From: Rhodoferax fermentans
Lineage (GTDB): Bacteria; Pseudomonadota; Gammaproteobacteria; Burkholderiales; Burkholderiaceae_C
Length of the DNA stretch: 64,000 nucleotides
NCBI RefSeq assembly: GCF_002017865.1
Contig: NZ_MTJN01000002.1
Coordinates: forward strand, 4,092,001-4,156,000
Reading direction: 5' to 3'
Shown here: positions 1 to 64,000 of the stretch, one piece after another
How the letters are laid out: every line of letters begins with the position of its first letter
Numbering within the stretch: the stretch's first letter is position 1
Notes under the pieces: model-generated
What the model was told of the DNA's origin: nothing
The model's database searches: none
What the model saw: the letters and a program-made list of their open reading frames with translations, nothing else
Position numbers and translations under genes: made by a program

Positions 1-1284
1 ATCAACAACAACCGCATGCGCGGTGAAATTGACTCAGCGCTGGCGGCGCTCAAGTTGTTCTCCAAAGACGATAAGGTCCGGGCGGCGGCGGTCAAACAAT
101 TACAAAGCGACGCGGACGAGACCAAGCTGCCGCTGATCGAAAAAGCCTTGGCCACCGAGTTAAACACCAGCATCAAGGACCAGCTGAATCTGGTGCGCGC
201 TGCCGCTCTGCTCGGTAGCGCCGATAAATCAAAACGCCTGGAAGCCGCCCAACTGCTGGCCACCAGCGGCCAGGCAAATACCAAGACCATGCTGCTGGCC
301 CGGCTGGAAAACGAAACGGATGCCGAGGTCAAGGCCGCTCTGGGTGCAGCGCTGCGCCAGGTGGAATCTGCCCTGGCCTGGGGCGACAAGCTGGGTGCAC
401 TCTTCAGCGGCATCAGCCTGGGCTCGATCCTGCTGCTGGTGGCACTGGGCCTGGCCATCACCTACGGGCTCATGGGTGTGATCAACATGGCGCATGGTGA
501 GTTGATGATGATTGGCGCCTACGCCACCTATGTGGTGCAGGGCCTGTTTCACACCTACCTGCCCGGCGCTTTTGACTGGTATCTGTTGGCGGCGGTGCCG
601 GTGGCGTTTATGGCCTCGGCGCTGATGGGCGCGCTGCTGGAACGCAGCGTGATCCGTTTCCTCTATGGCCGCCCGCTGGAAACGCTGCTGGCCACCTGGG
701 GTATCAGCCTGATGCTGATGCAGCTGGTGCGCAGTGTGTTTGGTGCGCAAAACGTGGGGGTGGAAAACCCGTCTTGGATGAGTGGCGGTGTGCAGGTGCT
801 CGGCAACCTGTCTCTGCCCTACAACCGGCTGATCATCATCGGTTTTGCCATTTTTGTGCTGGGCAGTGTCGCCTGGCTGATTGGCAGGACACGCCTGGGC
901 CTGTTTGTGCGTGGTGTCACCCAGAACCGGCCGATTGCGTCCTGCATGGGGGTCAATACCGCAAGGATTGACACCTACGCCTTTGCCCTGGGCTCGGGCA
1001 TTGCCGGGCTGGCTGGCTGTGCGCTGAGCCAGGTCGGAAATGTCGGCCCAGACCTGGGCCAGGGCTACATCGTCGACGCCTTCATGGTGGTGGTGCTGGG
1101 GGGGGTTGGGCAACTGGCTGGCACCGTCTACGCCGCACTGGGTCTGGGCATTCTGAACAAGTTTCTGGAAGGCTGGGCCGGTGCAGTGCTGGCCAAAATC
1201 GCGGTGCTGGTGTTCATCATCATCTTTATTCAAAAGCGTCCGCAAGGGATTTTTGCGATGAAAGGCCGCTCAGCGGAAGCTTGA
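1..1284 (+). CDS. urtB: Urea ABC transporter permease UrtB (5' partial)
   Basis: Inner-membrane permease of the Urt high-affinity urea importer. The reading frame is open from base 1, so the start and signal peptide lie outside the window; the ATG at 16 is internal. The first ~115 residues are a charged helical, HEAT-like periplasmic region typical of UrtB, followed by a LivH-type permease domain beginning near the motif ALGLAITYGLMGVINMAHGE and running through about eight hydrophobic segments to the end. The stop overlaps the start region of urtC, and urtD and urtE follow, which is the usual urtBCDE order. The LivH-like domain alone could suggest a branched-chain amino acid permease, but the long N-terminal domain and the neighbours favour urea. 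Confidence 0.93.
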   Translation: MNNNRMRGEIDSALAALKLFSKDDKVRAAAVKQLQSDADETKLPLIEKALATELNTSIKDQLNLVRAAALLGSADKSKRLEAAQLLATSGQANTKTMLLARLENETDAEVKAALGAALRQVESALAWGDKLGALFSGISLGSILLLVALGLAITYGLMGVINMAHGELMMIGAYATYVVQGLFHTYLPGAFDWYLLAAVPVAFMASALMGALLERSVIRFLYGRPLETLLATWGISLMLMQLVRSVFGAQNVGVENPSWMSGGVQVLGNLSLPYNRLIIIGFAIFVLGSVAWLIGRTRLGLFVRGVTQNRPIASCMGVNTARIDTYAFALGSGIAGLAGCALSQVGNVGPDLGQGYIVDAFMVVVLGGVGQLAGTVYAALGLGILNKFLEGWAGAVLAKIAVLVFIIIFIQKRPQGIFAMKGRSAEA

Positions 1285-1286
1285 TC

Positions 1287-2426
1287 ATGAGTGCCTCTAT
1301 GAAACCTGTTGTCTCCTTGCCCTCCCCTGCCCCCTTACTCAGTCGCACCGGCTGGGCAGCCTTTCTGGTGGCGTTGATCGTTGTCTGTGCGGTGGCGCCG
1401 GTGCTCAATCTGCTGGTGCCAGCAGGCAGTCTTTTCCACCTGAGTGACTACGGCGTTGGGCTGGTGGGTCGCATCATGTGTTACGCGATCTGCGCCTTGG
1501 CGATGGACTTGATCTGGGGCTTTACCGGCATCCTGAGCTTGGGCCATGGTCTGTTTTTTGCACTGGGTGGTTACGCGATGGGCATGTACCTGATGCGCCA
1601 GATTGGCCTGGACGGCAACTACAAGAGTGAACTGCCCGACTTCATGGTGTTCCTGGACTGGAAAGAACTGCCCTGGCACTGGACCTTTTCCGACAGTTTT
1701 GTCGCCACCCTGTTCCTGATCATCGCGGTGCCCGGGATCGTGGCTTTTGTGTTTGGCTACTTTGCCTTTCGCTCGCGCATCAAGGGGGTTTACTTTTCGA
1801 TCATCACCCAGGCCATGACCTTTGCCGCGATGCTGCTGTTTTTCCGCAACGAGACCGGTTTTGGTGGCAACAATGGCTTCACCGACTTTAAACGCATTCT
1901 GGACATCCCGGTGGCCACACCCAGCATGCGTATGACGCTGTTTGTGTTGACCGGTATCACACTGCTGGGCTTCTTTTTGATGGCACGCTGGTTAATCAAC
2001 AGCAAGTTTGGCCGGGTGTTACAGGCGGTGCGTGACGCCGAAACACGTGTCATGTTCAGCGGCTACAACCCGCTGGGTTACAAACTCACCATCTGGACCA
2101 TCTCGGCCATGATGTGTGGCGTGGCCGGTGCGCTGTATGTGCCGCAGGTGGGCATCATCAACCCGAGTGAAATGAGCCCGGCCAACTCGATCGAGATCGC
2201 GATCTGGGCAGCCGTCGGTGGACGCGCTACCTTGATCGGGCCGATCCTGGGTGCCTTCATCGTCAGTGGTGCCAAGAGTTGGCTCACCGTAGCCTACCCA
2301 GAGTTCTGGCTGTATTTCCTTGGCGCGCTGTTCATTGGTGTGACGCTGTTCCTGCCCGATGGTGTGGTGGGGCTGGTCAAACGCCTGGCAACAACGGCGG
2401 CCGCCAAATCAGGAGACAAGGCATGA
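1287..2426 (+). CDS. urtC: Urea ABC transporter permease UrtC
   Basis: Second membrane subunit of the urea importer, LivM-type, 379 residues with many hydrophobic segments. The LivM signature region WGFTGILSLGHGLFFALGGY is visible near residue 80. I chose the ATG at 1287; a TTG at 1281 in the same frame would overlap the urtB stop and add two residues. Its stop overlaps the urtD ATG (ATGA), so translation of the two is probably coupled. Together UrtB and UrtC form the pore driven by UrtD and UrtE. Length and neighbours fit UrtC better than a generic amino-acid permease. Confidence 0.93.
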   Translation: MSASMKPVVSLPSPAPLLSRTGWAAFLVALIVVCAVAPVLNLLVPAGSLFHLSDYGVGLVGRIMCYAICALAMDLIWGFTGILSLGHGLFFALGGYAMGMYLMRQIGLDGNYKSELPDFMVFLDWKELPWHWTFSDSFVATLFLIIAVPGIVAFVFGYFAFRSRIKGVYFSIITQAMTFAAMLLFFRNETGFGGNNGFTDFKRILDIPVATPSMRMTLFVLTGITLLGFFLMARWLINSKFGRVLQAVRDAETRVMFSGYNPLGYKLTIWTISAMMCGVAGALYVPQVGIINPSEMSPANSIEIAIWAAVGGRATLIGPILGAFIVSGAKSWLTVAYPEFWLYFLGALFIGVTLFLPDGVVGLVKRLATTAAAKSGDKA

Positions 2427-3304
2427 CCCCCGAACTGATGGAGCAAAACGCGCGTCACGCCGAAGCCTACCGCGCGGCGCACCCCTCAATCAGCGGCAAC
2501 ACCGAGTCCGGTGGCCGCGAGGCAGGCTTCTCGCGCTTGGCCGTTCCCGGCGAAGTCGACGTGACTCACGGGCGCATCCTGTATCTGGAAGACGTGAGTG
2601 TGAGTTTTGACGGCTTCAAGGCCATCAACAAGCTCAGCCTGGACATCGCCCCCGGTGAGCTGCGCTGCATCATCGGCCCCAACGGCGCTGGCAAAACCAC
2701 CATGATGGACATCATCACCGGCAAAACCCGCCCGGACGAAGGCCGCGTGTTCTTTGGCAGCACCATCGACCTGCTGCGTTACAAGGAGTCCGAAATCGCC
2801 CAGATGGGTATTGGCCGCAAGTTCCAGAAACCCACGGTGTTTGAACAACTCAGCGTGTTTGAGAATCTGGAACTGGCGCTCAAAACCAACAAGGCGGTGG
2901 GTGCGTCGATGGTATTCAAGCTGGACTCCGCGCAAAGTGACCGGCTGGCCGAGGTGTTGCACACCATCCACCTGAGCGAGTGTGTGTCGCGCCAGGCGGG
3001 TTTCCTGAGCCACGGGCAAAAGCAGTGGCTTGAGATTGGTATGTTGCTGATGCAGGACCCCAAGCTGCTGCTGCTCGACGAGCCCGTGGCGGGTATGACC
3101 GACGAGGAAACCGAACGCACCGCCGAGCTGTTTTTGTCACTCAAGGGCAAACATTCGCTGATGGTGGTGGAGCACGACATGAGTTTCATCAACACCATTT
3201 CGGACATCGTCACGGTGTTGTGTGATGGGTCGGTGTTGGCGCAGGGCACCTTGGCGCAGGTGCAAAGTGATGAGCGGGTGATTGAGGTGTATCTTGGAAG
3301 GTAG
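2423..3304 (+). CDS. urtD: Urea ABC transporter ATP-binding protein UrtD
   Basis: Cytoplasmic ATPase subunit of the urea importer, 293 residues. It has Walker A GPNGAGKTT at about residues 85-93, the signature LSHGQKQWLEIG, Walker B KLLLLDEP and the switch histidine in VVEHDM. The ~50-residue N-terminal extension before the ATPase domain is usual for UrtD. The frame is open well upstream inside urtC, but the ATG at 2423 overlapping the urtC stop, with GGAGA 8-12 bases before it, is the natural start. The gene is followed not directly by urtE but by a 745-bp repeat block, which may weaken or alter expression of urtE. Confidence 0.93.
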   Translation: MTPELMEQNARHAEAYRAAHPSISGNTESGGREAGFSRLAVPGEVDVTHGRILYLEDVSVSFDGFKAINKLSLDIAPGELRCIIGPNGAGKTTMMDIITGKTRPDEGRVFFGSTIDLLRYKESEIAQMGIGRKFQKPTVFEQLSVFENLELALKTNKAVGASMVFKLDSAQSDRLAEVLHTIHLSECVSRQAGFLSHGQKQWLEIGMLLMQDPKLLLLDEPVAGMTDEETERTAELFLSLKGKHSLMVVEHDMSFINTISDIVTVLCDGSVLAQGTLAQVQSDERVIEVYLGR

Positions 3305-4049
3305 TGCTTTGTCTTTGTCAGACGGGCTTGCCCTGCCGGGCGGGTGTCGGGATATGCGCCCGACTGCGCAGCTGGTTTTCTCCATTTCGCCTGAGCGGCA
3401 AGCGGTTGCCGGGATGTGCGCCCGGCTGCGCACTCACTTTCTTTCGTTTCGCCGAAAGAAAGTAAGCAAAGAAAGGGCGACCCCACTGTCTGCGACCCGA
3501 AGCAAAGCTTCGGGCAACCTGAGTGATGCAGGTTTGGCGGGGAACCGCTCGAACTCGCTACGCTCAGACAATCGCGGTTCTCTTTCCCGCCAAACCCGCG
3601 CCACTCAGGCGCATACAGAGGGGACCCACAGAATACCGCTCGTGGCGCATGACGCCACATTGCGCGTGCACCCGACCGCTGGAACCAACCAGCGCTGCAA
3701 TGCCCGGCTAGGCCGGGCGAGCAGTGCTGCGCAGGGCGCCGTGGTGCGTCGGCGAGTAGCGCAGGGATGGGCGGATCAGGGATCGCGATTGTGTGAGGCG
3801 AAGCCGAGTTCGAGCGAGACCCCGCCCGGAACGAGCAACGCAGCGTACCGGCACCCCGTGCCGGGCGACGCATTCGGCTCGCTTTTCTTTTGGGCACTTT
3901 TCTTTGGCGAAGCAAAGAAAAGTGCCTCGCCCGCCGGGGCGAGACCCGGCCAACCTGCGCAGCAAAAATCAATAAAAAACACCAACCTGACTTCGCTCGC
4001 CGCAGCAACACCAGGCCTGCGCAACCAAGAACAAAAAGGATAAAGACAG
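3305..4049. repeat. Long non-coding interspersed repeat block between urtD and urtE
   Basis: This stretch carries no credible gene: open frames exist on both strands but give low-complexity Arg/Ala/Pro/Ser peptides. It is dense in palindromes: ACTTTCTTTCG (3436-3446) pairs with CGAAAGAAAGT (3453-3463); CCCGAAGC/GCTTCGGG around 3497-3515; and a perfect 14-bp stem at 3893-3906 and 3913-3926 (GGCACTTTTCTTTG and its complement). Two imperfect direct copies of a GC-rich unit lie at about 3341-3375 and 3402-3437. From memory, very similar blocks are scattered through genomes of Comamonadaceae and Xanthomonas and are often mis-annotated as proteins; that recollection was not checked here. Confidence 0.75.
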
Positions 4050-4742
4050 ATGCTGAATGTCACCAACATCAACCAGTACTACGGCGGCTCCCACATCCTG
4101 CGTGATGTGAACCTGCAAGCCGAGCTGGGCAAAATTACGGTGGTTTTGGGGCGCAACGGTGTGGGAAAAACCACATTGCTTAAAAGCCTGATGGGCCTGA
4201 TACCTATTAAGACAGGCGCTATCGAATTTAATAACAAACCAATTCAGAACGCCACCCCCTTCGAGCGTGCGCGGGCCGGTATTGGTTTTGTGCCGCAAGG
4301 ACGTGAGATTTTTGCGCGCCTCACGGTCGAGGAAAACCTGCGCATGGGTCTGGCCTACAAACCGGCCAGCACACCGATTCCACCCGAGTTGTTCGAGCTG
4401 TTCCCGGTGCTCAAACAAATGCTGCAACGTCGCGGAGGTGACCTGTCTGGCGGGCAGCAGCAGCAGCTGGCCATTGCGCGCGCGCTGGCGGCAGGCCCCA
4501 AACTGCTGATGCTGGACGAACCCACCGAGGGCATCCAGCCCAGCATCATCAAGGACATTGGGCGTGTCATTCGTATGCTGGCGGACCGAGGCGACATGGC
4601 GATTGTGCTGGTGGAGCAGTATTACGACTTTGCCCAGGAGCTGGCCGACCACTATGTGGTGATGGAACGCGGCGCGGTGCGAGCCCAAGGACTGGGCCGC
4701 AACATGGAGGCCGACGGCGTCAGGCAAATGGTGGCGATTTAG
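4050..4742 (+). CDS. urtE: Urea ABC transporter ATP-binding protein UrtE
   Basis: Second ATPase subunit of the urea importer, LivF-type, 230 residues. Walker A GRNGVGKTT is at residues 34-42, the signature LSGGQQQQLAIARAL follows, and Walker B with LLMLDEPTEGIQP is clear; this EGIQP variant is typical of UrtE. The ATG at 4050 has an AAGGA-like site (AAAAAGGATAAAGACAG) upstream. It lies 745 bp after urtD, beyond a long repeat block, so it may need readthrough or its own promoter. Downstream, two short inverted repeats (CCAAGC..GCTTGG at 4746-4761 and GGTACCA..TGGTACC at 4761-4784) may end the operon, although there is no T-run. Confidence 0.93.
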   Translation: MLNVTNINQYYGGSHILRDVNLQAELGKITVVLGRNGVGKTTLLKSLMGLIPIKTGAIEFNNKPIQNATPFERARAGIGFVPQGREIFARLTVEENLRMGLAYKPASTPIPPELFELFPVLKQMLQRRGGDLSGGQQQQLAIARALAAGPKLLMLDEPTEGIQPSIIKDIGRVIRMLADRGDMAIVLVEQYYDFAQELADHYVVMERGAVRAQGLGRNMEADGVRQMVAI

Positions 4743-4792
4743 CAGCCAAGCGACAGCTTGGGTACCATGGCGTTTTCTGGTACCCACCTCTT

Positions 4793-5149
4793 ATGCACGC
4801 CACCCTGCTTTTTGCCCACGGCTCACGCGATCCGGCGTGGCACCAACCCCTGCTCAACATCGCTCAGCGCATGGGTGAACTCTCGCCCGGTACCTGTGTA
4901 CGTTGTGCTTTTCTGGAGCTGACCCAGCCCGACCTGCCCAGCGCCGCCGCCGAGGTGGTGGCACTGGGCGCCAGCCACATCACCGTGGTGCCGATGTTCA
5001 TCGGTGTGGGCAAACACGCCCGGCAGGACTTGCCGGTGCTGATGGCATCCCTGAAAGACACCTACCCGCAGGTTCAGTGGCGGCTCAAACCCTCCGCAGG
5101 CGAGGAGCCTGCGGTGATTGACTTACTGGCCCGACTGGCCCTGGCGTGA
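4793..5149 (+). CDS. CbiX/SirB-like chelatase family protein
   Basis: A 118-residue cytoplasmic protein matching the small single-domain CbiX/SirB family, which inserts Co2+ or Fe2+ into sirohydrochlorin. Visible features are the N-terminal LLFAHGSRDP motif with the metal-binding His, and a second conserved segment ITVVPMFIGVGKHARQDLP containing the other His of the active site. The length fits a single-domain (class II-like) chelatase. There are no cobalamin or siroheme genes nearby in the window, so the substrate cannot be read from context; iron for siroheme and cobalt for B12 are both possible. It ends 3 bp before the convergent DJ-1 family gene. Confidence 0.8.
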   Translation: MHATLLFAHGSRDPAWHQPLLNIAQRMGELSPGTCVRCAFLELTQPDLPSAAAEVVALGASHITVVPMFIGVGKHARQDLPVLMASLKDTYPQVQWRLKPSAGEEPAVIDLLARLALA

Positions 5150-5152
5150 GGG

Positions 5153-5833
5153 TCAGCTAAGCGCTTGCAACAAGGCCTTGGCGGCGGGTTCTGATGAGGC
5201 CGGGTTTTGACCCGAGATCAACAAGCCGTCGGTCACCACATAAGGCAGCCAGTCTGCGCCTTTGGAGTACGCCCCACCGTTGTGCTGGAGCATGTCTTCC
5301 ACCAAAAATGGCACCACATCGGTCAGGCCCACCGCAGCTTCTTCGCTGTTGGTGAAACCTGTCACCGATTTGCCAGACACCACCGATTGGCCATCCGCAC
5401 TCTTGGGGTGGCGCAACACCCCCGGTGCATGGCACACGGTGGCCACCGGCTTGCCAGCAGCCAGCATGGTTTCGATCAACTGGATGGACAGCACATCTTC
5501 GGCCAGATCCCACAGCGGGCCATGGCCACCTGGGTAAAACACGGCGTCAAATTCCTGTGTGGACACTTCCGAGAGTTTGAGTGTGTTTGCCAGATGTGCT
5601 TGCGCAGCGGGGTCTGCCCGGAAGCGATGGGTGGCTTCGGTTTGTGAGGCCGGGTCATCACTCTTGGGGTCCAGCGGCGGCTGGCCACCCAGGGGCGAGG
5701 CCAGCGTGATCACAGCGCCTGCGTCCTTGAACACGTAATAGGGTGCGGCGAACTCTTCCAACCAGAAGCCGGTTTTGGCACCGGTATTGCCTAATTTGTC
5801 GTGCGAGGTCAAAACCATCAGTATTTTTTTCAT
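5153..5833 (-). CDS. DJ-1/PfpI family protein (type 1 glutamine amidotransferase-like)
   Basis: A 226-residue cytoplasmic protein of the DJ-1/PfpI superfamily, Hsp31-like branch. The nucleophile elbow AVCHAPG places Cys134-His135, and the acidic partner is probably Glu26 or Glu27 in GFWLEEFAAPY. The segment YPGGHGPLWDL near residue 100 is typical. Members act as glutathione-independent glyoxalases, deglycases or chaperones; the exact activity cannot be decided from sequence. It is the last gene of a leftward group yqhD - MDR reductase - DJ-1 protein, 40 bp after the MDR gene, so a role in removing methylglyoxal or related aldehydes under a NemR-like regulator is the natural inference. Confidence 0.85.
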   Translation of the reverse strand: MKKILMVLTSHDKLGNTGAKTGFWLEEFAAPYYVFKDAGAVITLASPLGGQPPLDPKSDDPASQTEATHRFRADPAAQAHLANTLKLSEVSTQEFDAVFYPGGHGPLWDLAEDVLSIQLIETMLAAGKPVATVCHAPGVLRHPKSADGQSVVSGKSVTGFTNSEEAAVGLTDVVPFLVEDMLQHNGGAYSKGADWLPYVVTDGLLISGQNPASSEPAAKALLQALS

Positions 5834-5873
5834 GTGTTTCTTTCAGAGAGTGAAGTTGGGAGAAGTTTCTGTG

Positions 5874-6908
5874 TCAATCTTTGGCCACGCGGACAATCAG
5901 CTTGCCAAAGTTCTTGCCTTCGAGCAAACCGATGAAGGCCTGTGGCGCGTTCTCCAGCCCGTCAACAAAGTCCTCACGGAATTTGATTTTTCCTTGGGCC
6001 AGCCATTGGCCCATCTCCTTGGCAAACTCCGGATAACGGTGCCCGTAGTCGTCAAAAATGATGAAACCTTGCATGCGGATGCGTTTGGTCAGCAAGGTGC
6101 GCATCAACAAGGGGCTGCGGTCTGGCCCGTCTGGCAATTGGGTGGCGTTGTAGTTGGCTATCAACCCACAGACAGGCACCCGTGCCGACGTGTTGAGCAG
6201 CGGCAACACCGCGTCGAACACTTTGCCTCCCACGTTCTCAAAGTAGACGTCAATGCCTTGCGGGCAGGCCGCTGCCAGACGCGCTGCAAAGTCCGGGCTC
6301 TGGTGGTCAATACAGGCGTCAAAGCCAAATTCTTCAACCGCTGCATTGCACTTGCTCGCGCCACCAGCGATACCCACCACGCGGCAGCCCTTGAGTTTGG
6401 CAATCTGCCCCACCACGGAGCCCACGGCCCCGGTGGCGGCGGCTACCACCACGGTTTCCCCGGCCTTGGGCGCACCAATGTCCAGCAGCCCCATGTAGGC
6501 GGTGAAGCCGGGCATGCCCAGCACCCCCAGCGCCAGTGAGGGCGCGGCCACGGCGGGGTCGAGTTTGGTCAGGCCACTGCCGTCCGAGACGGCATAGTCT
6601 TGCCAGCCGGTATAGGCCAGCACCCAGTCACCTTCGCTAAAGCCAGCATGTTGGCTGCTGGCCACGCGGCACACTGTGCCCCCCACCATGGTGGCGCCCA
6701 CAGCCACCGCCGCGGCATAACTGGCGGCATCACTCATGCGTCCCCGCATGTAGGGGTCCAGCGACAGGAAAACGGTGCGCAACAACAGCTGGCCGGGACC
6801 GATGTTCGGCACGCTGGTGTTGGCCAGATGGAAGTTGGCGAGTGTGGGGGCACCCACCGGGCGAGATGCCAGTTGGATCTGGCGGTTGAGCTTGGCGTTT
6901 TGGGTCAT
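5874..6908 (-). CDS. NADP-dependent MDR-family oxidoreductase (CurA/LTB4DH-like)
   Basis: A 344-residue zinc-independent medium-chain dehydrogenase/reductase. The N-terminal part has the family motif SLDPYMRGRMSD, and the nucleotide-binding fold shows AAATGAVGSVVGQIAKLKG around residue 155. Relatives such as E. coli CurA and leukotriene B4 12-hydroxydehydrogenase reduce the C=C bond of alpha,beta-unsaturated aldehydes and ketones using NADPH. It sits between a YqhD-type aldehyde reductase (44 bp upstream) and a DJ-1 family protein (40 bp downstream) on the same strand, so it probably belongs to one electrophile-detoxification operon. The substrate is unknown. Confidence 0.87.
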   Translation of the reverse strand: MTQNAKLNRQIQLASRPVGAPTLANFHLANTSVPNIGPGQLLLRTVFLSLDPYMRGRMSDAASYAAAVAVGATMVGGTVCRVASSQHAGFSEGDWVLAYTGWQDYAVSDGSGLTKLDPAVAAPSLALGVLGMPGFTAYMGLLDIGAPKAGETVVVAAATGAVGSVVGQIAKLKGCRVVGIAGGASKCNAAVEEFGFDACIDHQSPDFAARLAAACPQGIDVYFENVGGKVFDAVLPLLNTSARVPVCGLIANYNATQLPDGPDRSPLLMRTLLTKRIRMQGFIIFDDYGHRYPEFAKEMGQWLAQGKIKFREDFVDGLENAPQAFIGLLEGKNFGKLIVRVAKD

Positions 6909-6952
6909 GTGAGTCTCTTTTGGGATGAATGGGTGGGCTCAGATTGGCGGGC

Positions 6953-8113
6953 TTATAGCGCCGCCTCGAGCACACGTCGGCTGACTGCCAGGCTCACGTC
7001 ACCGTGTTCACCCAGCTGGGTCATGCCATGGGCTTGTAATTGCGCCAACACCAAGTCAACGGCGTCCTGGCCCAGGCCATAGGCGCTGAGCCGGGTTGGC
7101 AAGCCCATGCGCTCGAAGAAATCGCGGGTGGCCTCAATCGCGGCGCTGATGCGCTGCTCATCGCTACCACTCTGGATACCCCACACACGCTGGCCATACT
7201 GCAGCAGCTTGTCGTGTTTTTGGGCGCGCCGCTCATTCAACATGGCAGGTAACACCACCGCCAGCGTTCGGGCGTGGTCGATGTTGTACTTGGCGGTGAG
7301 TTCGTGGCCAATCATGTGGGTGGCCCAGTCTTGCGGCACGCCAGCGCCAATCAGGCCATTCAATGCCAAGGTGGCCGTCCAGACCAGATTGGCGCGGTCG
7401 TCATAGTCAGGCTCCGATGCACTCAGCAGGCGCGGGCCAATCTCGATCAGGGTCTGCAGCAGCCCTTCTGCAAAGCGGTCTTGCACCGGCGCGTTGACCG
7501 GGTAGGTCAGGTACTGCTCCACCGTGTGCACAAACGCATCGACCACCCCGTTGGCCAGCTGTTTGGCAGGCAAGGTGTAGGTCTTGGTCGGGTCCAGAAT
7601 CGCAAACTGCGGATACACATGGCGGCTGCGAAACGGCAGCTTGGCGCCCAGCGCATGGCGTGTGATGACCGCGCCGTGGTTCATTTCCGAGCCGGTCGCC
7701 GGCAGGGTCAGCACCACGCCAAAGGGCAGAGCCTGGGTGATGTTGCCACCAAATTTGAGCAGGATGTCCCAGGCATCTCCCTCAAAGGGCACGGCGGCGG
7801 CGATAAATTTGGTCGCGTCAATCACCGAGCCCCCTCCCACGGCCAGTAGGAAGTCAAAACCTTGCGCACGCACCATCTCAACGGCTTTCATCGCGGTCTC
7901 AAAACTCGGGTTGGGCTCAATGCCGCTGAAGGTGCTGTGGGTGCGTGCACCTAGAGCCTCACGCACCTGCGCCAGGGTGCCGGTTTTCTCGGCACTGGCG
8001 CCCCCCACCAGAATCAGGACTTTGGCCGTGGCAGGTACCAGCTGGGCCAGGTCTGCGATGCGGTCCTTGCCAAAAGCGATGTGGGTCGGGTTGTAGAAAT
8101 CGAAGTTTTTCAT
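6953..8113 (-). CDS. yqhD: YqhD-type NADPH-dependent aldehyde reductase (iron-containing ADH)
   Basis: A 386-residue iron-containing alcohol dehydrogenase, the same length as E. coli YqhD and very similar along its whole length from memory: TPTHIAFGKD-like start, GGIEPNP-like segment, LLAVGGGSVIDATKFIAAA, LTLPATGSEMN, ANGVVDAFVHTVEQYLTYP and GLIGAGVPQDWATHMIGHE with the metal-binding His residues. YqhD reduces short-chain aldehydes, including those from lipid peroxidation and methylglyoxal. I chose the ATG at 8113 (MKNFDF), which matches the family N-terminus, rather than a start 45 bp upstream. A palindromic operator at 8168-8182 lies in its promoter region and matches one in front of the adjacent TetR-family gene. 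Confidence 0.9.
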   Translation of the reverse strand: MKNFDFYNPTHIAFGKDRIADLAQLVPATAKVLILVGGASAEKTGTLAQVREALGARTHSTFSGIEPNPSFETAMKAVEMVRAQGFDFLLAVGGGSVIDATKFIAAAVPFEGDAWDILLKFGGNITQALPFGVVLTLPATGSEMNHGAVITRHALGAKLPFRSRHVYPQFAILDPTKTYTLPAKQLANGVVDAFVHTVEQYLTYPVNAPVQDRFAEGLLQTLIEIGPRLLSASEPDYDDRANLVWTATLALNGLIGAGVPQDWATHMIGHELTAKYNIDHARTLAVVLPAMLNERRAQKHDKLLQYGQRVWGIQSGSDEQRISAAIEATRDFFERMGLPTRLSAYGLGQDAVDLVLAQLQAHGMTQLGEHGDVSLAVSRRVLEAAL

Positions 8114-8167
8114 GGGAATGGGTTGGTAGAAGTGGGTGAATGAAGGAAGGTGAAGCAATAAATACAG

Positions 8168-8182
8168 TAGACCGGTCGACTA
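8168..8182. promoter_or_regulatory. Putative NemR-like operator in front of yqhD
   Basis: TAGACCGGTCGACTA, a nearly palindromic 15-mer 55 bp upstream of the yqhD start. Read on the minus strand it is TAGTCGACCGGTCTA; the site in front of the TetR gene reads TAGACGACTGGTCTA, identical at 13 of 15 positions. The shared pattern ending GGTCTA resembles NemR boxes as I recall them. Confidence 0.65.
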
Positions 8183-8220
8183 TAAAGTGGGCAAAAAAAA
8201 GCGACTGTGTGGTGTGCCTC

Positions 8221-8841
8221 TTAACGGGCAGTTGAACCCAACACTTGTTCCGTTGCCATCAAGGCGTGTTCAAAAGGGGATGCATCACGGCGCAATTTGG
8301 CCAGCAGGCTGGCGCCCAGCCACAGCTCATAAAGCGTCAGGGCGGTATTGGCCGCATCCAGGGACAAGGCCACAGAACCATCGGCGCGCGCGTCTTCCAG
8401 GCACTGGGCAATTCGGCTGACCACACGGTCGGTCCCACCCCGCAAGGTCAGGCGCATGGCTTCGGAAATATCGGCCACCTCGGCACTGAGTTTGACAATC
8501 AGGCACTTGCTACCCGCAGCAACAGCATCGCAGCTGTCCGCGCCGATGTCGCATTGGCTGACGTTCCAATAAGACCAGTAGGTCATCAAGCGTTGCCGTG
8601 CTGGTGTGCCATCAGGCTTGAACAAGTTATCCAACCGGGCCAGATACGTGTCGATGTAACGGGTCAGCAAGACCTCGCCGAAACGCTCCTTGGAGCTGAA
8701 GTAATGGTAGAACGAGCCCTTGGGGATACCGGCCGCGCTCAATATCTCGGACAATCCGACGCCCACAAAACCCTTGTGCGCAATCAAACGCTCACCACAA
8801 TCCAGGATGTGGTCTTTGGTGCTGTTGGATTCGGTTGCCAT
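8221..8841 (-). CDS. TetR-family regulator, NemR-like
   Basis: A 206-residue repressor. The N-terminal helix-turn-helix covers about residues 25-50 (GLSEILSAAGIPKGSFYHYF). The middle matches E. coli NemR in the stretch CLIVKLSAEVADISEAMR; NemR responds to quinones, aldehydes and HOCl through a redox-sensitive cysteine just at this point, here Cys113, with further Cys at 15, 97 and 104. I chose the ATG at 8841 (MATESNST); an upstream start would add six residues and run into the operator. It lies upstream of yqhD and is transcribed in the same direction. Palindromes at 8861-8875 and 8168-8182 suggest that it represses itself and the yqhD-MDR-DJ-1 genes. Confidence 0.85.
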   Translation of the reverse strand: MATESNSTKDHILDCGERLIAHKGFVGVGLSEILSAAGIPKGSFYHYFSSKERFGEVLLTRYIDTYLARLDNLFKPDGTPARQRLMTYWSYWNVSQCDIGADSCDAVAAGSKCLIVKLSAEVADISEAMRLTLRGGTDRVVSRIAQCLEDARADGSVALSLDAANTALTLYELWLGASLLAKLRRDASPFEHALMATEQVLGSTAR

Positions 8842-8860
8842 GTCGCAAGTGTAGCACAAG

Positions 8861-8875
8861 TAGACCAGTCGTCTA
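8861..8875. promoter_or_regulatory. Putative NemR-like operator in front of the TetR gene
   Basis: TAGACCAGTCGTCTA begins 20 bp upstream of the chosen start of the NemR-like regulator. It shares 13 of 15 positions with the site at 8168-8182. The position suggests negative autoregulation. Confidence 0.65.
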
Positions 8876-8944
8876 GTTAATTAATGTCTGCAACTTTTTG
8901 GGGTAACACCATGTTGATGCCACCCCCATGACCATGGCATCACC

Positions 8945-9943
8945 TCAATCGACTGGCACGCACATTGACACCCCAGCCTGACCGCGTTGCCAGCACGGGC
9001 TGGCGCTGTGGTGGTCCAGCGTGGGGATGCCGTCCATGCTGATGTTGGCCACCCGGGTGTCAAGCGCTGTGACACCCTGCTTGTCGAGCAACAAGCGCAG
9101 CACCCAGCCTTGGCGCTGGCGGGCGTTGTCGGTTTCTTTCATGACAAAGTTGCCCACGCTGTAGATGATGGGTTTGCCCCGGTAGTGTTCAATCTCCTGC
9201 GTCACATGCGGGTGTCCGCCAATCACCGCATCCGCGCCCGCCTCAATCATCAGACGAGCCAGCTGGCGCTGGCGCGGGTTGGACGTCAGCTCGTTCTCCC
9301 AACCCCAGTGCATCACCGGGATCACCAGATCGGCTTTGTAAGTTGTGCGCGCCTTTTGGATGTCGGCCACGACTTGCTCGTCCTCGCTCCAGGCCACACC
9401 GGGGGCGTTGTGGTCAGCCTCGAAACTGCGCGGCATGAATTCGCTGTACCCCAGCAAGGCAATACGCAGCCCCTTGCGCTCAAAAATCAGCGGTGTGTGC
9501 GCCTCGGCCAGGTTGTGGCCGCCGCCAAACTGACCCAACTGCACGCCTTTCAACAGCCCCAGCATCTCGGCAAAAGCCTCTCGCCCAAAGTCACCCGAAT
9601 GGTTGTTGGCCAGCGCCACCGCGTCAAAGTGGCGTTTGAGCACCGGCAAGACACGCGGGTGCGCCCGGAAGGTGTAGTTCTTGTCACCCGCCGAGCCCGT
9701 GGTGGCCACCACACATTCCAGATTGCCCAGGCGGATGTCAGCCGCCTTGAAAACACCGGCAAAGTCGGCAAACGGATCACCGCCTTGCGCAATCAGCTCA
9801 CCAGCGCTGTCGTCCAAAACAATGTCACCAGCAAATACCAGGCTCACCGGTGCGCTGGTGTCCGCAGCAAACCCGACCGAACAGGCCAGCAGCAAAGCCG
9901 CTGCCACGGCACGGCGGCAATTGGACATCACAACCCGGCTCAT
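8945..9943 (-). CDS. CapA family protein (PGA_cap metallophosphoesterase-like)
   Basis: A 332-residue exported protein with a signal peptide (AAALLLACSVGFA, cut near residue 26) and a CapA/PGA_cap domain. Typical blocks are VFAGDIVLD, RLGNLECVV, ALANNHSGDFG, VMHWGWENE and GGHPHV, matching the metal-binding Asp, Asn and His positions of this calcineurin-like fold. CapA of Bacillus functions in poly-gamma-glutamate capsule synthesis, but lone homologues are common in proteobacteria and have no proven role. It overlaps by 4 bp the gene for a small secreted protein upstream on the same strand, so the two are probably co-expressed. Confidence 0.82.
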   Translation of the reverse strand: MSRVVMSNCRRAVAAALLLACSVGFAADTSAPVSLVFAGDIVLDDSAGELIAQGGDPFADFAGVFKAADIRLGNLECVVATTGSAGDKNYTFRAHPRVLPVLKRHFDAVALANNHSGDFGREAFAEMLGLLKGVQLGQFGGGHNLAEAHTPLIFERKGLRIALLGYSEFMPRSFEADHNAPGVAWSEDEQVVADIQKARTTYKADLVIPVMHWGWENELTSNPRQRQLARLMIEAGADAVIGGHPHVTQEIEHYRGKPIIYSVGNFVMKETDNARQRQGWVLRLLLDKQGVTALDTRVANISMDGIPTLDHHSASPCWQRGQAGVSMCVPVD

Positions 9944-10353
9944 GGCTGGACCCCCTGCAAAGTGCAGCTGTAGATCAACTCACGCTCGACCGGGCCCGCG
10001 TACAGATGGTGGGTGCCTGTGAGTGGGTAAGCGGTCTCACCCGTCTGAAACGGCGGCAGATGGATGGCCTCGTGGATCAGCAGCGGCTGTTGGCGGGTGT
10101 CCAGGTAGGCGTAGAGCTTGACGTAGTCCACCCGGCTGCCCTGCCCCACCATCACCGGCTTGAACCAGAAACGCCCGCCAATGTCGACGGCAGGCACCGG
10201 GTAGGGGTCGGTCACCGGTGTCGCCTCCAGCACATGGGCGCTGCCCGCGTAGGTGACCTCGCAGCGCAGCAGCGGTGTCGCCCAGGCGGTGGCGCCAAAC
10301 ACCAGAGCGGCCATCAGGGCAAGGTGGGTTCTCAAGGGAAAAGGGAGGTGCAT
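9940..10353 (-). CDS. Small secreted protein of unknown function
   Basis: A 137-residue protein that I do not recognise. It begins with a clear signal peptide (LALMAALVFGATAWA, cleavage near residue 26). The mature part is rich in beta-prone segments and has two Cys residues (LLRCEV near the start, YSCTL near the end) that could form a disulfide. The stop overlaps the ATG of the CapA-family gene (4 bp), so the pair forms an operon and the protein probably works in the periplasm with CapA. A perfect 8-bp inverted repeat, GCTGCCTG/CAGGCAGC, lies upstream at 10402-10419. Confidence 0.7.
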   Translation of the reverse strand: MHLPFPLRTHLALMAALVFGATAWATPLLRCEVTYAGSAHVLEATPVTDPYPVPAVDIGGRFWFKPVMVGQGSRVDYVKLYAYLDTRQQPLLIHEAIHLPPFQTGETAYPLTGTHHLYAGPVERELIYSCTLQGVQP

Positions 10354-10447
10354 GGGGTGCGTTCTCGGGGAATCCAGGGTATCGGATCAAATGGGCCAAA
10401 CGCTGCCTGTGCAGGCAGCATCAAGGCCCTGGCATCGACCACACGGC

Positions 10448-11020
10448 TCAGACATGGTTCAGGATCAGGCCAGCCAGCGTCTGACCAGACACCAGCGTGA
10501 CGCCATGCTCTTTGGCAAAGGACTGTGCCTGCGCAGACACCTCCCCCAGGCTGATGTAGACGCAGATATCAACGTCCTGGCTGCGCCCGGTTGCCAGCAG
10601 TTCGCGCAAGGGTTCAACCCCATGTGCGGCGGCTTTCCAGCGTTTGGCACTGACCAGAATGGTGCGGCCCGAGAACGTCAGCTTGAAGTCTGCCGCCGAA
10701 CCGGGCAGTGGGGTCACCGCATAACCCTGGTGTTCATAGGCCCGCTGCAGCAGCGCTGAGAACTCACGCCAGGGCATCGCCCCTGCGCGTTCCAGCGCCT
10801 GTGCCACACGCTTCGAGTTGGGTCCCTGCCCCTGTTGCCACGCGCGGTACAAACCAATGCCCAGAAAAGGCAAGGCTGCCAGCATCCCGAACGGACGGTA
10901 TTGGGCGGGCAACAGCGCACCACTGGCCAGCACAATCACCAGCACCACCAACATGCTGGCCCACCAGGGCGAGCGCAGCAGAACGGCGTACAAGGAGTTG
11001 GAGGACATTTTCCATTTCAT
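10448..11020 (-). CDS. Membrane-anchored Mrr-like restriction endonuclease domain protein
   Basis: A 190-residue protein with two hydrophobic segments near the N-terminus (about residues 18-36 and 42-58) followed by a cytoplasmic Mrr_cat-like domain. The nuclease core appears as Asp in SAADFKL, then TILVSAKRWK, where the SAK replaces the more usual QxK catalytic motif. Such membrane-tethered Mrr-like proteins are frequent in Comamonadaceae with no known partner methylase; none is visible here. An alternative start, ATG at 11008, would remove four residues. The function (foreign DNA cleavage or another nucleic-acid role) is open. Confidence 0.72.
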   Translation of the reverse strand: MKWKMSSNSLYAVLLRSPWWASMLVVLVIVLASGALLPAQYRPFGMLAALPFLGIGLYRAWQQGQGPNSKRVAQALERAGAMPWREFSALLQRAYEHQGYAVTPLPGSAADFKLTFSGRTILVSAKRWKAAAHGVEPLRELLATGRSQDVDICVYISLGEVSAQAQSFAKEHGVTLVSGQTLAGLILNHV

Positions 11021-11087
11021 GACGGTACCCGGGATCTTTCAAGGAGAAAAAAGGCTGCAGTGTAGAGGGGTCGGGCAGGTTCAGACT

Positions 11088-11918
11088 TCAGGTCGACCAG
11101 ATGCGTGGGCTCACCGCAGGCAGCTGCCAGAAATGGGCACGCCAGGCCACCCATACCTGGCGCAGCAGCAACATGGCGGGCTCCACCAGCGGCGACAACA
11201 CCCGCAGCACCATCACCTGCGGGTTCGGGCAGCTCACACCCGCGCTGGCGTGCAGCGCATGGGCGTCAAGCAGGCTGCGTGCGAGCTCCAGCCCAGCCTC
11301 ACGGCGATGGCGCTCCAGCGGACTGCCACTCACAAAAAACAGCGAGGCCATACACCGGTGGCCAGCCAGCCCCAGCGGGCCATCCATCAACCGTTTGTCT
11401 GTCGCATCGATACGGCCTCGCTCCAGCCAAACACCCGGCACCTCGATATGCTGCAAAAAACTGCCCAACTCAAACGGCAAGGCGGCGCTGGGCAGGCCAA
11501 AGGCGGTCACATCCCAGCCCATGAACTCAGCCTGGGGCGCCAGGTTCAACGTCAGGCGGTTTTCGGCACGGCACTGGTTGTAGGCCAATGCTTCCAACGG
11601 CAGCCACTCCAAGCGGGCCTGGTCCTGCAGGTCAATCCGTGTGCGCTGCAGCGCCAGCTCACCGGCAGAGCGGTAAAAACGGGTGGCGCCCGGTGTGGTG
11701 AGCAGGCCGTGGGCCTTGCCACTGGCGGCCACCGTCATGTCCAGCGTGTCACCACCCACCAAGCCACCGGGTGGGTGCACCAACACGTTGTGGCAAATGC
11801 CATCACCTTCCGGGTACAGGCTTTGCAAGATACGTAGCGGGCCATTGTGGCTGTGCCGCGCCACCGTGCGCTCTTGCTCTGAGGTGTAGCGGATGTCGAG
11901 TTGGGCGTGCCAGGTCAT
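11088..11918 (-). CDS. ureD: Urease accessory protein UreD
   Basis: A 276-residue UreD/UreH chaperone that binds the urease apoprotein together with UreF and UreG during nickel insertion. Typical segments are PLRILQSLYPEGDGICHNVLVHPPGG near residue 30 (a shorter form of the motif is GGLVGGD), TPGATRFYRSAG and EFMGWDVTAFG. It overlaps by 4 bp the deaminase gene upstream and lies at the end of a leftward operon with an ABC transporter. It is more than 23 kb away from ureA-G and on the other strand, whereas UreD is usually next to ureA; no second ureD was found in the window, so this copy presumably serves the cluster at 35.6-42.0 kb. Confidence 0.92.
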   Translation of the reverse strand: MTWHAQLDIRYTSEQERTVARHSHNGPLRILQSLYPEGDGICHNVLVHPPGGLVGGDTLDMTVAASGKAHGLLTTPGATRFYRSAGELALQRTRIDLQDQARLEWLPLEALAYNQCRAENRLTLNLAPQAEFMGWDVTAFGLPSAALPFELGSFLQHIEVPGVWLERGRIDATDKRLMDGPLGLAGHRCMASLFFVSGSPLERHRREAGLELARSLLDAHALHASAGVSCPNPQVMVLRVLSPLVEPAMLLLRQVWVAWRAHFWQLPAVSPRIWST

Positions 11919-12436
11919 GGCGCCAGTTTAGGCGGAGCCACCTGGGCAGCCGTCCAGAAACTGCTGTGCAGGGCGGCAATTTCTGCCTCGACCTCAGGCA
12001 CCGGGCCAATCACGCGAATCGTTTTTTGCCCGGCGGCAAACACCGTGCGGCACGGCAAATCGAGCGTCGGGTTCTCGGCATGGTTGCCAGTCAGGCCCAG
12101 CAGGCGGCGCTCGGTCAGCCCAAACACCAGCTTGCCAATGTTCGCCCAGTACTGGGTACCGGCACACATGGCGCAGGGCTCCACGGTGGTCACCAGGGTG
12201 CAGTCCCCTAAAAAATCAGGAGCATACTGCCCAGCAGCTATGCGGGCCAGCACCGATTCTGCGTGATTGACCGTGTCGACATTGCCTTGTTCCAGCAGCA
12301 CCGTCTCCAGGTCAGGCGCGACCAGAATCGCACCAAACGGGTGGTGTCCTTGGTTCATGGCTTGCCGCGCTACCTCGTTGGCGCGCCGCAGGTGGCGGTT
12401 GACTTGGTCCGGGCTCATCTGTTGCGCCACGCTCAA
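11915..12436 (-). CDS. Nucleoside/nucleobase deaminase (CDA fold)
   Basis: A 173-residue zinc-dependent deaminase. Zinc ligands and catalytic Glu are visible as HAES in TVNHAES and PCAMC in TTVEPCAMCAG. The overall pattern, HPFGAILV followed by HAE and PCxxC, is that of guanine deaminase/TadA-like enzymes; the substrate (guanine, cytosine, isoguanine or another amino-purine or pyrimidine) cannot be decided. It overlaps the permease gene upstream and ureD downstream by 4 bp each, so it is tightly co-translated with a nitrogen-compound importer and a urease chaperone. Release of ammonia from an imported nucleobase is the inferred role. Confidence 0.82.
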   Translation of the reverse strand: MSVAQQMSPDQVNRHLRRANEVARQAMNQGHHPFGAILVAPDLETVLLEQGNVDTVNHAESVLARIAAGQYAPDFLGDCTLVTTVEPCAMCAGTQYWANIGKLVFGLTERRLLGLTGNHAENPTLDLPCRTVFAAGQKTIRVIGPVPEVEAEIAALHSSFWTAAQVAPPKLAP

Positions 12437-13200
12437 TGCCCCTGCGAGCCGCGATGTGCCCAGCCGGTGGTGTGTTTTTCGATGACGCTGAACAGCTCGT
12501 ACATCACCATCGCCATCGCACCCACCACCACCAGCCCGGCAAAAGCCAGCCCCATCTGCATGGACGACCCGGCCGAAATCAGCAGGTAACCAATGCCTTC
12601 GTTGGCAGCGGTCATCTCACTGACCGTGGTGCCCACAAACGCCAGCGTGATCGCCACCTTGAGAGAGCCATAAAAATACGGCATGGATCGCGGCAGGCCC
12701 ACCTTGATCAACACGTCCCAGCGTTTGGCACCCAGCACCCGCAGCACATCTTCCAGCTCAGGCTCCAGCGTCGCCAAGCCGGTGGCGATGTTGACCATGA
12801 TCGGGAAAAAGCTGATCAAAAACGCGGTCAGGATCGCCGGGCCGACCCCGATGCCAAACCAGACCACCAGAATCGGCACAAACGCGGCTTTGGGCAAGGC
12901 ATTAAACGCCGTCATCAGCGGGTAAACCGCCGCATAAGCCAGGCGCGAGCTGCCGATCACAAAACCCAGCAACACCCCCACCACAATGGCCAAACCAAAA
13001 CCCACCATCGTCACCCAAAAGGTGCGCCAAGCGTGGCCAGCGATGACATCACGAAACTCCCAGAACTGCGTCCAGATGCGCCACGGGCTCGGAAAAATGA
13101 ACTCGGACACGGCAAATGCCGAGCACAACACCTGCCACAACACAAGCACCGCGGTCAGCAGCAGCCAGGGCGACCAGATTTCCATTTGTCTTTTGTTCAT
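12433..13200 (-). CDS. ABC transporter permease, NitT/TauT (SsuC-like) family
   Basis: A 255-residue inner-membrane permease with about six hydrophobic segments and the BPD_transp_1 EAA loop near TLEPELEDVLRVLGAKRWD. This class imports taurine, sulfonates, nitrate, thiamine precursors or nucleobase-like compounds. I chose the ATG at 13200 (MNKRQME); the frame extends to a TTG at 13227 that has no better ribosome site. It overlaps the deaminase gene by 4 bp and follows the ATPase gene by 54 bp. With the ATPase and binding protein it makes a complete importer; the linked deaminase and ureD suggest an organic nitrogen substrate. Confidence 0.87.
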   Translation of the reverse strand: MNKRQMEIWSPWLLLTAVLVLWQVLCSAFAVSEFIFPSPWRIWTQFWEFRDVIAGHAWRTFWVTMVGFGLAIVVGVLLGFVIGSSRLAYAAVYPLMTAFNALPKAAFVPILVVWFGIGVGPAILTAFLISFFPIMVNIATGLATLEPELEDVLRVLGAKRWDVLIKVGLPRSMPYFYGSLKVAITLAFVGTTVSEMTAANEGIGYLLISAGSSMQMGLAFAGLVVVGAMAMVMYELFSVIEKHTTGWAHRGSQGH

Positions 13201-13254
13201 AGGGTCACCAGAAGGGTTGGGGGCCAATGTCAGTATTGGGGTCTGTTCTGAGCG

Positions 13255-14082
13255 TCATGGCACAACGGATGCACCAGTTTGGCGCACAGCACCTATGTGG
13301 CCACGCAGTTCGTGCACGATGTCGCCAAATTCCTGGGTGTAGGTGATCTCCAGGTCACGCGGGCGCGGCAAGTCAATCTCCCGGCGCACCACAAACCGGC
13401 CCGGGCTTTTGCTCATCACATACACCGTGTCGGCCAGGAACACACTCTCGCGCAGGTCATGGGTGACCAGGATCACGTTGAACTTCTGCTCGGTCCACAA
13501 GTCGCGCAAGATGCACCACAACTCTTCCCGCGTAAACGCATCAAGCGCACCAAAAGGCTCATCGAGCAGCAGCATCTTGGGCTCGTGGATCAGCGCACGG
13601 CAGATGCTGGCGCGCTGCTGCATGCCGCCCGAGAGCTGCCAAGGGAACTTGTCTTCGTACCCTCCCAGACCGACTTTTTGCAGCAGTTGGCGCGCACGTT
13701 CCTCGTATTCCTTGCGTTTGGCTTTGAAGTGGCTGCGGTAGGGTTCCACAATTTCAAGCGGCAGCAGCACGTTGTCCACCGTGGTACGCCAGGGCAACAG
13801 GCTGGGCGCCTGAAACGCCATGCCGCTGATCTTGAGTGGCCCGGTCACCGGCTGCTGGTCGATCAAAATTTTGCCCATGGAGGGCATCTTCAAGCCAGTG
13901 GCCAGCTTCATGAAGGTGGATTTGCCACAGCCCGACGGCCCGACGATGGCGATGAACTCACCCTGGCGCACCTTGAGGTCAATCGCCTCCACGGCAAACT
14001 GGTTTTCCACCAGCAACTCATGGTTGTAGGCCAGCCAGACGTCTGAAAAATCGACAAACCAGGGGGATGGCTCTTTGTGCAT
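13255..14082 (-). CDS. ABC transporter ATP-binding protein, NitT/TauT family
   Basis: A 275-residue ATPase of the SsuB/TauB type. Walker A GPSGCGKST lies near residue 48, the Q-loop in AFQAPSLLPWRT, the signature LSGGMQQRASICRAL, Walker B MLLLDEPFGALDA and the switch His in VTHDL. It drives the permease encoded 54 bp downstream. The gap to the binding-protein gene upstream (156 bp) contains a copy of the local AGCCCTT palindromic repeat, which could modulate the relative amounts of binding protein and ATPase from one transcript. Confidence 0.9.
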   Translation of the reverse strand: MHKEPSPWFVDFSDVWLAYNHELLVENQFAVEAIDLKVRQGEFIAIVGPSGCGKSTFMKLATGLKMPSMGKILIDQQPVTGPLKISGMAFQAPSLLPWRTTVDNVLLPLEIVEPYRSHFKAKRKEYEERARQLLQKVGLGGYEDKFPWQLSGGMQQRASICRALIHEPKMLLLDEPFGALDAFTREELWCILRDLWTEQKFNVILVTHDLRESVFLADTVYVMSKSPGRFVVRREIDLPRPRDLEITYTQEFGDIVHELRGHIGAVRQTGASVVP

Positions 14083-14098
14083 GTTGATATAAGAAATA

Positions 14099-14137
14099 GG
14101 CCTCCAGCCCTTTTAATATAAGGGATATCAGCTATTG
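14099..14137. repeat. Short palindromic repeat (AGCCCTT family), copy 1
   Basis: Core GGCCTCCAGCCCTT, then AATATAAGGGATATCAGCTATTG. It is an inverted repeat of the family found at a dozen places in this window, with ends TAGCT and GGCC(T)C and arms AGCCCTT/AAGGGCT. It lies between the binding-protein and ATPase genes of one operon. The rest of this 156-bp gap shows nothing else. Confidence 0.7.
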
Positions 14138-14238
14138 AATTTGAGTAACACCACCAGCCAGGTCTTGGCCTGCCTGCACCTGGACACACAGTCAGACCGG
14201 CCCAGCGACTAGCGCTGCGCCGACCCGTCGCTCAGCAC

Positions 14239-15267
14239 TTATTTCTTGGGCAACACGTCCAGCACGGCCTTGGTCGGCAAAAAGCTGCCGTTCCAGACCT
14301 GTTCGGGGTTCACGCGAGTCTTGGTGTTAAAGGCGTCCGACACTTGGCTGGCCATCAAACTCAAGCGTGGGCCGTTGACCTGGCCAAACCCTTCAGCACG
14401 GGCGTTGGGGCTGTTGATCACGGTGTCAATCGCGAGTTTGAGGCGGCGGGTTTCCAGCTCCACATTCACGATGCCGTCACGCGCTTTCACATCCGCAATG
14501 GCTGCTGCGGGGTTGGTGATCACGTCCTTGGCGCCCTTGGCAAATGCAGCCAGAAAGGCTTTGATCGCGGCCGGGTTGTCCTTGATCATCTTGGGCGAAA
14601 CGATGATGGCATTGCCATAGAGCTTGACACCAAAATCGGGGTACGGCAGCACCGTCACATCAGCGGCCTTGACACCCCGTGCTTCCAGGTTCAACAGGGA
14701 GGTGAAGGTGAAGCCGGTGATGGCATCCACATCACCGCGCACCAGCATGGTTTCGCGCAGCGGCGGGTCCATCGCGGTCCAGGCCACATTGGTCACGGCG
14801 TTGGCCTTGGCAAAAATCGGGAAGGCACGGCGGCCCGCGTCAAACACCGGGGCGCCGAGTTTTTTGCCACTCAGGTCAGCCGGGGTTTTGATGCCGGATT
14901 TTTTGAGCGCCATCACCGAGGCCGGTGTGTCGTTGTAGACCATCATCACCGCCACCGGCTTGTTGGGTGCGTCGGGGTTGTTGGCGTGGAACTCCATCAG
15001 CGCGGCCAAATCGGCAAACCCCATGTCGTACGCACCCGAGGCCACACGGGTCACCGTGCCACCCGAGCCGTTGCCGGCGTCAATCGTCACATCCAGCCCG
15101 GCGGCCTTGAAATAGCCTTTGGCAGCGGGGGTCACAAAAAAGGCCGCAGGGCCTTCAAAACGCCAATCGAGCTGGAACTTGATCGGGGTGGTTTGGGCCT
15201 GGGCCAGGCCCAGCACCGAGGTGGCAGCCAGGGCAAGAGTCGTTTGGAGAAAAAAGCGTTTGGGCAT
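14239..15267 (-). CDS. ABC transporter substrate-binding protein (NMT1/THI5-like)
   Basis: A 342-residue periplasmic binding protein with an N-terminal signal peptide (FFLQTTLALAATSVLGLAQA) and an NMT1-like fold: KFQLDWRFEGPAAFF, then GGTVTRVASGAYDMGFADLAAL. The LDW and GAYDMGFAD features are typical for NitT/TauT and pyrimidine-type binding proteins. The ATG at 15267 (MPKRFF) has a GAGG site before it and lies about 29 nt after the start point predicted for the sigma-54 promoter at 15306-15323, which rules out the in-frame ATG at 15303. The ligand is unknown; the linked deaminase and ureD suggest a nitrogen-rich compound such as a nucleobase. Confidence 0.88.
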   Translation of the reverse strand: MPKRFFLQTTLALAATSVLGLAQAQTTPIKFQLDWRFEGPAAFFVTPAAKGYFKAAGLDVTIDAGNGSGGTVTRVASGAYDMGFADLAALMEFHANNPDAPNKPVAVMMVYNDTPASVMALKKSGIKTPADLSGKKLGAPVFDAGRRAFPIFAKANAVTNVAWTAMDPPLRETMLVRGDVDAITGFTFTSLLNLEARGVKAADVTVLPYPDFGVKLYGNAIIVSPKMIKDNPAAIKAFLAAFAKGAKDVITNPAAAIADVKARDGIVNVELETRRLKLAIDTVINSPNARAEGFGQVNGPRLSLMASQVSDAFNTKTRVNPEQVWNGSFLPTKAVLDVLPKK

Positions 15268-15307
15268 GGGGACCTCGTGAAGACAGAAGTTGAGCTTCAT
15301 CAAGATA

Positions 15308-15321
15308 GCAATATCGGTGCC
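15308..15321 (-). promoter_or_regulatory. Sigma-54 promoter of the ABC transporter-deaminase-ureD operon
   Basis: On the minus strand the sequence reads TGGCACCGATATTGCTA: GG, exactly ten bases, then GC, with full TGGCAC and TTGC elements. This matches the sigma-54 consensus closely. The predicted transcript start is near 15296, giving a 5' leader of about 29 nt. No NtrC-type enhancer was identified with confidence. Confidence 0.75.
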
Positions 15322-15388
15322 AGCCGGGCCTGAAACGCGGCATCAGCGCAGCCAGCCCGGTCCCTGCCTTGCAAAAGCTAGTGTTTAC

Positions 15389-15424
15389 ATAGCTACATCC
15401 CCTTTCCAATTAAGGGCTAGAGGC
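15389..15424. repeat. Short palindromic repeat (AGCCCTT family), copy 2
   Basis: Begins ATAGCTACATCCCCTT and ends TTAAGGGCTAGAGGC. It lies between the MocR gene end and the sigma-54 promoter of the ABC operon, upstream of that promoter. Confidence 0.7.
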
Positions 15425-15467
15425 CAAAAATGCATAAAACCCCAGCAACCCGATCCGGGCGAAAAGC

Positions 15468-16931
15468 CTAGCGCCGCAGCTGGTTCAGCGTTGTCTCCAG
15501 CCACTTCAACACCGCCGGGTTCTGGCTGGTGGCGATGTTCATGCGCATGAAGGTGCTGGGGCTTTGTTGCGGTGAAAACAGCGCGCCCGGCGCCAGCAGG
15601 TAACCCGCCTCCAGCGCCAGCGCGGCCAGCGCGATGGTGTCCACCCCGGTGTCAAACCAGCCATGAAAACCGGCCTGCGGTCGACAATAAGGTGTCAGAC
15701 CAAGTGACTCCAGCCGGGCAAAGGTCGGCTCGCGTAACTCGTCGAGCGCCGCATGCACACGCTGGCAGTGTTTGCGGTAGCTGCCTTCGGTGAGTGCCCG
15801 GTGCACGATGCGTTCGTTGATCTCGGGGGTGGCCAGTGAGGTCAACAGCTTCTGGTTACCCAGGGTTTCGGCAATCTCGGCCGAAGCGGCCAGATAACCC
15901 ACGCGCACATTGGGCACCAGCATCTTGGAAAAACTGCCCAGGTAAATCACCCGCTTGAGCTGATCCAGGCTGGCCAGCCGCGCTGTCGGAATGCCGCTGG
16001 GCAAAAAGTCGGCGTAAATGTCGTCTTCCACCACAATCAGGTCATGGGCCTCGGCCACACGCAGGATCTGGTAGGCCGCCGCAGGCGTCAGCAGCAGGCC
16101 GGTCGGGTTGTGCAACACGGTGTTGAGCAGCAACATCTTGGGCTGGCAACTGGCCGCCAACTCGGCCAGCGCGGCCACGTCTGGCCCCTGCGGGGTGTAG
16201 GGCAGGCTGACCAGGTTGACCCCCATCATCGAGAGCGTGCCCAGCTGCGCCGACCAGGCCGGGTTGCCCACAATCACGCTGTCACCAGGGCGCAGGAACT
16301 TGCGCGCAATCAGGTCCACCGCCTGGGTCGCGCCCGAGGTGGTCAGGATCTGTGCCGGGCTGGCAGATATCTCCAGCTCGGCCAGGCGCCGCACGATCTG
16401 CTCACGCAATGGCGCGTAGCCCTGCGCCAGCGCCGCGTGTGACAGCTGCAAACCCGCCGTGGCCGCCACCGAACGCAGGCCACCTTTGATCAGCTCACCG
16501 CCACACAAATCGGGTGGCAGGTAACCAAAACCGGGCGCCTTGTCGGCGGCAATGCCACTTTGCATGTTGCGGACCAGCCAGCCCATGTCGATGGGCTGGA
16601 CCCGCGCCGGGGTGGCCCGGGCCCGTTTGGGGCTGGCCGCTTGCTCTGGCTCACGCACAAAAAAGCCCGCACCCCGGCGCGCCTGCAGCCGCCCACGCGC
16701 CACCAACCGCTCATAAGCCTCGACCACGGTGAATCGCGAGACACCCCGCTCTGTCGCCAGCTGGCGCACCGAGGGCATGCGCATACCAGGGCGAAACACC
16801 TGCTGGCTCATGCGCAACTCGGCCCACTGCACGAGTTGGTCCACCAGCGTGCCCTGCCCGCTCAAGGCGCTGGCGGGATCAGATGACTTGAGGTGTTGCG
16901 AGCTGGCCGGATCTGGGGACGTGGTGTTCAT
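15468..16931 (-). CDS. MocR-type transcriptional regulator (GntR HTH + aminotransferase fold)
   Basis: A 487-residue fusion of a GntR winged helix (about residues 28-100; MRMPSVRQLATERGVSRFTVVEAYERL) and a class I aminotransferase-like domain with the PLP-lysine region YLGSFSKMLVPNVRVGYL. MocR proteins sense PLP-linked amino compounds and control adjacent amino-acid, vitamin B6 or GABA genes. The upstream gap to the divergent DUF2917 gene contains an 11-bp direct repeat (16987-17008), the type of site MocR proteins use. The target is not obvious: the divergent genes are a DUF2917 protein and an acetyltransferase. Confidence 0.87.
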   Translation of the reverse strand: MNTTSPDPASSQHLKSSDPASALSGQGTLVDQLVQWAELRMSQQVFRPGMRMPSVRQLATERGVSRFTVVEAYERLVARGRLQARRGAGFFVREPEQAASPKRARATPARVQPIDMGWLVRNMQSGIAADKAPGFGYLPPDLCGGELIKGGLRSVAATAGLQLSHAALAQGYAPLREQIVRRLAELEISASPAQILTTSGATQAVDLIARKFLRPGDSVIVGNPAWSAQLGTLSMMGVNLVSLPYTPQGPDVAALAELAASCQPKMLLLNTVLHNPTGLLLTPAAAYQILRVAEAHDLIVVEDDIYADFLPSGIPTARLASLDQLKRVIYLGSFSKMLVPNVRVGYLAASAEIAETLGNQKLLTSLATPEINERIVHRALTEGSYRKHCQRVHAALDELREPTFARLESLGLTPYCRPQAGFHGWFDTGVDTIALAALALEAGYLLAPGALFSPQQSPSTFMRMNIATSQNPAVLKWLETTLNQLRR

Positions 16932-16986
16932 GGCCTTGGATTGTATTGGTCAAAAAACCGGGCCAGTTATCTTAACTATCTTGGTC

Positions 16987-17008
16987 ACTGTACTGGTACT
17001 GTACAGGT
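16987..17008. promoter_or_regulatory. Tandem 11-bp direct repeat, candidate MocR operator
   Basis: ACTGTACTGGT (16987-16997) is followed directly by ACTGTACAGGT (16998-17008), differing at one base. Together they also form the palindrome CTGTAC..GTACAG. Two further TTGGTC copies lie just upstream. The site is in the 138-bp gap between MocR and DUF2917 genes. Confidence 0.6.
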
Positions 17009-17069
17009 GCAACACCTACAGTGTGGATACCCGTTTTTCCGATGAACCCTCGCCTGCAAGGAGCACAAC

Positions 17070-17396
17070 ATGCAACAGATCGAACACTATGAATTGGCTC
17101 AGCAACGCGTTGTTGGCCTGACATTGCGTGCGGGCTGCACGCTGCGTGTGGACCACGGGCGGCTGTGGCTGACGCAGCCCGGTCAACACCAAGACATCTG
17201 GCTGCAGGCTGGCGAGAGCTGGACACAAGCCACCACCGGACTGGTGTGGCTCAGCGCCGAACCCAGTGCGAAGTTTGAGCTGGTCCATCTGCTGCAGCCC
17301 TGGCCAGCGCTGGCACATCTGCGTGCTTGGCTCCCAAGCTGGGTGCGCCGCCGGGCTTGGCCCCGGCAAACCATCCAGGTTTGCCAGTCATCTTAA
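17070..17396 (+). CDS. DUF2917 domain protein
   Basis: A 108-residue protein of unknown function resembling the DUF2917 family: an N-terminal acidic/hydrophobic strand, LTLRAGCTLRVDHGRLWLTQ, then QDIWLQAGESW, which looks like a small cupin-like beta barrel. The ATG at 17070 follows a good AAGGAG site. It is divergent from the MocR regulator and followed by an acetyltransferase gene, with one copy of the AGCCCTT repeat between. DUF2917 proteins are common in Burkholderiales and often neighbour transcriptional regulators; no activity is known to me. Confidence 0.72.
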   Translation: MQQIEHYELAQQRVVGLTLRAGCTLRVDHGRLWLTQPGQHQDIWLQAGESWTQATTGLVWLSAEPSAKFELVHLLQPWPALAHLRAWLPSWVRRRAWPRQTIQVCQSS

Positions 17397-17401
17397 AAAA
17401 C

Positions 17402-17438
17402 ATAGCTGTCAGCCCTTGATGTGCTTGGGCCAGAGGCC
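17402..17438. repeat. Short palindromic repeat (AGCCCTT family), copy 3
   Basis: ATAGCTGTCAGCCCTT then a degraded right arm (CTTGGGCCAGAGGCC). Located between the DUF2917 and GNAT genes. Confidence 0.65.
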
Positions 17439-17458
17439 TAAATAATCCAGAGAATGCC

Positions 17459-17983
17459 ATGAACATCCGTGCCGCCAGCCCCCAAGACGCCAGCACCCTC
17501 GCCTGGCTGATCAGCGCCGCCAACCGCGATGTGGCCACACAGTTTGGTTTGACTGTGGAGAACTGCCCCAAACACCCGTCGTTCTGCAGCGCAGACTGGG
17601 TGTTGGCGGGCATGGCGCGGGGAGAGTGCTACTTTTTGGCCGAGGACAGCACCGGCCCCATCGGCTGCGTGGCCTTTGAGCCCGCAGGCGCGGGGCTGGC
17701 CTATCTGAACCGCCTGTCGGTGTTACCCGCCCAGCAGCGCCAAGGTGTGGGGGCGCAGCTGGTGCAACATGTGTTGCAGGTGGCCAGCGCCGCCGCTTGC
17801 CAGCGCGTGAGCATCGGGGTGATTGCTCAGCACATCGCGCTGCAACATTGGTATGGCCAGCTTGGTTTTGTGACTGCCGAGACAAAACACTTTGCACACC
17901 TGCCGTTTTCGGTGACCTACATGCACTGCCTGGTGCCACCCCCTTGCGTTACTCGCCGAAACGCCCGTCGCGCATGTCGCTGA
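17459..17983 (+). CDS. GNAT family N-acetyltransferase
   Basis: A 174-residue acetyltransferase. The acetyl-CoA binding loop appears as VLPAQQRQGVGAQLVQHVL (about residues 88-106), and the C-terminal part has the GFVTAETKHFAH strand. It likely transfers an acetyl group to an amine or small molecule; the substrate is unknown. The 3' end overlaps the convergent pirin gene by 35 bp, so the last residues (RRNARRACR) may be a chance extension. It follows DUF2917 after a 62-bp gap holding a palindromic repeat. Confidence 0.8.
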   Translation: MNIRAASPQDASTLAWLISAANRDVATQFGLTVENCPKHPSFCSADWVLAGMARGECYFLAEDSTGPIGCVAFEPAGAGLAYLNRLSVLPAQQRQGVGAQLVQHVLQVASAAACQRVSIGVIAQHIALQHWYGQLGFVTAETKHFAHLPFSVTYMHCLVPPPCVTRRNARRACR

Positions 17984-18821
17984 GCGCCTGGTAGATCTCC
18001 TGCTGGGTGTTCATCACAAACGGGCCGTACTGGGCAATCGGTTCACCGAGTGGCTGCCCGGCGATCAACAGCACCTTGGCATCGGCAGACGCTTCGATCA
18101 CCACGCCATCGGCTTCCGGGCTGTTGGCCAGCAAGGCCATACGTTGCACCGGTACCGTCTGCCCGGCGATGCTCACCTCGCCCCGGTACACATACACAAA
18201 AGCGTTGTGACTAGCAGGCACCACCTGCTCAAAGCGCGATCCGGCAGGCAGATGGATGTCCAGATACAGCGGCGCGGTGGTCTCACGTGTCACCGCACCA
18301 CCCACACCGTGGCTGTCACCGGCAATCACCGTCACGGCCACACCTTGTTCGGTGGTGAGCTTGGGCAGGTCAGCCGCCTTGAAGTCGCGGTACCACGGGG
18401 CCATCATCTTGTCGCGTGCGGGCAGGTTCAGCCAGAGCTGAAATCCTTCCATCACACCGTCTTCCTGCTGCGGGATCTCGGAGTGGATCACGCCGCGCCC
18501 GGCGGTCATCCACTGCACACCACCGTTTTCGAGCAGGCCTTCGTGGCCCGCGCTGTCGCGGTGGCGCATGCGCCCGGCAATCATGTAGGTGATGGTCTCA
18601 AAACCGCGGTGCGGGTGATCCGGAAAACCGGCAATGTAGTCGTCGGGCTGGTCACTGCCAAAGGCGTCAAGCATCAAGAACGGGTCCAGTCGGCGCTGCA
18701 GGTTTTGTGTCAGCACCCGTGTGAGTTTGACGCCCGCGCCGTCCGAGGTGGCCTGCCCGGCCACCAGACGCTCCACGCTGCGCGGATGGGCAACGGTGGT
18801 GGTGTGTACTGTGGTGTTCAT
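17949..18821 (-). CDS. Pirin family protein
   Basis: A 290-residue two-domain cupin of the pirin family. The N-terminal metal site is visible in FPDHPHRGFETITYM and the downstream HSE of GVIHSEIPQ. Bacterial pirins may act as quercetin 2,3-dioxygenases or as regulators of pyruvate dehydrogenase; which applies is unknown. The C-terminal cupin includes VYRGEVSIAG. It is transcribed away from azoR (70-bp gap with a palindromic repeat) and overlaps the GNAT gene end by 35 bp. The location next to an azoreductase is common and fits a stress or aromatic-compound context. Confidence 0.85.
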   Translation of the reverse strand: MNTTVHTTTVAHPRSVERLVAGQATSDGAGVKLTRVLTQNLQRRLDPFLMLDAFGSDQPDDYIAGFPDHPHRGFETITYMIAGRMRHRDSAGHEGLLENGGVQWMTAGRGVIHSEIPQQEDGVMEGFQLWLNLPARDKMMAPWYRDFKAADLPKLTTEQGVAVTVIAGDSHGVGGAVTRETTAPLYLDIHLPAGSRFEQVVPASHNAFVYVYRGEVSIAGQTVPVQRMALLANSPEADGVVIEASADAKVLLIAGQPLGEPIAQYGPFVMNTQQEIYQALSDMRDGRFGE

Positions 18822-18840
18822 GGCGTTATCCTTTCATTGA

Positions 18841-18874
18841 TAGCAAGAGGCCCTTGTTTCATAAGGGCTAGAGC
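18841..18874. repeat. Short palindromic repeat (AGCCCTT family), copy 4
   Basis: TAGCAAGAGGCCCTT..ATAAGGGCTAGAGCC in the 70-bp gap between the pirin and azoreductase genes. Confidence 0.65.
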
Positions 18875-18891
18875 CGAATTTTGTTTATGAC

Positions 18892-19491
18892 TCAGGCCAG
18901 TGCGGCCTGCAGGTCGGCCTCAGCCTTGGCAAAACCTTTATCGCTGGCCTCAGGGCCCATGGCCAAACCTTCGGCATAGATGAAGTGCACATCGGTCAGG
19001 CCCAGGAAACCCAGCACCGACTTCAGGTACGGCACCTGGGAATCGTTGGCCGTGTCACGGTACAGGCCGCCACGGGCCAGCGCCACATAGACCTTTTTAC
19101 CGGTGAGCAGGCCTTCAGGGCCGTTGGCCGTGTAGCGGAAGGTCACACCCGCGCGGGCAATCGCGTCAATCCAGCTCTTGAGCTGCACCGGCACGCCAAA
19201 GTTGTACATCGGCACACCGAGCACGATGGTGTCGTGCGCCTGGATTTCGGCGATCAGCGCATCGTCCAGCGCCACACGGGCGGCCTGCTCGGGTGTGCGT
19301 TGCTCGGCCGGGGTGAACAGTGCACCCAGCGCGGCTTCGTCCAGCACCGGGTGGGGTGTCACCGCCAGGTCGCGCAGCGTCAGGGTGGCGCCGGGGTTGG
19401 CCACATGCAGGCGGGCCACGATGCTGTTGGCGACACGGGTGGAGTTGGCGCCTTCGCGGCGGGCACTGGCGTTGATTTGCAGAATGTTCAT
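18892..19491 (-). CDS. azoR: FMN-dependent NADH:azoreductase
   Basis: A 199-residue flavodoxin-like enzyme of the AzoR family, which reduces azo dyes and quinones with NADH and FMN. The N-terminal phosphate-binding segment [20 protein letters not shown], the FMN contact [12 protein letters not shown] near residue 95 and ARGGLYRD near 145 are characteristic. It is divergent from a LysR-type regulator 97 bp away, the usual arrangement for AzoR/quinone reductase genes controlled by their neighbour. Quinone and electrophile defence is the probable role. Confidence 0.9.
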
Positions 19492-19588
19492 GAAAGGCTC
19501 CTTGGCTGAGGTAAGTTGGGGGCGATGGGTGTACTGTATTTGTTACCAATCTCACTGAGAAGACCTCAAACTGGATAACATTGTTGTC

Positions 19589-20521
19589 ATGATGGAACAA
19601 TCAAGCCCCCACATCGACCCCAACGACCTGCTGGTATTTGCCCGTGTGGCCGACCTGGGCAGCTTCAGCAAAGCTGCCGAGCGCCTGGGCTGGCCCAAAT
19701 CGACCGTGTCGCGGCGCATCTCGGCCCTGGAGACCCAGCTCGGTGAACGCCTGCTGTTGCGCACCACCCGGCGCCAGACGGTGACCGAGTTTGGCCAGCA
19801 GCTGCTGGACCACGCACGCCAGGTGGCGCTGGAGGTGGACGCGGTGGTGGCCCTGCGTGAACAGCGCCAGGCCCTGCCGAGCGGGCGGTTGCGGGTCTCG
19901 ATGCCGAGTGACTTTGCCAACCTGCTGCTGGCCGACACCCTGGCTGCGTTTGTGGCCATGCACCCGGGCATCTCGCTGGAGCTGGACTTGTCACCGCGCC
20001 GGGTTGACCTGCTCGGTGAGGGGTTTGATGTGGCGGTGCGTATTGGCTCGTTACCTGACGACAACCTGCTGGCAGCGCGGCGGCTGGCGGTGTTTTCCAG
20101 CGGCCTGTACGCCGCACCAGCGTATCTGGCCGAACACGGTGACCCCCAGACCCCAGCCGAGCTGACCCAGCATGACGCGGTGCGCCTGCTGGGTGGCAAT
20201 GGCGAGCCAGTCCCCTGGACACTGACCCGTGGTGAGGAGCGCTGGCAGGCGGTGCCACCCGGGCGCGCCACCGCCAATGCGCCCGAACTGCTGATCCGCC
20301 TGGCGCGTGCCGGTGTTGGCATTGCGGCGGTGCCGGACTATTTTGCGCTGCCCGATGTGCGGCGGGGTGAATTGCGCCGTGTCTTGCCCGACTGGGTGTT
20401 GCCCAGCCCGGTGGCCTGGGCGGTGTTTCCGGGGCGCAAACTCATGCCCGCCAAAACCCGTGTCTTCATCGACATGTTGCAGACCGCGCTGGGTGGCAGC
20501 GACAGCGCCTTGGCCGAATGA
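19589..20521 (+). CDS. LysR-family transcriptional regulator
   Basis: A 310-residue LTTR. The winged helix covers about residues 12-70 (FARVADLGSFSKAAERLGWPKSTVSRRISALE) and is followed by the linker helix and a periplasmic-binding-like sensor domain of the CrgA/AaeR subgroup (GRLRVSMPSDFA). The divergent neighbour is the azoreductase gene, 97 bp away, which is the most likely target. The inducer may be a quinone or aromatic compound, by analogy. The gene could start at the second Met (19592). No single T-N11-A box was singled out. Confidence 0.87.
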   Translation: MMEQSSPHIDPNDLLVFARVADLGSFSKAAERLGWPKSTVSRRISALETQLGERLLLRTTRRQTVTEFGQQLLDHARQVALEVDAVVALREQRQALPSGRLRVSMPSDFANLLLADTLAAFVAMHPGISLELDLSPRRVDLLGEGFDVAVRIGSLPDDNLLAARRLAVFSSGLYAAPAYLAEHGDPQTPAELTQHDAVRLLGGNGEPVPWTLTRGEERWQAVPPGRATANAPELLIRLARAGVGIAAVPDYFALPDVRRGELRRVLPDWVLPSPVAWAVFPGRKLMPAKTRVFIDMLQTALGGSDSALAE

Positions 20522-20578
20522 ACATTTGCATGAGGCATACTGCGCCCCCGCCGCAACCCGGCCTGGAACCCTGAGCCC

Positions 20579-21535
20579 ATGACCTTAGACACCCCCTGCC
20601 CGTTTGGTGAACGCCGTTACAACGCCTGGAACGAACACGTCAAAACCCGTTACGGCGGGCGCGTGCAAAAGGTCTCGGTGCAGGCCGGTTTCACCTGCCC
20701 AAACCGCGACGGCCTGCTGGGCAAAGGGGGCTGCACCTTCTGCAACAACGACGGCTTCACCCCGGGTTACCTCGACACCCAGCAAACCATCACCGAGCAG
20801 ATCAGCGCCGGGCTCAATTTCCTGCGGCGGCGTTACCCCAACACCCAGCGCTACATGGCGTATTTCCAGAGCTACAGCAACACCTACGGCGAGTTCGAAC
20901 GCCTGCGTGCCTGTTATGACGAGGCACTGGCCCACCCCGATATCAGCGGCCTGGCCATCGGCACCCGGCCCGACTGCCTGCCCGATGTGGTGCTGGACTA
21001 CCTGGCCGAGCTGTCACGCCACCACATCATTGAGCTGGAGATCGGCATCGAATCGTGCAATGACGCGGTGCTGGCGCGCGTCAACCGCGGCCATGACTTT
21101 GCCTGCAGTGTGGATGCGATCCAGCGCGCCGCAGCACGCGGGCTGGAAGTGACCGCGCACCTGTTGTTAGGCCTGCCCGGTGAGTCGGTGGACAGCATGC
21201 TCGACGGTGCACGGCAACTCTCAAACCTGCCGATCCACGCGCTCAAATTACATCAGTTGCAGGTGGTGCGTGGCACCTTGCTGGCGCGGGACTGGCGGCG
21301 TGACCCCGAGTCGGTGCCGCTGCTGGGGGAAGATGAATGCATCGGCTTGCTGGCCGACTTCATCGAGCGGCTGGCACCGCACATCCTCTTGCAACGTGTG
21401 GGAAGCGAGGTACCGCCTTCGCAAAAACTCGCGCCCGAGTGGAATGTGCGCCTGTCTGAGCTGGCGCCCCGCATCTCTGCCGAACTGACCAAGCGCGGCA
21501 GCTGGCAGGGTTGCCGTTACCAGCCGACTCATTAA
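20579..21535 (+). CDS. TIGR01212-type radical SAM protein (YhcC-like)
   Basis: A 318-residue radical SAM protein like E. coli YhcC. The cluster-binding cysteines are in AGFTCPNRDG and GGCTFCNN (about residues 39-60), followed by the SAM-binding and barrel region including AIGTRPDCLPD and ELEIGIESCND. The conserved start PFGERRYNAWNEHVK is typical. The function of the family is unknown, although links to tRNA or heme biology have been suggested. It starts 57 bp after the LysR gene and is followed by one AGCCCTT repeat and a convergent YitT gene. Confidence 0.87.
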   Translation: MTLDTPCPFGERRYNAWNEHVKTRYGGRVQKVSVQAGFTCPNRDGLLGKGGCTFCNNDGFTPGYLDTQQTITEQISAGLNFLRRRYPNTQRYMAYFQSYSNTYGEFERLRACYDEALAHPDISGLAIGTRPDCLPDVVLDYLAELSRHHIIELEIGIESCNDAVLARVNRGHDFACSVDAIQRAAARGLEVTAHLLLGLPGESVDSMLDGARQLSNLPIHALKLHQLQVVRGTLLARDWRRDPESVPLLGEDECIGLLADFIERLAPHILLQRVGSEVPPSQKLAPEWNVRLSELAPRISAELTKRGSWQGCRYQPTH

Positions 21536-21540
21536 AAACA

Positions 21541-21576
21541 ATAGCTGCAAGCCCTTTCATTCAAAGGGCTAGAGGC
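21541..21576. repeat. Short palindromic repeat (AGCCCTT family), copy 5
   Basis: One of the best copies: ATAGCTGCAAGCCCTTT, a short loop, then AAAGGGCTAGAGGC. It lies between two convergent genes, where it could also act as a transcription barrier. Confidence 0.75.
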
Positions 21577-21595
21577 AATTTTTATCTACAAACTC

Positions 21596-22252
21596 TCACA
21601 GCGCCACATAGCGCTCTTTGCGGTGGTTGGTGGCCAGGGTCTGGTTCAGCATAAAAGCGCCCAGCACCGACAGCGCCACATGTTGCCAATCCACCACCGC
21701 AAACGAGCACAACAAAATCACCCCGTCCATGGCCATCTGCACCCGACCGGCGCGCCAGCCAAAGTGGTCCTGCAGGTAGAGGGCCAGCAGGTTGAAACCG
21801 CCCAGGCTGGCGCGGTGGCGAAACAGGATCAGGATGCTCACCCCCATCAGCAACCCCCCCATGACTGCGGTGAACACCGGTGACAAGGTGTCAAAACTGA
21901 CCACCCGGGGCAGCAGCGTCACGATCACCGACAGCAGGCCCACCGACAAGGCGGTCTTGAGGGTAAACGCCCGGCCCATGCGCTGCCAGGCCAGCACGTA
22001 AAACGGCACGTTCACCACAAACATCACCAGCCCGAAGCTCCAGCCGGTGGCGTAGTGGATCAAAAACGCCACCCCGGCCGTGCCGCCGGTGAGCAGGCCG
22101 GTGTGGCTGAACATCAGCACCGCAAACGACATGAACAGGGTGGCGGTCAACAGCGCCTGCACATCTTCACGGGTGCTGTGGCGCAGCGCTTCCAAGGCCT
22201 CGGGGCTCAGGGTCGCGGGAGGGACAGCAGGTGTGGGGGCGGACGGTGGCAT
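21596..22252 (-). CDS. YitT family membrane protein
   Basis: A 218-residue integral membrane protein with about five hydrophobic segments, including TGLLTGGTAGVAFLIHYATG, and a pattern of the YitT/DUF161 family of unknown function. The frame is open upstream to 22378, but that would overlap the Lrp gene and its operators, so I prefer the ATG at 22252 (MPPSAPT); an ATG at 22307 is also in frame. No strong ribosome site is visible for any of these. It is divergent from the Lrp-family gene, which may control it. Confidence 0.75.
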   Translation of the reverse strand: MPPSAPTPAVPPATLSPEALEALRHSTREDVQALLTATLFMSFAVLMFSHTGLLTGGTAGVAFLIHYATGWSFGLVMFVVNVPFYVLAWQRMGRAFTLKTALSVGLLSVIVTLLPRVVSFDTLSPVFTAVMGGLLMGVSILILFRHRASLGGFNLLALYLQDHFGWRAGRVQMAMDGVILLCSFAVVDWQHVALSVLGAFMLNQTLATNHRKERYVAL

Positions 22253-22322
22253 GGTCGTTGGCGGGAAAGCGCCTGGCAATGGGCAAGGCAGGCATGGTAG
22301 GCGCATAACGGCGCAACAGGTT

Positions 22323-22366
22323 TGCATATTGATGCACTCAATCACACCCAAGTGCATAATTTGTGC
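22323..22366. promoter_or_regulatory. Phased TGCAT palindromes, candidate Lrp-family operator
   Basis: TGCATATTGATGCA (22323-22336) is a perfect inverted repeat; ATGCACT (22332-22338) pairs with AGTGCAT (22351-22357); and a further TGTGCAT follows at the gene start. These regularly spaced TGCA half-sites directly upstream of the Lrp-family gene fit multimeric Lrp/AsnC binding and autoregulation. Confidence 0.6.
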
Positions 22367-22864
22367 ATGAAAACTCAAATCAATGACGATTCACTGCTCG
22401 ACAAATACGATGTGGCCTTGTTGAGTGCCTTGCAGCAAGACGCCAGCGCCACCCACCAGCAGCTCGGCGAGCTGGTGCATTTGTCACCCTCACAGGTCAG
22501 TCGACGCATCACCCGGCTGCAGGCCAGCGGCATCATCCGGCGCACCGTGGCGCTGCTGGACCCAGCGCGTATCGGCCTGGGTGTGCGCGCCATCAGTTAT
22601 GTGACGCTGGCGCGCCACGGTGAAGACGAGGGCGCCGCCTTTGAGCAGGAAATCGCTGCCTTCCCCGAGGTGCTGGAGTGTTTTGCAGTGACCGGTGAGT
22701 CCGACTACATCCTGCAGATCGTGGCGGCCAGCTTGAACGACCTGTCCGAATCGGTGTTACGACGCCTGACCCGCATCAAGGTGGTCAACAACATCCGCTC
22801 CAACATCGTGCTGCAAAGCATCAAAAGCAGCACCGAGCTGCCGCTGGGGCAGGTGGGGCGCTGA
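22367..22864 (+). CDS. Lrp/AsnC family transcriptional regulator
   Basis: A 165-residue regulator with an N-terminal helix-turn-helix (residues ~10-60, including GELVHLSPSQVSRRITRLQASGIIRR) and a C-terminal RAM effector-binding domain (ECFAVTGESDYILQIVA). The ATG at 22367 (MKTQIND) matches the family start; a longer frame beginning at 22322 would run through the palindromic operator. It probably binds an amino acid; neighbours are a divergent YitT membrane protein and, 109 bp downstream and convergent, a threonine aldolase gene. Confidence 0.87.
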   Translation: MKTQINDDSLLDKYDVALLSALQQDASATHQQLGELVHLSPSQVSRRITRLQASGIIRRTVALLDPARIGLGVRAISYVTLARHGEDEGAAFEQEIAAFPEVLECFAVTGESDYILQIVAASLNDLSESVLRRLTRIKVVNNIRSNIVLQSIKSSTELPLGQVGR

Positions 22865-22973
22865 ACCTTTGTGCCGGGCGACTTGCTACATGGATTGAAG
22901 CGGCTCAGGCTTGTTGTACATGGGCTTGCGGCATAAAAGGCCAACAAGTACCAAGCCGGGTCAGCGTGGTTGC

Positions 22974-24065
22974 CTAGCCCGCCATCACCGCGCGCATGTC
23001 AGCCAGCAAGGCCTCCACCGATTCGGGGGCGGTGTCCCAGGCACACATGAAACGGCAACCGCCACCCGCGATGAACTGGTAGAACTTCCAGCCTTTGGCT
23101 TGCAGGGCTGCCACCGCCTCTGGCGGCAACTGCGCAAACACGCCGTTGGCTTGCGGCGGGTGCAAAGTGGTGACACCGGCAATCGACAACATGCCGGTGT
23201 AGAGTTTCTGCGCCATGGCATTGGCGTGGCGGGCATTGTGCAACCAGACGTCGTTTTCCAGCAGACCGACCCAGGGCGCAGAGATGAAGCGCATCTTGGA
23301 GGCGAGTTGTCCCGCCTGTTTCACGCGCCAGGCAAAGTCTTCAGAGAGTTTGCGGTCAAAAAACACCACCGCCTCCCCCACCGGCAAGCCGTTTTTGGTG
23401 CCACCAAAACACAACACATCCACACCGGCGCGCCAGGTGATGTCGGCCGGTGAACAACCCAGGTGAGCCACCGCATTGGCAAAGCGGGCGCCGTCCATGT
23501 GCACCCGCAGGTTGTGTTTCTGCGCCATCCAGGAAATGGCACGCACCTCATCGAGGCTGTAGACGGTGCCCATTTCGGTCGCCTGGGTGATGGAGACCAC
23601 CTGCGGACGTGGGTAATGGATGTCGCTGCGTTTGGTCACCAGGGTGTGGATGGCCTCTGGCGTGAGTTTGCCCAGTTGCGCTGCGGGCGATTGGTTCTCG
23701 CCCACCAGCAGTTTGGAGCCGTTGGAGAAAAACTCCGGCCCGCCACACTCATCGGTTTCGATGTGCGCCACCGGGCTGCAGATGACCGAGTGGTAACTCT
23801 GGCACAGGGACGCCAGCGCCAGGGAGTTGGCGGCGGTGCCGTTGAAGACGTAGTAGACGTCGCATTCGATGTCAAACAGCTGGCGCAGCATATCGGTGGA
23901 GCGCTGGGTCCAGCGGTCATCACCATAAGCGGGTTCGTGGCCGCTGGCATTGGCTTCACCGAGCCAGTGCATGGCCTGAGGGCAGGCGCCTGCGTAGTTG
24001 TCACTGGCAAATTGTTGTCGGGCCACACGCTGGGTCGCGGCGGCATGGATGTTCGGGACTGTCAC
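22974..24065 (-). CDS. ltaE: Low-specificity L-threonine aldolase
   Basis: A 363-residue PLP enzyme that splits L-threonine or allo-threonine into glycine and acetaldehyde. The start NYAGACPQAMHWL, the segment VYYVFNGTAANSLAL, the aspartate of LRVHMDGARFANA and the PLP-lysine motif CFGGTKNG are all present. The frame starts at a GTG (24065); no better ATG in this frame lies nearby. The neighbour on the other side is an Lrp-family regulator gene read convergently. The family assignment is clear; the exact stereospecificity is not. Confidence 0.88.
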   Translation of the reverse strand: MTVPNIHAAATQRVARQQFASDNYAGACPQAMHWLGEANASGHEPAYGDDRWTQRSTDMLRQLFDIECDVYYVFNGTAANSLALASLCQSYHSVICSPVAHIETDECGGPEFFSNGSKLLVGENQSPAAQLGKLTPEAIHTLVTKRSDIHYPRPQVVSITQATEMGTVYSLDEVRAISWMAQKHNLRVHMDGARFANAVAHLGCSPADITWRAGVDVLCFGGTKNGLPVGEAVVFFDRKLSEDFAWRVKQAGQLASKMRFISAPWVGLLENDVWLHNARHANAMAQKLYTGMLSIAGVTTLHPPQANGVFAQLPPEAVAALQAKGWKFYQFIAGGGCRFMCAWDTAPESVEALLADMRAVMAG

Positions 24066-24175
24066 AAAAACATGGCCTTTCTGCCGGCAGCGTCGCCCAA
24101 AACCTGTTTGACCGCCACCCTGGCGAAGGCAGACGATAGCAGAACCGCATGCTGCCCTGCCGCAGGGCCGCGCGC

Positions 24176-25795
24176 TCAGTTGAGCATCATTTGTTTGCCC
24201 TGGCGCCGCAGCGACACCGCATCGGCCTGCTCCAAGGTGGCCTCCCCTGCGCGCAAGCGGAACAAACGCAGGGAACTGCGCACAGACTGCACCTGCTGCG
24301 ACAGCGAACTGGCGGTGGCGGCCAGCTCCTCGACCATGGCGGCATTCTGCTGGGTGATGGTGTCCATCTGCACGATGGCTTCGTTGATCTGGGAAATACC
24401 CAAGGTCTGCGCCGCCGAGGCGCGGGTGATTTCATTGAGCACCGTGTTGACCTTGTCCACAGACTCCTGGGCACTGAGCATTCGGGTGAGGGCCAGTTGG
24501 GTCTGTTCACTGCCCACACTCACACGCGCGGTGGATTGGGTGATGAGCTGCTTGATGTCTTTGGCAGCCGCCGTGGTGCGCTGGGCCAGCGCCCGAACCT
24601 CCGAGGCCACCACCGCAAACCCGCGCCCCTGGTCTCCCGCACGGGCTGCCTCCACCGCCGCATTGAGGGCCAGGATGTTGGTCTGAAAGGCCACCCCCTC
24701 AATCAGCTGCATGATGTCGGTGATGCGCCGGGAAGACTCGGAGATATCCTGCATGGACTGGGCGACCGATGCCACGGCCTGGTTGCTGCGTGAGGTGACC
24801 TCACTGGTCTCCTGCGCGATGTCAGCACCCTGTTTGGCCGAGGCCGCACTCAGCTGGGCGGTGCTGTTGATCTGCTCCATGGACGCAGCGGTTTCCTCCA
24901 GGCTGGCGGCCTGCGACTCGGTGCGGGCGGAGAGGTCATGGTTGCCTGCGGCAATTTCCTGGACCGAGGTGCTGAGGCTGTCAATTTCATCCCGCACATC
25001 ACTCACAACGGTGCGCAGGTTCACCGACATTTGCATCAAGGCCTGCTGCAAGTTGCGAAATACACCGCTGCCCCGCACAGCCACCTTGTGGGAGAGGTCG
25101 CCAGCGGCCAGCTGGTTGGCATCGCCCAACACATCGGACAACGGGCGGATGGTCATGTACCAATTGGTCCACACCAACAGTGCCGCTGCCAGGCCGGCCA
25201 GGGGCAACAAGGCCATCCAGCTCAGCCCGCTGGCCGCCGCCAATACCAGCAAGGCCATCAGCGCCACTTGCATCAGCGCGAGCCTGGCCACCAGGCCGGG
25301 ATTCATCAGACGCAACAAACGGCCGACCACATCTGTTCGGACCACCTGCCCCCGGTGCAACCGCAGGGTCTGTTTGCCCGCCTTGGCTTGTGCCTGCATG
25401 CGGGCGTACAACTCTTCGGCGGTCTTGACAGACTCGGGCGAGGGCAAGGTCCGCACCGACAGGTAACCGGTGATCTGCTCACCATCCATCATTGGGGTCG
25501 CGTTTGCACGCACCCAGTAGTAGTCGCCATTTTTGCGCCGGTTCTTGACCAGACCACTCCAGGGTTGCTTGGCCTGGATGGTTTCCCACATGTCGCGAAA
25601 CGCTTCCGCCGGCATGTCGGGGTGGCGCACCAGATTGTGGGGTTGCCCCAGCAGCTCGGCGGTGGCGTAACCACTGACCTCCACAAACGCGCTGTTGCAA
25701 TACACGATGCGACCCTTGAGGTCGGTGACCGACACCAGGGTCTGGTTAGCTGGAAAGACATATTCCTGCTGGGAAACAGGCAAATTTTCACGCAT
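24176..25795 (-). CDS. Methyl-accepting chemotaxis protein with N-terminal PAS domain (Aer-like)
   Basis: A 539-residue chemoreceptor. A PAS domain occupies about residues 8-125 ([52 protein letters not shown]), typical of Aer-like FAD or redox sensors. Two hydrophobic segments near 175-220 form a membrane hairpin, followed by a HAMP-like region and the signalling domain with the invariant tip [21 protein letters not shown]. There is no periplasmic ligand domain, so it probably senses the internal energy or redox state. The start at 25795 (MRENLPVS) has GGAG eight bases upstream, better than the longer frame. No che genes are nearby. Confidence 0.9.
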
Positions 25796-26028
25796 GTACT
25801 GGCTCCTGATTCGAAAACTTCGGAAAACCAACGCGGTATCTTGTTGTTATGACTGAACTTGCTTCAGCCCCAGACAGCACGTTGTCAAGGTCGTGCTGCC
25901 GGGTGTGTAACCCCCGGTTACAAGCGGACTGTATCGCAGACTACGTCAAAGTGTTGCCCGGGTACAGCTGTGATTACCCTCTAGTGCTCAAAAAAACCAC
26001 CCACCACCAGGTGTTGGTCCACGCGGGT

Positions 26029-27582
26029 TCAGGCCTGATGGACCTGGTTGCGCCCCTGCGCCTTGGCATGGTACAGCGCAGCATCGGCACGGCGGTAGAG
26101 CGTGGTGGTGGTGTCTGCTGCACTGACGGCGGCCACACCCAGGCTCATGGTCATCACCCCCAAGGGAAGGTTGCCGCAGTGTGTGATGCCCATGCCTTGA
26201 AAGCTGGCACGGATCTGCTCAGCAACAGCACCCGCCTGCTCTGCTGTCACCCCGAGCAACAACACACCAAATTCCTCACCGCCCAGGCGCGCAGGCAAGT
26301 CGAGCTCACGGCGCAAACAGCTGCGCAAACACTGGGCCACTCTTTGCAGGGCCTCGTCACCCGCCGGATGGCCATAACTGTCGTTGTATTTCTTGAAGTA
26401 GTCCACATCCATGAGGATCAGCGCCGCGGGTACCTGTTGCCGGGCATGCTGCGCCAGCATGTGTTCCAGGCGCTCATTAAAAGCGCGCCGGTTGGGCAGA
26501 CCGGTCAGGACATCGGTCTGCGACAGGTTTTTGAGTTCCTGGACCTGATGACGCACCACGGCCACCAGTTCCCGGGTGTAGCGCGCCAGCGCCGCCATTT
26601 CGTCATGGCCACTGACGGTGACCTCCCCGGTCCAACGCCTGGAATCCACAATCTGCGCCAGTTCTTCACGCAAGCGGTTGAGTCGGCGCACCACCACCCG
26701 ATCCAGCAACAGGACCAGCAACACCCCGCAGGTCAGAATCAGGGCGATCACCACCGCCTGGGTGGTGTCATAACTGCTGTTGGCCAACTGCGCGTGCCGA
26801 CGGGGCCAAGACATGCGTACTTGGGCAATGTCGTTGCCAAACAAGCTGGTGATGGGGTAACGCAATTCAATGTCGTGCTCCTGCGCCAGCACCTGCACCA
26901 GCTCTTGGCGAAACACGTTGTCCACCACCAGCGGGGATTTCACAATGAGCGGCGCATTGGGCACATCCACAATGCCAAAACGAATGCCGGTGAGTTCAGA
27001 CACCTTCTGGATCATCTCCTCGTTGAGCCATTGCCCGATCACCAGAAAACCACGCGGGCTCCCTTTGCCTTCGCTGTTGAGCACCAGGCTGAAACACACC
27101 AGTGCCACCCGCGACCTGGCCTTGATGGCACCGCAGCCACTGCCTTGGGGCGACAGACTCGCATACCCAGGGTAGGCATATCCGCGCTGCCGGGTTTCAT
27201 CGGTCACTGGTGTTTCACCCTGCGCACCAGGCACCTCACTCATCTCCACCACCTTGCCATCCGGATCCAGCAGCAGCAGGAAGTCCACATCGGCCACCGT
27301 CAGGGCGTCCACTGTCAACTCGTTGTGGCGGAACTCGGGCGAGCGCCGTCGCAGGTGTTCATACAAGGCGGTCCAGTTGGCCCAGGACTTCAAGGTGCCG
27401 TTGACCTCCAGCGTGCGAGCCTGCAAGGTGTTCATCAGGCGGTGCAGTTCGGCCCGCGCCTCAATCTCTTCTTGCTGCGCCGCTTTCTCATGGCTGCCCC
27501 AGCGCAGAGCAATCAGGGTCAACAAGGCCAACACCGACAGGATACTGACCAGGTAAAGCGAAATTCTTCTTCTCAGCCCCAA
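26029..27582 (-). CDS. CHASE4-GGDEF diguanylate cyclase (paralogue A)
   Basis: A 517-residue inner-membrane enzyme making c-di-GMP. A first transmembrane segment (residues 8-27), a periplasmic CHASE4-like sensor (SWANWTALYEHL), a second membrane segment (about 275-297), a HAMP-like linker and a GGDEF domain (from ~355) are visible. The active motif is GGEEF, with RELD five residues before it, so the inhibitory I-site RxxD is present. The start is a TTG at 27582 preceded by GGGAG and aligns exactly with the ATG of the neighbouring paralogue. Both begin MGLRRRISLYLV and are collinear throughout, showing a tandem duplication. Confidence 0.88.
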   Translation of the reverse strand: MGLRRRISLYLVSILSVLALLTLIALRWGSHEKAAQQEEIEARAELHRLMNTLQARTLEVNGTLKSWANWTALYEHLRRRSPEFRHNELTVDALTVADVDFLLLLDPDGKVVEMSEVPGAQGETPVTDETRQRGYAYPGYASLSPQGSGCGAIKARSRVALVCFSLVLNSEGKGSPRGFLVIGQWLNEEMIQKVSELTGIRFGIVDVPNAPLIVKSPLVVDNVFRQELVQVLAQEHDIELRYPITSLFGNDIAQVRMSWPRRHAQLANSSYDTTQAVVIALILTCGVLLVLLLDRVVVRRLNRLREELAQIVDSRRWTGEVTVSGHDEMAALARYTRELVAVVRHQVQELKNLSQTDVLTGLPNRRAFNERLEHMLAQHARQQVPAALILMDVDYFKKYNDSYGHPAGDEALQRVAQCLRSCLRRELDLPARLGGEEFGVLLLGVTAEQAGAVAEQIRASFQGMGITHCGNLPLGVMTMSLGVAAVSAADTTTTLYRRADAALYHAKAQGRNQVHQA

Positions 27583-27687
27583 TTCAATGACTCCCGTCTG
27601 GTGTCTTGTGTGTCAATCCGGACACAAACCAACAATTGTCCATCATGTTGAACAAATGCACAAAGCCCTGCCGGCCAGCTGCAAAAA

Positions 27688-27727
27688 AGTAGAGCAACCG
27701 GCCCTTGATTTACAAGGGCTGGAGGCC
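27688..27727. repeat. Short palindromic repeat (AGCCCTT family), copy 6
   Basis: AGTAGAGCAACCGGCCCTT, loop, ACAAGGGCTGGAGGCC. It lies in the 218-bp gap between the two duplicated diguanylate cyclase genes. Nothing else is evident in the gap. Confidence 0.65.
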
Positions 27728-27800
27728 CAAGATCTTTGCAAGAACACCTCAGCCTGCGGAGATCTGTGTCTGACGCGGTTCATCCACCCTGCCACGCGGT

Positions 27801-29375
27801 TCAGGCCAGGTGCACCCGATTGCGGCCCTGGGTTTTGGCTTGGTACAGCGCGTCGTCGGCCCGCTGGTACAAGGTCGTGGCGGTGTCTTGGGGCGTCACC
27901 ACCGCCACACCCAGGCTCATGGTCATCACCATAAGCGGAGGATTGGCGACGTGCGTCAGGGCCAGCTCCTGCATCGCAAGCCGGATGTGCTGGGCCGCCG
28001 CACAGGCCTGCTCAGCGCTCACGCCTTGCAACAACACCCCAAACTCCTCACCCCCCAGCCGCGCCGGCAGGTCCAGCTCACGGCGCAAGGCGCTGCGCAG
28101 GCACCGGGCAATAACCTTGAGCGCCTCGTCACCCGCCGGATGGCCATAGGTATCGTTGTATTTCTTGAAATGGTCCACATCCATCAGGATCAGGGCAGCA
28201 GACAGCTTCTGCCGGGCATACTGCGCCAGGATGTGCTCCAAGCGCTCATCAAATGCCCGTCGGTTGGGCAGGCCCGTCAGGGCATCGGTTTGTGACAGAT
28301 CCTCGAGCTCCTGCACCTGCTGGCGCACGATGAGCACCAGTTCATGGGTGTAGCGCGCCAGCGCTGCGAGTTCATCGCCACCGCGAATCGAGACCTCGCC
28401 CGCCCACCTTCTGGAATCGACAATGCTTGCCAGTTCCACCCGCAGCAGGTTGAGCCGCCGCACCACCACCCGATCAAGCAGCAACATTAGCAGGGCGCCA
28501 CTGAGGACGATCAAGGTCAGCACCACCATCTCGGTGATGTCACTGCTGGTGTCCACCATTTGTCTCAACCTGCGAGGCCAACGCATGTGAATTTCGGCAA
28601 TATCCTGCCCCAGCAAGCCGGTGAGGGGGGATCGCAGCTCAAGCTCCCGCTGGCTGTCATGCTCGATGACCTGCACAGCGTCCTTACGAAACATGTTGCT
28701 CGTCATTGCCGCTGCGGTTGCCGGTGGCGGCTCCTTCCGGGCTTGGGTGGGAACATCAACGATGTCGAACATCAGGCCTGTCACTTGGGACACCCGCCTG
28801 ATGGTGTCTTCGTTGACCCATTGACCCAATGCAATGTAACCACGGGCATGCCCTTGGCCCTGACTGTTGAAGATCGGACCGAAACACACCATTGCCACCT
28901 GCGTCCTGGCCTTGATCGCACCACAGCCACTGGCGCCCTGCGACGACTTGACATAGGCGGAAAAATACACCGATTGCCTGATCATTTCTTCAGTCGCGGG
29001 CAAGTCTCCGCCAACACCTGGCACCTCGGTCATGCCAATCACATGCCCGGACAAATCCAGCAATGTCAGAAAGTCCACACCCGCCTCCGCCAGTTCCACC
29101 GCACCCAGTTCCTCTTCGAGAAACCGAGATGTGCTGCGGTCCACAACATAGTCGTACAGCTCGGTCCAGTTGGCCCAGGACTTCAACGTCTCCTTGAGTC
29201 CAAGCGTGCTCAACTGAAAGGTGGCCGTCAGCCGGTCAAAGTCATCGCGCGCCTCCGCCTCGTCAAGCTGGTCGGCTTTTTGATGACCGTGCCAACGCAG
29301 CGTCACCAGGGTCAACACCGCCAAAATGGACAGGATGCCAACCAGATACAGCGATATCCGCCTTCGTAGCCCCAT
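27801..29375 (-). CDS. CHASE4-GGDEF diguanylate cyclase (paralogue B)
   Basis: A 524-residue paralogue of the preceding cyclase with the same plan: transmembrane segment near the N-terminus, CHASE4-like periplasmic domain (SWANWTELYDYV), second membrane segment, HAMP-like linker and GGDEF domain with GGEEF and an RELD I-site. The ATG at 29375 has AGGAG seven bases upstream; a longer frame to 29420 lacks this support. The two cyclases share long identical stretches in the C-terminal half and diverge more in the sensor, which suggests they respond to different or differently tuned signals while giving the same output. Confidence 0.88.
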   Translation of the reverse strand: MGLRRRISLYLVGILSILAVLTLVTLRWHGHQKADQLDEAEARDDFDRLTATFQLSTLGLKETLKSWANWTELYDYVVDRSTSRFLEEELGAVELAEAGVDFLTLLDLSGHVIGMTEVPGVGGDLPATEEMIRQSVYFSAYVKSSQGASGCGAIKARTQVAMVCFGPIFNSQGQGHARGYIALGQWVNEDTIRRVSQVTGLMFDIVDVPTQARKEPPPATAAAMTSNMFRKDAVQVIEHDSQRELELRSPLTGLLGQDIAEIHMRWPRRLRQMVDTSSDITEMVVLTLIVLSGALLMLLLDRVVVRRLNLLRVELASIVDSRRWAGEVSIRGGDELAALARYTHELVLIVRQQVQELEDLSQTDALTGLPNRRAFDERLEHILAQYARQKLSAALILMDVDHFKKYNDTYGHPAGDEALKVIARCLRSALRRELDLPARLGGEEFGVLLQGVSAEQACAAAQHIRLAMQELALTHVANPPLMVMTMSLGVAVVTPQDTATTLYQRADDALYQAKTQGRNRVHLA

Positions 29376-29591
29376 GTCAGTTGCTCCTGTTATACCTGTA
29401 TGGCCTTGCTCTGTGGACAAGTTTGAGAATTGTCCCCCATATCAGACGAACGCAATGCGTCAAATACTGGGCCAACCGGCTAGCGCTTGTCTGGATTGAC
29501 ACGGGGGGTGCGTTGATTGAACATGGCAAAGCAGGTGTGACCGACCGCAAGAACTCACACACTGTCTCAATAATCCATCACAGGAAACAAC

Positions 29592-30677
29592 ATGACACGT
29601 TCCATTCGCGGGCTGCTGCTGGCCGCTGTACTTTCGCTTATAGCGCCACTGGCGGCCCACGCAGGTTTGCAGGCCCTCAACCAGTTGTTTGTGTTTGGAG
29701 ATTCACTCTCTGATGGGGGCAATTACGCTGGCCCAGGCGGACCGGGCACCTATCCGCCATCACCCTATGCCTCCACCCGGTACTCCAACGGGCCGACCGC
29801 GGTGGAATACCTGTGGCAGGCGTATCACCCTAATGACACCAGTTTCAAGCCTTCTAGCCTTGGTGGCAGCAATTACGCGCTTGGCGGCGCCACCAGCGGC
29901 AGCAACAACTTCAACGCCATTAATCCCCAAGTTCCTGCGGCCCTGCGGCAATGGTTTGGGTCGCAAGGCGGGGTCGGCAGCCAGGTCACGACCTTCGCCA
30001 ACAATTGCGACGGGTGTTTTAACCCAGACCAGTCACTTTTTGTGGTCTGGGCCTTCCCAAACGACGTCTTTTACAACTCGGCGCTGGCGATGGCAGGGAT
30101 GGCTGCGTTGTCACCCGAAGCCGTGATTACGCAAGGGGTAGCGAACATCAAAAGTGCCATTCAGGACCTGATCAGTGAAGGCGCGACCAACTTCCTGATT
30201 CCCAATATGCCCGATCTTGGCAACACGCCTGCCTTTCAAGGCAACAACGGCTTGACCGGCCTGACGCTGGCGTTTAACTACGCCCTGTCAGGCGCCTTGG
30301 CGGAACTTGACCAGACCATGAACAACAGCGTGGACATCACGCTGCTGGACAGCTTTGGCACGCTCAATGATGTGATCACCAACAAAGACAAGTACGGCAT
30401 GAAAAATGTCACCCAGCAGTGTGTGCAACATCTTGGTGATGCGAACAATCCCTGCGACCCCGACAGCTGGCTGTTCTGGGATGGTGTGCACCCCACCAGC
30501 GCAGGGCACGCGATTCTGGGCGCCCAATTTGCCGCCGCCATCGATGTGCCGGAGCCCGCCAGCCTGTGGCTGATGACACTGGCCCTGGTGCTGCTGGGCT
30601 GGCGCTGGCGGGCACACCAGTTGCGTTTTGGCACGCAAGCCGCTTGGCGGCCGAAATCCCTGCCCGCGCCGGCCTGA
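29592..30677 (+). CDS. GDSL/SGNH hydrolase with PEP-CTERM sorting signal
   Basis: A 361-residue secreted esterase/lipase-like protein. A signal peptide (LLLAAVLSLIAPLAAHA) is followed by the GDSL block FVFGDSLSDGGNYAG, then the Asn/Gly oxyanion blocks and DGVHPTSAGHA holding the catalytic Asp and His. Near the C-terminus lies VPEPASLWLMTLALVLLGWRWR, a PEP-CTERM tripartite signal (PEP, hydrophobic helix, Arg) recognised by exosortase. Unusually, about 20 residues follow the arginine cluster (to SLPAPA), beyond where such proteins normally end. No exosortase gene is in the window. The substrate is unknown. Confidence 0.85.
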   Translation: MTRSIRGLLLAAVLSLIAPLAAHAGLQALNQLFVFGDSLSDGGNYAGPGGPGTYPPSPYASTRYSNGPTAVEYLWQAYHPNDTSFKPSSLGGSNYALGGATSGSNNFNAINPQVPAALRQWFGSQGGVGSQVTTFANNCDGCFNPDQSLFVVWAFPNDVFYNSALAMAGMAALSPEAVITQGVANIKSAIQDLISEGATNFLIPNMPDLGNTPAFQGNNGLTGLTLAFNYALSGALAELDQTMNNSVDITLLDSFGTLNDVITNKDKYGMKNVTQQCVQHLGDANNPCDPDSWLFWDGVHPTSAGHAILGAQFAAAIDVPEPASLWLMTLALVLLGWRWRAHQLRFGTQAAWRPKSLPAPA

Positions 30678-30690
30678 CACATCAAAAATG

Positions 30691-30727
30691 AGAGCTATCA
30701 GCCCTTGATAGATAAGGGCCGGAGGCC
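30691..30727. repeat. Short palindromic repeat (AGCCCTT family), copy 7
   Basis: GAGCTATCAGCCCTTGAT, then AGATAAGGGCCGGAGGCC. It lies between the convergent GDSL hydrolase and response-regulator genes. Confidence 0.7.
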
Positions 30728-30749
30728 AAAAAGACTTGCAAACGCTGCG

Positions 30750-31754
30750 TTAACCCTCAAACTGCGGGTGCAGCTGTTTGATGCGGCTCATGACCATGGC
30801 GGCGGCGGCGGTGCGGGTCTCGACCCCCAGTTTGGCAAACACCCGCTCCAGGTGTTTTTTGACCGTCATCGGGCTGCTGCCAACAATGTCACCGATGTCG
30901 CGGTTGATCTTGCCCTTGACCACCCAGTACAGCACCTCGGCCTCGCGCGGGGTGAGTTTGAAGCTCAGCGCGATGGCCTCGATCACACTTTGTTCACTGA
31001 GCTCCTGCATGATGATCAGCCAGTCGCCCCCGCCCTCACTGTCACCAATCTGCTGGTGCAGCCGGAAGGTCAGGCGGTTGGCGCCATGCTCGACACTCAG
31101 ACGTGGCGGCTCGGTCAAAGGCTCCTTGGCTTGCACATGACGGCGCAGCCAGACCAGCACCGGCTCGGGGGTGATCGGTGCGTCGGTGCCGTAATAACGC
31201 GCCAGCAGCTCCCGCGCCAGCGGGGTTTGCCACATCAGTTTGCCGTCGCTCACCCGCACCGTGATGCTGGCGTAACCAAAGGCGTCGAGTGCACTGCGCG
31301 CCTGGCGCCGCTCACGCGCGCCCTGCAAATGCACCGCCATGCGCGCCAGCACCTCCTTGGGTTTGATCGGTTTGGTGACGTAGTCGACCCCGCCGGACTC
31401 GAGCGCGGCCACCAGGTGTTCGGTCTCGGTCAGACCGGTCATGAACACAATCGGGATGTGGCTGGTTTGCGGCAGGCTCTTGAGGCGGCGCGCCACCTCA
31501 AAACCGTCCATGCCGGGCATCATCGCGTCGAGCAGGATGATGTCGGGCAAGACCTGGGCAGCGCGTTGTAAGGCAGCCTCGCCGTTGATGGCCACCAGCA
31601 CGGTGTAGCCTGATTCATCGAGTGCGTCATGCAACACCGCCAGGTTGTCGGGCACGTCGTCGACGATCAGCACCACGTCGCTGTTGGCACGGTCCAGCGT
31701 GCGGTCCAGCAACGGGCGCGGCAAGGCGCTTTGCAAATTAGTTTTCGTTGGCAT
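30750..31754 (-). CDS. Response regulator: receiver + LuxR-type HTH
   Basis: A 334-residue regulator. The receiver domain (residues ~27-145) has the acidic pair VDD and phospho-acceptor Asp76 in DIILLDAMMPGMDG, with the conserved Lys in YVTKPIKP. The middle ~120 residues resemble a PAS-like linker, and the C-terminal ~65 residues are a LuxR/NarL-type helix-turn-helix (LTPREAEVLYWVVKGKINRDIGDIVG). Its ATG overlaps by 17 bp the end of the upstream NCS1-permease/kinase fusion, so the two form a cognate pair in one transcript. Targets are unknown; the divergent urease operon is the obvious candidate. Confidence 0.87.
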   Translation of the reverse strand: MPTKTNLQSALPRPLLDRTLDRANSDVVLIVDDVPDNLAVLHDALDESGYTVLVAINGEAALQRAAQVLPDIILLDAMMPGMDGFEVARRLKSLPQTSHIPIVFMTGLTETEHLVAALESGGVDYVTKPIKPKEVLARMAVHLQGARERRQARSALDAFGYASITVRVSDGKLMWQTPLARELLARYYGTDAPITPEPVLVWLRRHVQAKEPLTEPPRLSVEHGANRLTFRLHQQIGDSEGGGDWLIIMQELSEQSVIEAIALSFKLTPREAEVLYWVVKGKINRDIGDIVGSSPMTVKKHLERVFAKLGVETRTAAAAMVMSRIKQLHPQFEG

Positions 31755-34700
31755 AACTGCTCAGTTGGCCCAACATGGCCTCAAACTGGAACTGCTTGGC
31801 CAGCTCACGCATGCCCGCTACAAAGTGGGCGCAATGCGGGTGGTTCAGTTCGATGGTGTCGAGCTGGTTCAAGATGCCGCGGTAGTACCCCAGCACCACC
31901 AGCTCACGCAGCGCGTCGACCTGCGGTTTGGGTGGAACCACCAGCTCGGCCACCGGTGCGGCCGTGTCCTCAGCCACCGGCACCGGGTTTTCCAGCCAGC
32001 TCAGTTTCAGGCGGCGCTCCAGCCAGTCCAGCAGGTCAATGTGGCGCACCGGCTTGAGGATGAAGTCCTCGCTCGGCACACCCAAGTCGTTGTCCAGCCC
32101 ACGGTCAAACGCGTTGGCTGAAACAATAGCAACAAATGGCGCAGGATAAGGGCTATCAGCCAATAAGACACGTAAACGGCGGATGGTTTCCCAGCCGTCG
32201 ATTCCGGGCATGGCCAGGTCCATCAGGATCACCTCAGGCAAGTAGCCAGCGGCCAACAGGTCCAGGCAGTCGTGGCCACTGGCGGCCGTGCGCACCTCAA
32301 ACCCGAGCGGCTGCAATAACTTGACCAGCACCTCGCGGTCGGCCTCCTCGTTGTCCACCACCAGGATGCGTCGGCGTGCCCCCGCGTAGCCCCGGCGCGG
32401 GCGGCGCACAAACAGGCGGTTCTGGTGTTTGGAGGCGGGGGAATACACCGAGTGATCGAGTGCACTGCTGACCTCGGGCAAAAACAGCTTGGCCTTGAAG
32501 GTGGAGCCCACACCGGGTGTGCTGCTGACCGTCATCTGGCCACCCATCAGGTCGGTCAACATGCGGGCAATGGTCAGGCCCAGGCCAGCGCCGGGTGCGG
32601 CATTACCCGCACCCTGGGCACGTGTGAAGGGCTCAAAAATGCGTGTGAGTTCGGACTCGGACAACCCCGGGCCGGAGTCCTCCACCTCGATCACCGCCAT
32701 CTCACGGGCATAACTCACTCGCAGCGTGACCTGGCCTTGGGTGGTGAACTTGATGGCGTTGCCCACCAGGTTGATCAGAATCTGACGCACCCGTTTTTCA
32801 TCAGCACGCACCACGGTCGGCAGGTTGCCGTCCACCTCACAGCGGAAGGTCAGGCCCTTGGCTTGTGCCTCCAACTCAAACAGGCTGGCAATATCGCTCA
32901 CAAAATCGGCAAAGAGCAGAGGTTTGACCAAGAGGGTGAGGCGCCCGGCCTCAATGTGAGCCATGTCCAGCGTGCCTTCGATCAGGGACAGCAGGTGTTC
33001 ACCACCGCGTTTGATCACGCTGACCGCCTGTTTGCGGTGCGCCGGGATGCCCGCGTCTTCCCCCATGAGCTGGGCATACCCCAGGATGCTGTTGAGCGGT
33101 GTACGCAGTTCGTGGCTGATGGCACTGATGTAACGACTTTTGGCCTGGTTGGCCAGATCAGCGGCGGCGCGCGCCTCTTCAGCCACCTGTTTGGCGCGTT
33201 GTAATGCCTCGTCGGTCTGGCGGTGCAACTCGATCTCGCGCAGCAACAAATGGGTTTGCCGGTTGGACTCTTCCTGCGCCACCAGACGGCTTTTGTGCGC
33301 CAGCACCACCCACCAGGCCACCAGACCACCAATCAGGATCAGCGCCATGTAGGCCTTCAAGAAACCCGCGCGCAACACATCCATGGCTGATTGCAGCGCC
33401 TGTGGGCTGCTCAGGGTCTGGGCCAAGGTTCGGGTTTCCTGGTGGTAGAGCAGCCCGAACACACTGGCCAGCAGCGGCGCAATCACCAGCATCAGCATCA
33501 GAAAGGTGCCCAGACCTTTGTCAAGATGCGCCCAGGCAGGTTGCGGCAACAACCAGCGCAGAGCAGCCTGCCACTGGCTGGACAGGCTGGCGTGGGGTTT
33601 GCACAGGTCACCACAACGTGCATCGAGCGTGCAGCACAGCGAGCAGATCGGCCCCTGGTAAGCCGGGCAATGGGCCATGTCCGGCGCCTCGTACTCGCGT
33701 TCACAGATCACACAGGTGCTGACCTTCAGGCGCTGATAGCTGCCACTGTCTGCCTTGACTCCTTCTCCCTCTGGGAGAAGGTTGGGATGAGGGTTGGGCC
33801 GCGCCAAGTAGTATTTGCCACCCGTTGCCCAGGCCAGCAGGGGCGAGGCAAGCAACGCGGTGCCCAGGGCGATCAACGCCGAGAACGCCTGCGCCAGCGG
33901 CCCCAGAACACCCAAGTGGGCGGTGATCGACAGGCCAGAGGCCAGCACCATCGCCCCCACCCCCACCGGGTTGATGTCGTACAGGTGGGCACGTTTGAAC
34001 TCGATGCCCGGTGGCGACAGGCCCAGCGGTTTGTTGATGACCAGGTCCGCCACCACCACCATCATCCAGGCAATCGCGATGTTGGAGTACAGCCCCAGCA
34101 CCTCCCCCAGCGCGGCAAACACGTTCATCTCCATCAGCATGAAGGCGATCAGGGTGTTGAACACCACCCACACCACCCGCCCCGGGTGGCTGTGCGTCAG
34201 GCGCGAGAAAAAGTTGCTCCAGGCCAGCGACCCGGCGTAGGCGTTGGTGACATTGATCTTGAGCTGCGACAACACCACAAACAGCGCGGTGGCCGCCACC
34301 GCCCAGCCGTAGTTGGGAAAGACGTATTCATAAGCCGCCAGATACATCTGGTTCGGATCAACCGCACGCTCGGTGGGCACCGCGTTCTGGATCGCTAGGT
34401 AAGCCAGCAAGGCGCCGCCCAGCATCTTGAGCACCCCCAGGACCACCCAGCCCGGCCCACCCGCCAGCACACCCAGCCACCAGCGTCGGCCATTGGCTTG
34501 GGTTTTGGCGGGCATGAAGCGCAGGTAATCGGCCTGCTCACCCATCTGCGTCATCAAGGCCACCCCCACCGTCAACGCAGCACCAAAAAGCGGCAGATTA
34601 AAACCATCCGACGATCCTTTATCACCAATGTAGTGCGTCACCCCGGCAAAAGCGTTCGGGTCGCGCAGCAACACATAGACAAAAGGCACAACCAACATCA

Positions 34701-35301
34701 CCAGCCACAGCGGCTGCGTCCAGACCTGCAGGCGGCTGATGGTCGACACCCCATGGGTCACCAGCGGAATCACCGCCAGCGCACACACCAGGTAACCCCA
34801 GCGCGGCGGGATACCCAGCGCCAGCTCGAGCGCATAGGCCATCACCGCTGCCTCCAGCGCAAAAAAGATGAAGGTGAAGCTCGCGTAGATCAGCGAGGTG
34901 AGGGTCGAGCCGATGTAGCCAAAACCCGCGCCACGGGTCAGCAAATCCATATCCACCCCATACCGGGCGGCGTAATAACTGATGGGCAGACCGGCCAGGA
35001 AGATGATCAGCCCGGTGGCCAGAATCGCCCAAAACGCGTTGACAAAACCGTATTGCACCAGCAGCGTGGCACCCACCGCCTCCAGTATCAAAAATGCAGC
35101 AGCACCCCCAAGCGCAGTCTGGGCTACCTGCCATTCCGACCACTTGCGAAAACGCTGCGGGGTGAAACGCAGCGCGTAATCCTCCAGGGTTTCACGCGCG
35201 ACCCAGCCGTTGTAGTCCCGGCGCACCAAAGTGATGCGCTGGGGCGCTTTTGGTTCGGAATGGGGCACGGCAACAGAAGGGGGAAATACATCGTTTGTCA
35301 C
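31738..35301 (-). CDS. NCS1 permease-histidine kinase-receiver fusion sensor
   Basis: A protein of about 1187 residues. Residues ~10-490 look like a complete NCS1 (cytosine/purine/allantoin) permease with about 12 hydrophobic segments (ETLEDYALRFTPQRFRKWSE, GEQADYLRFMPAK). A linker with many cysteines follows (~528-569, CVICER..CPAY..CSLCC..CGDLC), likely metal-binding, then two more membrane segments, a coiled coil, a HisKA domain with His730 (SHELRTPLNSILGY), an HATPase (GNAIKF, DSGPGL) and a receiver with Asp1028 (VILMDLAMPG). It resembles transporter-kinases such as CbrA in plan. I chose GTG 35301, just after a sigma-54 promoter; GTG 35268 or an ATG at 35379 with GAGGTG are alternatives. 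A purine-breakdown compound is a plausible ligand. Confidence 0.85.
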   Translation of the reverse strand: MTNDVFPPSVAVPHSEPKAPQRITLVRRDYNGWVARETLEDYALRFTPQRFRKWSEWQVAQTALGGAAAFLILEAVGATLLVQYGFVNAFWAILATGLIIFLAGLPISYYAARYGVDMDLLTRGAGFGYIGSTLTSLIYASFTFIFFALEAAVMAYALELALGIPPRWGYLVCALAVIPLVTHGVSTISRLQVWTQPLWLVMLVVPFVYVLLRDPNAFAGVTHYIGDKGSSDGFNLPLFGAALTVGVALMTQMGEQADYLRFMPAKTQANGRRWWLGVLAGGPGWVVLGVLKMLGGALLAYLAIQNAVPTERAVDPNQMYLAAYEYVFPNYGWAVAATALFVVLSQLKINVTNAYAGSLAWSNFFSRLTHSHPGRVVWVVFNTLIAFMLMEMNVFAALGEVLGLYSNIAIAWMMVVVADLVINKPLGLSPPGIEFKRAHLYDINPVGVGAMVLASGLSITAHLGVLGPLAQAFSALIALGTALLASPLLAWATGGKYYLARPNPHPNLLPEGEGVKADSGSYQRLKVSTCVICEREYEAPDMAHCPAYQGPICSLCCTLDARCGDLCKPHASLSSQWQAALRWLLPQPAWAHLDKGLGTFLMLMLVIAPLLASVFGLLYHQETRTLAQTLSSPQALQSAMDVLRAGFLKAYMALILIGGLVAWWVVLAHKSRLVAQEESNRQTHLLLREIELHRQTDEALQRAKQVAEEARAAADLANQAKSRYISAISHELRTPLNSILGYAQLMGEDAGIPAHRKQAVSVIKRGGEHLLSLIEGTLDMAHIEAGRLTLLVKPLLFADFVSDIASLFELEAQAKGLTFRCEVDGNLPTVVRADEKRVRQILINLVGNAIKFTTQGQVTLRVSYAREMAVIEVEDSGPGLSESELTRIFEPFTRAQGAGNAAPGAGLGLTIARMLTDLMGGQMTVSSTPGVGSTFKAKLFLPEVSSALDHSVYSPASKHQNRLFVRRPRRGYAGARRRILVVDNEEADREVLVKLLQPLGFEVRTAASGHDCLDLLAAGYLPEVILMDLAMPGIDGWETIRRLRVLLADSPYPAPFVAIVSANAFDRGLDNDLGVPSEDFILKPVRHIDLLDWLERRLKLSWLENPVPVAEDTAAPVAELVVPPKPQVDALRELVVLGYYRGILNQLDTIELNHPHCAHFVAGMRELAKQFQFEAMLGQLSSYANEN
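32125..32165. repeat. Repeat-like sequence inside the receiver domain of the fusion kinase
   Basis: AACAATAGCAACAAATGG and then GATAAGGGCTATCAGCC resemble one degenerate copy of the AGCCCTT palindrome family, read in frame inside the receiver (SPYPAPFVAIVSAN). The match covers only one arm and may be partly chance. Confidence 0.4.
33761..33797. repeat. In-frame hairpin repeat coding NPHPNLLPEGEG
   Basis: CCTTCTCCC and GGGAGAAGG form a perfect 9-bp stem with a 3-nt loop, followed by TTGGGATGAGGGTTGG. This is a widespread bacterial repeat that I recall from many proteobacterial genomes, where it reads PHPNPLPEGEG when it falls in genes. Here it forms about 12 residues of the linker between the permease and cysteine-rich parts. 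Confidence 0.7.
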
Positions 35302-35313
35302 AGGCCAGAACGT

Positions 35314-35327
35314 GCAGTTTTCGTGCC
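35314..35327 (-). promoter_or_regulatory. Sigma-54 promoter of the permease-kinase/response-regulator operon
   Basis: On the minus strand TGGCACGAAAACTGCA gives GG, ten bases, GC, with a perfect TGGCACG -24 element. The predicted start of transcription is near 35302, immediately before the GTG at 35301, so either that start is leaderless or the GTG at 35268 is used. Confidence 0.68.
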
Positions 35328-35351
35328 ACCTGCCATACCAGCCCTGCATAC

Positions 35352-35365
35352 GGCACAGCTTTTGC
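35352..35365 (+). promoter_or_regulatory. Sigma-54 promoter of the urease operon
   Basis: CGGCACAGCTTTTGCA has GG at 35352-35353 and GC at 35364-35365, exactly ten bases apart, with GGCAC and TTGCA elements. The predicted transcript start is about 35377, one base before the first of three tandem ureA-like mini-frames. It is divergent from, and only 24 bp away from, the sigma-54 promoter of the kinase gene. Confidence 0.65.
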
Positions 35366-35377
35366 ATAATGCCTCGC

Positions 35378-35443
35378 ATGGAACTCACACCTCGCGTTCG
35401 GACCGCATTTGCGGCCGCACGAGCTAATTATTCAAAGCATTGA
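35378..35443 (+). CDS. Leader mini-ORF 1 (ureA-start mimic)
   Basis: A 21-codon frame beginning MELTPRVR and ending ARANYSKH. Its start lies at about +1 or +2 of the predicted sigma-54 transcript, so it would be read leaderless or not at all. The first six residues are those of UreA. There are 14 nt between its stop and the next start. Whether it is translated is unknown. Confidence 0.45.
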   Translation: MELTPRVRTAFAAARANYSKH

Positions 35444-35457
35444 GTGAAACGAAATAA

Positions 35458-35526
35458 ATGGAATTAACCCCTCGTGTTCGGCACGCATCAGCGGCCGCAC
35501 GAGCTAATGACCCCAGCAATGAGTAA
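35458..35526 (+). CDS. Leader mini-ORF 2 (ureA-start mimic)
   Basis: A 22-codon frame beginning MELTPRVR and ending ARANDPSNE, in the same reading phase as ureA but closed by TAA. Its hairpin lies inside codons 5-15. The stop is 6 nt before the next ATG, an arrangement that favours reinitiation or translational coupling. Confidence 0.5.
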   Translation: MELTPRVRHASAAARANDPSNE

Positions 35527-35532
35527 AACGAA

Positions 35533-35601
35533 ATGGAATTGACCCCTCGTGTTCGACCGGCATGGACGGTCGCACGAGCTAACGACCCCTGGATTGAGTG
35601 A
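35533..35601 (+). CDS. Leader mini-ORF 3 (ureA-start mimic)
   Basis: A 22-codon frame beginning MELTPRVR and ending ARANDPWIE, in phase with ureA and stopped by TGA 6 nt before the ureA ATG. The stop lies inside GAGTGAAACG, the only ribosome-binding-like sequence for ureA, so translation of this frame should influence ureA initiation directly. Confidence 0.5.
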   Translation: MELTPRVRPAWTVARANDPWIE

Positions 35602-35607
35602 AACGAA

Positions 35608-35910
<303 letters not shown>

Positions 35911-35942
35911 ACACCCTTTTTGGGTTTACTGGAGTAATTCTG

Positions 35943-36536
35943 ATGCGTCCATCCGCCAAATCGGCTCTATTTCTGATCGCTGCCTGCGTCCTGTCCACAG
36001 GGGCTAGCGCCCATACCGGCCATGGCACCCACAGCCTGATGGAAGGCCTGGCCCACCCGTTTGGCGCTGACCATTTGCTGGCCATGCTGGCGGTGGGCGT
36101 CTGGTCGGTCAGCGCCCTGCCTGCCAGCAAAGCCTGGCAAGGCCCAGCCACCTTTTTGCTGGCGCTGGTGTTCAGTGCGGTGCTGGGGGCCAGCGGGTTC
36201 ACCGTGCCTTATCTGGAACACGCGATTGCGCTCTCGGTCACGCTGTTTGGTGCCATGCTGGTGCTGGCCAGCACACCGATGCCCAAGGCGTTTGGCTTGA
36301 CGCTGATCGCGCTCGCAGCCTCGCTGCACGGCCTGGCCCACGGCGCCGAAACGCCCGAGACGGGTTTTGCCGGGTATGCGGTCGGTTTCCTGCTGACCAC
36401 CGCAGCTCTGCATCTGGGGGGTGTGGGCCTTGGCCTGAGCATCCGGCGCTGGTTGAGTGAACGCAGCACCACCGTGCTGGCCAGCCTGGGTGGCTTGCTC
36501 AGCGTGGCTGGCTTGGTCTTGTTCAACCAAGTCTGA
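35943..36536 (+). CDS. ureJ: HupE/UreJ family membrane protein
   Basis: A 197-residue membrane protein with a signal-like N-terminus ending GASAHTGHG, a [18 protein letters not shown] motif near residue 38 and about six hydrophobic segments. HupE/UreJ proteins are thought to be nickel permeases or channels; the His and Asp of the HPFGxDH motif bind metal. Its place between ureA and ureB is known from several Burkholderiales and fits nickel supply to urease. The gaps (32 bp before, 10 bp after) support one operon. Confidence 0.9.
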
Positions 36537-36546
36537 GGCTGTAGCG

Positions 36547-36852
36547 ATGATTCCCGGCGAACTTTTCACCGACGAGGGTGAACACCCCCTCAACACCGGC
36601 AGGCGCACCGTCACGCTGGTGGTGACCAATGCGTCTGAGCGGCCGATCCAGGTTGGCTCGCACTACCACTTTGCCGAGACCAATGGCGCGCTCAGCTTCG
36701 ACCGCGCGGCAGTCCATGGCATGCGGCTCAACATCGCCTCGGGGCTGGCGGTGCGGTTCGAGCCCGGCCAGCAGCGCACGGTGGAGCTGGTGGATTTTGC
36801 CGGTGAACGCATCGTGCACGGCTTTCGTGGCCTCGTCATGGGTCAGCTCTGA
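36547..36852 (+). CDS. ureB: Urease subunit beta UreB
   Basis: A 101-residue beta subunit. It begins [16 protein letters not shown] and contains [10 protein letters not shown] and [17 protein letters not shown], all hallmarks of UreB. The ATG at 36547 is chosen because it matches the universal family start; a longer frame extends upstream through the end of ureJ. It lies 10 bp after ureJ. A palindromic AGCCCTT repeat fills most of the 70-bp gap before ureC. Confidence 0.95.
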
Positions 36853-36865
36853 TTTTTGGTACTTT

Positions 36866-36904
36866 TAGCCTCTGGCCCTTTTGCAAAAAGGGCTGATAGC
36901 TCTC
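36866..36904. repeat. Short palindromic repeat (AGCCCTT family), copy 8
   Basis: TAGCCTCTGGCCCTTTTG then CAAAAAGGGCTGATAGCTC, a near-perfect stem between ureB and ureC within one operon. It may affect mRNA stability or the ratio of subunits. Confidence 0.75.
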
Positions 36905-36922
36905 TTTTTTGAAGGTAACACC

Positions 36923-38686
36923 ATGGCCACGATTGGACGACGCGCCTATGCCGAGATTTTTGGTCCTACCACCGGGGATCGGGTTCGCCTGGCCGACACC
37001 GGCCTGATCATCGAGGTCGAGCAGGACTACACCCTGGCCGCAGGAAGCTACGGTGAAGAGGTGAAATTTGGCGGTGGCAAGACCATCCGCGACGGCATGG
37101 CGCAGTCGCAAAAGATGCGGTCTGAGGGCGCGGTGGACACCGTGATGACCAACGCGCTGATCCTGGACCACTGGGGCATTGTCAAGGCCGACATTGGCCT
37201 CAAAGGTGGCCGCATCGTTGCCATTGGCAAGGCGGGTAACCCCGACGTGCAGCCCGGCGTGGACATCATCATCGGCCCGGGCACTGAAGTGATCAGTTGT
37301 GAAGGCAACATCGTCACCGCGGGTGGCATCGACAGCCACATCCACTTCATCTGCCCGCAGCAGATCGAAGAGGCGCTGGCCAGCGGTGTGACGACCATGA
37401 TGGGCGGCGGCACCGGCCCCGCCACCGGCACCTTTGCCACCACCTGCACACCCGGCCCGTGGAATATTGAACGCATGCTGCAAGCCGCCGACGCCTTCCC
37501 GATGAACCTGGGTTTCTTGGGCAAGGGCAATGCCAGCCTGCCCGCCGCCTTGCACGAACAAATCAACGCCGGTGTCATTGGCCTCAAACTGCACGAAGAC
37601 TGGGGCACCACACCGGCGGCCATCAGCAACTGCCTGGATGTGGCCGACGCCACCGACACCCAAGTGGCGATCCACTCTGACACGCTCAACGAATCGGGTT
37701 TTGTCGAGAACACCATTGCTGCGACCAAAGGCCGGGGTCTGTGCGCCTTCCACACCGAAGGCGCCGGTGGTGGCCATGCGCCCGACATCCTGCGCGTGGT
37801 CGGTGAAGCTAACTTCTTGCCCAGTTCGACCAACCCAACCATGCCCTACACCGTCAACACGCTGGACGAACACGTGGACATGTTGATGGTCTGTCACCAT
37901 CTGGACGCTGGCATTGCCGAAGACCTGGCCTTTGCCGAGAGCCGCATCCGCAAGGAAACCATCGCCGCCGAAGACGTGTTGCACGACCTGGGCGCGATTT
38001 CCATGATGAGCAGCGACAGCCAAGCCATGGGTCGGGTGGGTGAGGTCATCATCCGCACCTGGCAAACCGCCAGCAAGATGAAACAACAGCGTGGCTGGCT
38101 GGCGCCACCGCTGGTGCTGGGCGCGATCCAGTCCGAGGCTGCGCTGGTGGAACACAAAGAGCGCAACGACAACTTCCGCGCCAAACGCTATATCGCCAAA
38201 ACCAGCATCAACCCGGCGATTGCCCACGGCATCAGCCACGAGGTGGGCAGCATCGAGGTCGGCAAATGGGCCGATCTGGTGGTCTGGAAACCGGCGTTTT
38301 TCGGCGTCAAACCGGCGCTGATCCTCAAAGGCGGCTTTATCGCGATGGCCGCCATGGGGGATCCCAATGCGTCGATCCCGACACCACAACCGGTGCACTA
38401 CCGGCCGATGTTTGGGGCGTTTGGTGGCGCGCTGGCGCGTGGTTCACTCACCTTTGTGTCACAAGCGGGTTTGAAGGCCGGCATCCAGGAACGTTTTGGC
38501 CTGCAAAAAACCTTGAGTGCGGTGAAAAACATCCGCGGTGTGCGCAAACAGCACATGGTGCACAACCACTACCTGCCCACCATGGAGATCGACGCCCAGA
38601 CCTACAGCGTGCGTGCCGACGGCCAGCTGCTGACCTGCGAGCCTGCGGTGAGCCTGCCGATGGCACAACGCTACTTCTTGTTCTGA
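36923..38686 (+). CDS. ureC: Urease subunit alpha UreC
   Basis: Catalytic subunit, 587 residues (Klebsiella UreC: 567). Nickel ligands and active-site residues are present: His139 and His141 in SHIHF, the carbamylated Lys222 in [12 protein letters not shown], Cys324 in MVCHHLD and SSDSQAMGR. The N-terminus [20 protein letters not shown] is typical, so the ATG at 36923 is used rather than the longer frame. About 15 extra residues lie between QQRG and NDNFR (around residues 388-410), and about 5 near residues 30-55. The gene follows ureB after a palindromic repeat. Confidence 0.95.
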
Positions 38687-38691
38687 GCCGC

Positions 38692-39147
38692 ATGGACATC
38701 CGTATCGACGATTTGCAAGGCAGCGCGATCCAAGCCCTGCTGCAAGAGCATTTGGACGACATGCACTCAAGCTCGCCGCCAGAAAGTGTGCACGCGCTTG
38801 ACCTGGCCGCCCTGCGCCACCAGTCCATCACCTTCTGGACCGCCTGGGACGGCGATGAACTGATGGGCTGCGGCGCGCTCAAACAACTCAGCCCGGAGCA
38901 TGCCGAACTCAAATCCATGCGCACCGCCCGCACCCACCTGCGCAAAGGTGTGGCCCGCGCGATGCTGCGGCATATCCTGGCGGCAGCTCAGGCCAGGGGG
39001 TTCCAGCGCATCAGCCTGGAGACCGGCACCCCTGCGCCATTTGTCGCCGCCCAGAAGCTCTATGCCAGCGAAGGTTTTGTGGAATGCGGGCCGTTTGCCA
39101 GCTATGTGCTGGACCCGTACAGTGTGTTCATGACCAAGGAGCTTTGA
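38692..39147 (+). CDS. GNAT family N-acetyltransferase in the urease operon
   Basis: A 151-residue acetyltransferase whose ATG is 5 bp after the ureC stop. The acetyl-CoA site is in the segment THLRKGVARAMLRHILAAA, and SLETGTPAPFVAAQKLYASEGF is typical for the PanZ/ElaA-like GNAT group. Because it is so close to ureC it must be co-transcribed with urease. Its substrate is unknown; it could modify a protein of the pathway or simply be a passenger. The next gene on this strand is ureE, beyond the antisense toxin-antitoxin pair. Confidence 0.83.
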   Translation: MDIRIDDLQGSAIQALLQEHLDDMHSSSPPESVHALDLAALRHQSITFWTAWDGDELMGCGALKQLSPEHAELKSMRTARTHLRKGVARAMLRHILAAAQARGFQRISLETGTPAPFVAAQKLYASEGFVECGPFASYVLDPYSVFMTKEL

Positions 39148-39201
39148 GTGTGGCCTTCTCGGCCTTCACGTTGGACCCTTGACCACGACCAAACCTGCGC
39201 T

Positions 39202-39600
39202 TCAACGCGGCTGCATGTGGGTGCGAATCCAGGCAGCGAACGCGGCTTCTTCGATGTCGCCAGCGGCGACTGAGAGCATGGTGGTGACGCATTCCAGATC
39301 CGACGCCACCAGGTCAAAACCATTGAGCGCCAGAGACAGTTCCATCGCCACAAACGCGGTGCGCTTGTTACCGTCAACAAAGGGATGGTTGCGGGAAATG
39401 CCATAGGCGTAACTGGCCGCCAAGTCTGCAGCGTCAGGCATGCCGTAGCTTGCCAACTGCTCGGGTCGCGCCAAGGCTGAGTCCAGCAAGTTGGCATCGC
39501 GCACACCAGCACCGCCGCCGTGTTCGGCCAATTGTTCGTCGTGTACCGCGTGAATCAAGGCATGGTCGATCCATACCCAGGTTTGGCGTTCGGCACTCAT
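39202..39600 (-). CDS. Doc/Fic family toxin (death-on-curing type)
   Basis: A 132-residue Doc-like protein with the Fic motif HPFVDGNKRTA (about residues 72-82). Phage P1 Doc phosphorylates elongation factor Tu; other Fic proteins transfer AMP. The start overlaps the upstream antitoxin stop (4 bp), the normal order antitoxin-toxin. The pair is antisense to the urease operon and separates ureC-GNAT from ureE. The motif is intact, so the toxin is probably active unless mutated elsewhere. Confidence 0.87.
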   Translation of the reverse strand: MSAERQTWVWIDHALIHAVHDEQLAEHGGGAGVRDANLLDSALARPEQLASYGMPDAADLAASYAYGISRNHPFVDGNKRTAFVAMELSLALNGFDLVASDLECVTTMLSVAAGDIEEAAFAAWIRTHMQPR

Positions 39601-39821
39601 TTGGCCAGTTCACGCAACACGTTACGGCGCTTTTTCATGATCGCCCGCGCCTCTTGCATCTGGACATCCAGCGTGGGGTCGTAGGGTGTCAGCGTGATGC
39701 CATTGGCCGCATCGGTCACAAACAAACTATCCCCCTTTTCCAGATTCAGCCGCGCCAAAACCTCTTTGGGCAAGATCACACCCACCGAGTTGCCGATCTG
39801 TGTGAGTTTGAGTGCGGTCAT
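39597..39821 (-). CDS. AbrB/MazE-type antitoxin
   Basis: A 74-residue protein with a SpoVT/AbrB DNA-binding swapped-hairpin domain (LKLTQIGNSVGVILPKEVLARL) and a charged C-terminal tail suited to bind the toxin. It replaces the classical Phd partner; AbrB-like proteins paired with Doc toxins are known. It overlaps the toxin gene by 4 bp. A 12-bp palindrome, TAAC GATT GTTA, lies 22 bp upstream of its start and is a likely autoregulatory operator. Confidence 0.85.
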   Translation of the reverse strand: MTALKLTQIGNSVGVILPKEVLARLNLEKGDSLFVTDAANGITLTPYDPTLDVQMQEARAIMKKRRNVLRELAK

Positions 39822-39842
39822 GGGGGTCTCCAGTTCAGGTTA

Positions 39843-39854
39843 TAACGATTGTTA
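39843..39854. promoter_or_regulatory. Palindrome upstream of the toxin-antitoxin pair
   Basis: TAACGATTGTTA, a perfect inverted repeat with 4-bp arms and 4-bp spacer in an AT-rich segment just before the antitoxin gene. It probably overlaps the promoter and serves as operator for the AbrB-like protein. Confidence 0.5.
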
Positions 39855-40000
39855 GTATATTGACCTGCACCTGAGGAGGCAAGTCTGGGCCAAACATCCA
39901 CCCACCCACATGGCGGCAGAGCGTCGTGCTGGCGCAAACCCTTGCCAACGCGGTACAGTTATTGCTTTTCATCCGTACGCATTCCTCAGCTCATTTACCC

Positions 40001-40591
40001 ATGATCCACGTCTCCAAACTCATCCCCCAAGGCGCCGGTCTGGCAGCAGTGCTGCTCAAACGTGCCAGTACCGTCGAGCTGGACTGGGATGTCCGCCAGA
40101 AAAGCCGTTTTGACGCGACCGACTCGACCGGGCGCCAGCTTGGCATCTTTTTGCCACGCGGCACGGTCGCGCGCGGTGGCGATGTACTGGTGGCGCATGA
40201 CGGCTCCTTGATCAAGGTCTGGGCCGCGCCGCAAGCCGTGCTCAAGATCACCGCTTGCCCGGACCATGGCACGCCGTTTGACCTGATCCGCGCCGCCTAC
40301 CACCTGGGCAACCGGCATGTGCCGATTGAGCTCAAGCCCGACCACCTCAAGATCGAGCCCGACCATGTGCTGGCCAGCATGTTGCACGCCATGCACCTGA
40401 TCGTGACCGAGGTCACCGAGCCGTTTGAGCCGGAAAACGGCGCCTACGCCACCGGCGGCCATTTTGGTGGCCACCACCACGGGCATGAACACGACCACGA
40501 TCACAGCCATGACCATGTGCACACACCACCGGCCAGCCCGGAGGCGCCTAAGCCCCACGTGCACGGCCCGGGTTGCGGCCACCACCACTGA
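40001..40591 (+). CDS. ureE: Urease accessory protein UreE
   Basis: A 196-residue nickel chaperone. The N-terminal UreE domain starts MIHVSKLIPQG; the C-terminal domain includes NRHVPIE and the metal-binding histidine in MLHAMHL. The tail is rich in histidine (GHHHGHEHDHDHSHDHVH and a final CGHHH), which stores nickel. The ATG at 40001 matches the family; the longer frame upstream is spurious. It begins 179 bp after the antisense toxin-antitoxin region, so transcription from ureC may run through or a separate promoter may exist. Confidence 0.93.
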   Translation: MIHVSKLIPQGAGLAAVLLKRASTVELDWDVRQKSRFDATDSTGRQLGIFLPRGTVARGGDVLVAHDGSLIKVWAAPQAVLKITACPDHGTPFDLIRAAYHLGNRHVPIELKPDHLKIEPDHVLASMLHAMHLIVTEVTEPFEPENGAYATGGHFGGHHHGHEHDHDHSHDHVHTPPASPEAPKPHVHGPGCGHHH

Positions 40592-40612
40592 GCACCGGCG
40601 AGGACATCACGC

Positions 40613-41290
40613 ATGCACGACAGCAGCCTGATGCAGCTGATGTGGCTGGCCTCACCGGCCTTGCCGATCGGCGGATTCTCGTACTCAGAATGTCTTGAAG
40701 CCGCCGTCGATGCTGGGCTGGTCACTAGCGAAACAGAAGCAGCTGACTGGTTGGTGGAGCAACTCCACACCAGCTTGGCGCGTGCTGATCTGGCAGTCAT
40801 CGCCCAGGCGATTCCGGCTTGGAAGCAAGCCGACCACACCCGCATCGCCCAGCTCAATGCCTGGGTTTTACAGACTCGAGAAAGCAGCGAATTGCGCGCG
40901 CAGACCGAGCAAATGGGCCGCAGCCTGCTGGAGTGGTTACGCAACCACACCACCGCCCAGCCCGAGCAAATCGCCCTGCTGGCCAGCCTTCAACCGACCT
41001 ACCCGCTGGCCTTTGCGCTGGCTGCAAGTGCCACCGGTGCACCGCTGCGCGACTGTCTGCTGGCCAATGCCTTTGGCTGGGCCGAAAACATGATGCAGGC
41101 CGCGATCAAGGCTGTGCCGCTGGGTCAGAGTTCAGGCCAGCGCATCCTCTCTGCCCTGGCAGCGAACATCCCGGCGGCGGTGGACTTGGCGCTGGCTCTG
41201 GATGATGAGAACCGCCAGGCCTTCTCCCCCATGCTGGCGATCCTGAGCGCCCGGCACGAATCACAGTATTCAAGGATTTTTAGGTCCTAG
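40613..41290 (+). CDS. ureF: Urease accessory protein UreF
   Basis: A 225-residue urease chaperone that with UreD and UreG forms the nickel-insertion complex. The start region [27 protein letters not shown] and the C-terminal [23 protein letters not shown] are diagnostic. It lies 21 bp after ureE. The last codons overlap the beginning of a palindromic repeat (copy 9), which supplies the stop codon TAG. Confidence 0.94.
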
Positions 41291-41316
41291 CCCTTATATA
41301 AAAAGGGCTTGCAGCT
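41281..41316. repeat. Short palindromic repeat (AGCCCTT family), copy 9
   Basis: TAGGTCCTAGCCCTTATA, then AAAAAGGGCTTGCAGCT. It overlaps the 3' end of ureF and fills much of the 49-bp gap before ureG. Confidence 0.7.
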
Positions 41317-41339
41317 TCACTTTAAATAGCACACCAACC

Positions 41340-42002
41340 ATGACCACACCCCTGCACCACGTCCCCAACCGCACCAAAAAACTGCCACCTTTGCGCGTGG
41401 GCATTGGCGGGCCGGTTGGATCCGGCAAAACCACGCTGCTCGAAATGCTGTGTAAAGCCATGCGCGACAAATACGACCTGGTCGCCATCACCAACGACAT
41501 CTACACCAAGGAAGACCAGCGCCTGCTGACCGTGAGCGGCGCGCTGCCGGCCGAGCGCATTTTGGGTGTCGAGACGGGCGGCTGCCCGCACACCGCCATC
41601 CGTGAAGACTGCTCGATCAACCTGGAGGCGATTGACCGCATGCTGGTGGACTTTCCCGATGCCGACATCGTGTTTGTCGAGAGTGGTGGCGACAACCTGG
41701 CCGCCACTTTCAGCCCCGAGCTATCGGACTTGACCATCTACGTGATCGACGTGGCGGCCGGTGAAAAAATCCCGCGCAAAGGTGGCCCTGGCATCACCAA
41801 AAGTGACCTGTTTGTCATCAACAAAACCGACCTGGCGCCGCACGTGGGCGCCAACCTGGAGGTGATGGCGGCGGACACCACCCGCATGCGCAGCACCCCC
41901 AAGGGGCTCAAGCCCTTTGTGATGACCAACTTAAAAACCCTGGCCGGGCTCGACGAGGTGGTGCGGTTCATCGAACAACGCGGACTGCTCGTCAACGGCT
42001 GA
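41340..42002 (+). CDS. ureG: Urease accessory GTPase UreG
   Basis: A 220-residue SIMIBI-class GTPase that delivers nickel to urease. The P-loop [13 protein letters not shown], the nickel-binding Cys-Pro-His in [26 protein letters not shown] and the base-specificity motif NKTDLAP are all present. It follows ureF after a palindromic repeat and is the last ure gene. A partial hairpin, GGTGCT..AGCACC, lies downstream near 42035-42060 without a T-run. Confidence 0.95.
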
Positions 42003-42118
42003 GACCGCGCCAGCGCTGAACCCTGGCAGGCTGGGTGCTATGATTTTGAAAAAGCACCACAAGGAGGCAGCAAGGTGAGTATCCAGCACGGGGCTTTGTC
42101 CCCCATCAGGACCCCTCG

Positions 42119-43801
42119 GTGATCCTGCCTGAGGACGACCTGTCCACCAGCAGCGCGCTGGTGATCGACGCCAACCCCACTTCACGCTCGATGCTGGTGT
42201 CGCAGCTGCGAGATTTCGGCATGGGCCGTGTGGTGCAGGCCGCCCGCTTGCAAGACGCCCGACGCCAGCTCGAATTTCGCAACTTTGACGTGGTCTTGTG
42301 CGAATTGCATTTTGACAACGAGACCATGACCGGGCAGGATCTGCTCGACGATTTGCGGCGCAACCAGCTGCTGCCATTTGCCACCGTGTTCATCATGGTC
42401 ACCGGAGAAGCCACCTATGCCAAGGTGGCTGAAGCCGCCGAGTCGGCGCTGGACGGTTACCTGCTCAAACCCCACAAGGCCAACCAGTTGGCCGAGCGAC
42501 TGCACCAGGCGCGTTTTCGCAAAACATCGCTGCAGGACATCTTCAGCGCCATTGAGGCAGAGGACTTCGAAACCGCAGCCAGCTTGTGCCAACAGCGATT
42601 TGAGAGCAAAGGCTTGTTCTGGTTATACGCGGCACGTGTCGGCGCCGAGCTGATGCTGCGCCTGGGCAAAACCGCGCAGGCGCAAAAACTCTACCAGGCG
42701 GTGGTGGCGGCCAAGACCCTGCCCTGGGCCAGACTCGGCGTGGCGCGTGCGCTCATGGACGAAGGCCAGGTGACCCGCGCCACCAGCGTGCTGGACAAGC
42801 TGATCAGCGAAGAGCCCAACTACACCGACGCTTACGATGTGATGGGGCGCGCCCAGTTCGAGCAGGGTAAGTTTGACGCGGCGCTGAGCACCTACAAACT
42901 GGCCAGCGACCTGACACCGGCCTCCATCACCCGGCTGCAAAACCTGGGCTTGATGAGTTATTACTGTGGCGACCGCCAAGGCGCAGAGGCCATGCTGGAC
43001 CGCACCACCCGCATCGGTTTGTACTCCAAGATGTTTGACTGCCAGACCCTGGTGCTGCTGGCGCTGGTGCGTTTTGAGACGGGTAACCGCAAAGGCCTGC
43101 AGCGCTGCCGCGATGACTTTGCCCGCCTCATCAAACGCCGCCCTGGCAACGAACGCCAGGAGCGACTGAGCGGCATTGTGGAGGCACTCCATCTGATCGA
43201 TCAGGGCCAATTTGTGCAGGCGGTGACGTCGATCCGCAGCCAATGCCAGCGCATCAAGTCACCTGATTTCGATTTTGAATCGGCCGCCAACCTGCTGGCC
43301 TTGCTGGCCCAGTTGGCCAACAAAACCATCCAGCTCGACGAGGTGGAACAGGTGGTGGACACGGTGGGCAAACGTTTTGCTGGCACGCGCGCCCTGGCCG
43401 AATTGCTGGCAGGTTCGGCGGCGATTTACCCGCCTTATGCCGAGCTGGTGCGCACAGCCCACAGCAGCATCCTCAAACTGACCGAAGCCGCAATGACCAT
43501 GAGCATGCGTGGTGACCCGCAGGCGGCGGTGATTGAACTGATCCGCCATGGCCAGGAAACACTCAGTGGCAAACTGATTGAAACCGCATATCTGGTGATG
43601 CACCGGTATGCAGACAAGATCAAGAACGCCGCCGAGCTGGGCCCCATGGTGCAACAGTTGCGCACACACTACAACACCAAGATCACGCGCGCAGCATTGG
43701 GTGAACCCAAACGCCAGGCCGGAGGACTCACCTTGCGCGCCAGTGGCCATGCGGCAACCACAACTGCCACACCAAGCGCCGTGCCAGAGACCCTGCGCTG
43801 A
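42119..43801 (+). CDS. Receiver-like + TPR protein
   Basis: A 560-residue protein. Residues ~12-135 form a CheY-like receiver (SSALVIDANPTSRSMLVSQLRDFG); the phospho-acceptor position reads VVLCELHFDNE with Glu where Asp is normal, while the Lys in YLLKPHK is kept, so it may be a phosphorylation-independent pseudo-receiver. The rest is helical tetratricopeptide repeats (LGKTAQAQKLYQAVVAAK and following). The start is a GTG at 42119 with AGGA seven bases upstream. Such proteins are frequent in Comamonadaceae, with no known function; protein-protein scaffolding is likely. It is downstream of ureG but after a 116-bp gap. Confidence 0.75.
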   Translation: MILPEDDLSTSSALVIDANPTSRSMLVSQLRDFGMGRVVQAARLQDARRQLEFRNFDVVLCELHFDNETMTGQDLLDDLRRNQLLPFATVFIMVTGEATYAKVAEAAESALDGYLLKPHKANQLAERLHQARFRKTSLQDIFSAIEAEDFETAASLCQQRFESKGLFWLYAARVGAELMLRLGKTAQAQKLYQAVVAAKTLPWARLGVARALMDEGQVTRATSVLDKLISEEPNYTDAYDVMGRAQFEQGKFDAALSTYKLASDLTPASITRLQNLGLMSYYCGDRQGAEAMLDRTTRIGLYSKMFDCQTLVLLALVRFETGNRKGLQRCRDDFARLIKRRPGNERQERLSGIVEALHLIDQGQFVQAVTSIRSQCQRIKSPDFDFESAANLLALLAQLANKTIQLDEVEQVVDTVGKRFAGTRALAELLAGSAAIYPPYAELVRTAHSSILKLTEAAMTMSMRGDPQAAVIELIRHGQETLSGKLIETAYLVMHRYADKIKNAAELGPMVQQLRTHYNTKITRAALGEPKRQAGGLTLRASGHAATTTATPSAVPETLR

Positions 43802-43837
43802 CGCCATGTCCGGCGGTTCAATCCGCTTCCATATAAA

Positions 43838-43873
43838 TAGCTGTGTCAAAAGATCTGACAAGGGCTAGGAGCC
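43838..43873. repeat. Short palindromic repeat (AGCCCTT family), copy 10
   Basis: ATAGCTGTGTCAAAAGATC then TGACAAGGGCTAGGAGCC; the left arm is degraded. Between convergent receiver-TPR and CBS genes. Confidence 0.6.
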
Positions 43874-43900
43874 ATTTGGCCACATAAAAGTCGGCCAACG

Positions 43901-44584
43901 TCAACCCCACAGGTCCAGCGGTGGGTCGGTCACCACCGCACGCAGGATGTCCGAGCGCGAGATAAAACCCGCCACCAAGCCCTGATCGTCCACCACCGGC
44001 AGGCCCGGCAAACCGGTGTCGAGCAGCACCTGCGCCACCCGGCGAATGTCCGAGTCGGGCGCCACGCTGGGCACCGGTGTGACCATGATGTTGGTGACGT
44101 TCTGCAGCATCAGCGCACGCCAGGCCAGCGCGTGGCTATCGGGTGAGGGCAGGCGCTCGGGGTTGAGCAAGTCGGCCCGGGTCAGCAGCCCCACCAAATG
44201 GTTGTTGGCATCAATCACCGGGGCTTGGCCAACGCCTTGTTCGCTGAGCACCTGCCAGGCCTGCAACACCGTGGCGCTGTCCTTGAGACTGATGATGCGC
44301 GGGCTCATCAGGTCACTGACCCGGGTCAGGGGGTGGCGTACCGTGCTGCCGTCGCGCGTGTCGGTGTAGGCCGACAAGGCGCTGCGGTGGCCGTCATCGC
44401 CAGTGGCCTTGTTGGCCGCAGACTCCACAAAAGCGCCAAACGATTCGGCGAGTCGGTCGTCGCCCTGCTTTCCGGTAGGCAACAGTGCACGACTGCGCGT
44501 CAGGGCCCCCACACCACCGACTTGGCGCAACTGCTCCAAACTGCCGCGAAACAAACGCCCCTGCATGCCGTAGACCGAAAACAT
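43901..44584 (-). CDS. CBS-domain protein
   Basis: A 227-residue soluble protein. After ~85 residues of unstructured N-terminus, two CBS motifs follow: VSDLMSPRIISLKDSATVL with APVIDANNHLVGLLTRADLL, and VTNIMVTPVPSVAPDSDIR with LPVVDDQGLVAGFISRSDIL. Tandem CBS modules bind adenosyl compounds such as AMP or ATP and report the energy state. HPP-like proteins of Burkholderiales have similar C-termini, but no HPP membrane part is present. No partner is evident nearby. Confidence 0.8.
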   Translation of the reverse strand: MFSVYGMQGRLFRGSLEQLRQVGGVGALTRSRALLPTGKQGDDRLAESFGAFVESAANKATGDDGHRSALSAYTDTRDGSTVRHPLTRVSDLMSPRIISLKDSATVLQAWQVLSEQGVGQAPVIDANNHLVGLLTRADLLNPERLPSPDSHALAWRALMLQNVTNIMVTPVPSVAPDSDIRRVAQVLLDTGLPGLPVVDDQGLVAGFISRSDILRAVVTDPPLDLWG

Positions 44585-44707
44585 GGTGTGTGCATCTCCA
44601 AAACTGCTGCCCTGCGACAGACCCCGCCCAAGGCTGTGGCCCAGCGGCCATTGTGTCTGTTATCGACGCTGACACGCCCTGACTTGACCGATGCGGCAAC
44701 CAGCACC

Positions 44708-45946
44708 TCAGGTTTTGGGCAAAAACAGCGCCTGCAGGTCGTTCAAAAAGTCAAAACCACGTGGCGTGGGCCGGGCGTGGGCCAGGTCGCTGGTCATCAG
44801 ACCACGCGCCTGGGCCTCTTGTAGCGCCGCAGCAATGGCGTTGAGCGACAGGCCGGTGCGTTCGGCAAACAGCGGCAGCGCAAACCCGTCGGCCAGGCGC
44901 AGCGCGTTGAGCATGAACTCAAACGGCAACTCAGCACGTTTGACCTCGTTCTCCTGCGCGATGGCGCTGCCCGCCAGCGCTTGCGCCATGTAACGCGCCG
45001 GGTCACGCAGGCGCACCTGGCGCAACACGCGGTGGGCAAAACTGAGTTTGCTGTGGGCGCCAGCGCCAATGCCCAGATAGTCACCAAACTGCCAGTAGTT
45101 GAGGTTGTGCGCGCAGCGGTGGCCCGGCTTGGCGTAGGCCGAGACTTCGTAACGCTGCAGGCCAGCCGGACCCGTCAGCTCGGTGATCAAGTCCAGCATG
45201 TCGGCCGCCAGGTCGTCGTCCACAGCAGCGGGCGGGTGTTTGGCAAAGAAAGTGTTGGGCTCGATGGTCAGGTGGTAGATCGACAGGTGCGGCGGCGCAA
45301 ACGACAGCGCGGTGGCCACATCGCTGCGCAACTCATCGAGCGTCTGGCCCGGCAGCGCATACATCAGGTCCAGGTTGAAAGTGTCAAAGTTGAGAGCAGC
45401 CTCCTCAAGCGCAGCAAGGGCCTGAGACCGATTGTGCACACGACCCAGGGTTTGCAGATAAGCGTCGTTGAAACTCTGCACCCCGACCGAAAGGCGGGTC
45501 ACACCGGCAGCACGAAAGGCTTTGAAGCGGTCTTTCTCGAAGGTGCCGGGATTGGCCTCCAGCGTGATCTCGGCGTCCGCCGCGAGTTTCAGACGGGCGC
45601 GGATACCAGCGATCAGCTGGTCAATCGCTGTTGGTGAAAACAGGCTGGGCGTGCCGCCACCGATGAACACGGTTTGCACACTGCGGCCCCAGATCAGCGG
45701 CAGCGCCGACTCCAGATCGGCCATCAGCGCGTTGAGGTAATCCTGCTCGGGCAGGTCGGCCGCGCGCTGCTCGTGGGAGTTGAAGTCGCAGTACGGGCAT
45801 TTTTTGAGGCACCAGGGCAGGTGCACATAGAGTGACAGCGGCGGCAAGCTGCCCAGTTGCAGCGTGCCGGGACGCATGTAGTGCTGGATGTCGTGCGGCT
45901 GCACCGGCTGCTCGGGGCTGCCTGGCTCGGAGTGGATGGGAATCAT
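44708..45946 (-). CDS. hemW: Radical SAM heme chaperone HemW
   Basis: A 412-residue protein similar to oxygen-independent coproporphyrinogen III oxidases but of the HemW group: the cluster motif is CLKKCPYCDFNSH, then FIGGGTPSLF, LEANPGTFEKDRF and GVQSFND, with a C-terminal HemN_C-like domain. HemW carries heme to proteins and lacks the extra HemN cysteine (here CDF, not CxxCxC). The longer N-terminus (~35 residues before LSLYVHLPWC) is usual in betaproteobacteria. It neighbours rdgB, a common arrangement, separated here by 419 bp holding a MITE-like element. Confidence 0.9.
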   Translation of the reverse strand: MIPIHSEPGSPEQPVQPHDIQHYMRPGTLQLGSLPPLSLYVHLPWCLKKCPYCDFNSHEQRAADLPEQDYLNALMADLESALPLIWGRSVQTVFIGGGTPSLFSPTAIDQLIAGIRARLKLAADAEITLEANPGTFEKDRFKAFRAAGVTRLSVGVQSFNDAYLQTLGRVHNRSQALAALEEAALNFDTFNLDLMYALPGQTLDELRSDVATALSFAPPHLSIYHLTIEPNTFFAKHPPAAVDDDLAADMLDLITELTGPAGLQRYEVSAYAKPGHRCAHNLNYWQFGDYLGIGAGAHSKLSFAHRVLRQVRLRDPARYMAQALAGSAIAQENEVKRAELPFEFMLNALRLADGFALPLFAERTGLSLNAIAAALQEAQARGLMTSDLAHARPTPRGFDFLNDLQALFLPKT

Positions 45947-46365
45947 CTGTTCAGTGGATATGTTTCAGGGCACGGTCAGGATGCGCTTGTGGTGCTTGGG
46001 GTTGTGGTGCGCCCCGCGCGGCAGCCGCAGGGGGCGCCCGCCTCATACTGGGGTACCAGAAATCGGCGGTCGCCCCCTGCGGCTGCCACGCGATTCTGTC
46101 GGAACGCCAGCATTGGAGGTCCAAAAGCAGAATGCAGGATGGGTGATGACTTCAAAGCCTTGTTCGCTGAGTAGCCAAGCGCTTGACTTGGTGAGCGTCC
46201 AGCGAGGCGGGGACTTTGGGCGGCTGACGATTTCTGGTACCCCAGTATGAGGAAGCCGCCCAAAGGCTCCGACTCGCGGGTTGCACCAACGAAGTAGGCC
46301 AACAGGGGCAGTCTGGTGCCTCGTGCCCCTGGACTACCAAACAAAGCTCGCCGCGTCCGCACCAC
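45947..46365. repeat. Intergenic region with MITE-like nested inverted repeats
   Basis: A gene-free 419-bp gap between hemW and rdgB. CCTCATACTGGGGTACCAG plus six more bases (46041-46065) has a perfect 25-bp inverse copy at 46228-46252; the ends enclose about 160 bp. A second perfect 17-bp pair, GGCAGCCGCAGGGGGCG (46020-46036) and its complement (46071-46087), overlaps the left copy. Short frames across the region look random. The structure could be a non-autonomous mobile element or a large hairpin; no transposase is present. Confidence 0.65.
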
Positions 46366-46965
46366 TCACAACCAGCGCTCGCGCATCAGCGCCACCATGG
46401 CGGCAGCCGCCCTGCCCCGGTGGCTGTGGGCGTTTTTCACCTCGGTGGGCAGCTGGGCAAAGGTCTGACCAAACTCGGGGATGAACATCACCGGATCAAA
46501 ACCAAAACCGTTGCTGCCCAGGCGCTCACGCGCAATCTCACCCACCACACGCCCCACTGCCACCAGCGGCTCGGGGTCCTCGGGGCTGCGCACCGCCACC
46601 AGGGTGCTGACCATCGCGGCGCGGCGATTCTCTATGCCCGCCATCTGCTCCAGCAGCGCGCGCACATTGTTGTCGTCACTCTTGGGGTAACCAAACTGGG
46701 TGGCGTAATAGGCGGTTTGCACCCCGGGCAGGCCACCAAAAGCGTCCACACACAAACCGGCGTCATCAGCCACGGCGGGCAGGCCGCTGTGCGCAGCTGC
46801 GTGGCGCGCCTTGGTCAGCGCGTTCTCAATAAAGGTGTGGTAGGGCTCAGGCGCCTCCGGGATGCCCAGGCTGCCCTGGGTGATGAGCTCGAACCCAAGC
46901 GGCGCAAACATGGCCTGCAATTCAGCCAGCTTGCCGGGGTTGTTGGATGCCAAAACAATTTTCAT
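46366..46965 (-). CDS. rdgB: RdgB/HAM1 non-canonical purine NTP pyrophosphatase
   Basis: A 199-residue enzyme that removes ITP, dITP and XTP from the nucleotide pool. The start KIVLASNNPGKLAELQAMF, the substrate segment TFIENALTKARHAA, ADDAGLCVDAFGG and the C-terminal GNGFGFDPVMF-like block (GSNGFGFDPV) are diagnostic. It lies upstream of hemW and downstream of rph on the same strand, the usual rph-rdgB-hemW order. A palindromic repeat occupies the gap to rph. Confidence 0.94.
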   Translation of the reverse strand: MKIVLASNNPGKLAELQAMFAPLGFELITQGSLGIPEAPEPYHTFIENALTKARHAAAHSGLPAVADDAGLCVDAFGGLPGVQTAYYATQFGYPKSDDNNVRALLEQMAGIENRRAAMVSTLVAVRSPEDPEPLVAVGRVVGEIARERLGSNGFGFDPVMFIPEFGQTFAQLPTEVKNAHSHRGRAAAAMVALMRERWL

Positions 46966-46976
46966 ATAACAAATTG

Positions 46977-47013
46977 GCCTCTAGCCCGCGTTTATCAAGG
47001 GCTGATAGCTATC
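46977..47013. repeat. Short palindromic repeat (AGCCCTT family), copy 11
   Basis: GGCCTCTAGCCCGCGTTT, then ATCAAGGGCTGATAGCTAT. It fills the 51-bp gap between rph and rdgB. Confidence 0.7.
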
Positions 47014-47016
47014 AAA

Positions 47017-47739
47017 TTAATAAGCAGCCTTTTGCAGTTGGATCAACTCACGGATGCCTTTGTCGGCCAGGGCCAGCAGCTGGTCCATCTCGGCGCGGGT
47101 GAAGGCGACACCTTCGGCAGTGCCCTGCACTTCCACATAGTGGCCAGCGCCGGTCATCACCACGTTCATGTCGGTATCGCAGGCCGAGTCTTCCACATAC
47201 TCCAGGTCCAGCAAGGGTGTGCCCTGCACAATGCCGACCGAGATGGCGGCCACCGGGTTGAGGATCGGTGACTGTGTGATCTTGCCCTGTGCCATGAGCC
47301 AGTTCACTGCGTCCTGCGCTGCCACAAAAGCACCAGTGATGGCAGCGGTGCGGGTGCCACCGTCGGCCTGGATCACGTCGCAGTCGAGGTGGATGGTGCG
47401 CTCGCCCAGCAGCTTGAGGTCAAACACACTGCGCAACGCGCGGCCAATCAGGCGCTGGATCTCTTGCGTGCGGCCGGACTGTTTGCCCCGTGCCGCCTCG
47501 CGGTCGCTGCGGGTGTGGGTGGCGCGCGGCAACATGCCGTATTCGGCGGTGACCCAGCCCTCGCCGCTGCCTTTTTTGTGGCCGGGCACTTTTTCCTCGA
47601 CCGAGGCGGTGCACAACACCTGGGTGTTGCCAAACGCAATCAGCACCGAGCCCTCGGCGTGCATGGTGTAGTGGCGGGTGATGCTCACCGTGCGCAGGGC
47701 GTCAAAGGCGCGTGCGCCTGAGCGTGAAAAATCAGTCAT
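47017..47739 (-). CDS. rph: Ribonuclease PH
   Basis: A 240-residue phosphorolytic exoribonuclease that trims tRNA 3' ends. Diagnostic segments are [37 protein letters not shown] (phosphate and RNA binding arginines), the [19 protein letters not shown] active-site block and [19 protein letters not shown] acidic residues. It is followed by rdgB and preceded, 25 bp upstream, by a PP2C phosphatase gene, all read leftward. Confidence 0.94.
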
Positions 47740-47764
47740 GGCAGAACCTTCTCAATAACAAAAA

Positions 47765-48679
47765 TCAGACTTTTTTCTGGGCCGAGCGGCGGATGGCTTC
47801 GTTGATCTCGGCAATCGAGCGCTCGATCGCCTCGTCATCCAGATCGTCTTCGACCGGATCCAGCCAACCGGCCTGCACGGTCGAAGCAAACACACCATCC
47901 AGGATCGAGTCGGTGGTGATTGAGCCCCGGGTGGAGGCCAGCTCGTCAGGGGTTTCCCAGGCCAGCGCCAGACAGGTCACATTGTCGGAGCTGGGACCGG
48001 CCAGGCGCAAGGCCAGCTCCACCAGGTCGGGCACCGCCACATCCACCGGTTTGTGCAGCAGCTCAGACACCAGGGTGGGTTCGGGCACCGCCGACCACAG
48101 GCCATCCGAGCACAACATGATGCGGTCACCCAGTTGCAGACCCAGCGGCCCCTCCACCGCAAACAGCGGTTTGGTGGGTGAACCCAGACAGGTGAACAAC
48201 ACATGGCGGTTTTTGCCTGCCTCAGGCCGCGCGGTGGCGGGTTTGATCAGGTCCTGCTCCAGCAGCGAGTGGTCGCGCGTGCGTGTCAAGAGCTCACCCC
48301 GACGCAGCAGGTAGAGCCTGGAGTCGCCGCAGTGGGTCCACGTCAAGGCACCGTTCTGGATCACCGCCACCACAATCGTGCTGCGTGGTGCATCCAACAT
48401 GGCGCGACCCGTTGCGTAACGCAGGATATGCCGGTGCGCCGAGCGCACCGCGTTGTCCAGAAAGCGGGGCACGTCCGCGAGTTCGGGTTTGGCTTCTTTC
48501 TGGAACAGGGCGGCAATGGCCTGAATCGCCAGCTGCGCCGCCACCTCCCCCTCAGGATGCCCACCCATACCGTCGGCCAGCATAAAAATGGCAGCGCTGC
48601 TGGTGTAGCAGTACCCCATGCGGTCTTCGTTCTTGTCACGCCCACCTTTGCGGCTGACCTGGAAGACAGAGAACTTCAT
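47765..48679 (-). CDS. PP2C family Ser/Thr phosphatase
   Basis: A 304-residue PP2C-type phosphatase. Metal-binding aspartates appear in KGGRDKNEDRMGYC, ADGMGGHPEGE, LCSDGLWSA and SSDN. It overlaps by 4 bp the gene of a Ser/Thr kinase upstream, a classic opposing kinase/phosphatase pair. The targets are unknown. The C-terminal ~50 residues are acidic and probably outside the catalytic domain. The rph gene follows after 25 bp. Confidence 0.9.
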   Translation of the reverse strand: MKFSVFQVSRKGGRDKNEDRMGYCYTSSAAIFMLADGMGGHPEGEVAAQLAIQAIAALFQKEAKPELADVPRFLDNAVRSAHRHILRYATGRAMLDAPRSTIVVAVIQNGALTWTHCGDSRLYLLRRGELLTRTRDHSLLEQDLIKPATARPEAGKNRHVLFTCLGSPTKPLFAVEGPLGLQLGDRIMLCSDGLWSAVPEPTLVSELLHKPVDVAVPDLVELALRLAGPSSDNVTCLALAWETPDELASTRGSITTDSILDGVFASTVQAGWLDPVEDDLDDEAIERSIAEINEAIRRSAQKKV

Positions 48680-49686
48680 CTGGATTTTTTGCTCGGCTCG
48701 GTGGCCTTGAGCACGGTCTTTTTGGTGCCGGTGACCATGTTGTCAAACTGCAGGCGCACCTTCTCACCCACACTCAGGCGGGTGTAGCGCCGCTCACCCG
48801 GGCTGTTGAGCTCTTTCTGCAGCGCAAACACCGACTGCGGCCTGGCCAGCGGGTCCAGCGCCATACACCATTGCACCACCTCGATCAGGTTGTCGGAATA
48901 CACCCCCTGCAGGCGTTTCCAGGCGGCAGCCATCGGGTCGTTGTTGACACGCTGCGGCGCCTCGTTGGGCGGGTAACCTTGCATACAGGCGAACATGCAA
49001 GCGCCAATGGCGTAGATGTCGGTCCACGGGCCCATGGTGCTGTCGCGTCGGTACATCTCGGGCGCGGCAAAACCGGGGGTGTACATCGGGCGGATGAAGT
49101 TGCCCTCTTTGCTCAAGACCTCACGCGCCGCGCCAAAGTCGATCAACACCGCCTTGTTGTCGTCGGTGATGAAGATGTTGGCCGGTTTGATGTCCAGATG
49201 CAGCATCTTGTGCTGGTGCACGATGCGCAGGCCGCGCAGGATCTCCTCGAACAGCGAGCGGATGGTCGACTCACGGAACACCTTGGGCTGCTTGAGGTCA
49301 CGCGCGATCAGGATGAAGTCCTGCAGGCTGGCGCCTTCCAGGTAGTTCATCACCATGTAAACGGTGTCGTTTTCCCGGAAGAAATTCATCACACTCACCA
49401 CCGAGGGGTGAGATATCTGGGCCAGCGAGCGGCCTTCCTCGAAGAAACTCTTGAGCCCCAGGCGGTACAGCGACAATTTTTCAGGCGCCACCTGCGGCGC
49501 CAGGTCACCCGGGTCACGTGTGGTCAGCGAGGCTGGTAAGTACTCCTTGATGGCGACCTGCTGGCCGTCGTTGTCGGTGGCCAGGTAGACCACCCCAAAA
49601 CCACCCGCCGCCACCTTGCGAACGACCTGATAACCACCAATGAAGGTTCCGGGAGGCAGTGGGGAGGGTTTGACCTTGGACATCAT
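48676..49686 (-). CDS. Hanks-type Ser/Thr protein kinase
   Basis: A 336-residue soluble kinase. The glycine loop is GGFGVVYLA, the ATP-anchoring lysine is in VAIKEYLP, the catalytic loop reads HLDIKPANIF (HxDxKxxN), and the metal motif is IDFGAA. The C-terminal ~50 residues are basic and not part of the kinase fold; no transmembrane or sensor domain is present. Two adjacent ATG codons (49686, 49683) could start it; neither has a strong ribosome site. It is divergent from yicC (74 bp) and forms a pair with the PP2C phosphatase. Confidence 0.92.
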   Translation of the reverse strand: MMSKVKPSPLPPGTFIGGYQVVRKVAAGGFGVVYLATDNDGQQVAIKEYLPASLTTRDPGDLAPQVAPEKLSLYRLGLKSFFEEGRSLAQISHPSVVSVMNFFRENDTVYMVMNYLEGASLQDFILIARDLKQPKVFRESTIRSLFEEILRGLRIVHQHKMLHLDIKPANIFITDDNKAVLIDFGAAREVLSKEGNFIRPMYTPGFAAPEMYRRDSTMGPWTDIYAIGACMFACMQGYPPNEAPQRVNNDPMAAAWKRLQGVYSDNLIEVVQWCMALDPLARPQSVFALQKELNSPGERRYTRLSVGEKVRLQFDNMVTGTKKTVLKATEPSKKSR

Positions 49687-49760
49687 TTTTTAATCAGGAA
49701 ACCGCAAGCGGGGCAAGAACCGGGTTATTCTCAAAAGTACATTTTTTGAAGAGAACCGCA

Positions 49761-50678
49761 ATGTCAGTTTACAGCATGACCGGTTACGCCAGCGCCCAGC
49801 ATAACCCGGCCAAAGAGGGCGCTGAGGGCGATAACAAACACAGCGCCAACAGCCGATTGGGCATCGAAATCCGGGCGGTCAACAGCCGCTTTCTGGACCT
49901 GTCTTTCCGCCTGCCCGAGGAGCTGCGCGCCTGCGAACCCGCCCTGCGCGAGAAGCTCAACGCCAAACTCAAACGCGGCAAGGTGGAGCTGCGGGCGTCC
50001 ATCGAGAGCACCAGCAGCAGTGTGGTCACCGAGCCGTCGACCCGTCTGTTGCAACGCCTCAACGCCATTCAAGACCATGTCAAAGCCTGGCTGCCGTCGG
50101 CGCAGCCACTCAGCGTGGCCGAAGTCATCCGCCTGGCGGGGGACGAATCCCAGCCCGGCAAGGACTGGCAGGCCGAAACACTGCAACTGGCCGACGAGGT
50201 GCTCGACGCACTCATGGCCGCGCGCAAACGTGAAGGCACCCGACTGGCCGCCATGTTGTTTGACCGCATCAAGCAGTTGCGGGCGCTGGCGGCCCAGGCC
50301 GAGCCGCTGATCCCGCTGCTGGTGACACAACAACGCCAACGTTTTCTGGACCGCTGGGCGCAGGCGATGGAGCTCACCGACGGCCAGGCCAAGTCCGAGA
50401 TGGCCCAAGACCGGGCGCTGACCGAAGCCACCGCGTTTGCCATCCGCATTGATGTGGCCGAAGAGCTGACTCGGCTGGCCTCTCACCTGGACGAGCTGGA
50501 GCGCCTGGTCAAAAAAGGTGGCGACATCGGCAAACGGCTGGACTTCCTGATTCAGGAGCTGCATCGCGAGGCCAATACCCTGGGCTCCAAGTCTGCCGCG
50601 CTGGAACTGACCCACATTTCGGTGGACATGAAAGTGCTGATCGAGCAAATGCGCGAGCAGGTGCAAAACATAGAATAA
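49761..50678 (+). CDS. yicC: YicC family endoribonuclease
   Basis: A 305-residue YicC homologue. The start MSVYSMTGYASAQ is typical, as are IEIRAVNSRFLDLSFRLPEELR near residue 40 and the C-terminal GKRLDFLIQELHREANTLGSK. E. coli YicC is an endoribonuclease that promotes decay of some small RNAs. The ATG at 49761 is chosen over the TTG at 49746. The gene is followed after 6 bp by gmk, then rpoZ and spoT, the conserved order in betaproteobacteria. Residues 15-30 (an acidic stretch) are an insertion compared with E. coli. Confidence 0.92.
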   Translation: MSVYSMTGYASAQHNPAKEGAEGDNKHSANSRLGIEIRAVNSRFLDLSFRLPEELRACEPALREKLNAKLKRGKVELRASIESTSSSVVTEPSTRLLQRLNAIQDHVKAWLPSAQPLSVAEVIRLAGDESQPGKDWQAETLQLADEVLDALMAARKREGTRLAAMLFDRIKQLRALAAQAEPLIPLLVTQQRQRFLDRWAQAMELTDGQAKSEMAQDRALTEATAFAIRIDVAEELTRLASHLDELERLVKKGGDIGKRLDFLIQELHREANTLGSKSAALELTHISVDMKVLIEQMREQVQNIE

Positions 50679-50684
50679 GCGCCT

Positions 50685-51305
50685 ATGGATTACCCCGGAA
50701 ACCTCTTTGTTGTCGCCGCCCCCAGCGGAGCTGGCAAATCCAGCTTGGTCAAGGCCTTGCTGGAACTCGATTCCCTTGTACAACCTTCGGTGTCACACAC
50801 CACCCGCGCACCCCGCGGGCAGGAAAAACATGGGCGCGAGTATTTTTTTGTGCCTGACACCGAGTTTGATGCCATGGTGCAGACAGACGCCTTCGTCGAA
50901 TGGGCGCATGTGCACAACCACCGCTACGGCACCTCGAAAAAGGCGATCGAAGAACGCATGAGCCAGGGCGCTGATGTGATTCTGGAGATTGACTTTCAAG
51001 GTGCGTTGCAGATCAAACAAGTGTTTGCCAATGCCGTGACCATCTTCATCCTGCCGCCCAGCTGGGATGAGTTGCGCTCGCGGCTGGAGCGACGTGGTGA
51101 AGACACGGCAGCAGTGATTGAAGTCCGGCTGCAGAACGCGGCTTTAGAGATGGCACAGGTCAACCAGTTTGACTTCGTTATAATCAATGAGTTGTTCGAC
51201 CGGGCTGTGTTTGATCTCAAATCCATCGTCCACGCCCAACGACTCAAGTACCTGGCACAGCGCCGTGCCAGGGCTGAAACATTCAAAGCACTGCATATTT
51301 CTTAG
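50685..51305 (+). CDS. gmk: Guanylate kinase
   Basis: A 206-residue enzyme that phosphorylates GMP to GDP. The P-loop [15 protein letters not shown] is at residues ~10-24, the GMP-binding block [22 protein letters not shown] follows in pieces (VSHTTRAPR), and the lid includes [10 protein letters not shown]. It lies in the yicC-gmk-rpoZ-spoT cluster, 6 bp after yicC and 26 bp before rpoZ. Linkage to spoT is functionally apt because (p)ppGpp is made from guanine nucleotides. Confidence 0.95.
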
Positions 51306-51331
51306 TGCGCCCACCTGGTTCTGGAGAAGTC

Positions 51332-51535
51332 ATGGCCCGTATCACTGTTGAAGACTGCCTGGTGCAGATTCCCAATCGCTTTCAGCTGGTATTGGCTGCG
51401 TCCTACCGTGCCCGCATGCTGAGCCAAGGCCACAGCCCCAAGGTTGAGAGCAAGAACAAACCGGGCGTGACCGCCCTGCGCGAAATTGCAGCAGGCAAGA
51501 TTGGCATCGAGATGTTGAAAAAAGTGCCGCTCTGA
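51332..51535 (+). CDS. rpoZ: RNA polymerase omega subunit
   Basis: A 67-residue omega subunit. It begins [20 protein letters not shown] and includes [17 protein letters not shown], both diagnostic. The ATG at 51332 has GGAGAAG just upstream; the longer frame from 51305 is spurious. Omega helps fold beta' and is part of one ppGpp binding site, which fits its place before spoT. A strong terminator hairpin follows at 51556-51583. Confidence 0.95.
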
Positions 51536-51555
51536 GTTCACAGGCACGCTGACAT

Positions 51556-51583
51556 AAAAAGCACCGCTCTGCGGTGCTTTTTT
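51556..51583 (+). terminator. Intrinsic terminator after rpoZ
   Basis: AAAAAGCACCGC, TCT, GCGGTGCTTTTTT: a perfect 7-bp GC-rich stem (12 bp with the A/T flanks) and a T-run. It lies between rpoZ and spoT, so some spoT expression must come from readthrough or a promoter in the 44 bp that follow. Confidence 0.88.
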
Positions 51584-51627
51584 GTTTCATTTGTGTCATA
51601 GGCTTACACGCAGGCTATATTTCAGGG

Positions 51628-53913
51628 ATGCGCACCCCCGTCCAACCCGTTTCCGTTGTCAGCCACATCCCACCCAAACCCGCGCCCAAGGCGCTCAGTT
51701 CGGCGGGCATGAATGCAGCTGCAGCGAGCTTGGCAAGCCTCACCAACAAGCTGGACTATTTGAGTCCGGCCGATCTGGCCAGCGTGCGGCAAGCCTACCG
51801 GTTTGCCGACGAAGCCCATCTGGGCCAATTGCGCAACAGCGGAGAGCCCTACATCACCCACCCCATCGCTGTGGCGGCCCAATGTGCCGAATGGAAACTT
51901 GACGCCCAGGCCTTGATGGCGGCCCTGTTGCATGACGCCATGGAAGACTGTGGCATTGCCAAATCGGAACTGATTGAGCGCTTTGGTACCTCGGTGGCAG
52001 AGCTGGTCGATGGCTTGACCAAGCTGGAAAAACTGCACTTCAACACACGTGAGGAGAACCAGGCCGAGTCGTTTCGCAAAATGCTGCTGGCCATGGCACG
52101 TGATGTACGTGTCATCCTGATCAAGCTGGCAGACCGCACCCACAACATGCGCACGCTGTCGGACGCGCCACGCGAAAAATGGGGGCGCATCGCTTCGGAA
52201 ACGCTGGACATTTACGCCCCCATCGCCTACCGCTTGGGGCTGAACCAGACCTACCGCGAGTTGCAGGATCTGTCCTTCAAGTACCTCAACCCCTGGCGAC
52301 ACAGCGTTCTGACCAAAGCGGTAGCCAAAGCACGAAGCCGACGACGCGACCTGATTCAAAAGGTGCATGCGGACCTGGACAACACCTTTGCGCAACACGA
52401 CATGCCGGTCAGGATCGCCGGGCGCGAAAAAACCATCTTCTCCATCTACAAAAAGATGGAGGAAAAAAATCTCAGCTTTGCCCAGGTCACCGATATCTAC
52501 GGATTTCGCATCATCGTCCCGAACCTGGTTGACTGCTACACCGCTTTGGGTATGCTGCACCAGCTCTACAAGCCGGTTCCCGGCAAGTTCAAAGACCACA
52601 TTGCTATCAGCAAAATCAACGGTTACCAGTCGCTGCACACCACGCTGGTCGGCCCTTCGGGGATCAACGTCGAGTTTCAACTGCGCACCGAGGCGATGCA
52701 TCTGGTGGCTGAAACTGGTGTAGCGGCGCACTGGTTGTACAAGGAAGCGTCCAACGATGATGTCGGCCAGAACGACCGCATGGGTTCCAAATGGCTGCAG
52801 TCACTGCTGGACATCCAGGACGAAAACCGGGATGCCACAGAGTTCTGGGAACATGTCAAGGTAGACCTTTTTCCCGATGCGGTTTACGTGTTCACGCCCA
52901 AGAGCCAGATCATGGCCATGCCTCGCGGAGCCACCGTGATCGATTTTGCCTATGCCATCCACAGCAACGTGGGCGACCACACGCTGTCGGCCAAAATCAA
53001 CAACGAACCCGTGACCTTGCGGACCGAGGTCAAAAATGGTGATGTGATCGAGGTCATCACCTCACCTGACGCTACACCCAACCCGGCCTGGCTGGGATTT
53101 GTCAGGACAGCGCGCGCACGTTCCAAGATACGCCAACACCTCAAGACCTTGGCCCAGACAGAGTCGGAGAGCCTTGGCGAAAAAATGCTGATCCAGGCCT
53201 TGCGGGCGGAAGGCATCGAGAACTTACCCGACCACTCTGGCGCCAAGGCCGCTGTGTGGGACAAGTTGTTGCGTTTCAGTGGCAACAGGACCCCATCCGA
53301 ACTGATGACAGACATTGGCCTGGGCAAACGCATCGCCAGCATCGTCGCCAAACGTTTGGCCATGTTGCTTGCTGACAGCGGGGAAAAGCCCGATGCCCTG
53401 CTGCTGACCCGGGAACGTTTTGTGGCTGGCGAGAACATCTCCCAGGGCAGTGTGTCCATTGATGGCAGCGAAAGCACCTCGGTACGTTTTGCCCATTGTT
53501 GCCGCCCGATTCCTGGCGACAGCATTGTGGGTTACCTGGGCCGTGGTGAGGGGTTAACGATCCACACGGGCGACTGTCAGGTCGCCAAAAAACTGCACCA
53601 CAAAGACAGCGAACGTTTTATCAGTGTGGAATGGTCCGATGAACCCATGCGGACCTTCGAGACAGGTATTGTTGTCACCGTCACCAATGGCAAGGGTGTG
53701 TTGGCCCGTGTCGCCAGCGCGCTGGCATCTGGCGAAGCAGACATCACCCAGGTTGACATGACCAATGAATCTGCGCATGGGGTGATGGAGTTGCGGTTTG
53801 TCATTGCGGTGCGTGATTTGAGCCAGCTTGAAACCGTGTTCAAACACCTGCGCCGCACCGCTGCGGTTCTGAAAGTGCAGCGCTCCAAAAACACCTCCCC
53901 CATCGCCGCATAG
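51628..53913 (+). CDS. spoT: Bifunctional (p)ppGpp synthetase/hydrolase SpoT
   Basis: A 761-residue RSH protein. The HD hydrolase domain is intact (ALLHDAMEDC near residue 100; the metal-binding HDxxED), the synthetase domain has DIYGFRIIV and GYQSLHTTLVG, then a TGS domain (VFTPKSQIMAMPRGATVIDFAYAIH) and a C-terminal ACT domain. The intact HD site and the gmk-rpoZ context indicate SpoT rather than RelA. The ATG at 51628 was chosen because the longer frame runs back into the rpoZ terminator; an ATG at 51709 is also possible. Confidence 0.94.
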   Translation: MRTPVQPVSVVSHIPPKPAPKALSSAGMNAAAASLASLTNKLDYLSPADLASVRQAYRFADEAHLGQLRNSGEPYITHPIAVAAQCAEWKLDAQALMAALLHDAMEDCGIAKSELIERFGTSVAELVDGLTKLEKLHFNTREENQAESFRKMLLAMARDVRVILIKLADRTHNMRTLSDAPREKWGRIASETLDIYAPIAYRLGLNQTYRELQDLSFKYLNPWRHSVLTKAVAKARSRRRDLIQKVHADLDNTFAQHDMPVRIAGREKTIFSIYKKMEEKNLSFAQVTDIYGFRIIVPNLVDCYTALGMLHQLYKPVPGKFKDHIAISKINGYQSLHTTLVGPSGINVEFQLRTEAMHLVAETGVAAHWLYKEASNDDVGQNDRMGSKWLQSLLDIQDENRDATEFWEHVKVDLFPDAVYVFTPKSQIMAMPRGATVIDFAYAIHSNVGDHTLSAKINNEPVTLRTEVKNGDVIEVITSPDATPNPAWLGFVRTARARSKIRQHLKTLAQTESESLGEKMLIQALRAEGIENLPDHSGAKAAVWDKLLRFSGNRTPSELMTDIGLGKRIASIVAKRLAMLLADSGEKPDALLLTRERFVAGENISQGSVSIDGSESTSVRFAHCCRPIPGDSIVGYLGRGEGLTIHTGDCQVAKKLHHKDSERFISVEWSDEPMRTFETGIVVTVTNGKGVLARVASALASGEADITQVDMTNESAHGVMELRFVIAVRDLSQLETVFKHLRRTAAVLKVQRSKNTSPIAA

Positions 53914-54041
53914 CCAGATTCACTTGGCGCGCGAGTAAAAAATCGCCAGACCCCAATGCGCGGGTGATCTGCGACATCGCGTATTCGGGTGTCACATCAC
54001 CCGGCATGCAGCGCCAGGTCAAATATTTGAATTCAAAAACG

Positions 54042-54072
54042 AAAAAGCCCTAGAACATCTCTGTTCTAGGGC
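54042..54072 (-). terminator. Intrinsic terminator of tRNA-Arg
   Basis: GCCCTAGAAC and GTTCTAGGGC form a perfect 10-bp stem with a 6-nt loop, followed on the minus strand by CTTTTTCGTTTTTG. It ends the tRNA-Arg transcript. Confidence 0.88.
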
Positions 54073-54080
54073 TTGTCGTT

Positions 54081-54157
54081 TGGTGCGGCTGGCAGGAATT
54101 GAACCCACGACCCCTTGGTTCGTAGCCAAGTACTCTATCCAACTGAGCTACAGCCGC
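54081..54157 (-). tRNA. tRNA-Arg (anticodon ACG)
   Basis: On the minus strand a 77-nt cloverleaf begins GCGGCTGTAGCTCAG, has anticodon loop CTACGAA (ACG) with stem TTGG/CCAA, T-arm GTGGGTTCAATTCC and a matching acceptor CAGCCGC with encoded ACCA. A34 is normally edited to inosine, so it reads CGU, CGC and CGA. Confidence 0.95.
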
Positions 54158-54180
54158 TAAGCTATCAATTATAGCCTAAA

Positions 54181-54226
54181 AATTGGCATGCCGCCACAGA
54201 CTTGAACTTTGGGCCAAAGAATTCTG
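54181..54226 (-). pseudogene. Degraded copy of the 3' half of the CAU tRNA
   Basis: AATTGGCATGCCGCCACAG and onward aligns with the 3' end of the CAU tRNA gene (from 54462): AATTGG, then a perfect CACAGACTTGAACT, then TGGGCCAAAGAATTCTG against TGGACCAAAGGATTATG. The T-arm, variable loop and the 3' side of the anticodon arm are recognisable; the 5' half is absent. The spacing of the two copies is 281 bp. Confidence 0.65.
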
Positions 54227-54420
54227 CGTTTGACTGATTATTCTTGGTACCTCAAATGCTTTCGCTCTATGCACTTCTACAAACAAATCGAGATCGCTTT
54301 TAGCCAGGAATAAAGCAACGTGGTTAAGCCAGATGACCCTGTGTGTCATCTCCTGCGCAATGGCTGGCAACCAAACTATCAAAAATTTGACACAGGGCCT
54401 CATTTGTAGGCACCAACGAC

Positions 54421-54444
54421 AAAGGCCTGCTGACGCAGGCCTTT
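54421..54444 (-). terminator. Hairpin downstream of the CAU tRNA
   Basis: AAAGGCCTGC, TGAC, GCAGGCCTTT is a perfect 10-bp stem, 21 bp after the tRNA 3' end on the minus strand. The T-run is only three bases, but the A/T flanks fit an intrinsic terminator. Confidence 0.7.
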
Positions 54445-54464
54445 GATTGTGTTCATAATTTAAT

Positions 54465-54541
54465 TGGTAGGGCGTCACAGACTTGAACTGTGGACCAAAG
54501 GATTATGAGTCCTCTGCTCTAACCAACTGAGCTAACGCCCC
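54465..54541 (-). tRNA. tRNA with CAU anticodon (elongator Met or Ile2)
   Basis: A 77-nt cloverleaf on the minus strand: GGGGCGTTAGCTCAG, anticodon loop CTCATAA in a GAGGA/TCCTT stem, T-arm CACAGTTCAAGTCTGTG, acceptor ACGCCCT, then ACCA. The first acceptor pair is G1-U72, a wobble. It is not an initiator (no C1-A72 mismatch, no GGG/CCC in the anticodon stem). Elongator Met and lysidine-modified Ile2 cannot be told apart by eye; the T-loop TTCAAGT resembles Ile2. Confidence 0.9.
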
Positions 54542-54564
54542 AACCGAACCGGCAATTGTAGGGG

Positions 54565-55569
54565 CTACTTGTGGTGGCTCAGCGCGTTGCTGACCAGTTT
54601 GGAGGTGATGTCCACAATCTGGATCATGCGGTCATAGGGCATGCGTGTGGGCCCAACCACACCGAGGGTACCGACCACCTGGCCATCGACCTCGTAAGGG
54701 GCACTGACAATGGACAGGTCCTCAAACGGAATCACCTGGCTTTCGCCACCGATAAAAATGCGCACACCTTCGGCGCGTCCGGTCACATCCAGCAAACGCA
54801 TCAACTGGGCTTTTTGCTCAAACAGGTCGAACGCACGGCGCAAATGGCCCATGTCATTGGCAAAGTCACTCACCGACAACAGATTGCGCTCACCGGCAAT
54901 GATCACCTCGTCGGCGGTTTCAGACAGCACCTCGGAGTTGGCAGCCACGGCAGCGTGCATCAGGCTGGCAATCTCTGCACGCAAGGACTCCACCTCGTTT
55001 TTCAGCCGCTCGCGCACCTGCTCGATGTCCAGACCGATGTAATTGGCATTCAGGAAGTTGGCCGCCTCGACCAGCTGCTGCTGCTCGTAGTCGACCTCGG
55101 TGAAGATCACGCGGTTTTGCACATCCCCTTCCGGCGAGACGATGATCACCAGCAAGCGCCGCTCGGACAACCGCAAGAACTCAATGTGCCGAAAAACCGT
55201 GGTGCGCCGCGGCGCCACCACCACACCCACAAACTGGGACAGACTGGAGAGCAGATTGGCCGCGTTGGAAATCACCTTCTGCGGCTGGTCGTGGGCCAGA
55301 CTGTGTTCACCAAACGGGTTGCGCTGGACCGTCAACATGGTGTCCACAAACAAGCGGTAGCCGCGTGCGGTGGGAATGCGCCCGGCCGAGGTGTGTGGGC
55401 TGACGATCAGACCCAGATCCTCCAGGTCTGACATCACGTTGCGGATGGTGGCGGGTGAAAGCTCCAGCCCGGATGCCTTGGACAAAGTGCGCGACCCCAC
55501 CGGCTGGCCATCAGCGATGTAACGCTCAACCAGCGCTTTGAGTAATAACTTGGCACGGTCATCCAGCAT
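54565..55569 (-). CDS. hrcA: Heat-inducible transcription repressor HrcA
   Basis: A 334-residue repressor of groE/dnaK-type heat shock genes. The N-terminal winged helix contains [20 protein letters not shown] and [38 protein letters not shown] is the family signature; the C-terminus resembles the HrcA GAF-like domain. The start ATG at 55569 (MLDDRAK) is good. No CIRCE element (TTAGCACTC-N9-GAGTGCTAA) was seen in the window. It is divergent from nadK, a conserved arrangement in betaproteobacteria. Confidence 0.95.
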
Positions 55570-55726
55570 GCTGTCATTTTACGGACATCTTGTCAGAGCC
55601 AAAGACCAGGAAAGAACACCCTTGGTACCGCTTCAAACAGGGATGCTGTATGCCAGTGTTGTCCGTGAAGCTGGTTTTTTCAAAGGCGTCACCGGCCTGC
55701 CATGGCTTTGGTGTTGTAATTTGCAG

Positions 55727-56629
55727 ATGGATTCCAAATTCAAGCTTGTTGCACTGATCGGCAAATACCAGACCAGCGCCGGTGTTGCCGCCGTTGCCAG
55801 CGCGCGCGCGGCACTGGACGCGGTGGCGCATTTTCTGCACGACCAGGGCTGTGATGTGGTGCTGGAGCGTGACACGGCGCTCAACATGGGGATGGTGACC
55901 CACCCGACGCTGACCGTGCCACAGATCGGCGAACAATGTGACCTGGGCCTGGTGGTGGGGGGTGACGGTACCATGCTGGGCATTGGCAGACAACTGGCCG
56001 CATATGGTGTGCCGCTGATTGGCATCAACCAGGGCCGTCTGGGCTTCATCACCGACATTCCCTATGGCAACTTTGCCGCCTGCCTGAGCCTCATGCTGCG
56101 TGGTGAATATGTGGAAGACCACCGCAGCCTGATGACTGGCCGGGTGATGCGCGATGGGCACTGCGTCTACAACGCCACCGCGCTCAACGATGTGGTGGTG
56201 AACCGTGGTGCCACCTCGGGCATGGTGGAGTTGCGGGTGGAGGTGGATGGCCACTTTGTCGCGAACCAGCGTGCTGATGGACTGATCATCGCGACACCCA
56301 CCGGATCAACTGCTTATGCATTGTCATCGGGCGGGCCTTTGTTACACCCCTCCATTCCCGGCTGGGTGATGGTACCGATTGCCCCACATACATTGTCAAA
56401 TCGGCCGATAGTCCTTGCCAACACATCGCATATAGCTATTGAAGTAGTAGCTGGCCGGGATGCCAGCGCGAGTTTTGACCAGCAATCCCTGGCGTCCCTG
56501 ATGCATGGTGACCGGATTGAAGTCACCCGGTCCAACCACCATGTGCGGTTTTTGCATCCCAAGGGCTGGTCCTACTTTGATACCCTGCGGGAAAAACTGC
56601 ATTGGAACGAAGGAGTAACCTCAACGTGA
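55727..56629 (+). CDS. nadK: NAD kinase
   Basis: A 300-residue ATP-NAD kinase. The motif [11 protein letters not shown] near residue 75 and [12 protein letters not shown] and the C-terminal [16 protein letters not shown] are characteristic. The frame is open upstream to 55538, but the ATG at 55727 ([14 protein letters not shown]) fits the family N-terminus. The stop overlaps the recN start by 4 bp (GTGA). The hrcA-nadK-recN order is common in betaproteobacteria. Confidence 0.94.
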
Positions 56630-58278
56630 GTCTCAAACGCATCGTCCTGCGCGACTTTGTCATCGTCAGCGAACTTGACCTGGAACTGGCCAACGGCTTC
56701 ACCGTGTTGACCGGTGAGACCGGCGCTGGCAAATCCATCCTGGTGGACGCCTTGCAGCTGGTGACCGGCGGGCGTGCCGATGTCAGTGTGATCCGTGAAG
56801 GTGCGACACGCACCGACGTCAGCGCCGAGTTCGAGGCCACAACCAGCGTGGCCAGCTGGCTGGACGAGGCCGGGTTCGAGCACGACAGCAGCCTGCTGCT
56901 GCGTCGCACCGTTGACGCCCAGGGCAAAAGCCGCGCCTGGATCAACGGCAGCCCCGCCACCGCCACCCAGTTGCGCGCCTTGGGGGAACTGCTACTCGAC
57001 ATCCATGGGCAACACGCCTGGCAAAGCCTGACACGCCCGGAGTCCGTGCGTGGCCTGCTCGACGCCTACGCGAAGGTGTCGACCGATGGCGTGGCAGCAC
57101 AGTGGCAGCTGTGGCGCACCGCCCAGGACCAGCTGGCACAGGCCCGCACCTCGCAGGACTCTTTGCTCAACGAACGTGAGCGCCTGAACTGGCAGATTGG
57201 TGAGCTGGAAAAACTCGCACCGGCAGTGGACGAATGGCCCGCCTTGAACGCCGAGCACAGCCGCCTCTCCAACGCCCAGGCCCTGTTGGACGCTGCGCAA
57301 TCGGCCTTGCAGGCACTCGATGAGGCCGACAGCAATGCCTGTAGCCTGAGCGGCAGTGCCTGCGAAGCACTTCAAAAACAAGAGCATATTGAGCCCGTAT
57401 TTAAAGGGCTGAGCGAGGTTTTGACATCCAGCCTGGCTCAGTTGGAGGATGTGGTGCACTCACTGCGTGTCTACCTTCGCAAAACCGAGCTGGACCCGGA
57501 TCGGCTCAGCGCGCTGGATGAACGCTTGGGCCTGTGGATGGCACTGGCGCGCCGTTACAAACGCAGCCCCGAGGAGCTGGTGGACCTGTTGTCTGGCTGG
57601 AAAGCTCAGCTGCGTGCGCTGGACGCTGCGGCCGACCTGCAGGCGCTGGAGAGTGCGGTGGCCTCTGCCTGGCAAAGTTATCAGGTAGAGGCTGGTAAGC
57701 TGACCCGAGCCCGGCAAAAGTCAGCCCCCAAGCTGGCCCAGACCATCACCCTGGCGATGCAGGGGCTGGGCATGCAAGGCGGCCAGTTCGAGGTGGCCAT
57801 CCAGCCTGCAGGCCAGCCTTTGATGACGGGGTTGGAGGACATCCAGTTTCTGGTGGCAGGCCATGCGGGCAGCACCCCGCGCCCGGTCAACAAAGTGGCT
57901 TCAGGAGGTGAGTTGTCACGCCTGGCGCTGGCGATTGCGGTCACCACCAGCCAGCTGGGTACCGCCCAAACCCTGATTTTTGACGAGGTCGACGCCGGTG
58001 TCGGTGGTGCAGTGGCCGAAACCGTGGGGCGGCTGATGCGCCAGCTCGGCGTTGACCGGCAGGTGCTGGCCGTGACCCATCTGCCGCAGGTGGCCGCCTG
58101 TGCCGACCAGCACCTGGTGGTCAGCAAACAACTGGCGGGCAGCGCCACCGTGAGTTCGGTCACCCCGGTCAAAGGTGAAGATCGCGTCACCGAACTGGCC
58201 CGCATGCTGGGTGGTGAACGCATTCTGGCCAGCACCCTGACCCATGCACGTGACATGCTGCAAGTGCAGGGAGCCTGA
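56626..58278 (+). CDS. recN: DNA repair protein RecN
   Basis: A 550-residue SMC-like ATPase for double-strand-break repair. Walker [15 protein letters not shown] is near residue 30, the signature [12 protein letters not shown] and Walker [13 protein letters not shown] are near the C-terminus, and the middle is coiled coil. The start is a GTG at 56626 overlapping the nadK stop, with AGGAG 11 bases upstream. Within the coil, bases 57379-57418 resemble a copy of the local palindromic repeat, read in frame as part of the protein. Confidence 0.94.
57379..57418. repeat. AGCCCTT-family repeat inside recN
   Basis: AAGAGCATATTGAGCCCG, then TATTTAAAGGGCTGAGCG, resembles the intergenic palindromic repeats (arms AGCCC/GGGCT). 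It encodes about 13 residues ([15 protein letters not shown]) of the coiled-coil region without breaking the frame. Confidence 0.5.
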
Positions 58279-58281
58279 CAC

Positions 58282-59190
58282 ATGAATACCAGCCCCAATG
58301 TGCAGATTGTGCTGATCACCGGCATGTCCGGCTCGGGCAAATCGGTGGCCTTGCACGCGCTGGAAGACCTGGGTTTTTATTGTGTGGACAACCTGCCGCC
58401 CGAGCTGCTGATGCAGCTGGTGGATCTGGAGCATGCCCACCATGCCAAACATCTGGCGATTGCCATCGACGTGCGCAGCGCCAGCTCGCTGCCACTGGTG
58501 CCAGAGCAGTTGAAACAGCTCAAGGCGCGCGGGCTGCAGGTCGATTCCATCTTTCTGGATGCCACCACCGACACGCTTATTCGCCGCTTTTCAGAAACAC
58601 GCAGGCGCCACCCTTTGTCCCGGGGCGGGCCAGAAAACGCCCTGCTGGACCAACGCCATGCGCTGGCCGACGCCATTGAGCTGGAGCGCAACCTGCTCAG
58701 CGACCTGCGCATGCAGGCCCATGTGATCGACTCCAGTGTGATCCGTCCGACCCAGCTGCAGAGTTATGTCAAAGCCTTCATCGCCGCGCCCGGTGAACAG
58801 TTAACGCTGGTGTTTGAATCTTTTTCGTTCAAACGCGGCATCCCGAGCGACGCCGATTTTGTGTTTGATGTGCGCATGTTGCCCAACCCACATTACGAGC
58901 CCGAACTGCGTGCTCTGACCGGGCAAGATGCGCCGGTGGCCGACTACCTGAGGCGGCAACCCGAGGTGCAGCGCATGCTGGACCAGATTCACACCTTCCT
59001 GAACAACTGGATGAACGATCTGGCGCAAAACCACCGCAGTTATGTGACCGTGGCCATCGGCTGCACCGGCGGGCAGCATCGCTCGGTGTACCTGGTGGAA
59101 CAACTCACCGCCTTGTTTGCACCGCACTGGGTCACGCTCAAGCGGCACCGTGAAATGGATGCCCGTTTTAGCACGTCAGCAACTTCCTGA
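58282..59190 (+). CDS. rapZ: RNase adapter protein RapZ
   Basis: A 302-residue P-loop protein. Walker [17 protein letters not shown] is at residues ~14-29, followed by DNLPPEL and the basic RRRHPLS segment; the C-terminal domain has [14 protein letters not shown], the RNA-binding block. In E. coli RapZ guides GlmZ RNA to RNase E and so controls glucosamine-6-phosphate synthesis; in betaproteobacteria the role is less clear. It starts 3 bp after recN. Its 3' end overlaps the convergent mutY by 23 bp. Confidence 0.93.
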
Positions 59191-60214
59191 TCGGTGCCGG
59201 CAGCCCCAGGCTTGGCCAGCGTTCAGCCTCCACCCAGGCGCCGGCCACATCCGGTGGTGAGCCCGTTGGCAACACCACAGATACCGGATGCAAATACAAG
59301 TCCTTGTGCGTCAACACATGCTTAATCACCGGCTGGTCTTGCAGCTGACTGTGTCGCGCCGGTGGCACACTAGCCAGCAAGGCTTCCCGGTTTTCAAACA
59401 GAGGCAGGCAATACAGACCCGCCCAGACGCCCGGTGTGGGCCGTTGGCTCAGCCAGACTGCAGCGTCGTCCGACACTGCCCACAGTAACCAGATCGTTTG
59501 CGCCGTTCTCTTGAGTTTGCGGGTCTTGACCGGAAAACTCTCCTGGCGCGCCAAGGCCTCAGCCCGGCAGTCGCCATGGAACGGACAAGCCACACAAGCG
59601 GGTTTTCTGGCGGTACAGACCGTGGCCCCCAGGTCCATGATGGCCTGGGTGTAACGTGGCATGGTGTGGGCCAGATCATGCTCTGGCAGCAGGCGATTGG
59701 CCTCCTGCCACAACTGCCGCTCGTTGGCAGAGAGCGCCAGATCAGCCTCAAACCCCAGGAAACGTGTCAGCACCCGTTTGACGTTGCCATCCAGAATCGC
59801 TACGCGTTCGCCAAAACAGATCGACGCCACCGCCGCCGCCGTGGACGGGCCGATGCCCGGCAGGGTCTGCAACAGCGCCGCAGTGCGGGGAAAGGCACCA
59901 CCGTGCACCGCCATCACCTGCTGCGCACACAGGTGCATGTTGCGGGCGCGACTGTAGTAACCCAGACCACTCCACAGGCCCAGCACATCATCCAGCGGTG
60001 CCTTGGCCAGCGCCGCCACGTTTGGAAAGCGCGCCACAAACCGGGTGAAGTAGTCGCGCACGGTGACCACCTGGGTTTGCTGCAGCATGATCTCGGAGAG
60101 CCACACATGGTAGGGCTCGCGCGTGGCCTGCCAAGGCAGGTCGTGCCGACCGTGGGCACGCTGCCAGTCCACCAATCTCTGCGCAAAGTTCTGCGCGATC
60201 AACTCAAGAGGCAT
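59168..60214 (-). CDS. mutY: A/G-specific adenine DNA glycosylase MutY
   Basis: A 348-residue glycosylase that removes A opposite 8-oxoG. The catalytic Glu is in [10 protein letters not shown], the helix-hairpin-helix is [12 protein letters not shown], the Asp is in [11 protein letters not shown], and the [4Fe-4S] ligands are in [17 protein letters not shown] (C-x6-C-x2-C-x5-C). The C-terminal NUDIX-like domain reads [13 protein letters not shown]. The ATG at 60214 (MPLELIAQ) overlaps the end of the dynamin-like gene upstream by 11 bp. mutM, the partner in the GO system, lies just beyond that gene. Confidence 0.94.
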
Positions 60215-62153
60215 GCACGGCCACCCCAAAACGCGCGGGGGTGGTCATCTGCAGCAGCGAGTCGGTCAACTCCACCAGCTTGAGTTCAACCTGATCCAAC
60301 TCAGTGCTGCGTGCATGGATGTCCTCAATGCGTTCGTCGAGTCCACTCGATGCCTGGCCGATACGGTCAATCGCTTCGAGCCGCCGCACAAAATTCTTGC
60401 GTCGTTCGCGCAGCTGCGAGTCGAGCTGCGACGCAGCCGATTTGCTCCAGGCCTCAATATCCCCCAGCACGGTCTCATTGACGGCACGCATGCGGGTGCT
60501 CAACGCCCGCACCAGACGATCCGCAAACTCGGGCTGCGCCAGCCTGAAAGCGTTGCCGATGCCGAGGTATTGCACATGGCTGCGCTCAATCAGGTCCAGG
60601 TCACTCAGATATGGCGCCATCTGGGGCTCATCAGGCACCTGCAGCGAAAAGCCGTATTCGGTGTTGAGTTGCAAAAAGGTGGCCGCCAACATGGCGTGGA
60701 TGTCGAGCCCCTTGGCATGCACCTGGCGCAAATTAGCACGCAGGCGCTCGAAGGTTTCGCCATATGAGCGCTTGATACCCAGCTTGAAGCCTTTTTGCTT
60801 GAGCGCCGCGGTCAGTTGCGCCATCTCGTCCTTGAGAGTCTTGGGACCAAGCAAACCGAATATTTCCCGGATCAGTTTCAGGTGCACCGAACGCACCGCG
60901 TGAATTTTGACGCCAGCCGCATCAAATTCGGCCTGCTCCTGCGCCACCCGCGCCCGCATGTTTTTGATCACAGGTTGGTTCTTGCCCTGCAGACCTTTGA
61001 GTTCCAGCAGCTGCTCGGTCAGGTCGCGGCGGCGGATGTGCACACAGCGGCCGGTTTCACCGCGCAGGGCAGTGATGCCACGGCTCACCGCAGCACCCAG
61101 AATTTTTTGCCGCCGCCCCATGATGTCCTGGCTCAAGGCGTCTTCCAGTTGCTCCAGGCAACTGCGTTTGAGCAGCGCTGCGTCATTCTTGACCTTGGCA
61201 AGCAGGCCTTTCTGGGCCGACACCGCCACCACTTGGTCTGCGGGAATACCCAGAATCTCGGCCGAACCGCGTTTTTGCCGCTCAATCTGTGCCTGAACCT
61301 CCTGCGGGCTGTCCAGTGCGTCCCACAAGGTGTCGATCTTGTTCAACACCACCAGGCGTGTGGACAGGTCTTGCCCGTCTTCCACCAGGTGTTCACGCCA
61401 GATCGACAGGTCGGATTGGGTCACCCCGGTGTCAGCGCCCAGGATAAACACCACCGCCTGCGCTTGCGGGATCAGGCTGACCGTGAGCTCAGGCTCGGCA
61501 CCAATCGCATTCAAGCCCGGTGTATCCAGAATGACCAGGCCCTGCTTGAGCAAAGGGTGGGCGATGTTGATCAAGGCGTGGCGCCACTTGGGCACCTCCA
61601 ACAGGCCATTGGCATCAGGCACTGCATTGCCGTCGTCGCTGTGCCAGAAGCCCAGGGCACGCGCCTCGTCCTGCGTGACACGACGGGTTTCTGCCACTTT
61701 GGCAAAAGCTTCGGCCAGTTGTTTGGGGTTGTTGACCTCCAGCTCCAGCCGCTCCCACTTCTCGGGTGCCAGGCGCCACTCCATGAGGGACTGCGGCTGC
61801 AGGCGGGTCTCGATGGGCAACAGGCGCAAACACGGCGGCACCTCCGGGTCATAGGCCATCTCGGTGGGACACATGGTGGTGCGCCCGGCACTGGCAGGCA
61901 TGATGCGCCGACCATAACCCGCAAAAAAGATCGCGTTGATCAACTCCGACTTGCCACGCGAAAACTCTGCCACAAAGGCCACCGTCACCTTGTCGACACG
62001 CACCTGGGTTTCGAGCCGGTGCAAACGGTCCTCCACCGATGCATCCAGCAAATCTTGGTCCTTCAACCATTGGGACAACAGCTTGAGGCGCAAGGCAAAC
62101 TCACGCCGCCAGGCACTGTGCTGGTCAAATTTGTCGTTGAATGAAGTTCCCAA
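60204..62153 (-). CDS. Dynamin-like GTPase family protein
   Basis: A 649-residue large GTPase. The P-loop reads AEFSRGKSELINAIFF near residue 68 (first Gly replaced by Ala), G3 is DTPGLNAIG and G4 is NKIDTL; the C-terminal half is helical. Bacterial dynamin-like proteins remodel membranes, but this family's role is unknown. I chose the TTG at 62153 (MGTSFNDKFDQHSAWRREF) because GGAGG lies just upstream and it fits relatives as I recall; a GTG at 62219 would give 671 residues. It sits between mutM and mutY, overlapping mutY by 11 bp. Confidence 0.82.
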   Translation of the reverse strand: MGTSFNDKFDQHSAWRREFALRLKLLSQWLKDQDLLDASVEDRLHRLETQVRVDKVTVAFVAEFSRGKSELINAIFFAGYGRRIMPASAGRTTMCPTEMAYDPEVPPCLRLLPIETRLQPQSLMEWRLAPEKWERLELEVNNPKQLAEAFAKVAETRRVTQDEARALGFWHSDDGNAVPDANGLLEVPKWRHALINIAHPLLKQGLVILDTPGLNAIGAEPELTVSLIPQAQAVVFILGADTGVTQSDLSIWREHLVEDGQDLSTRLVVLNKIDTLWDALDSPQEVQAQIERQKRGSAEILGIPADQVVAVSAQKGLLAKVKNDAALLKRSCLEQLEDALSQDIMGRRQKILGAAVSRGITALRGETGRCVHIRRRDLTEQLLELKGLQGKNQPVIKNMRARVAQEQAEFDAAGVKIHAVRSVHLKLIREIFGLLGPKTLKDEMAQLTAALKQKGFKLGIKRSYGETFERLRANLRQVHAKGLDIHAMLAATFLQLNTEYGFSLQVPDEPQMAPYLSDLDLIERSHVQYLGIGNAFRLAQPEFADRLVRALSTRMRAVNETVLGDIEAWSKSAASQLDSQLRERRKNFVRRLEAIDRIGQASSGLDERIEDIHARSTELDQVELKLVELTDSLLQMTTPARFGVAVHAS

Positions 62154-62222
62154 TCTGCCTCCAAAACGTGGGTCGTCGATCAATATAGCACCCTCGCCAA
62201 CGTGTCCCCTGCGCGACACCTG

Positions 62223-63038
62223 TCAAGCTTTTTGACAGGTCGGGCAGTAAAACGTGGATCGCTGGCCCTGGCGCAGCAGTTTGATGACCGTGTCACACCG
62301 CTTGCACGGCAAACCCGCGCGACCATAAACCATGGCTTCCAGCTGGAAGTAGCCGGGTTTGCCGTCACTGCTGGAGAAATCACGCAAGGTGCTGCCCCCC
62401 TGCTCCACCGCCCTAGCCAGCACATCACGTATGGCCGCATACAACCTGGCCGCCTTGGGGCGGCTGAGTGTATGGGCCGGGCTGGTAGGTCGGATACCTG
62501 CCAGAAACAAGGCTTCGGACGCATAGATGTTGCCCACCCCCACCACCAGTTCGCCCGCCAGCAACACCTGTTTGATCGGCATCTTTCGTCGCTTGAGGCC
62601 CTGGGTGAACAGGCCAAGCTCAAAGGTTTCCGACAGCGGCTCCATGCCCAGACGCCCCAGCAGCTTGATGGCCAGAGGGGAGCTCAAACTCTCCACGTAC
62701 ACCACCGCGCCAAAACGGCGTGGGTCGTTCAAGCGCAGACAACCGCGCGTGGTGACCAGTTCAAAATGGTCATGGACACCCGGCGCAGGCAGATCTGCGG
62801 AAAAACGCAGGCTGCCCGACATGCCCAGGTGCACCAGCAACCAACCCTGACTCAGTGCAATCAACAGGTATTTGCCGCGCCTGTCCACGGTTTTGACCGA
62901 TCGGCCCACCAGTTCCTGGGGCAGACAAGACAGTGGCCAACGCAGCGGTTTGCCCAGGGACACCGCCAACACCTGAGCGCCCTCAATGGCATCCACAAAA
63001 CTGCGGCGGGTAACTTCTACTTCAGGTAATTCAGGCAT
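62223..63038 (-). CDS. mutM: Formamidopyrimidine-DNA glycosylase MutM (Fpg)
   Basis: A 271-residue bifunctional glycosylase/lyase that removes 8-oxoguanine. The N-terminal PELPEVEV provides the catalytic Pro2 and Glu3; [10 protein letters not shown] holds the conserved Lys, and the C-terminal zinc finger reads [23 protein letters not shown] is the H2TH helix. It is divergent from a TPR protein gene (38 bp) and followed, on the same strand, by the dynamin-like gene and mutY. Confidence 0.95.
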
Positions 63039-63076
63039 GAGACAAATATCCTTGGGGCTTGGATTATTATGAATGG

Positions 63077-64000
63077 ATGCGACTCACATCCGTCCTCTTG
63101 CCCCTGCTGCTGTCCTGCTCGCTCGGGGTTCATGCCCAGTCCACCGGTTCCTCAGAGCCCGTCTCCAAACGCTCTGCACTGGACGCTCCGCTGTTCTACG
63201 AAATCCTGCTGGGTGAAATCAACGCCCGCGTGCAGGAACCGGGAGCGGCTTTTTCGCTGCTGCTGGATGCGGCGCAAAAAACCAAAGAGCCCGCGCTGTT
63301 TCGGCGTGCGGTTCAGGTTGCTTTGCAGGCGCGCTCGGGTGACTCCGCACTGCAGGCCGCCAGAGCCTGGAGCCAGGCCATTCCCGACTCCAGGGAAGCG
63401 AACCATTTTGTCGTGCAGATTCTGCTCGGTTTGAACCGCGTGGCCGACACCCAGGAGGTGCTCAAACGCGAGATCAGCTTGGCACCCGCCAAAGAGCGAC
63501 GGGATTTGATCTGGTCTCTGCCGCAAGCATTTGAGCGCATGAGTGATCGGCCACTGGCGGCCTCCACCGTCCAGAAAGCCCTGAACCCTTGGCTCAGCGA
63601 CCCAGGCTTGGGCGCCACCGCATGGGCCGTCGTCGGACGTTTGTGGCAAGCCGCCAATGACAACACCAAGGCCTTGGATGCCGCTATCAAGGGCATGGCC
63701 ATGGACCCACGCTCCGAACACCCGGCGCTGCTGGCGCTGTCGCTGATGCAGCCGCAAACACCCCAAGCCGAGAGTCTGGTCAAAAAACATCTGCCCAGCG
63801 CCCGGCCAGAATTCCGCATGGCCTACATCAAGGTTCTGCTCAAAAACCGACGCGAAGACGATGCACAGCGTCAGTTGCAAACCATCCGGACCGACACCCC
63901 CGACTACCCCGATGCCTGGCTGATTGACGGCGCCTTGGCCATGCAGGCTGGCCAGTCTGCCTTGGCTGAAAAGCAATTCCAGCGTTACCTGGAGCTAGTC
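63077..64000 (+). CDS. Exported TPR-repeat protein (3' partial)
   Basis: The frame starts with ATG at 63077 and stays open to the window end (308 codons). It begins with a signal peptide ([19 protein letters not shown]), followed by helical repeats such as [21 protein letters not shown] and [20 protein letters not shown] that fit tetratricopeptide repeats. A lipoprotein cleavage at the Cys of LLSC is possible but the box is poor. In related genomes such a gene precedes lolB-ispE; that cannot be seen here. Function unknown, probably a periplasmic scaffold. Confidence 0.8.

Follow-up and report, generated by a model that had tools for sequence, protein, structure and literature searches.

A tandem cassette of start copies and hairpins upstream of ureA in Rhodoferax fermentans and relatives, a possible translational lock

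The urease leader in the 64-kb window (the whole stretch of Rhodoferax fermentans DNA that was analysed, 64,000 nucleotides) contains three tandem units of 80, 75 and 75 nt directly upstream of ureA, and each unit is composed of a copy of the ureA start and a bulged hairpin. By comparison of related sequences it was shown that the outer 3' strand of the hairpin, here called strand T, complements the region of codons 5-7 in the start that follows and covaries with it, and that the inner hairpin covaries too. The cassette is a family which, as far as downstream DNA could be read, is found only before ureA and once before a ureA remnant. Possibly it is a tandem translational lock that sits on the ureA start and that ribosomes, or strand exchange, at the upstream start copy would open; to this function we give an even chance. 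If this is true, urease, a major nitrogen enzyme of bacteria in fresh water and soil, is under a cis-acting RNA family not described before, which links synonymous codons of the gene to a strand of the leader and whose control units vary in number from one close relative to the next. The cassette also offers a direct way to test what tandem start copies do to translation and by which route a leaderless gene acquires a leader.

The features of the region, in positions of the window, are as follows.

35352..35365, + strand: sigma54-like promoter motif GGCACAGCTTTTGC, predicted transcript start at about 35377, beside the unit 1 ATG (from sequence)
35378..35457, + strand: unit 1 (80 nt), with start mimic MELTPR, hairpin and spacer (from sequence)
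35391..35396, + strand: unit 1 start arm, CTCGCG (from sequence)
35418..35423, + strand: unit 1 strand T, CACGAG, fully complementary to the start arm of unit 2 and mismatched at one position to its own
35458..35532, + strand: unit 2 (75 nt)
35471..35476, + strand: unit 2 start arm, CTCGTG (from sequence)
35498..35503, + strand: unit 2 strand T, CACGAG (from sequence)
35533..35607, + strand: unit 3 (75 nt)
35546..35551, + strand: unit 3 start arm, CTCGTG (from sequence)
35573..35578, + strand: unit 3 strand T, CACGAG, complementary to ureA 35621-35626 (from sequence and covariation)
35608..35910, + strand: ureA, urease gamma subunit (Pfam Urease_gamma, E 2.5e-48)
35621..35626, + strand: ureA codons 5-7 (CTCGTG), last partner of strand T (from covariation)

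The unit openings match that of ureA (ATGGAAYTNAC.CCTCG(T/C)G), and all three mimics read MELTPR and leave the ureA sequence after CTCG(T/C)G. An earlier note on this DNA had described three tandem start mimics with periods of 80, 75 and 75, each closed by a stop 6-14 nt before the next start; the mimics were indeed located at 35378, 35458 and 35533, with 14, 6 and 6 nt left between stop and next ATG. The hairpin is predicted in all three units as an outer stem, a 2-nt TT bulge, as the note had said, and an inner stem. The outer stem CTCGTG/CACGAG that the note gave holds for units 2 and 3, and unit 1 has CTCGCG/CACGAG with one C.A mismatch. The spacer of the units ends GAGTRAAACGAA. Tandem Repeats Finder reported a period of 75 with 2.3 copies at 35456-35626 (score 244); its other row in the whole window is a single weak 18-nt repeat. 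When the opening 19 nt of each of 669 frames of the window (ATG start, at least 80 aa) were looked for further upstream, ureA gave 18/19, one 17/19 match was found at 3414, which resembles an intergenic repeat, and three matches lay at the 14/19 threshold. At 3350-3435 (+), two like copies around ATGTGCGCCCGGCTGCGCA stand 62 nt apart in apparently non-coding DNA, unrelated to the cassette. Taken alone, the whole 305-nt leader has no unusual stability (z -1.18; 14 of 100 shuffles did as well), no Rfam family reached gathering score between 34900 and 36000, and a search of the R. fermentans genome outside the array gave a lone match of 26 nt (E 0.89).

Units were found in 15 of the 89 genomes of the genus. 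ureA was matched in 58 of the 89, one match being a 20-residue fragment, and 57 ureA upstream regions comprise 14 with one to three units (two degenerate) and 43 without. A covariance model, R1, was built from 17 genus units and used with stricter filters, which limits its sensitivity; it detected units in 27 genomes from 17 genera, that of R. fermentans included, in a family sample of 399 genomes, 307 of which have ureA at E <= 1e-30. The 26 family loci besides that of R. fermentans comprise 25 before ureA and one (L107) before an apparent ureA remnant. The L107 unit precedes a short frame in which the ureA start is fused to the UreA end (MELTEAALPDGGRLVTVHQP), as if most of ureA had been deleted. 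An order sample of 399 genomes gave no match except R. fermentans itself. An exact-pattern scan of a named species collection returned 31 contigs, with Rhodoferax, Acidovorax, Curvibacter, Hydrogenophaga, Hylemonella, Polaromonas and Pelomonas among their titles; ureA lies downstream of the array in 29, and the remaining two are cut. As the earlier note had thought possible, unit number varies among relatives, from 0 to 5; Hydrogenophaga taeniospiralis NBRC 102512 carries two units and Curvibacter sp. PAE-UM one.

The unit core without the start was matched in 22 of the 399 family genomes. Only four core matches lay away from ureA (G142, G357, G417 and G419), and these were taken as chance since they are 19-27 nt long and inside apparent coding frames. 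No copies at unrelated sites, of the MITE or REP type, were found in the R. fermentans genome or the family genomes searched, and a plasmid collection gave two Klebsiella records with a match limited to the ureA coding part.

Pairing was studied in a working set of 79 units in 52 arrays, from which sequence duplicates and eight parse false positives had been removed. The G081 array, cut by a contig end, and L107 are in none of the 52 arrays; L046 and L100, with degenerate units, were left out of promoter and pair counts and counted as unit-free in the presence tree. The two halves of the same hairpin fold to a mean of -18.35 kcal/mol, against -15.72 when halves are swapped between units (78 units, L006 being skipped; 0/20000 permutations as good), an average cost of 2.6 kcal/mol. 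With 39 less redundant units the values were -17.37 and -14.75 kcal/mol (0/20000).

Alignment A2 holds the last unit and the ureA start of 51 of the 52 arrays (without L005); strand T was assigned by hand in 10 of the 52. Covariation of T with the ureA start is 0.314 against a shuffled mean of 0.095 (0/500 as high), with 35 double-change cells against 8.6 in shuffles, and slid registers reach at most 0.082. T covaries with its own 5' arm at 0.190 (shuffled 0.094, 0/500; best slid register 0.147). The inner stem reaches 0.194 against a shuffled 0.107 (0/500; slid registers at most 0.085), which bears out the compensatory inner-stem change that the earlier note had read from three hairpins. Further pair types are less striking: 75, 6 and 66 of 500 shuffles were as high for T with ureA, T with its own arm and the inner stem, respectively. 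Watson-Crick cells number 290 of 312 for T with ureA (permuted mean 242.7, highest of 5000 being 260) and 249 for T with its own arm (mean 226.1, highest 243). The first 17 units alone gave weak covariation (0.092 against 0.069, 7/500 shuffles as high; RNAalifold covariation term +0.24), so that the signal is clear only with the wider set. The note had allowed that relatives might carry the units as ordinary duplications lacking conserved pairing; the pairing is conserved.

At the third position of codon 6 and its partner (n=52), T-A occurs 28 times, C-G 13, G-C 3, A-T 3 and C.A 5; at codon 5 (n=52) the counts are T-A 34, C-G 12, G-C 4 and two others. Thus, all four Watson-Crick pair types are present at codon 6 and three at codon 5. 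CCT stands at codon 5 in 35 of 52 ureA genes with units and in 8 of 65 without. A perfect match of T to the following start (ureA codons 5-7) was counted in 36 of the 52 arrays, and one to its own start copy upstream in 20; for the 33 single-unit arrays the counts are 19 for ureA and 5 for the own arm. In 50 of 78 units the own arm and the next one are not the same; among these, T matches the next arm better in 31, its own better in 6 and the two equally well in 13. L087 has the starts CGCGTG, CTCGTG and CGCGTG with the strands CACGAG and CACGCG; in L119 and L088, T tracks ureA rather than its own arm; and in L132, compared with L098 and L115, T and ureA changed together. Some units of L006, L097, L103, L104 and L136 lack an own outer stem when folded in isolation. 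Since one strand is shared, the pairings of T with its own arm and with the next start are mutually exclusive; two exclusive pairings on a shared strand, one of them at the start of the gene, are a feature of translational attenuators.

A block running from T to the next start, if moved by recombination, would carry its own match because the two are neighbours, and part of the excess fit of T to the next start over its own arm may therefore be history. The seven start types with matching strands imply that compensatory change was needed somewhere. The ureA tree, built from 273 columns and with stars on 10 of its 116 inner branches, is weak, and the shuffles leave relatedness in. Tree contrasts gave five independent well-supported pairs, with which the 0.05 level is out of reach: T with ureA averaged 2.2 for and 0 against, and T with its own arm 0.6 for and 2.1 against.

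The units are 58 to 80 nt long and number 1 to 5 per array; ATG is kept in 76 of 79. Their length follows no multiple-of-three rule (21 of 79 are divisible by three), and all 20 multiple-of-three units that start with ATG have an in-frame stop before the next start. Of the 76 mimic ORFs, 57 have their stop 4-25 nt short of the following ATG and one has it 42 nt short; 13 run 10 nt into the next start and one runs 20 nt into it, and for 4 the sequence read contains no stop. An upstream ORF that ends close to the downstream start is a feature of coupling leaders. MELTPRVRP is a common opening, and the second half differs in frame and residues between species, so that conservation does not lie in the peptide. 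Conservation of the peptide as the driver was rejected, since both frames and residues drift. Across the hairpin region the three frames are equally open (in 76, 77 and 76 of 77 units, L105 unit 1 and L112 unit 1 being skipped). Beyond T, frames without a stop number 4 of 79 in the mimic frame against 19 and 12 of 79 in the others, no more than a mild hint. In L105 both units measure 62 nt; their inner stems are quite unlike each other, and a strong Shine-Dalgarno-like TAAGGA stands ahead of the next ATG.

The unit lengths, free of a multiple-of-three rule, and the similar take-off and landing sequences with a hairpin between them bring to mind translational bypassing, in which ribosomes would hop from the CGN codon of the mimic to the matching ureA codon and make the same UreA protein. 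A CGN codon does recur, though the arms so often differ, and that divergence speaks against hopping, as does the make-up of the repeat, which holds a whole start and a spacer with Shine-Dalgarno-like energy, as initiation at ureA needs. Bypassing is judged very improbable.

A further explanation, related to the ligand- or ribosome-sensing leader RNA that the earlier note had listed, is a sensing leader. Here the hairpins or the start copies would be bound by a protein, a small RNA or a metabolite, and binding would decide whether T pairs with its own arm or with the next start; the copies would serve as repeated sites or decoys. The repeated hairpins are alike in shape, both alternative pairings of T covary, and start copies would give a start-binding repressor extra sites. 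Against this, loop length and sequence vary between units, so no conserved unpaired motif is seen, and the conserved unpaired aptamer residues of a metabolite riboswitch were not found; the 43 of 57 genus loci without units also count against it. Variation of loop and peptide speaks against a classical aptamer or arrest peptide, as far as such sequence features can tell, and we consider a sensing leader unlikely.

In the translational lock proposed here, each unit would be a cis-acting RNA cassette that controls initiation at the following start, with the order start mimic, inner hairpin, strand T, spacer with a weak ribosome-binding site, and next start. T paired to the ureA start would enclose the ribosome-binding site and AUG in a loop, which would be the locked state; alternatively, T would pair with the mimic just upstream. 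A ribosome on the mimic ORF would have to traverse T. Because T can switch to the mimic and the ribosome crosses T, translation of ureA would be tied to events at the promoter-proximal start copy, by coupling with strand exchange, and the unit number would act as a heritable dial. The earlier note had offered a decoy or coupling device as one of three possibilities; it is the best supported of them, and the note missed the strongest pairing, that of T with the next start, ureA codons 5-7 included.

In favour of the lock, when the first 22 nt of the mimic were covered, predicted pairing of T with ureA rose from a mean of 0.15 to 0.73, and from 0.02 to 0.96 in R. fermentans. Counting against the lock, free RNA prefers the own-arm pairing of T, predicted at 0.67 against 0.09 for ureA (the value of 0.15 above refers to a ureA stretch cut a little shorter). 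Covering 30 nt gave a mean of 0.65 for T with ureA, yet the R. fermentans value fell to 0.06. The ureA AUG is predicted to be largely unpaired throughout (0.63 in free RNA, 0.51 and 0.53 with the mimic covered).

The promoter context was compared by means of sigma54-like motifs, called with what we take to be the sigma54 consensus. Among the 65 unit-free loci, the motif ends 12 nt before the ureA ATG in 35 and 11-13 nt before it in 39, and 11 have none. The ureA transcript in such loci would be nearly leaderless because of this spacing, and motif spacing in the unit-free L009-L060 suggests a conserved, nearly leaderless urease transcript in the genus. Among the 52 unit-bearing loci, the distance from motif to first mimic is 12 nt in 15, 11-13 nt in 18 and 30-50 nt in 20, and 14 have no motif; the first mimic thus often sits where unit-free relatives have ureA. 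Anti-Shine-Dalgarno energy at ureA is better in unit-bearing (-2.64) than in unit-free loci (-1.17), which counts in favour of the lock. As ureA seems nearly leaderless in many unit-free relatives, the cassette would make a leaderless gene leadered and lockable.

Where the first mimic lies 11-13 nt past the motif (18 of 52 arrays), the first hairpin would be near the 5' end, and 5'-proximal hairpins could slow decay or affect processing of the ureA message, the start copies being by-products. Such mRNA protection leaves the tracking of synonymous ureA positions by T unexplained, and with the motif 30-50 nt away in 20 arrays and absent in 14 it is regarded as quite improbable.

Divergent from ureA lies a 1216-aa frame at 31738-35388 (-) with histidine kinase and receiver domains (Pfam) and a long hydrophobic N-terminal part, without a Pfam match and permease-like by eye. 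Many relatives have nearly the same coding start as this frame upstream of ureA. A response regulator with a LuxR-type domain lies at 30750-31754 (-), also divergent from ureA, and the two genes are a candidate urea or purine sensor for urease. A HupE/UreJ gene at 35943-36536 (+) stands between ureA and the later urease genes.

Mapped on the ureA tree, the presence of units takes 23 changes, where shuffles average 38.9, and well-supported branches force at least 3. Divergence of the unit core is flat, with medians of 0.19-0.25 in all bins of ureA third-position divergence from 0.1-0.2 to 0.4-0.6, which fits either constraint or transfer. On comparing L055 with L041 and L036, and L023 with L010, a 76-nt insert was found between codon 6 and AAAAAG. 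The new start in the L055 and L023 inserts (CTTTCT, MELSPR) differs from the native start of the host. L007, which is unit-free with a CTCGTG start and adjoins the clade of R. fermentans, looks like a loss of units, and near-identical units occur inside the arrays L090 and L099. Most likely, cassettes are gained and lost via homologous recombination through the short start repeat. The earlier note had also raised a selfish insertion after codon 6 that restores the gene with a copy of its start; the arrangement is visible against unit-free relatives, but the inserted start often does not copy that of the host, and free mobility is unsupported, no copy at other genes having been found.

These observations also bear on a transferable repeat with no regulatory role, which would recombine into ureA via the start, restore the gene with a new start, and expand and contract like other tandem repeats. 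Its patchy presence, the non-native starts of two inserts, the near-identical neighbours and the apparent loss are all in its favour; covariation of three helices is unexpected for a neutral repeat, and copies at other genes were not found in the searches. It is rather unlikely on balance. The translational lock could be combined with recombination, and we tentatively suggest a start-replacement cassette: DNA would enter after ureA codon 6 by recombination through the start, the native start would stay upstream as the control start, and the new, locked start would re-create the target and so permit stacking. Strand exchange would then pass the translational state along the array, and unit number would be an evolvable dial on urease output.

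A literature search found no description of such a leader, with most subscription papers outside its reach. The leaders of erm genes are translational attenuators with mutually exclusive stems. Like them, the cassette has one strand that can pair upstream or downstream, the downstream pairing would cover a start, and a short ORF overlaps the upstream partner. Unlike them, it has no conserved arrest peptide, its upstream partner duplicates the start of the gene itself, it is tandemly repeated, and the proposed lock lies inside coding codons. Operons can show translational coupling with masked downstream starts, and the cassette similarly has an upstream ORF that mostly ends near the next start and, in the locked state, would have a structure over the downstream start; it differs in that the upstream ORF mimics the downstream start and is repeated 1-5 times. 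Tandem attenuators, with two short ORFs and alternative stem-loops in one leader, have been described for Salmonella mgtCBR, where control acts on transcription of the coding region (PMC3641672). Short ORFs and alternative stem-loops are common to both systems, and the accessible part of that account does not mention duplication of a start. In the mitochondria of Magnusiomyces capitatus, block inserts bypassed by ribosomes occur at 81 positions in 12 of 15 protein genes (PMC5009743). Going by the part of that report available, these inserts are likewise short and leave the gene product intact, unlike the cassette in that the latter occurs at one gene only and brings a complete new start. The cassette resembles mobile inserts, yet is found at no other site, and its mode of action would be that of a translational attenuator or coupling leader that does without a conserved arrest peptide.
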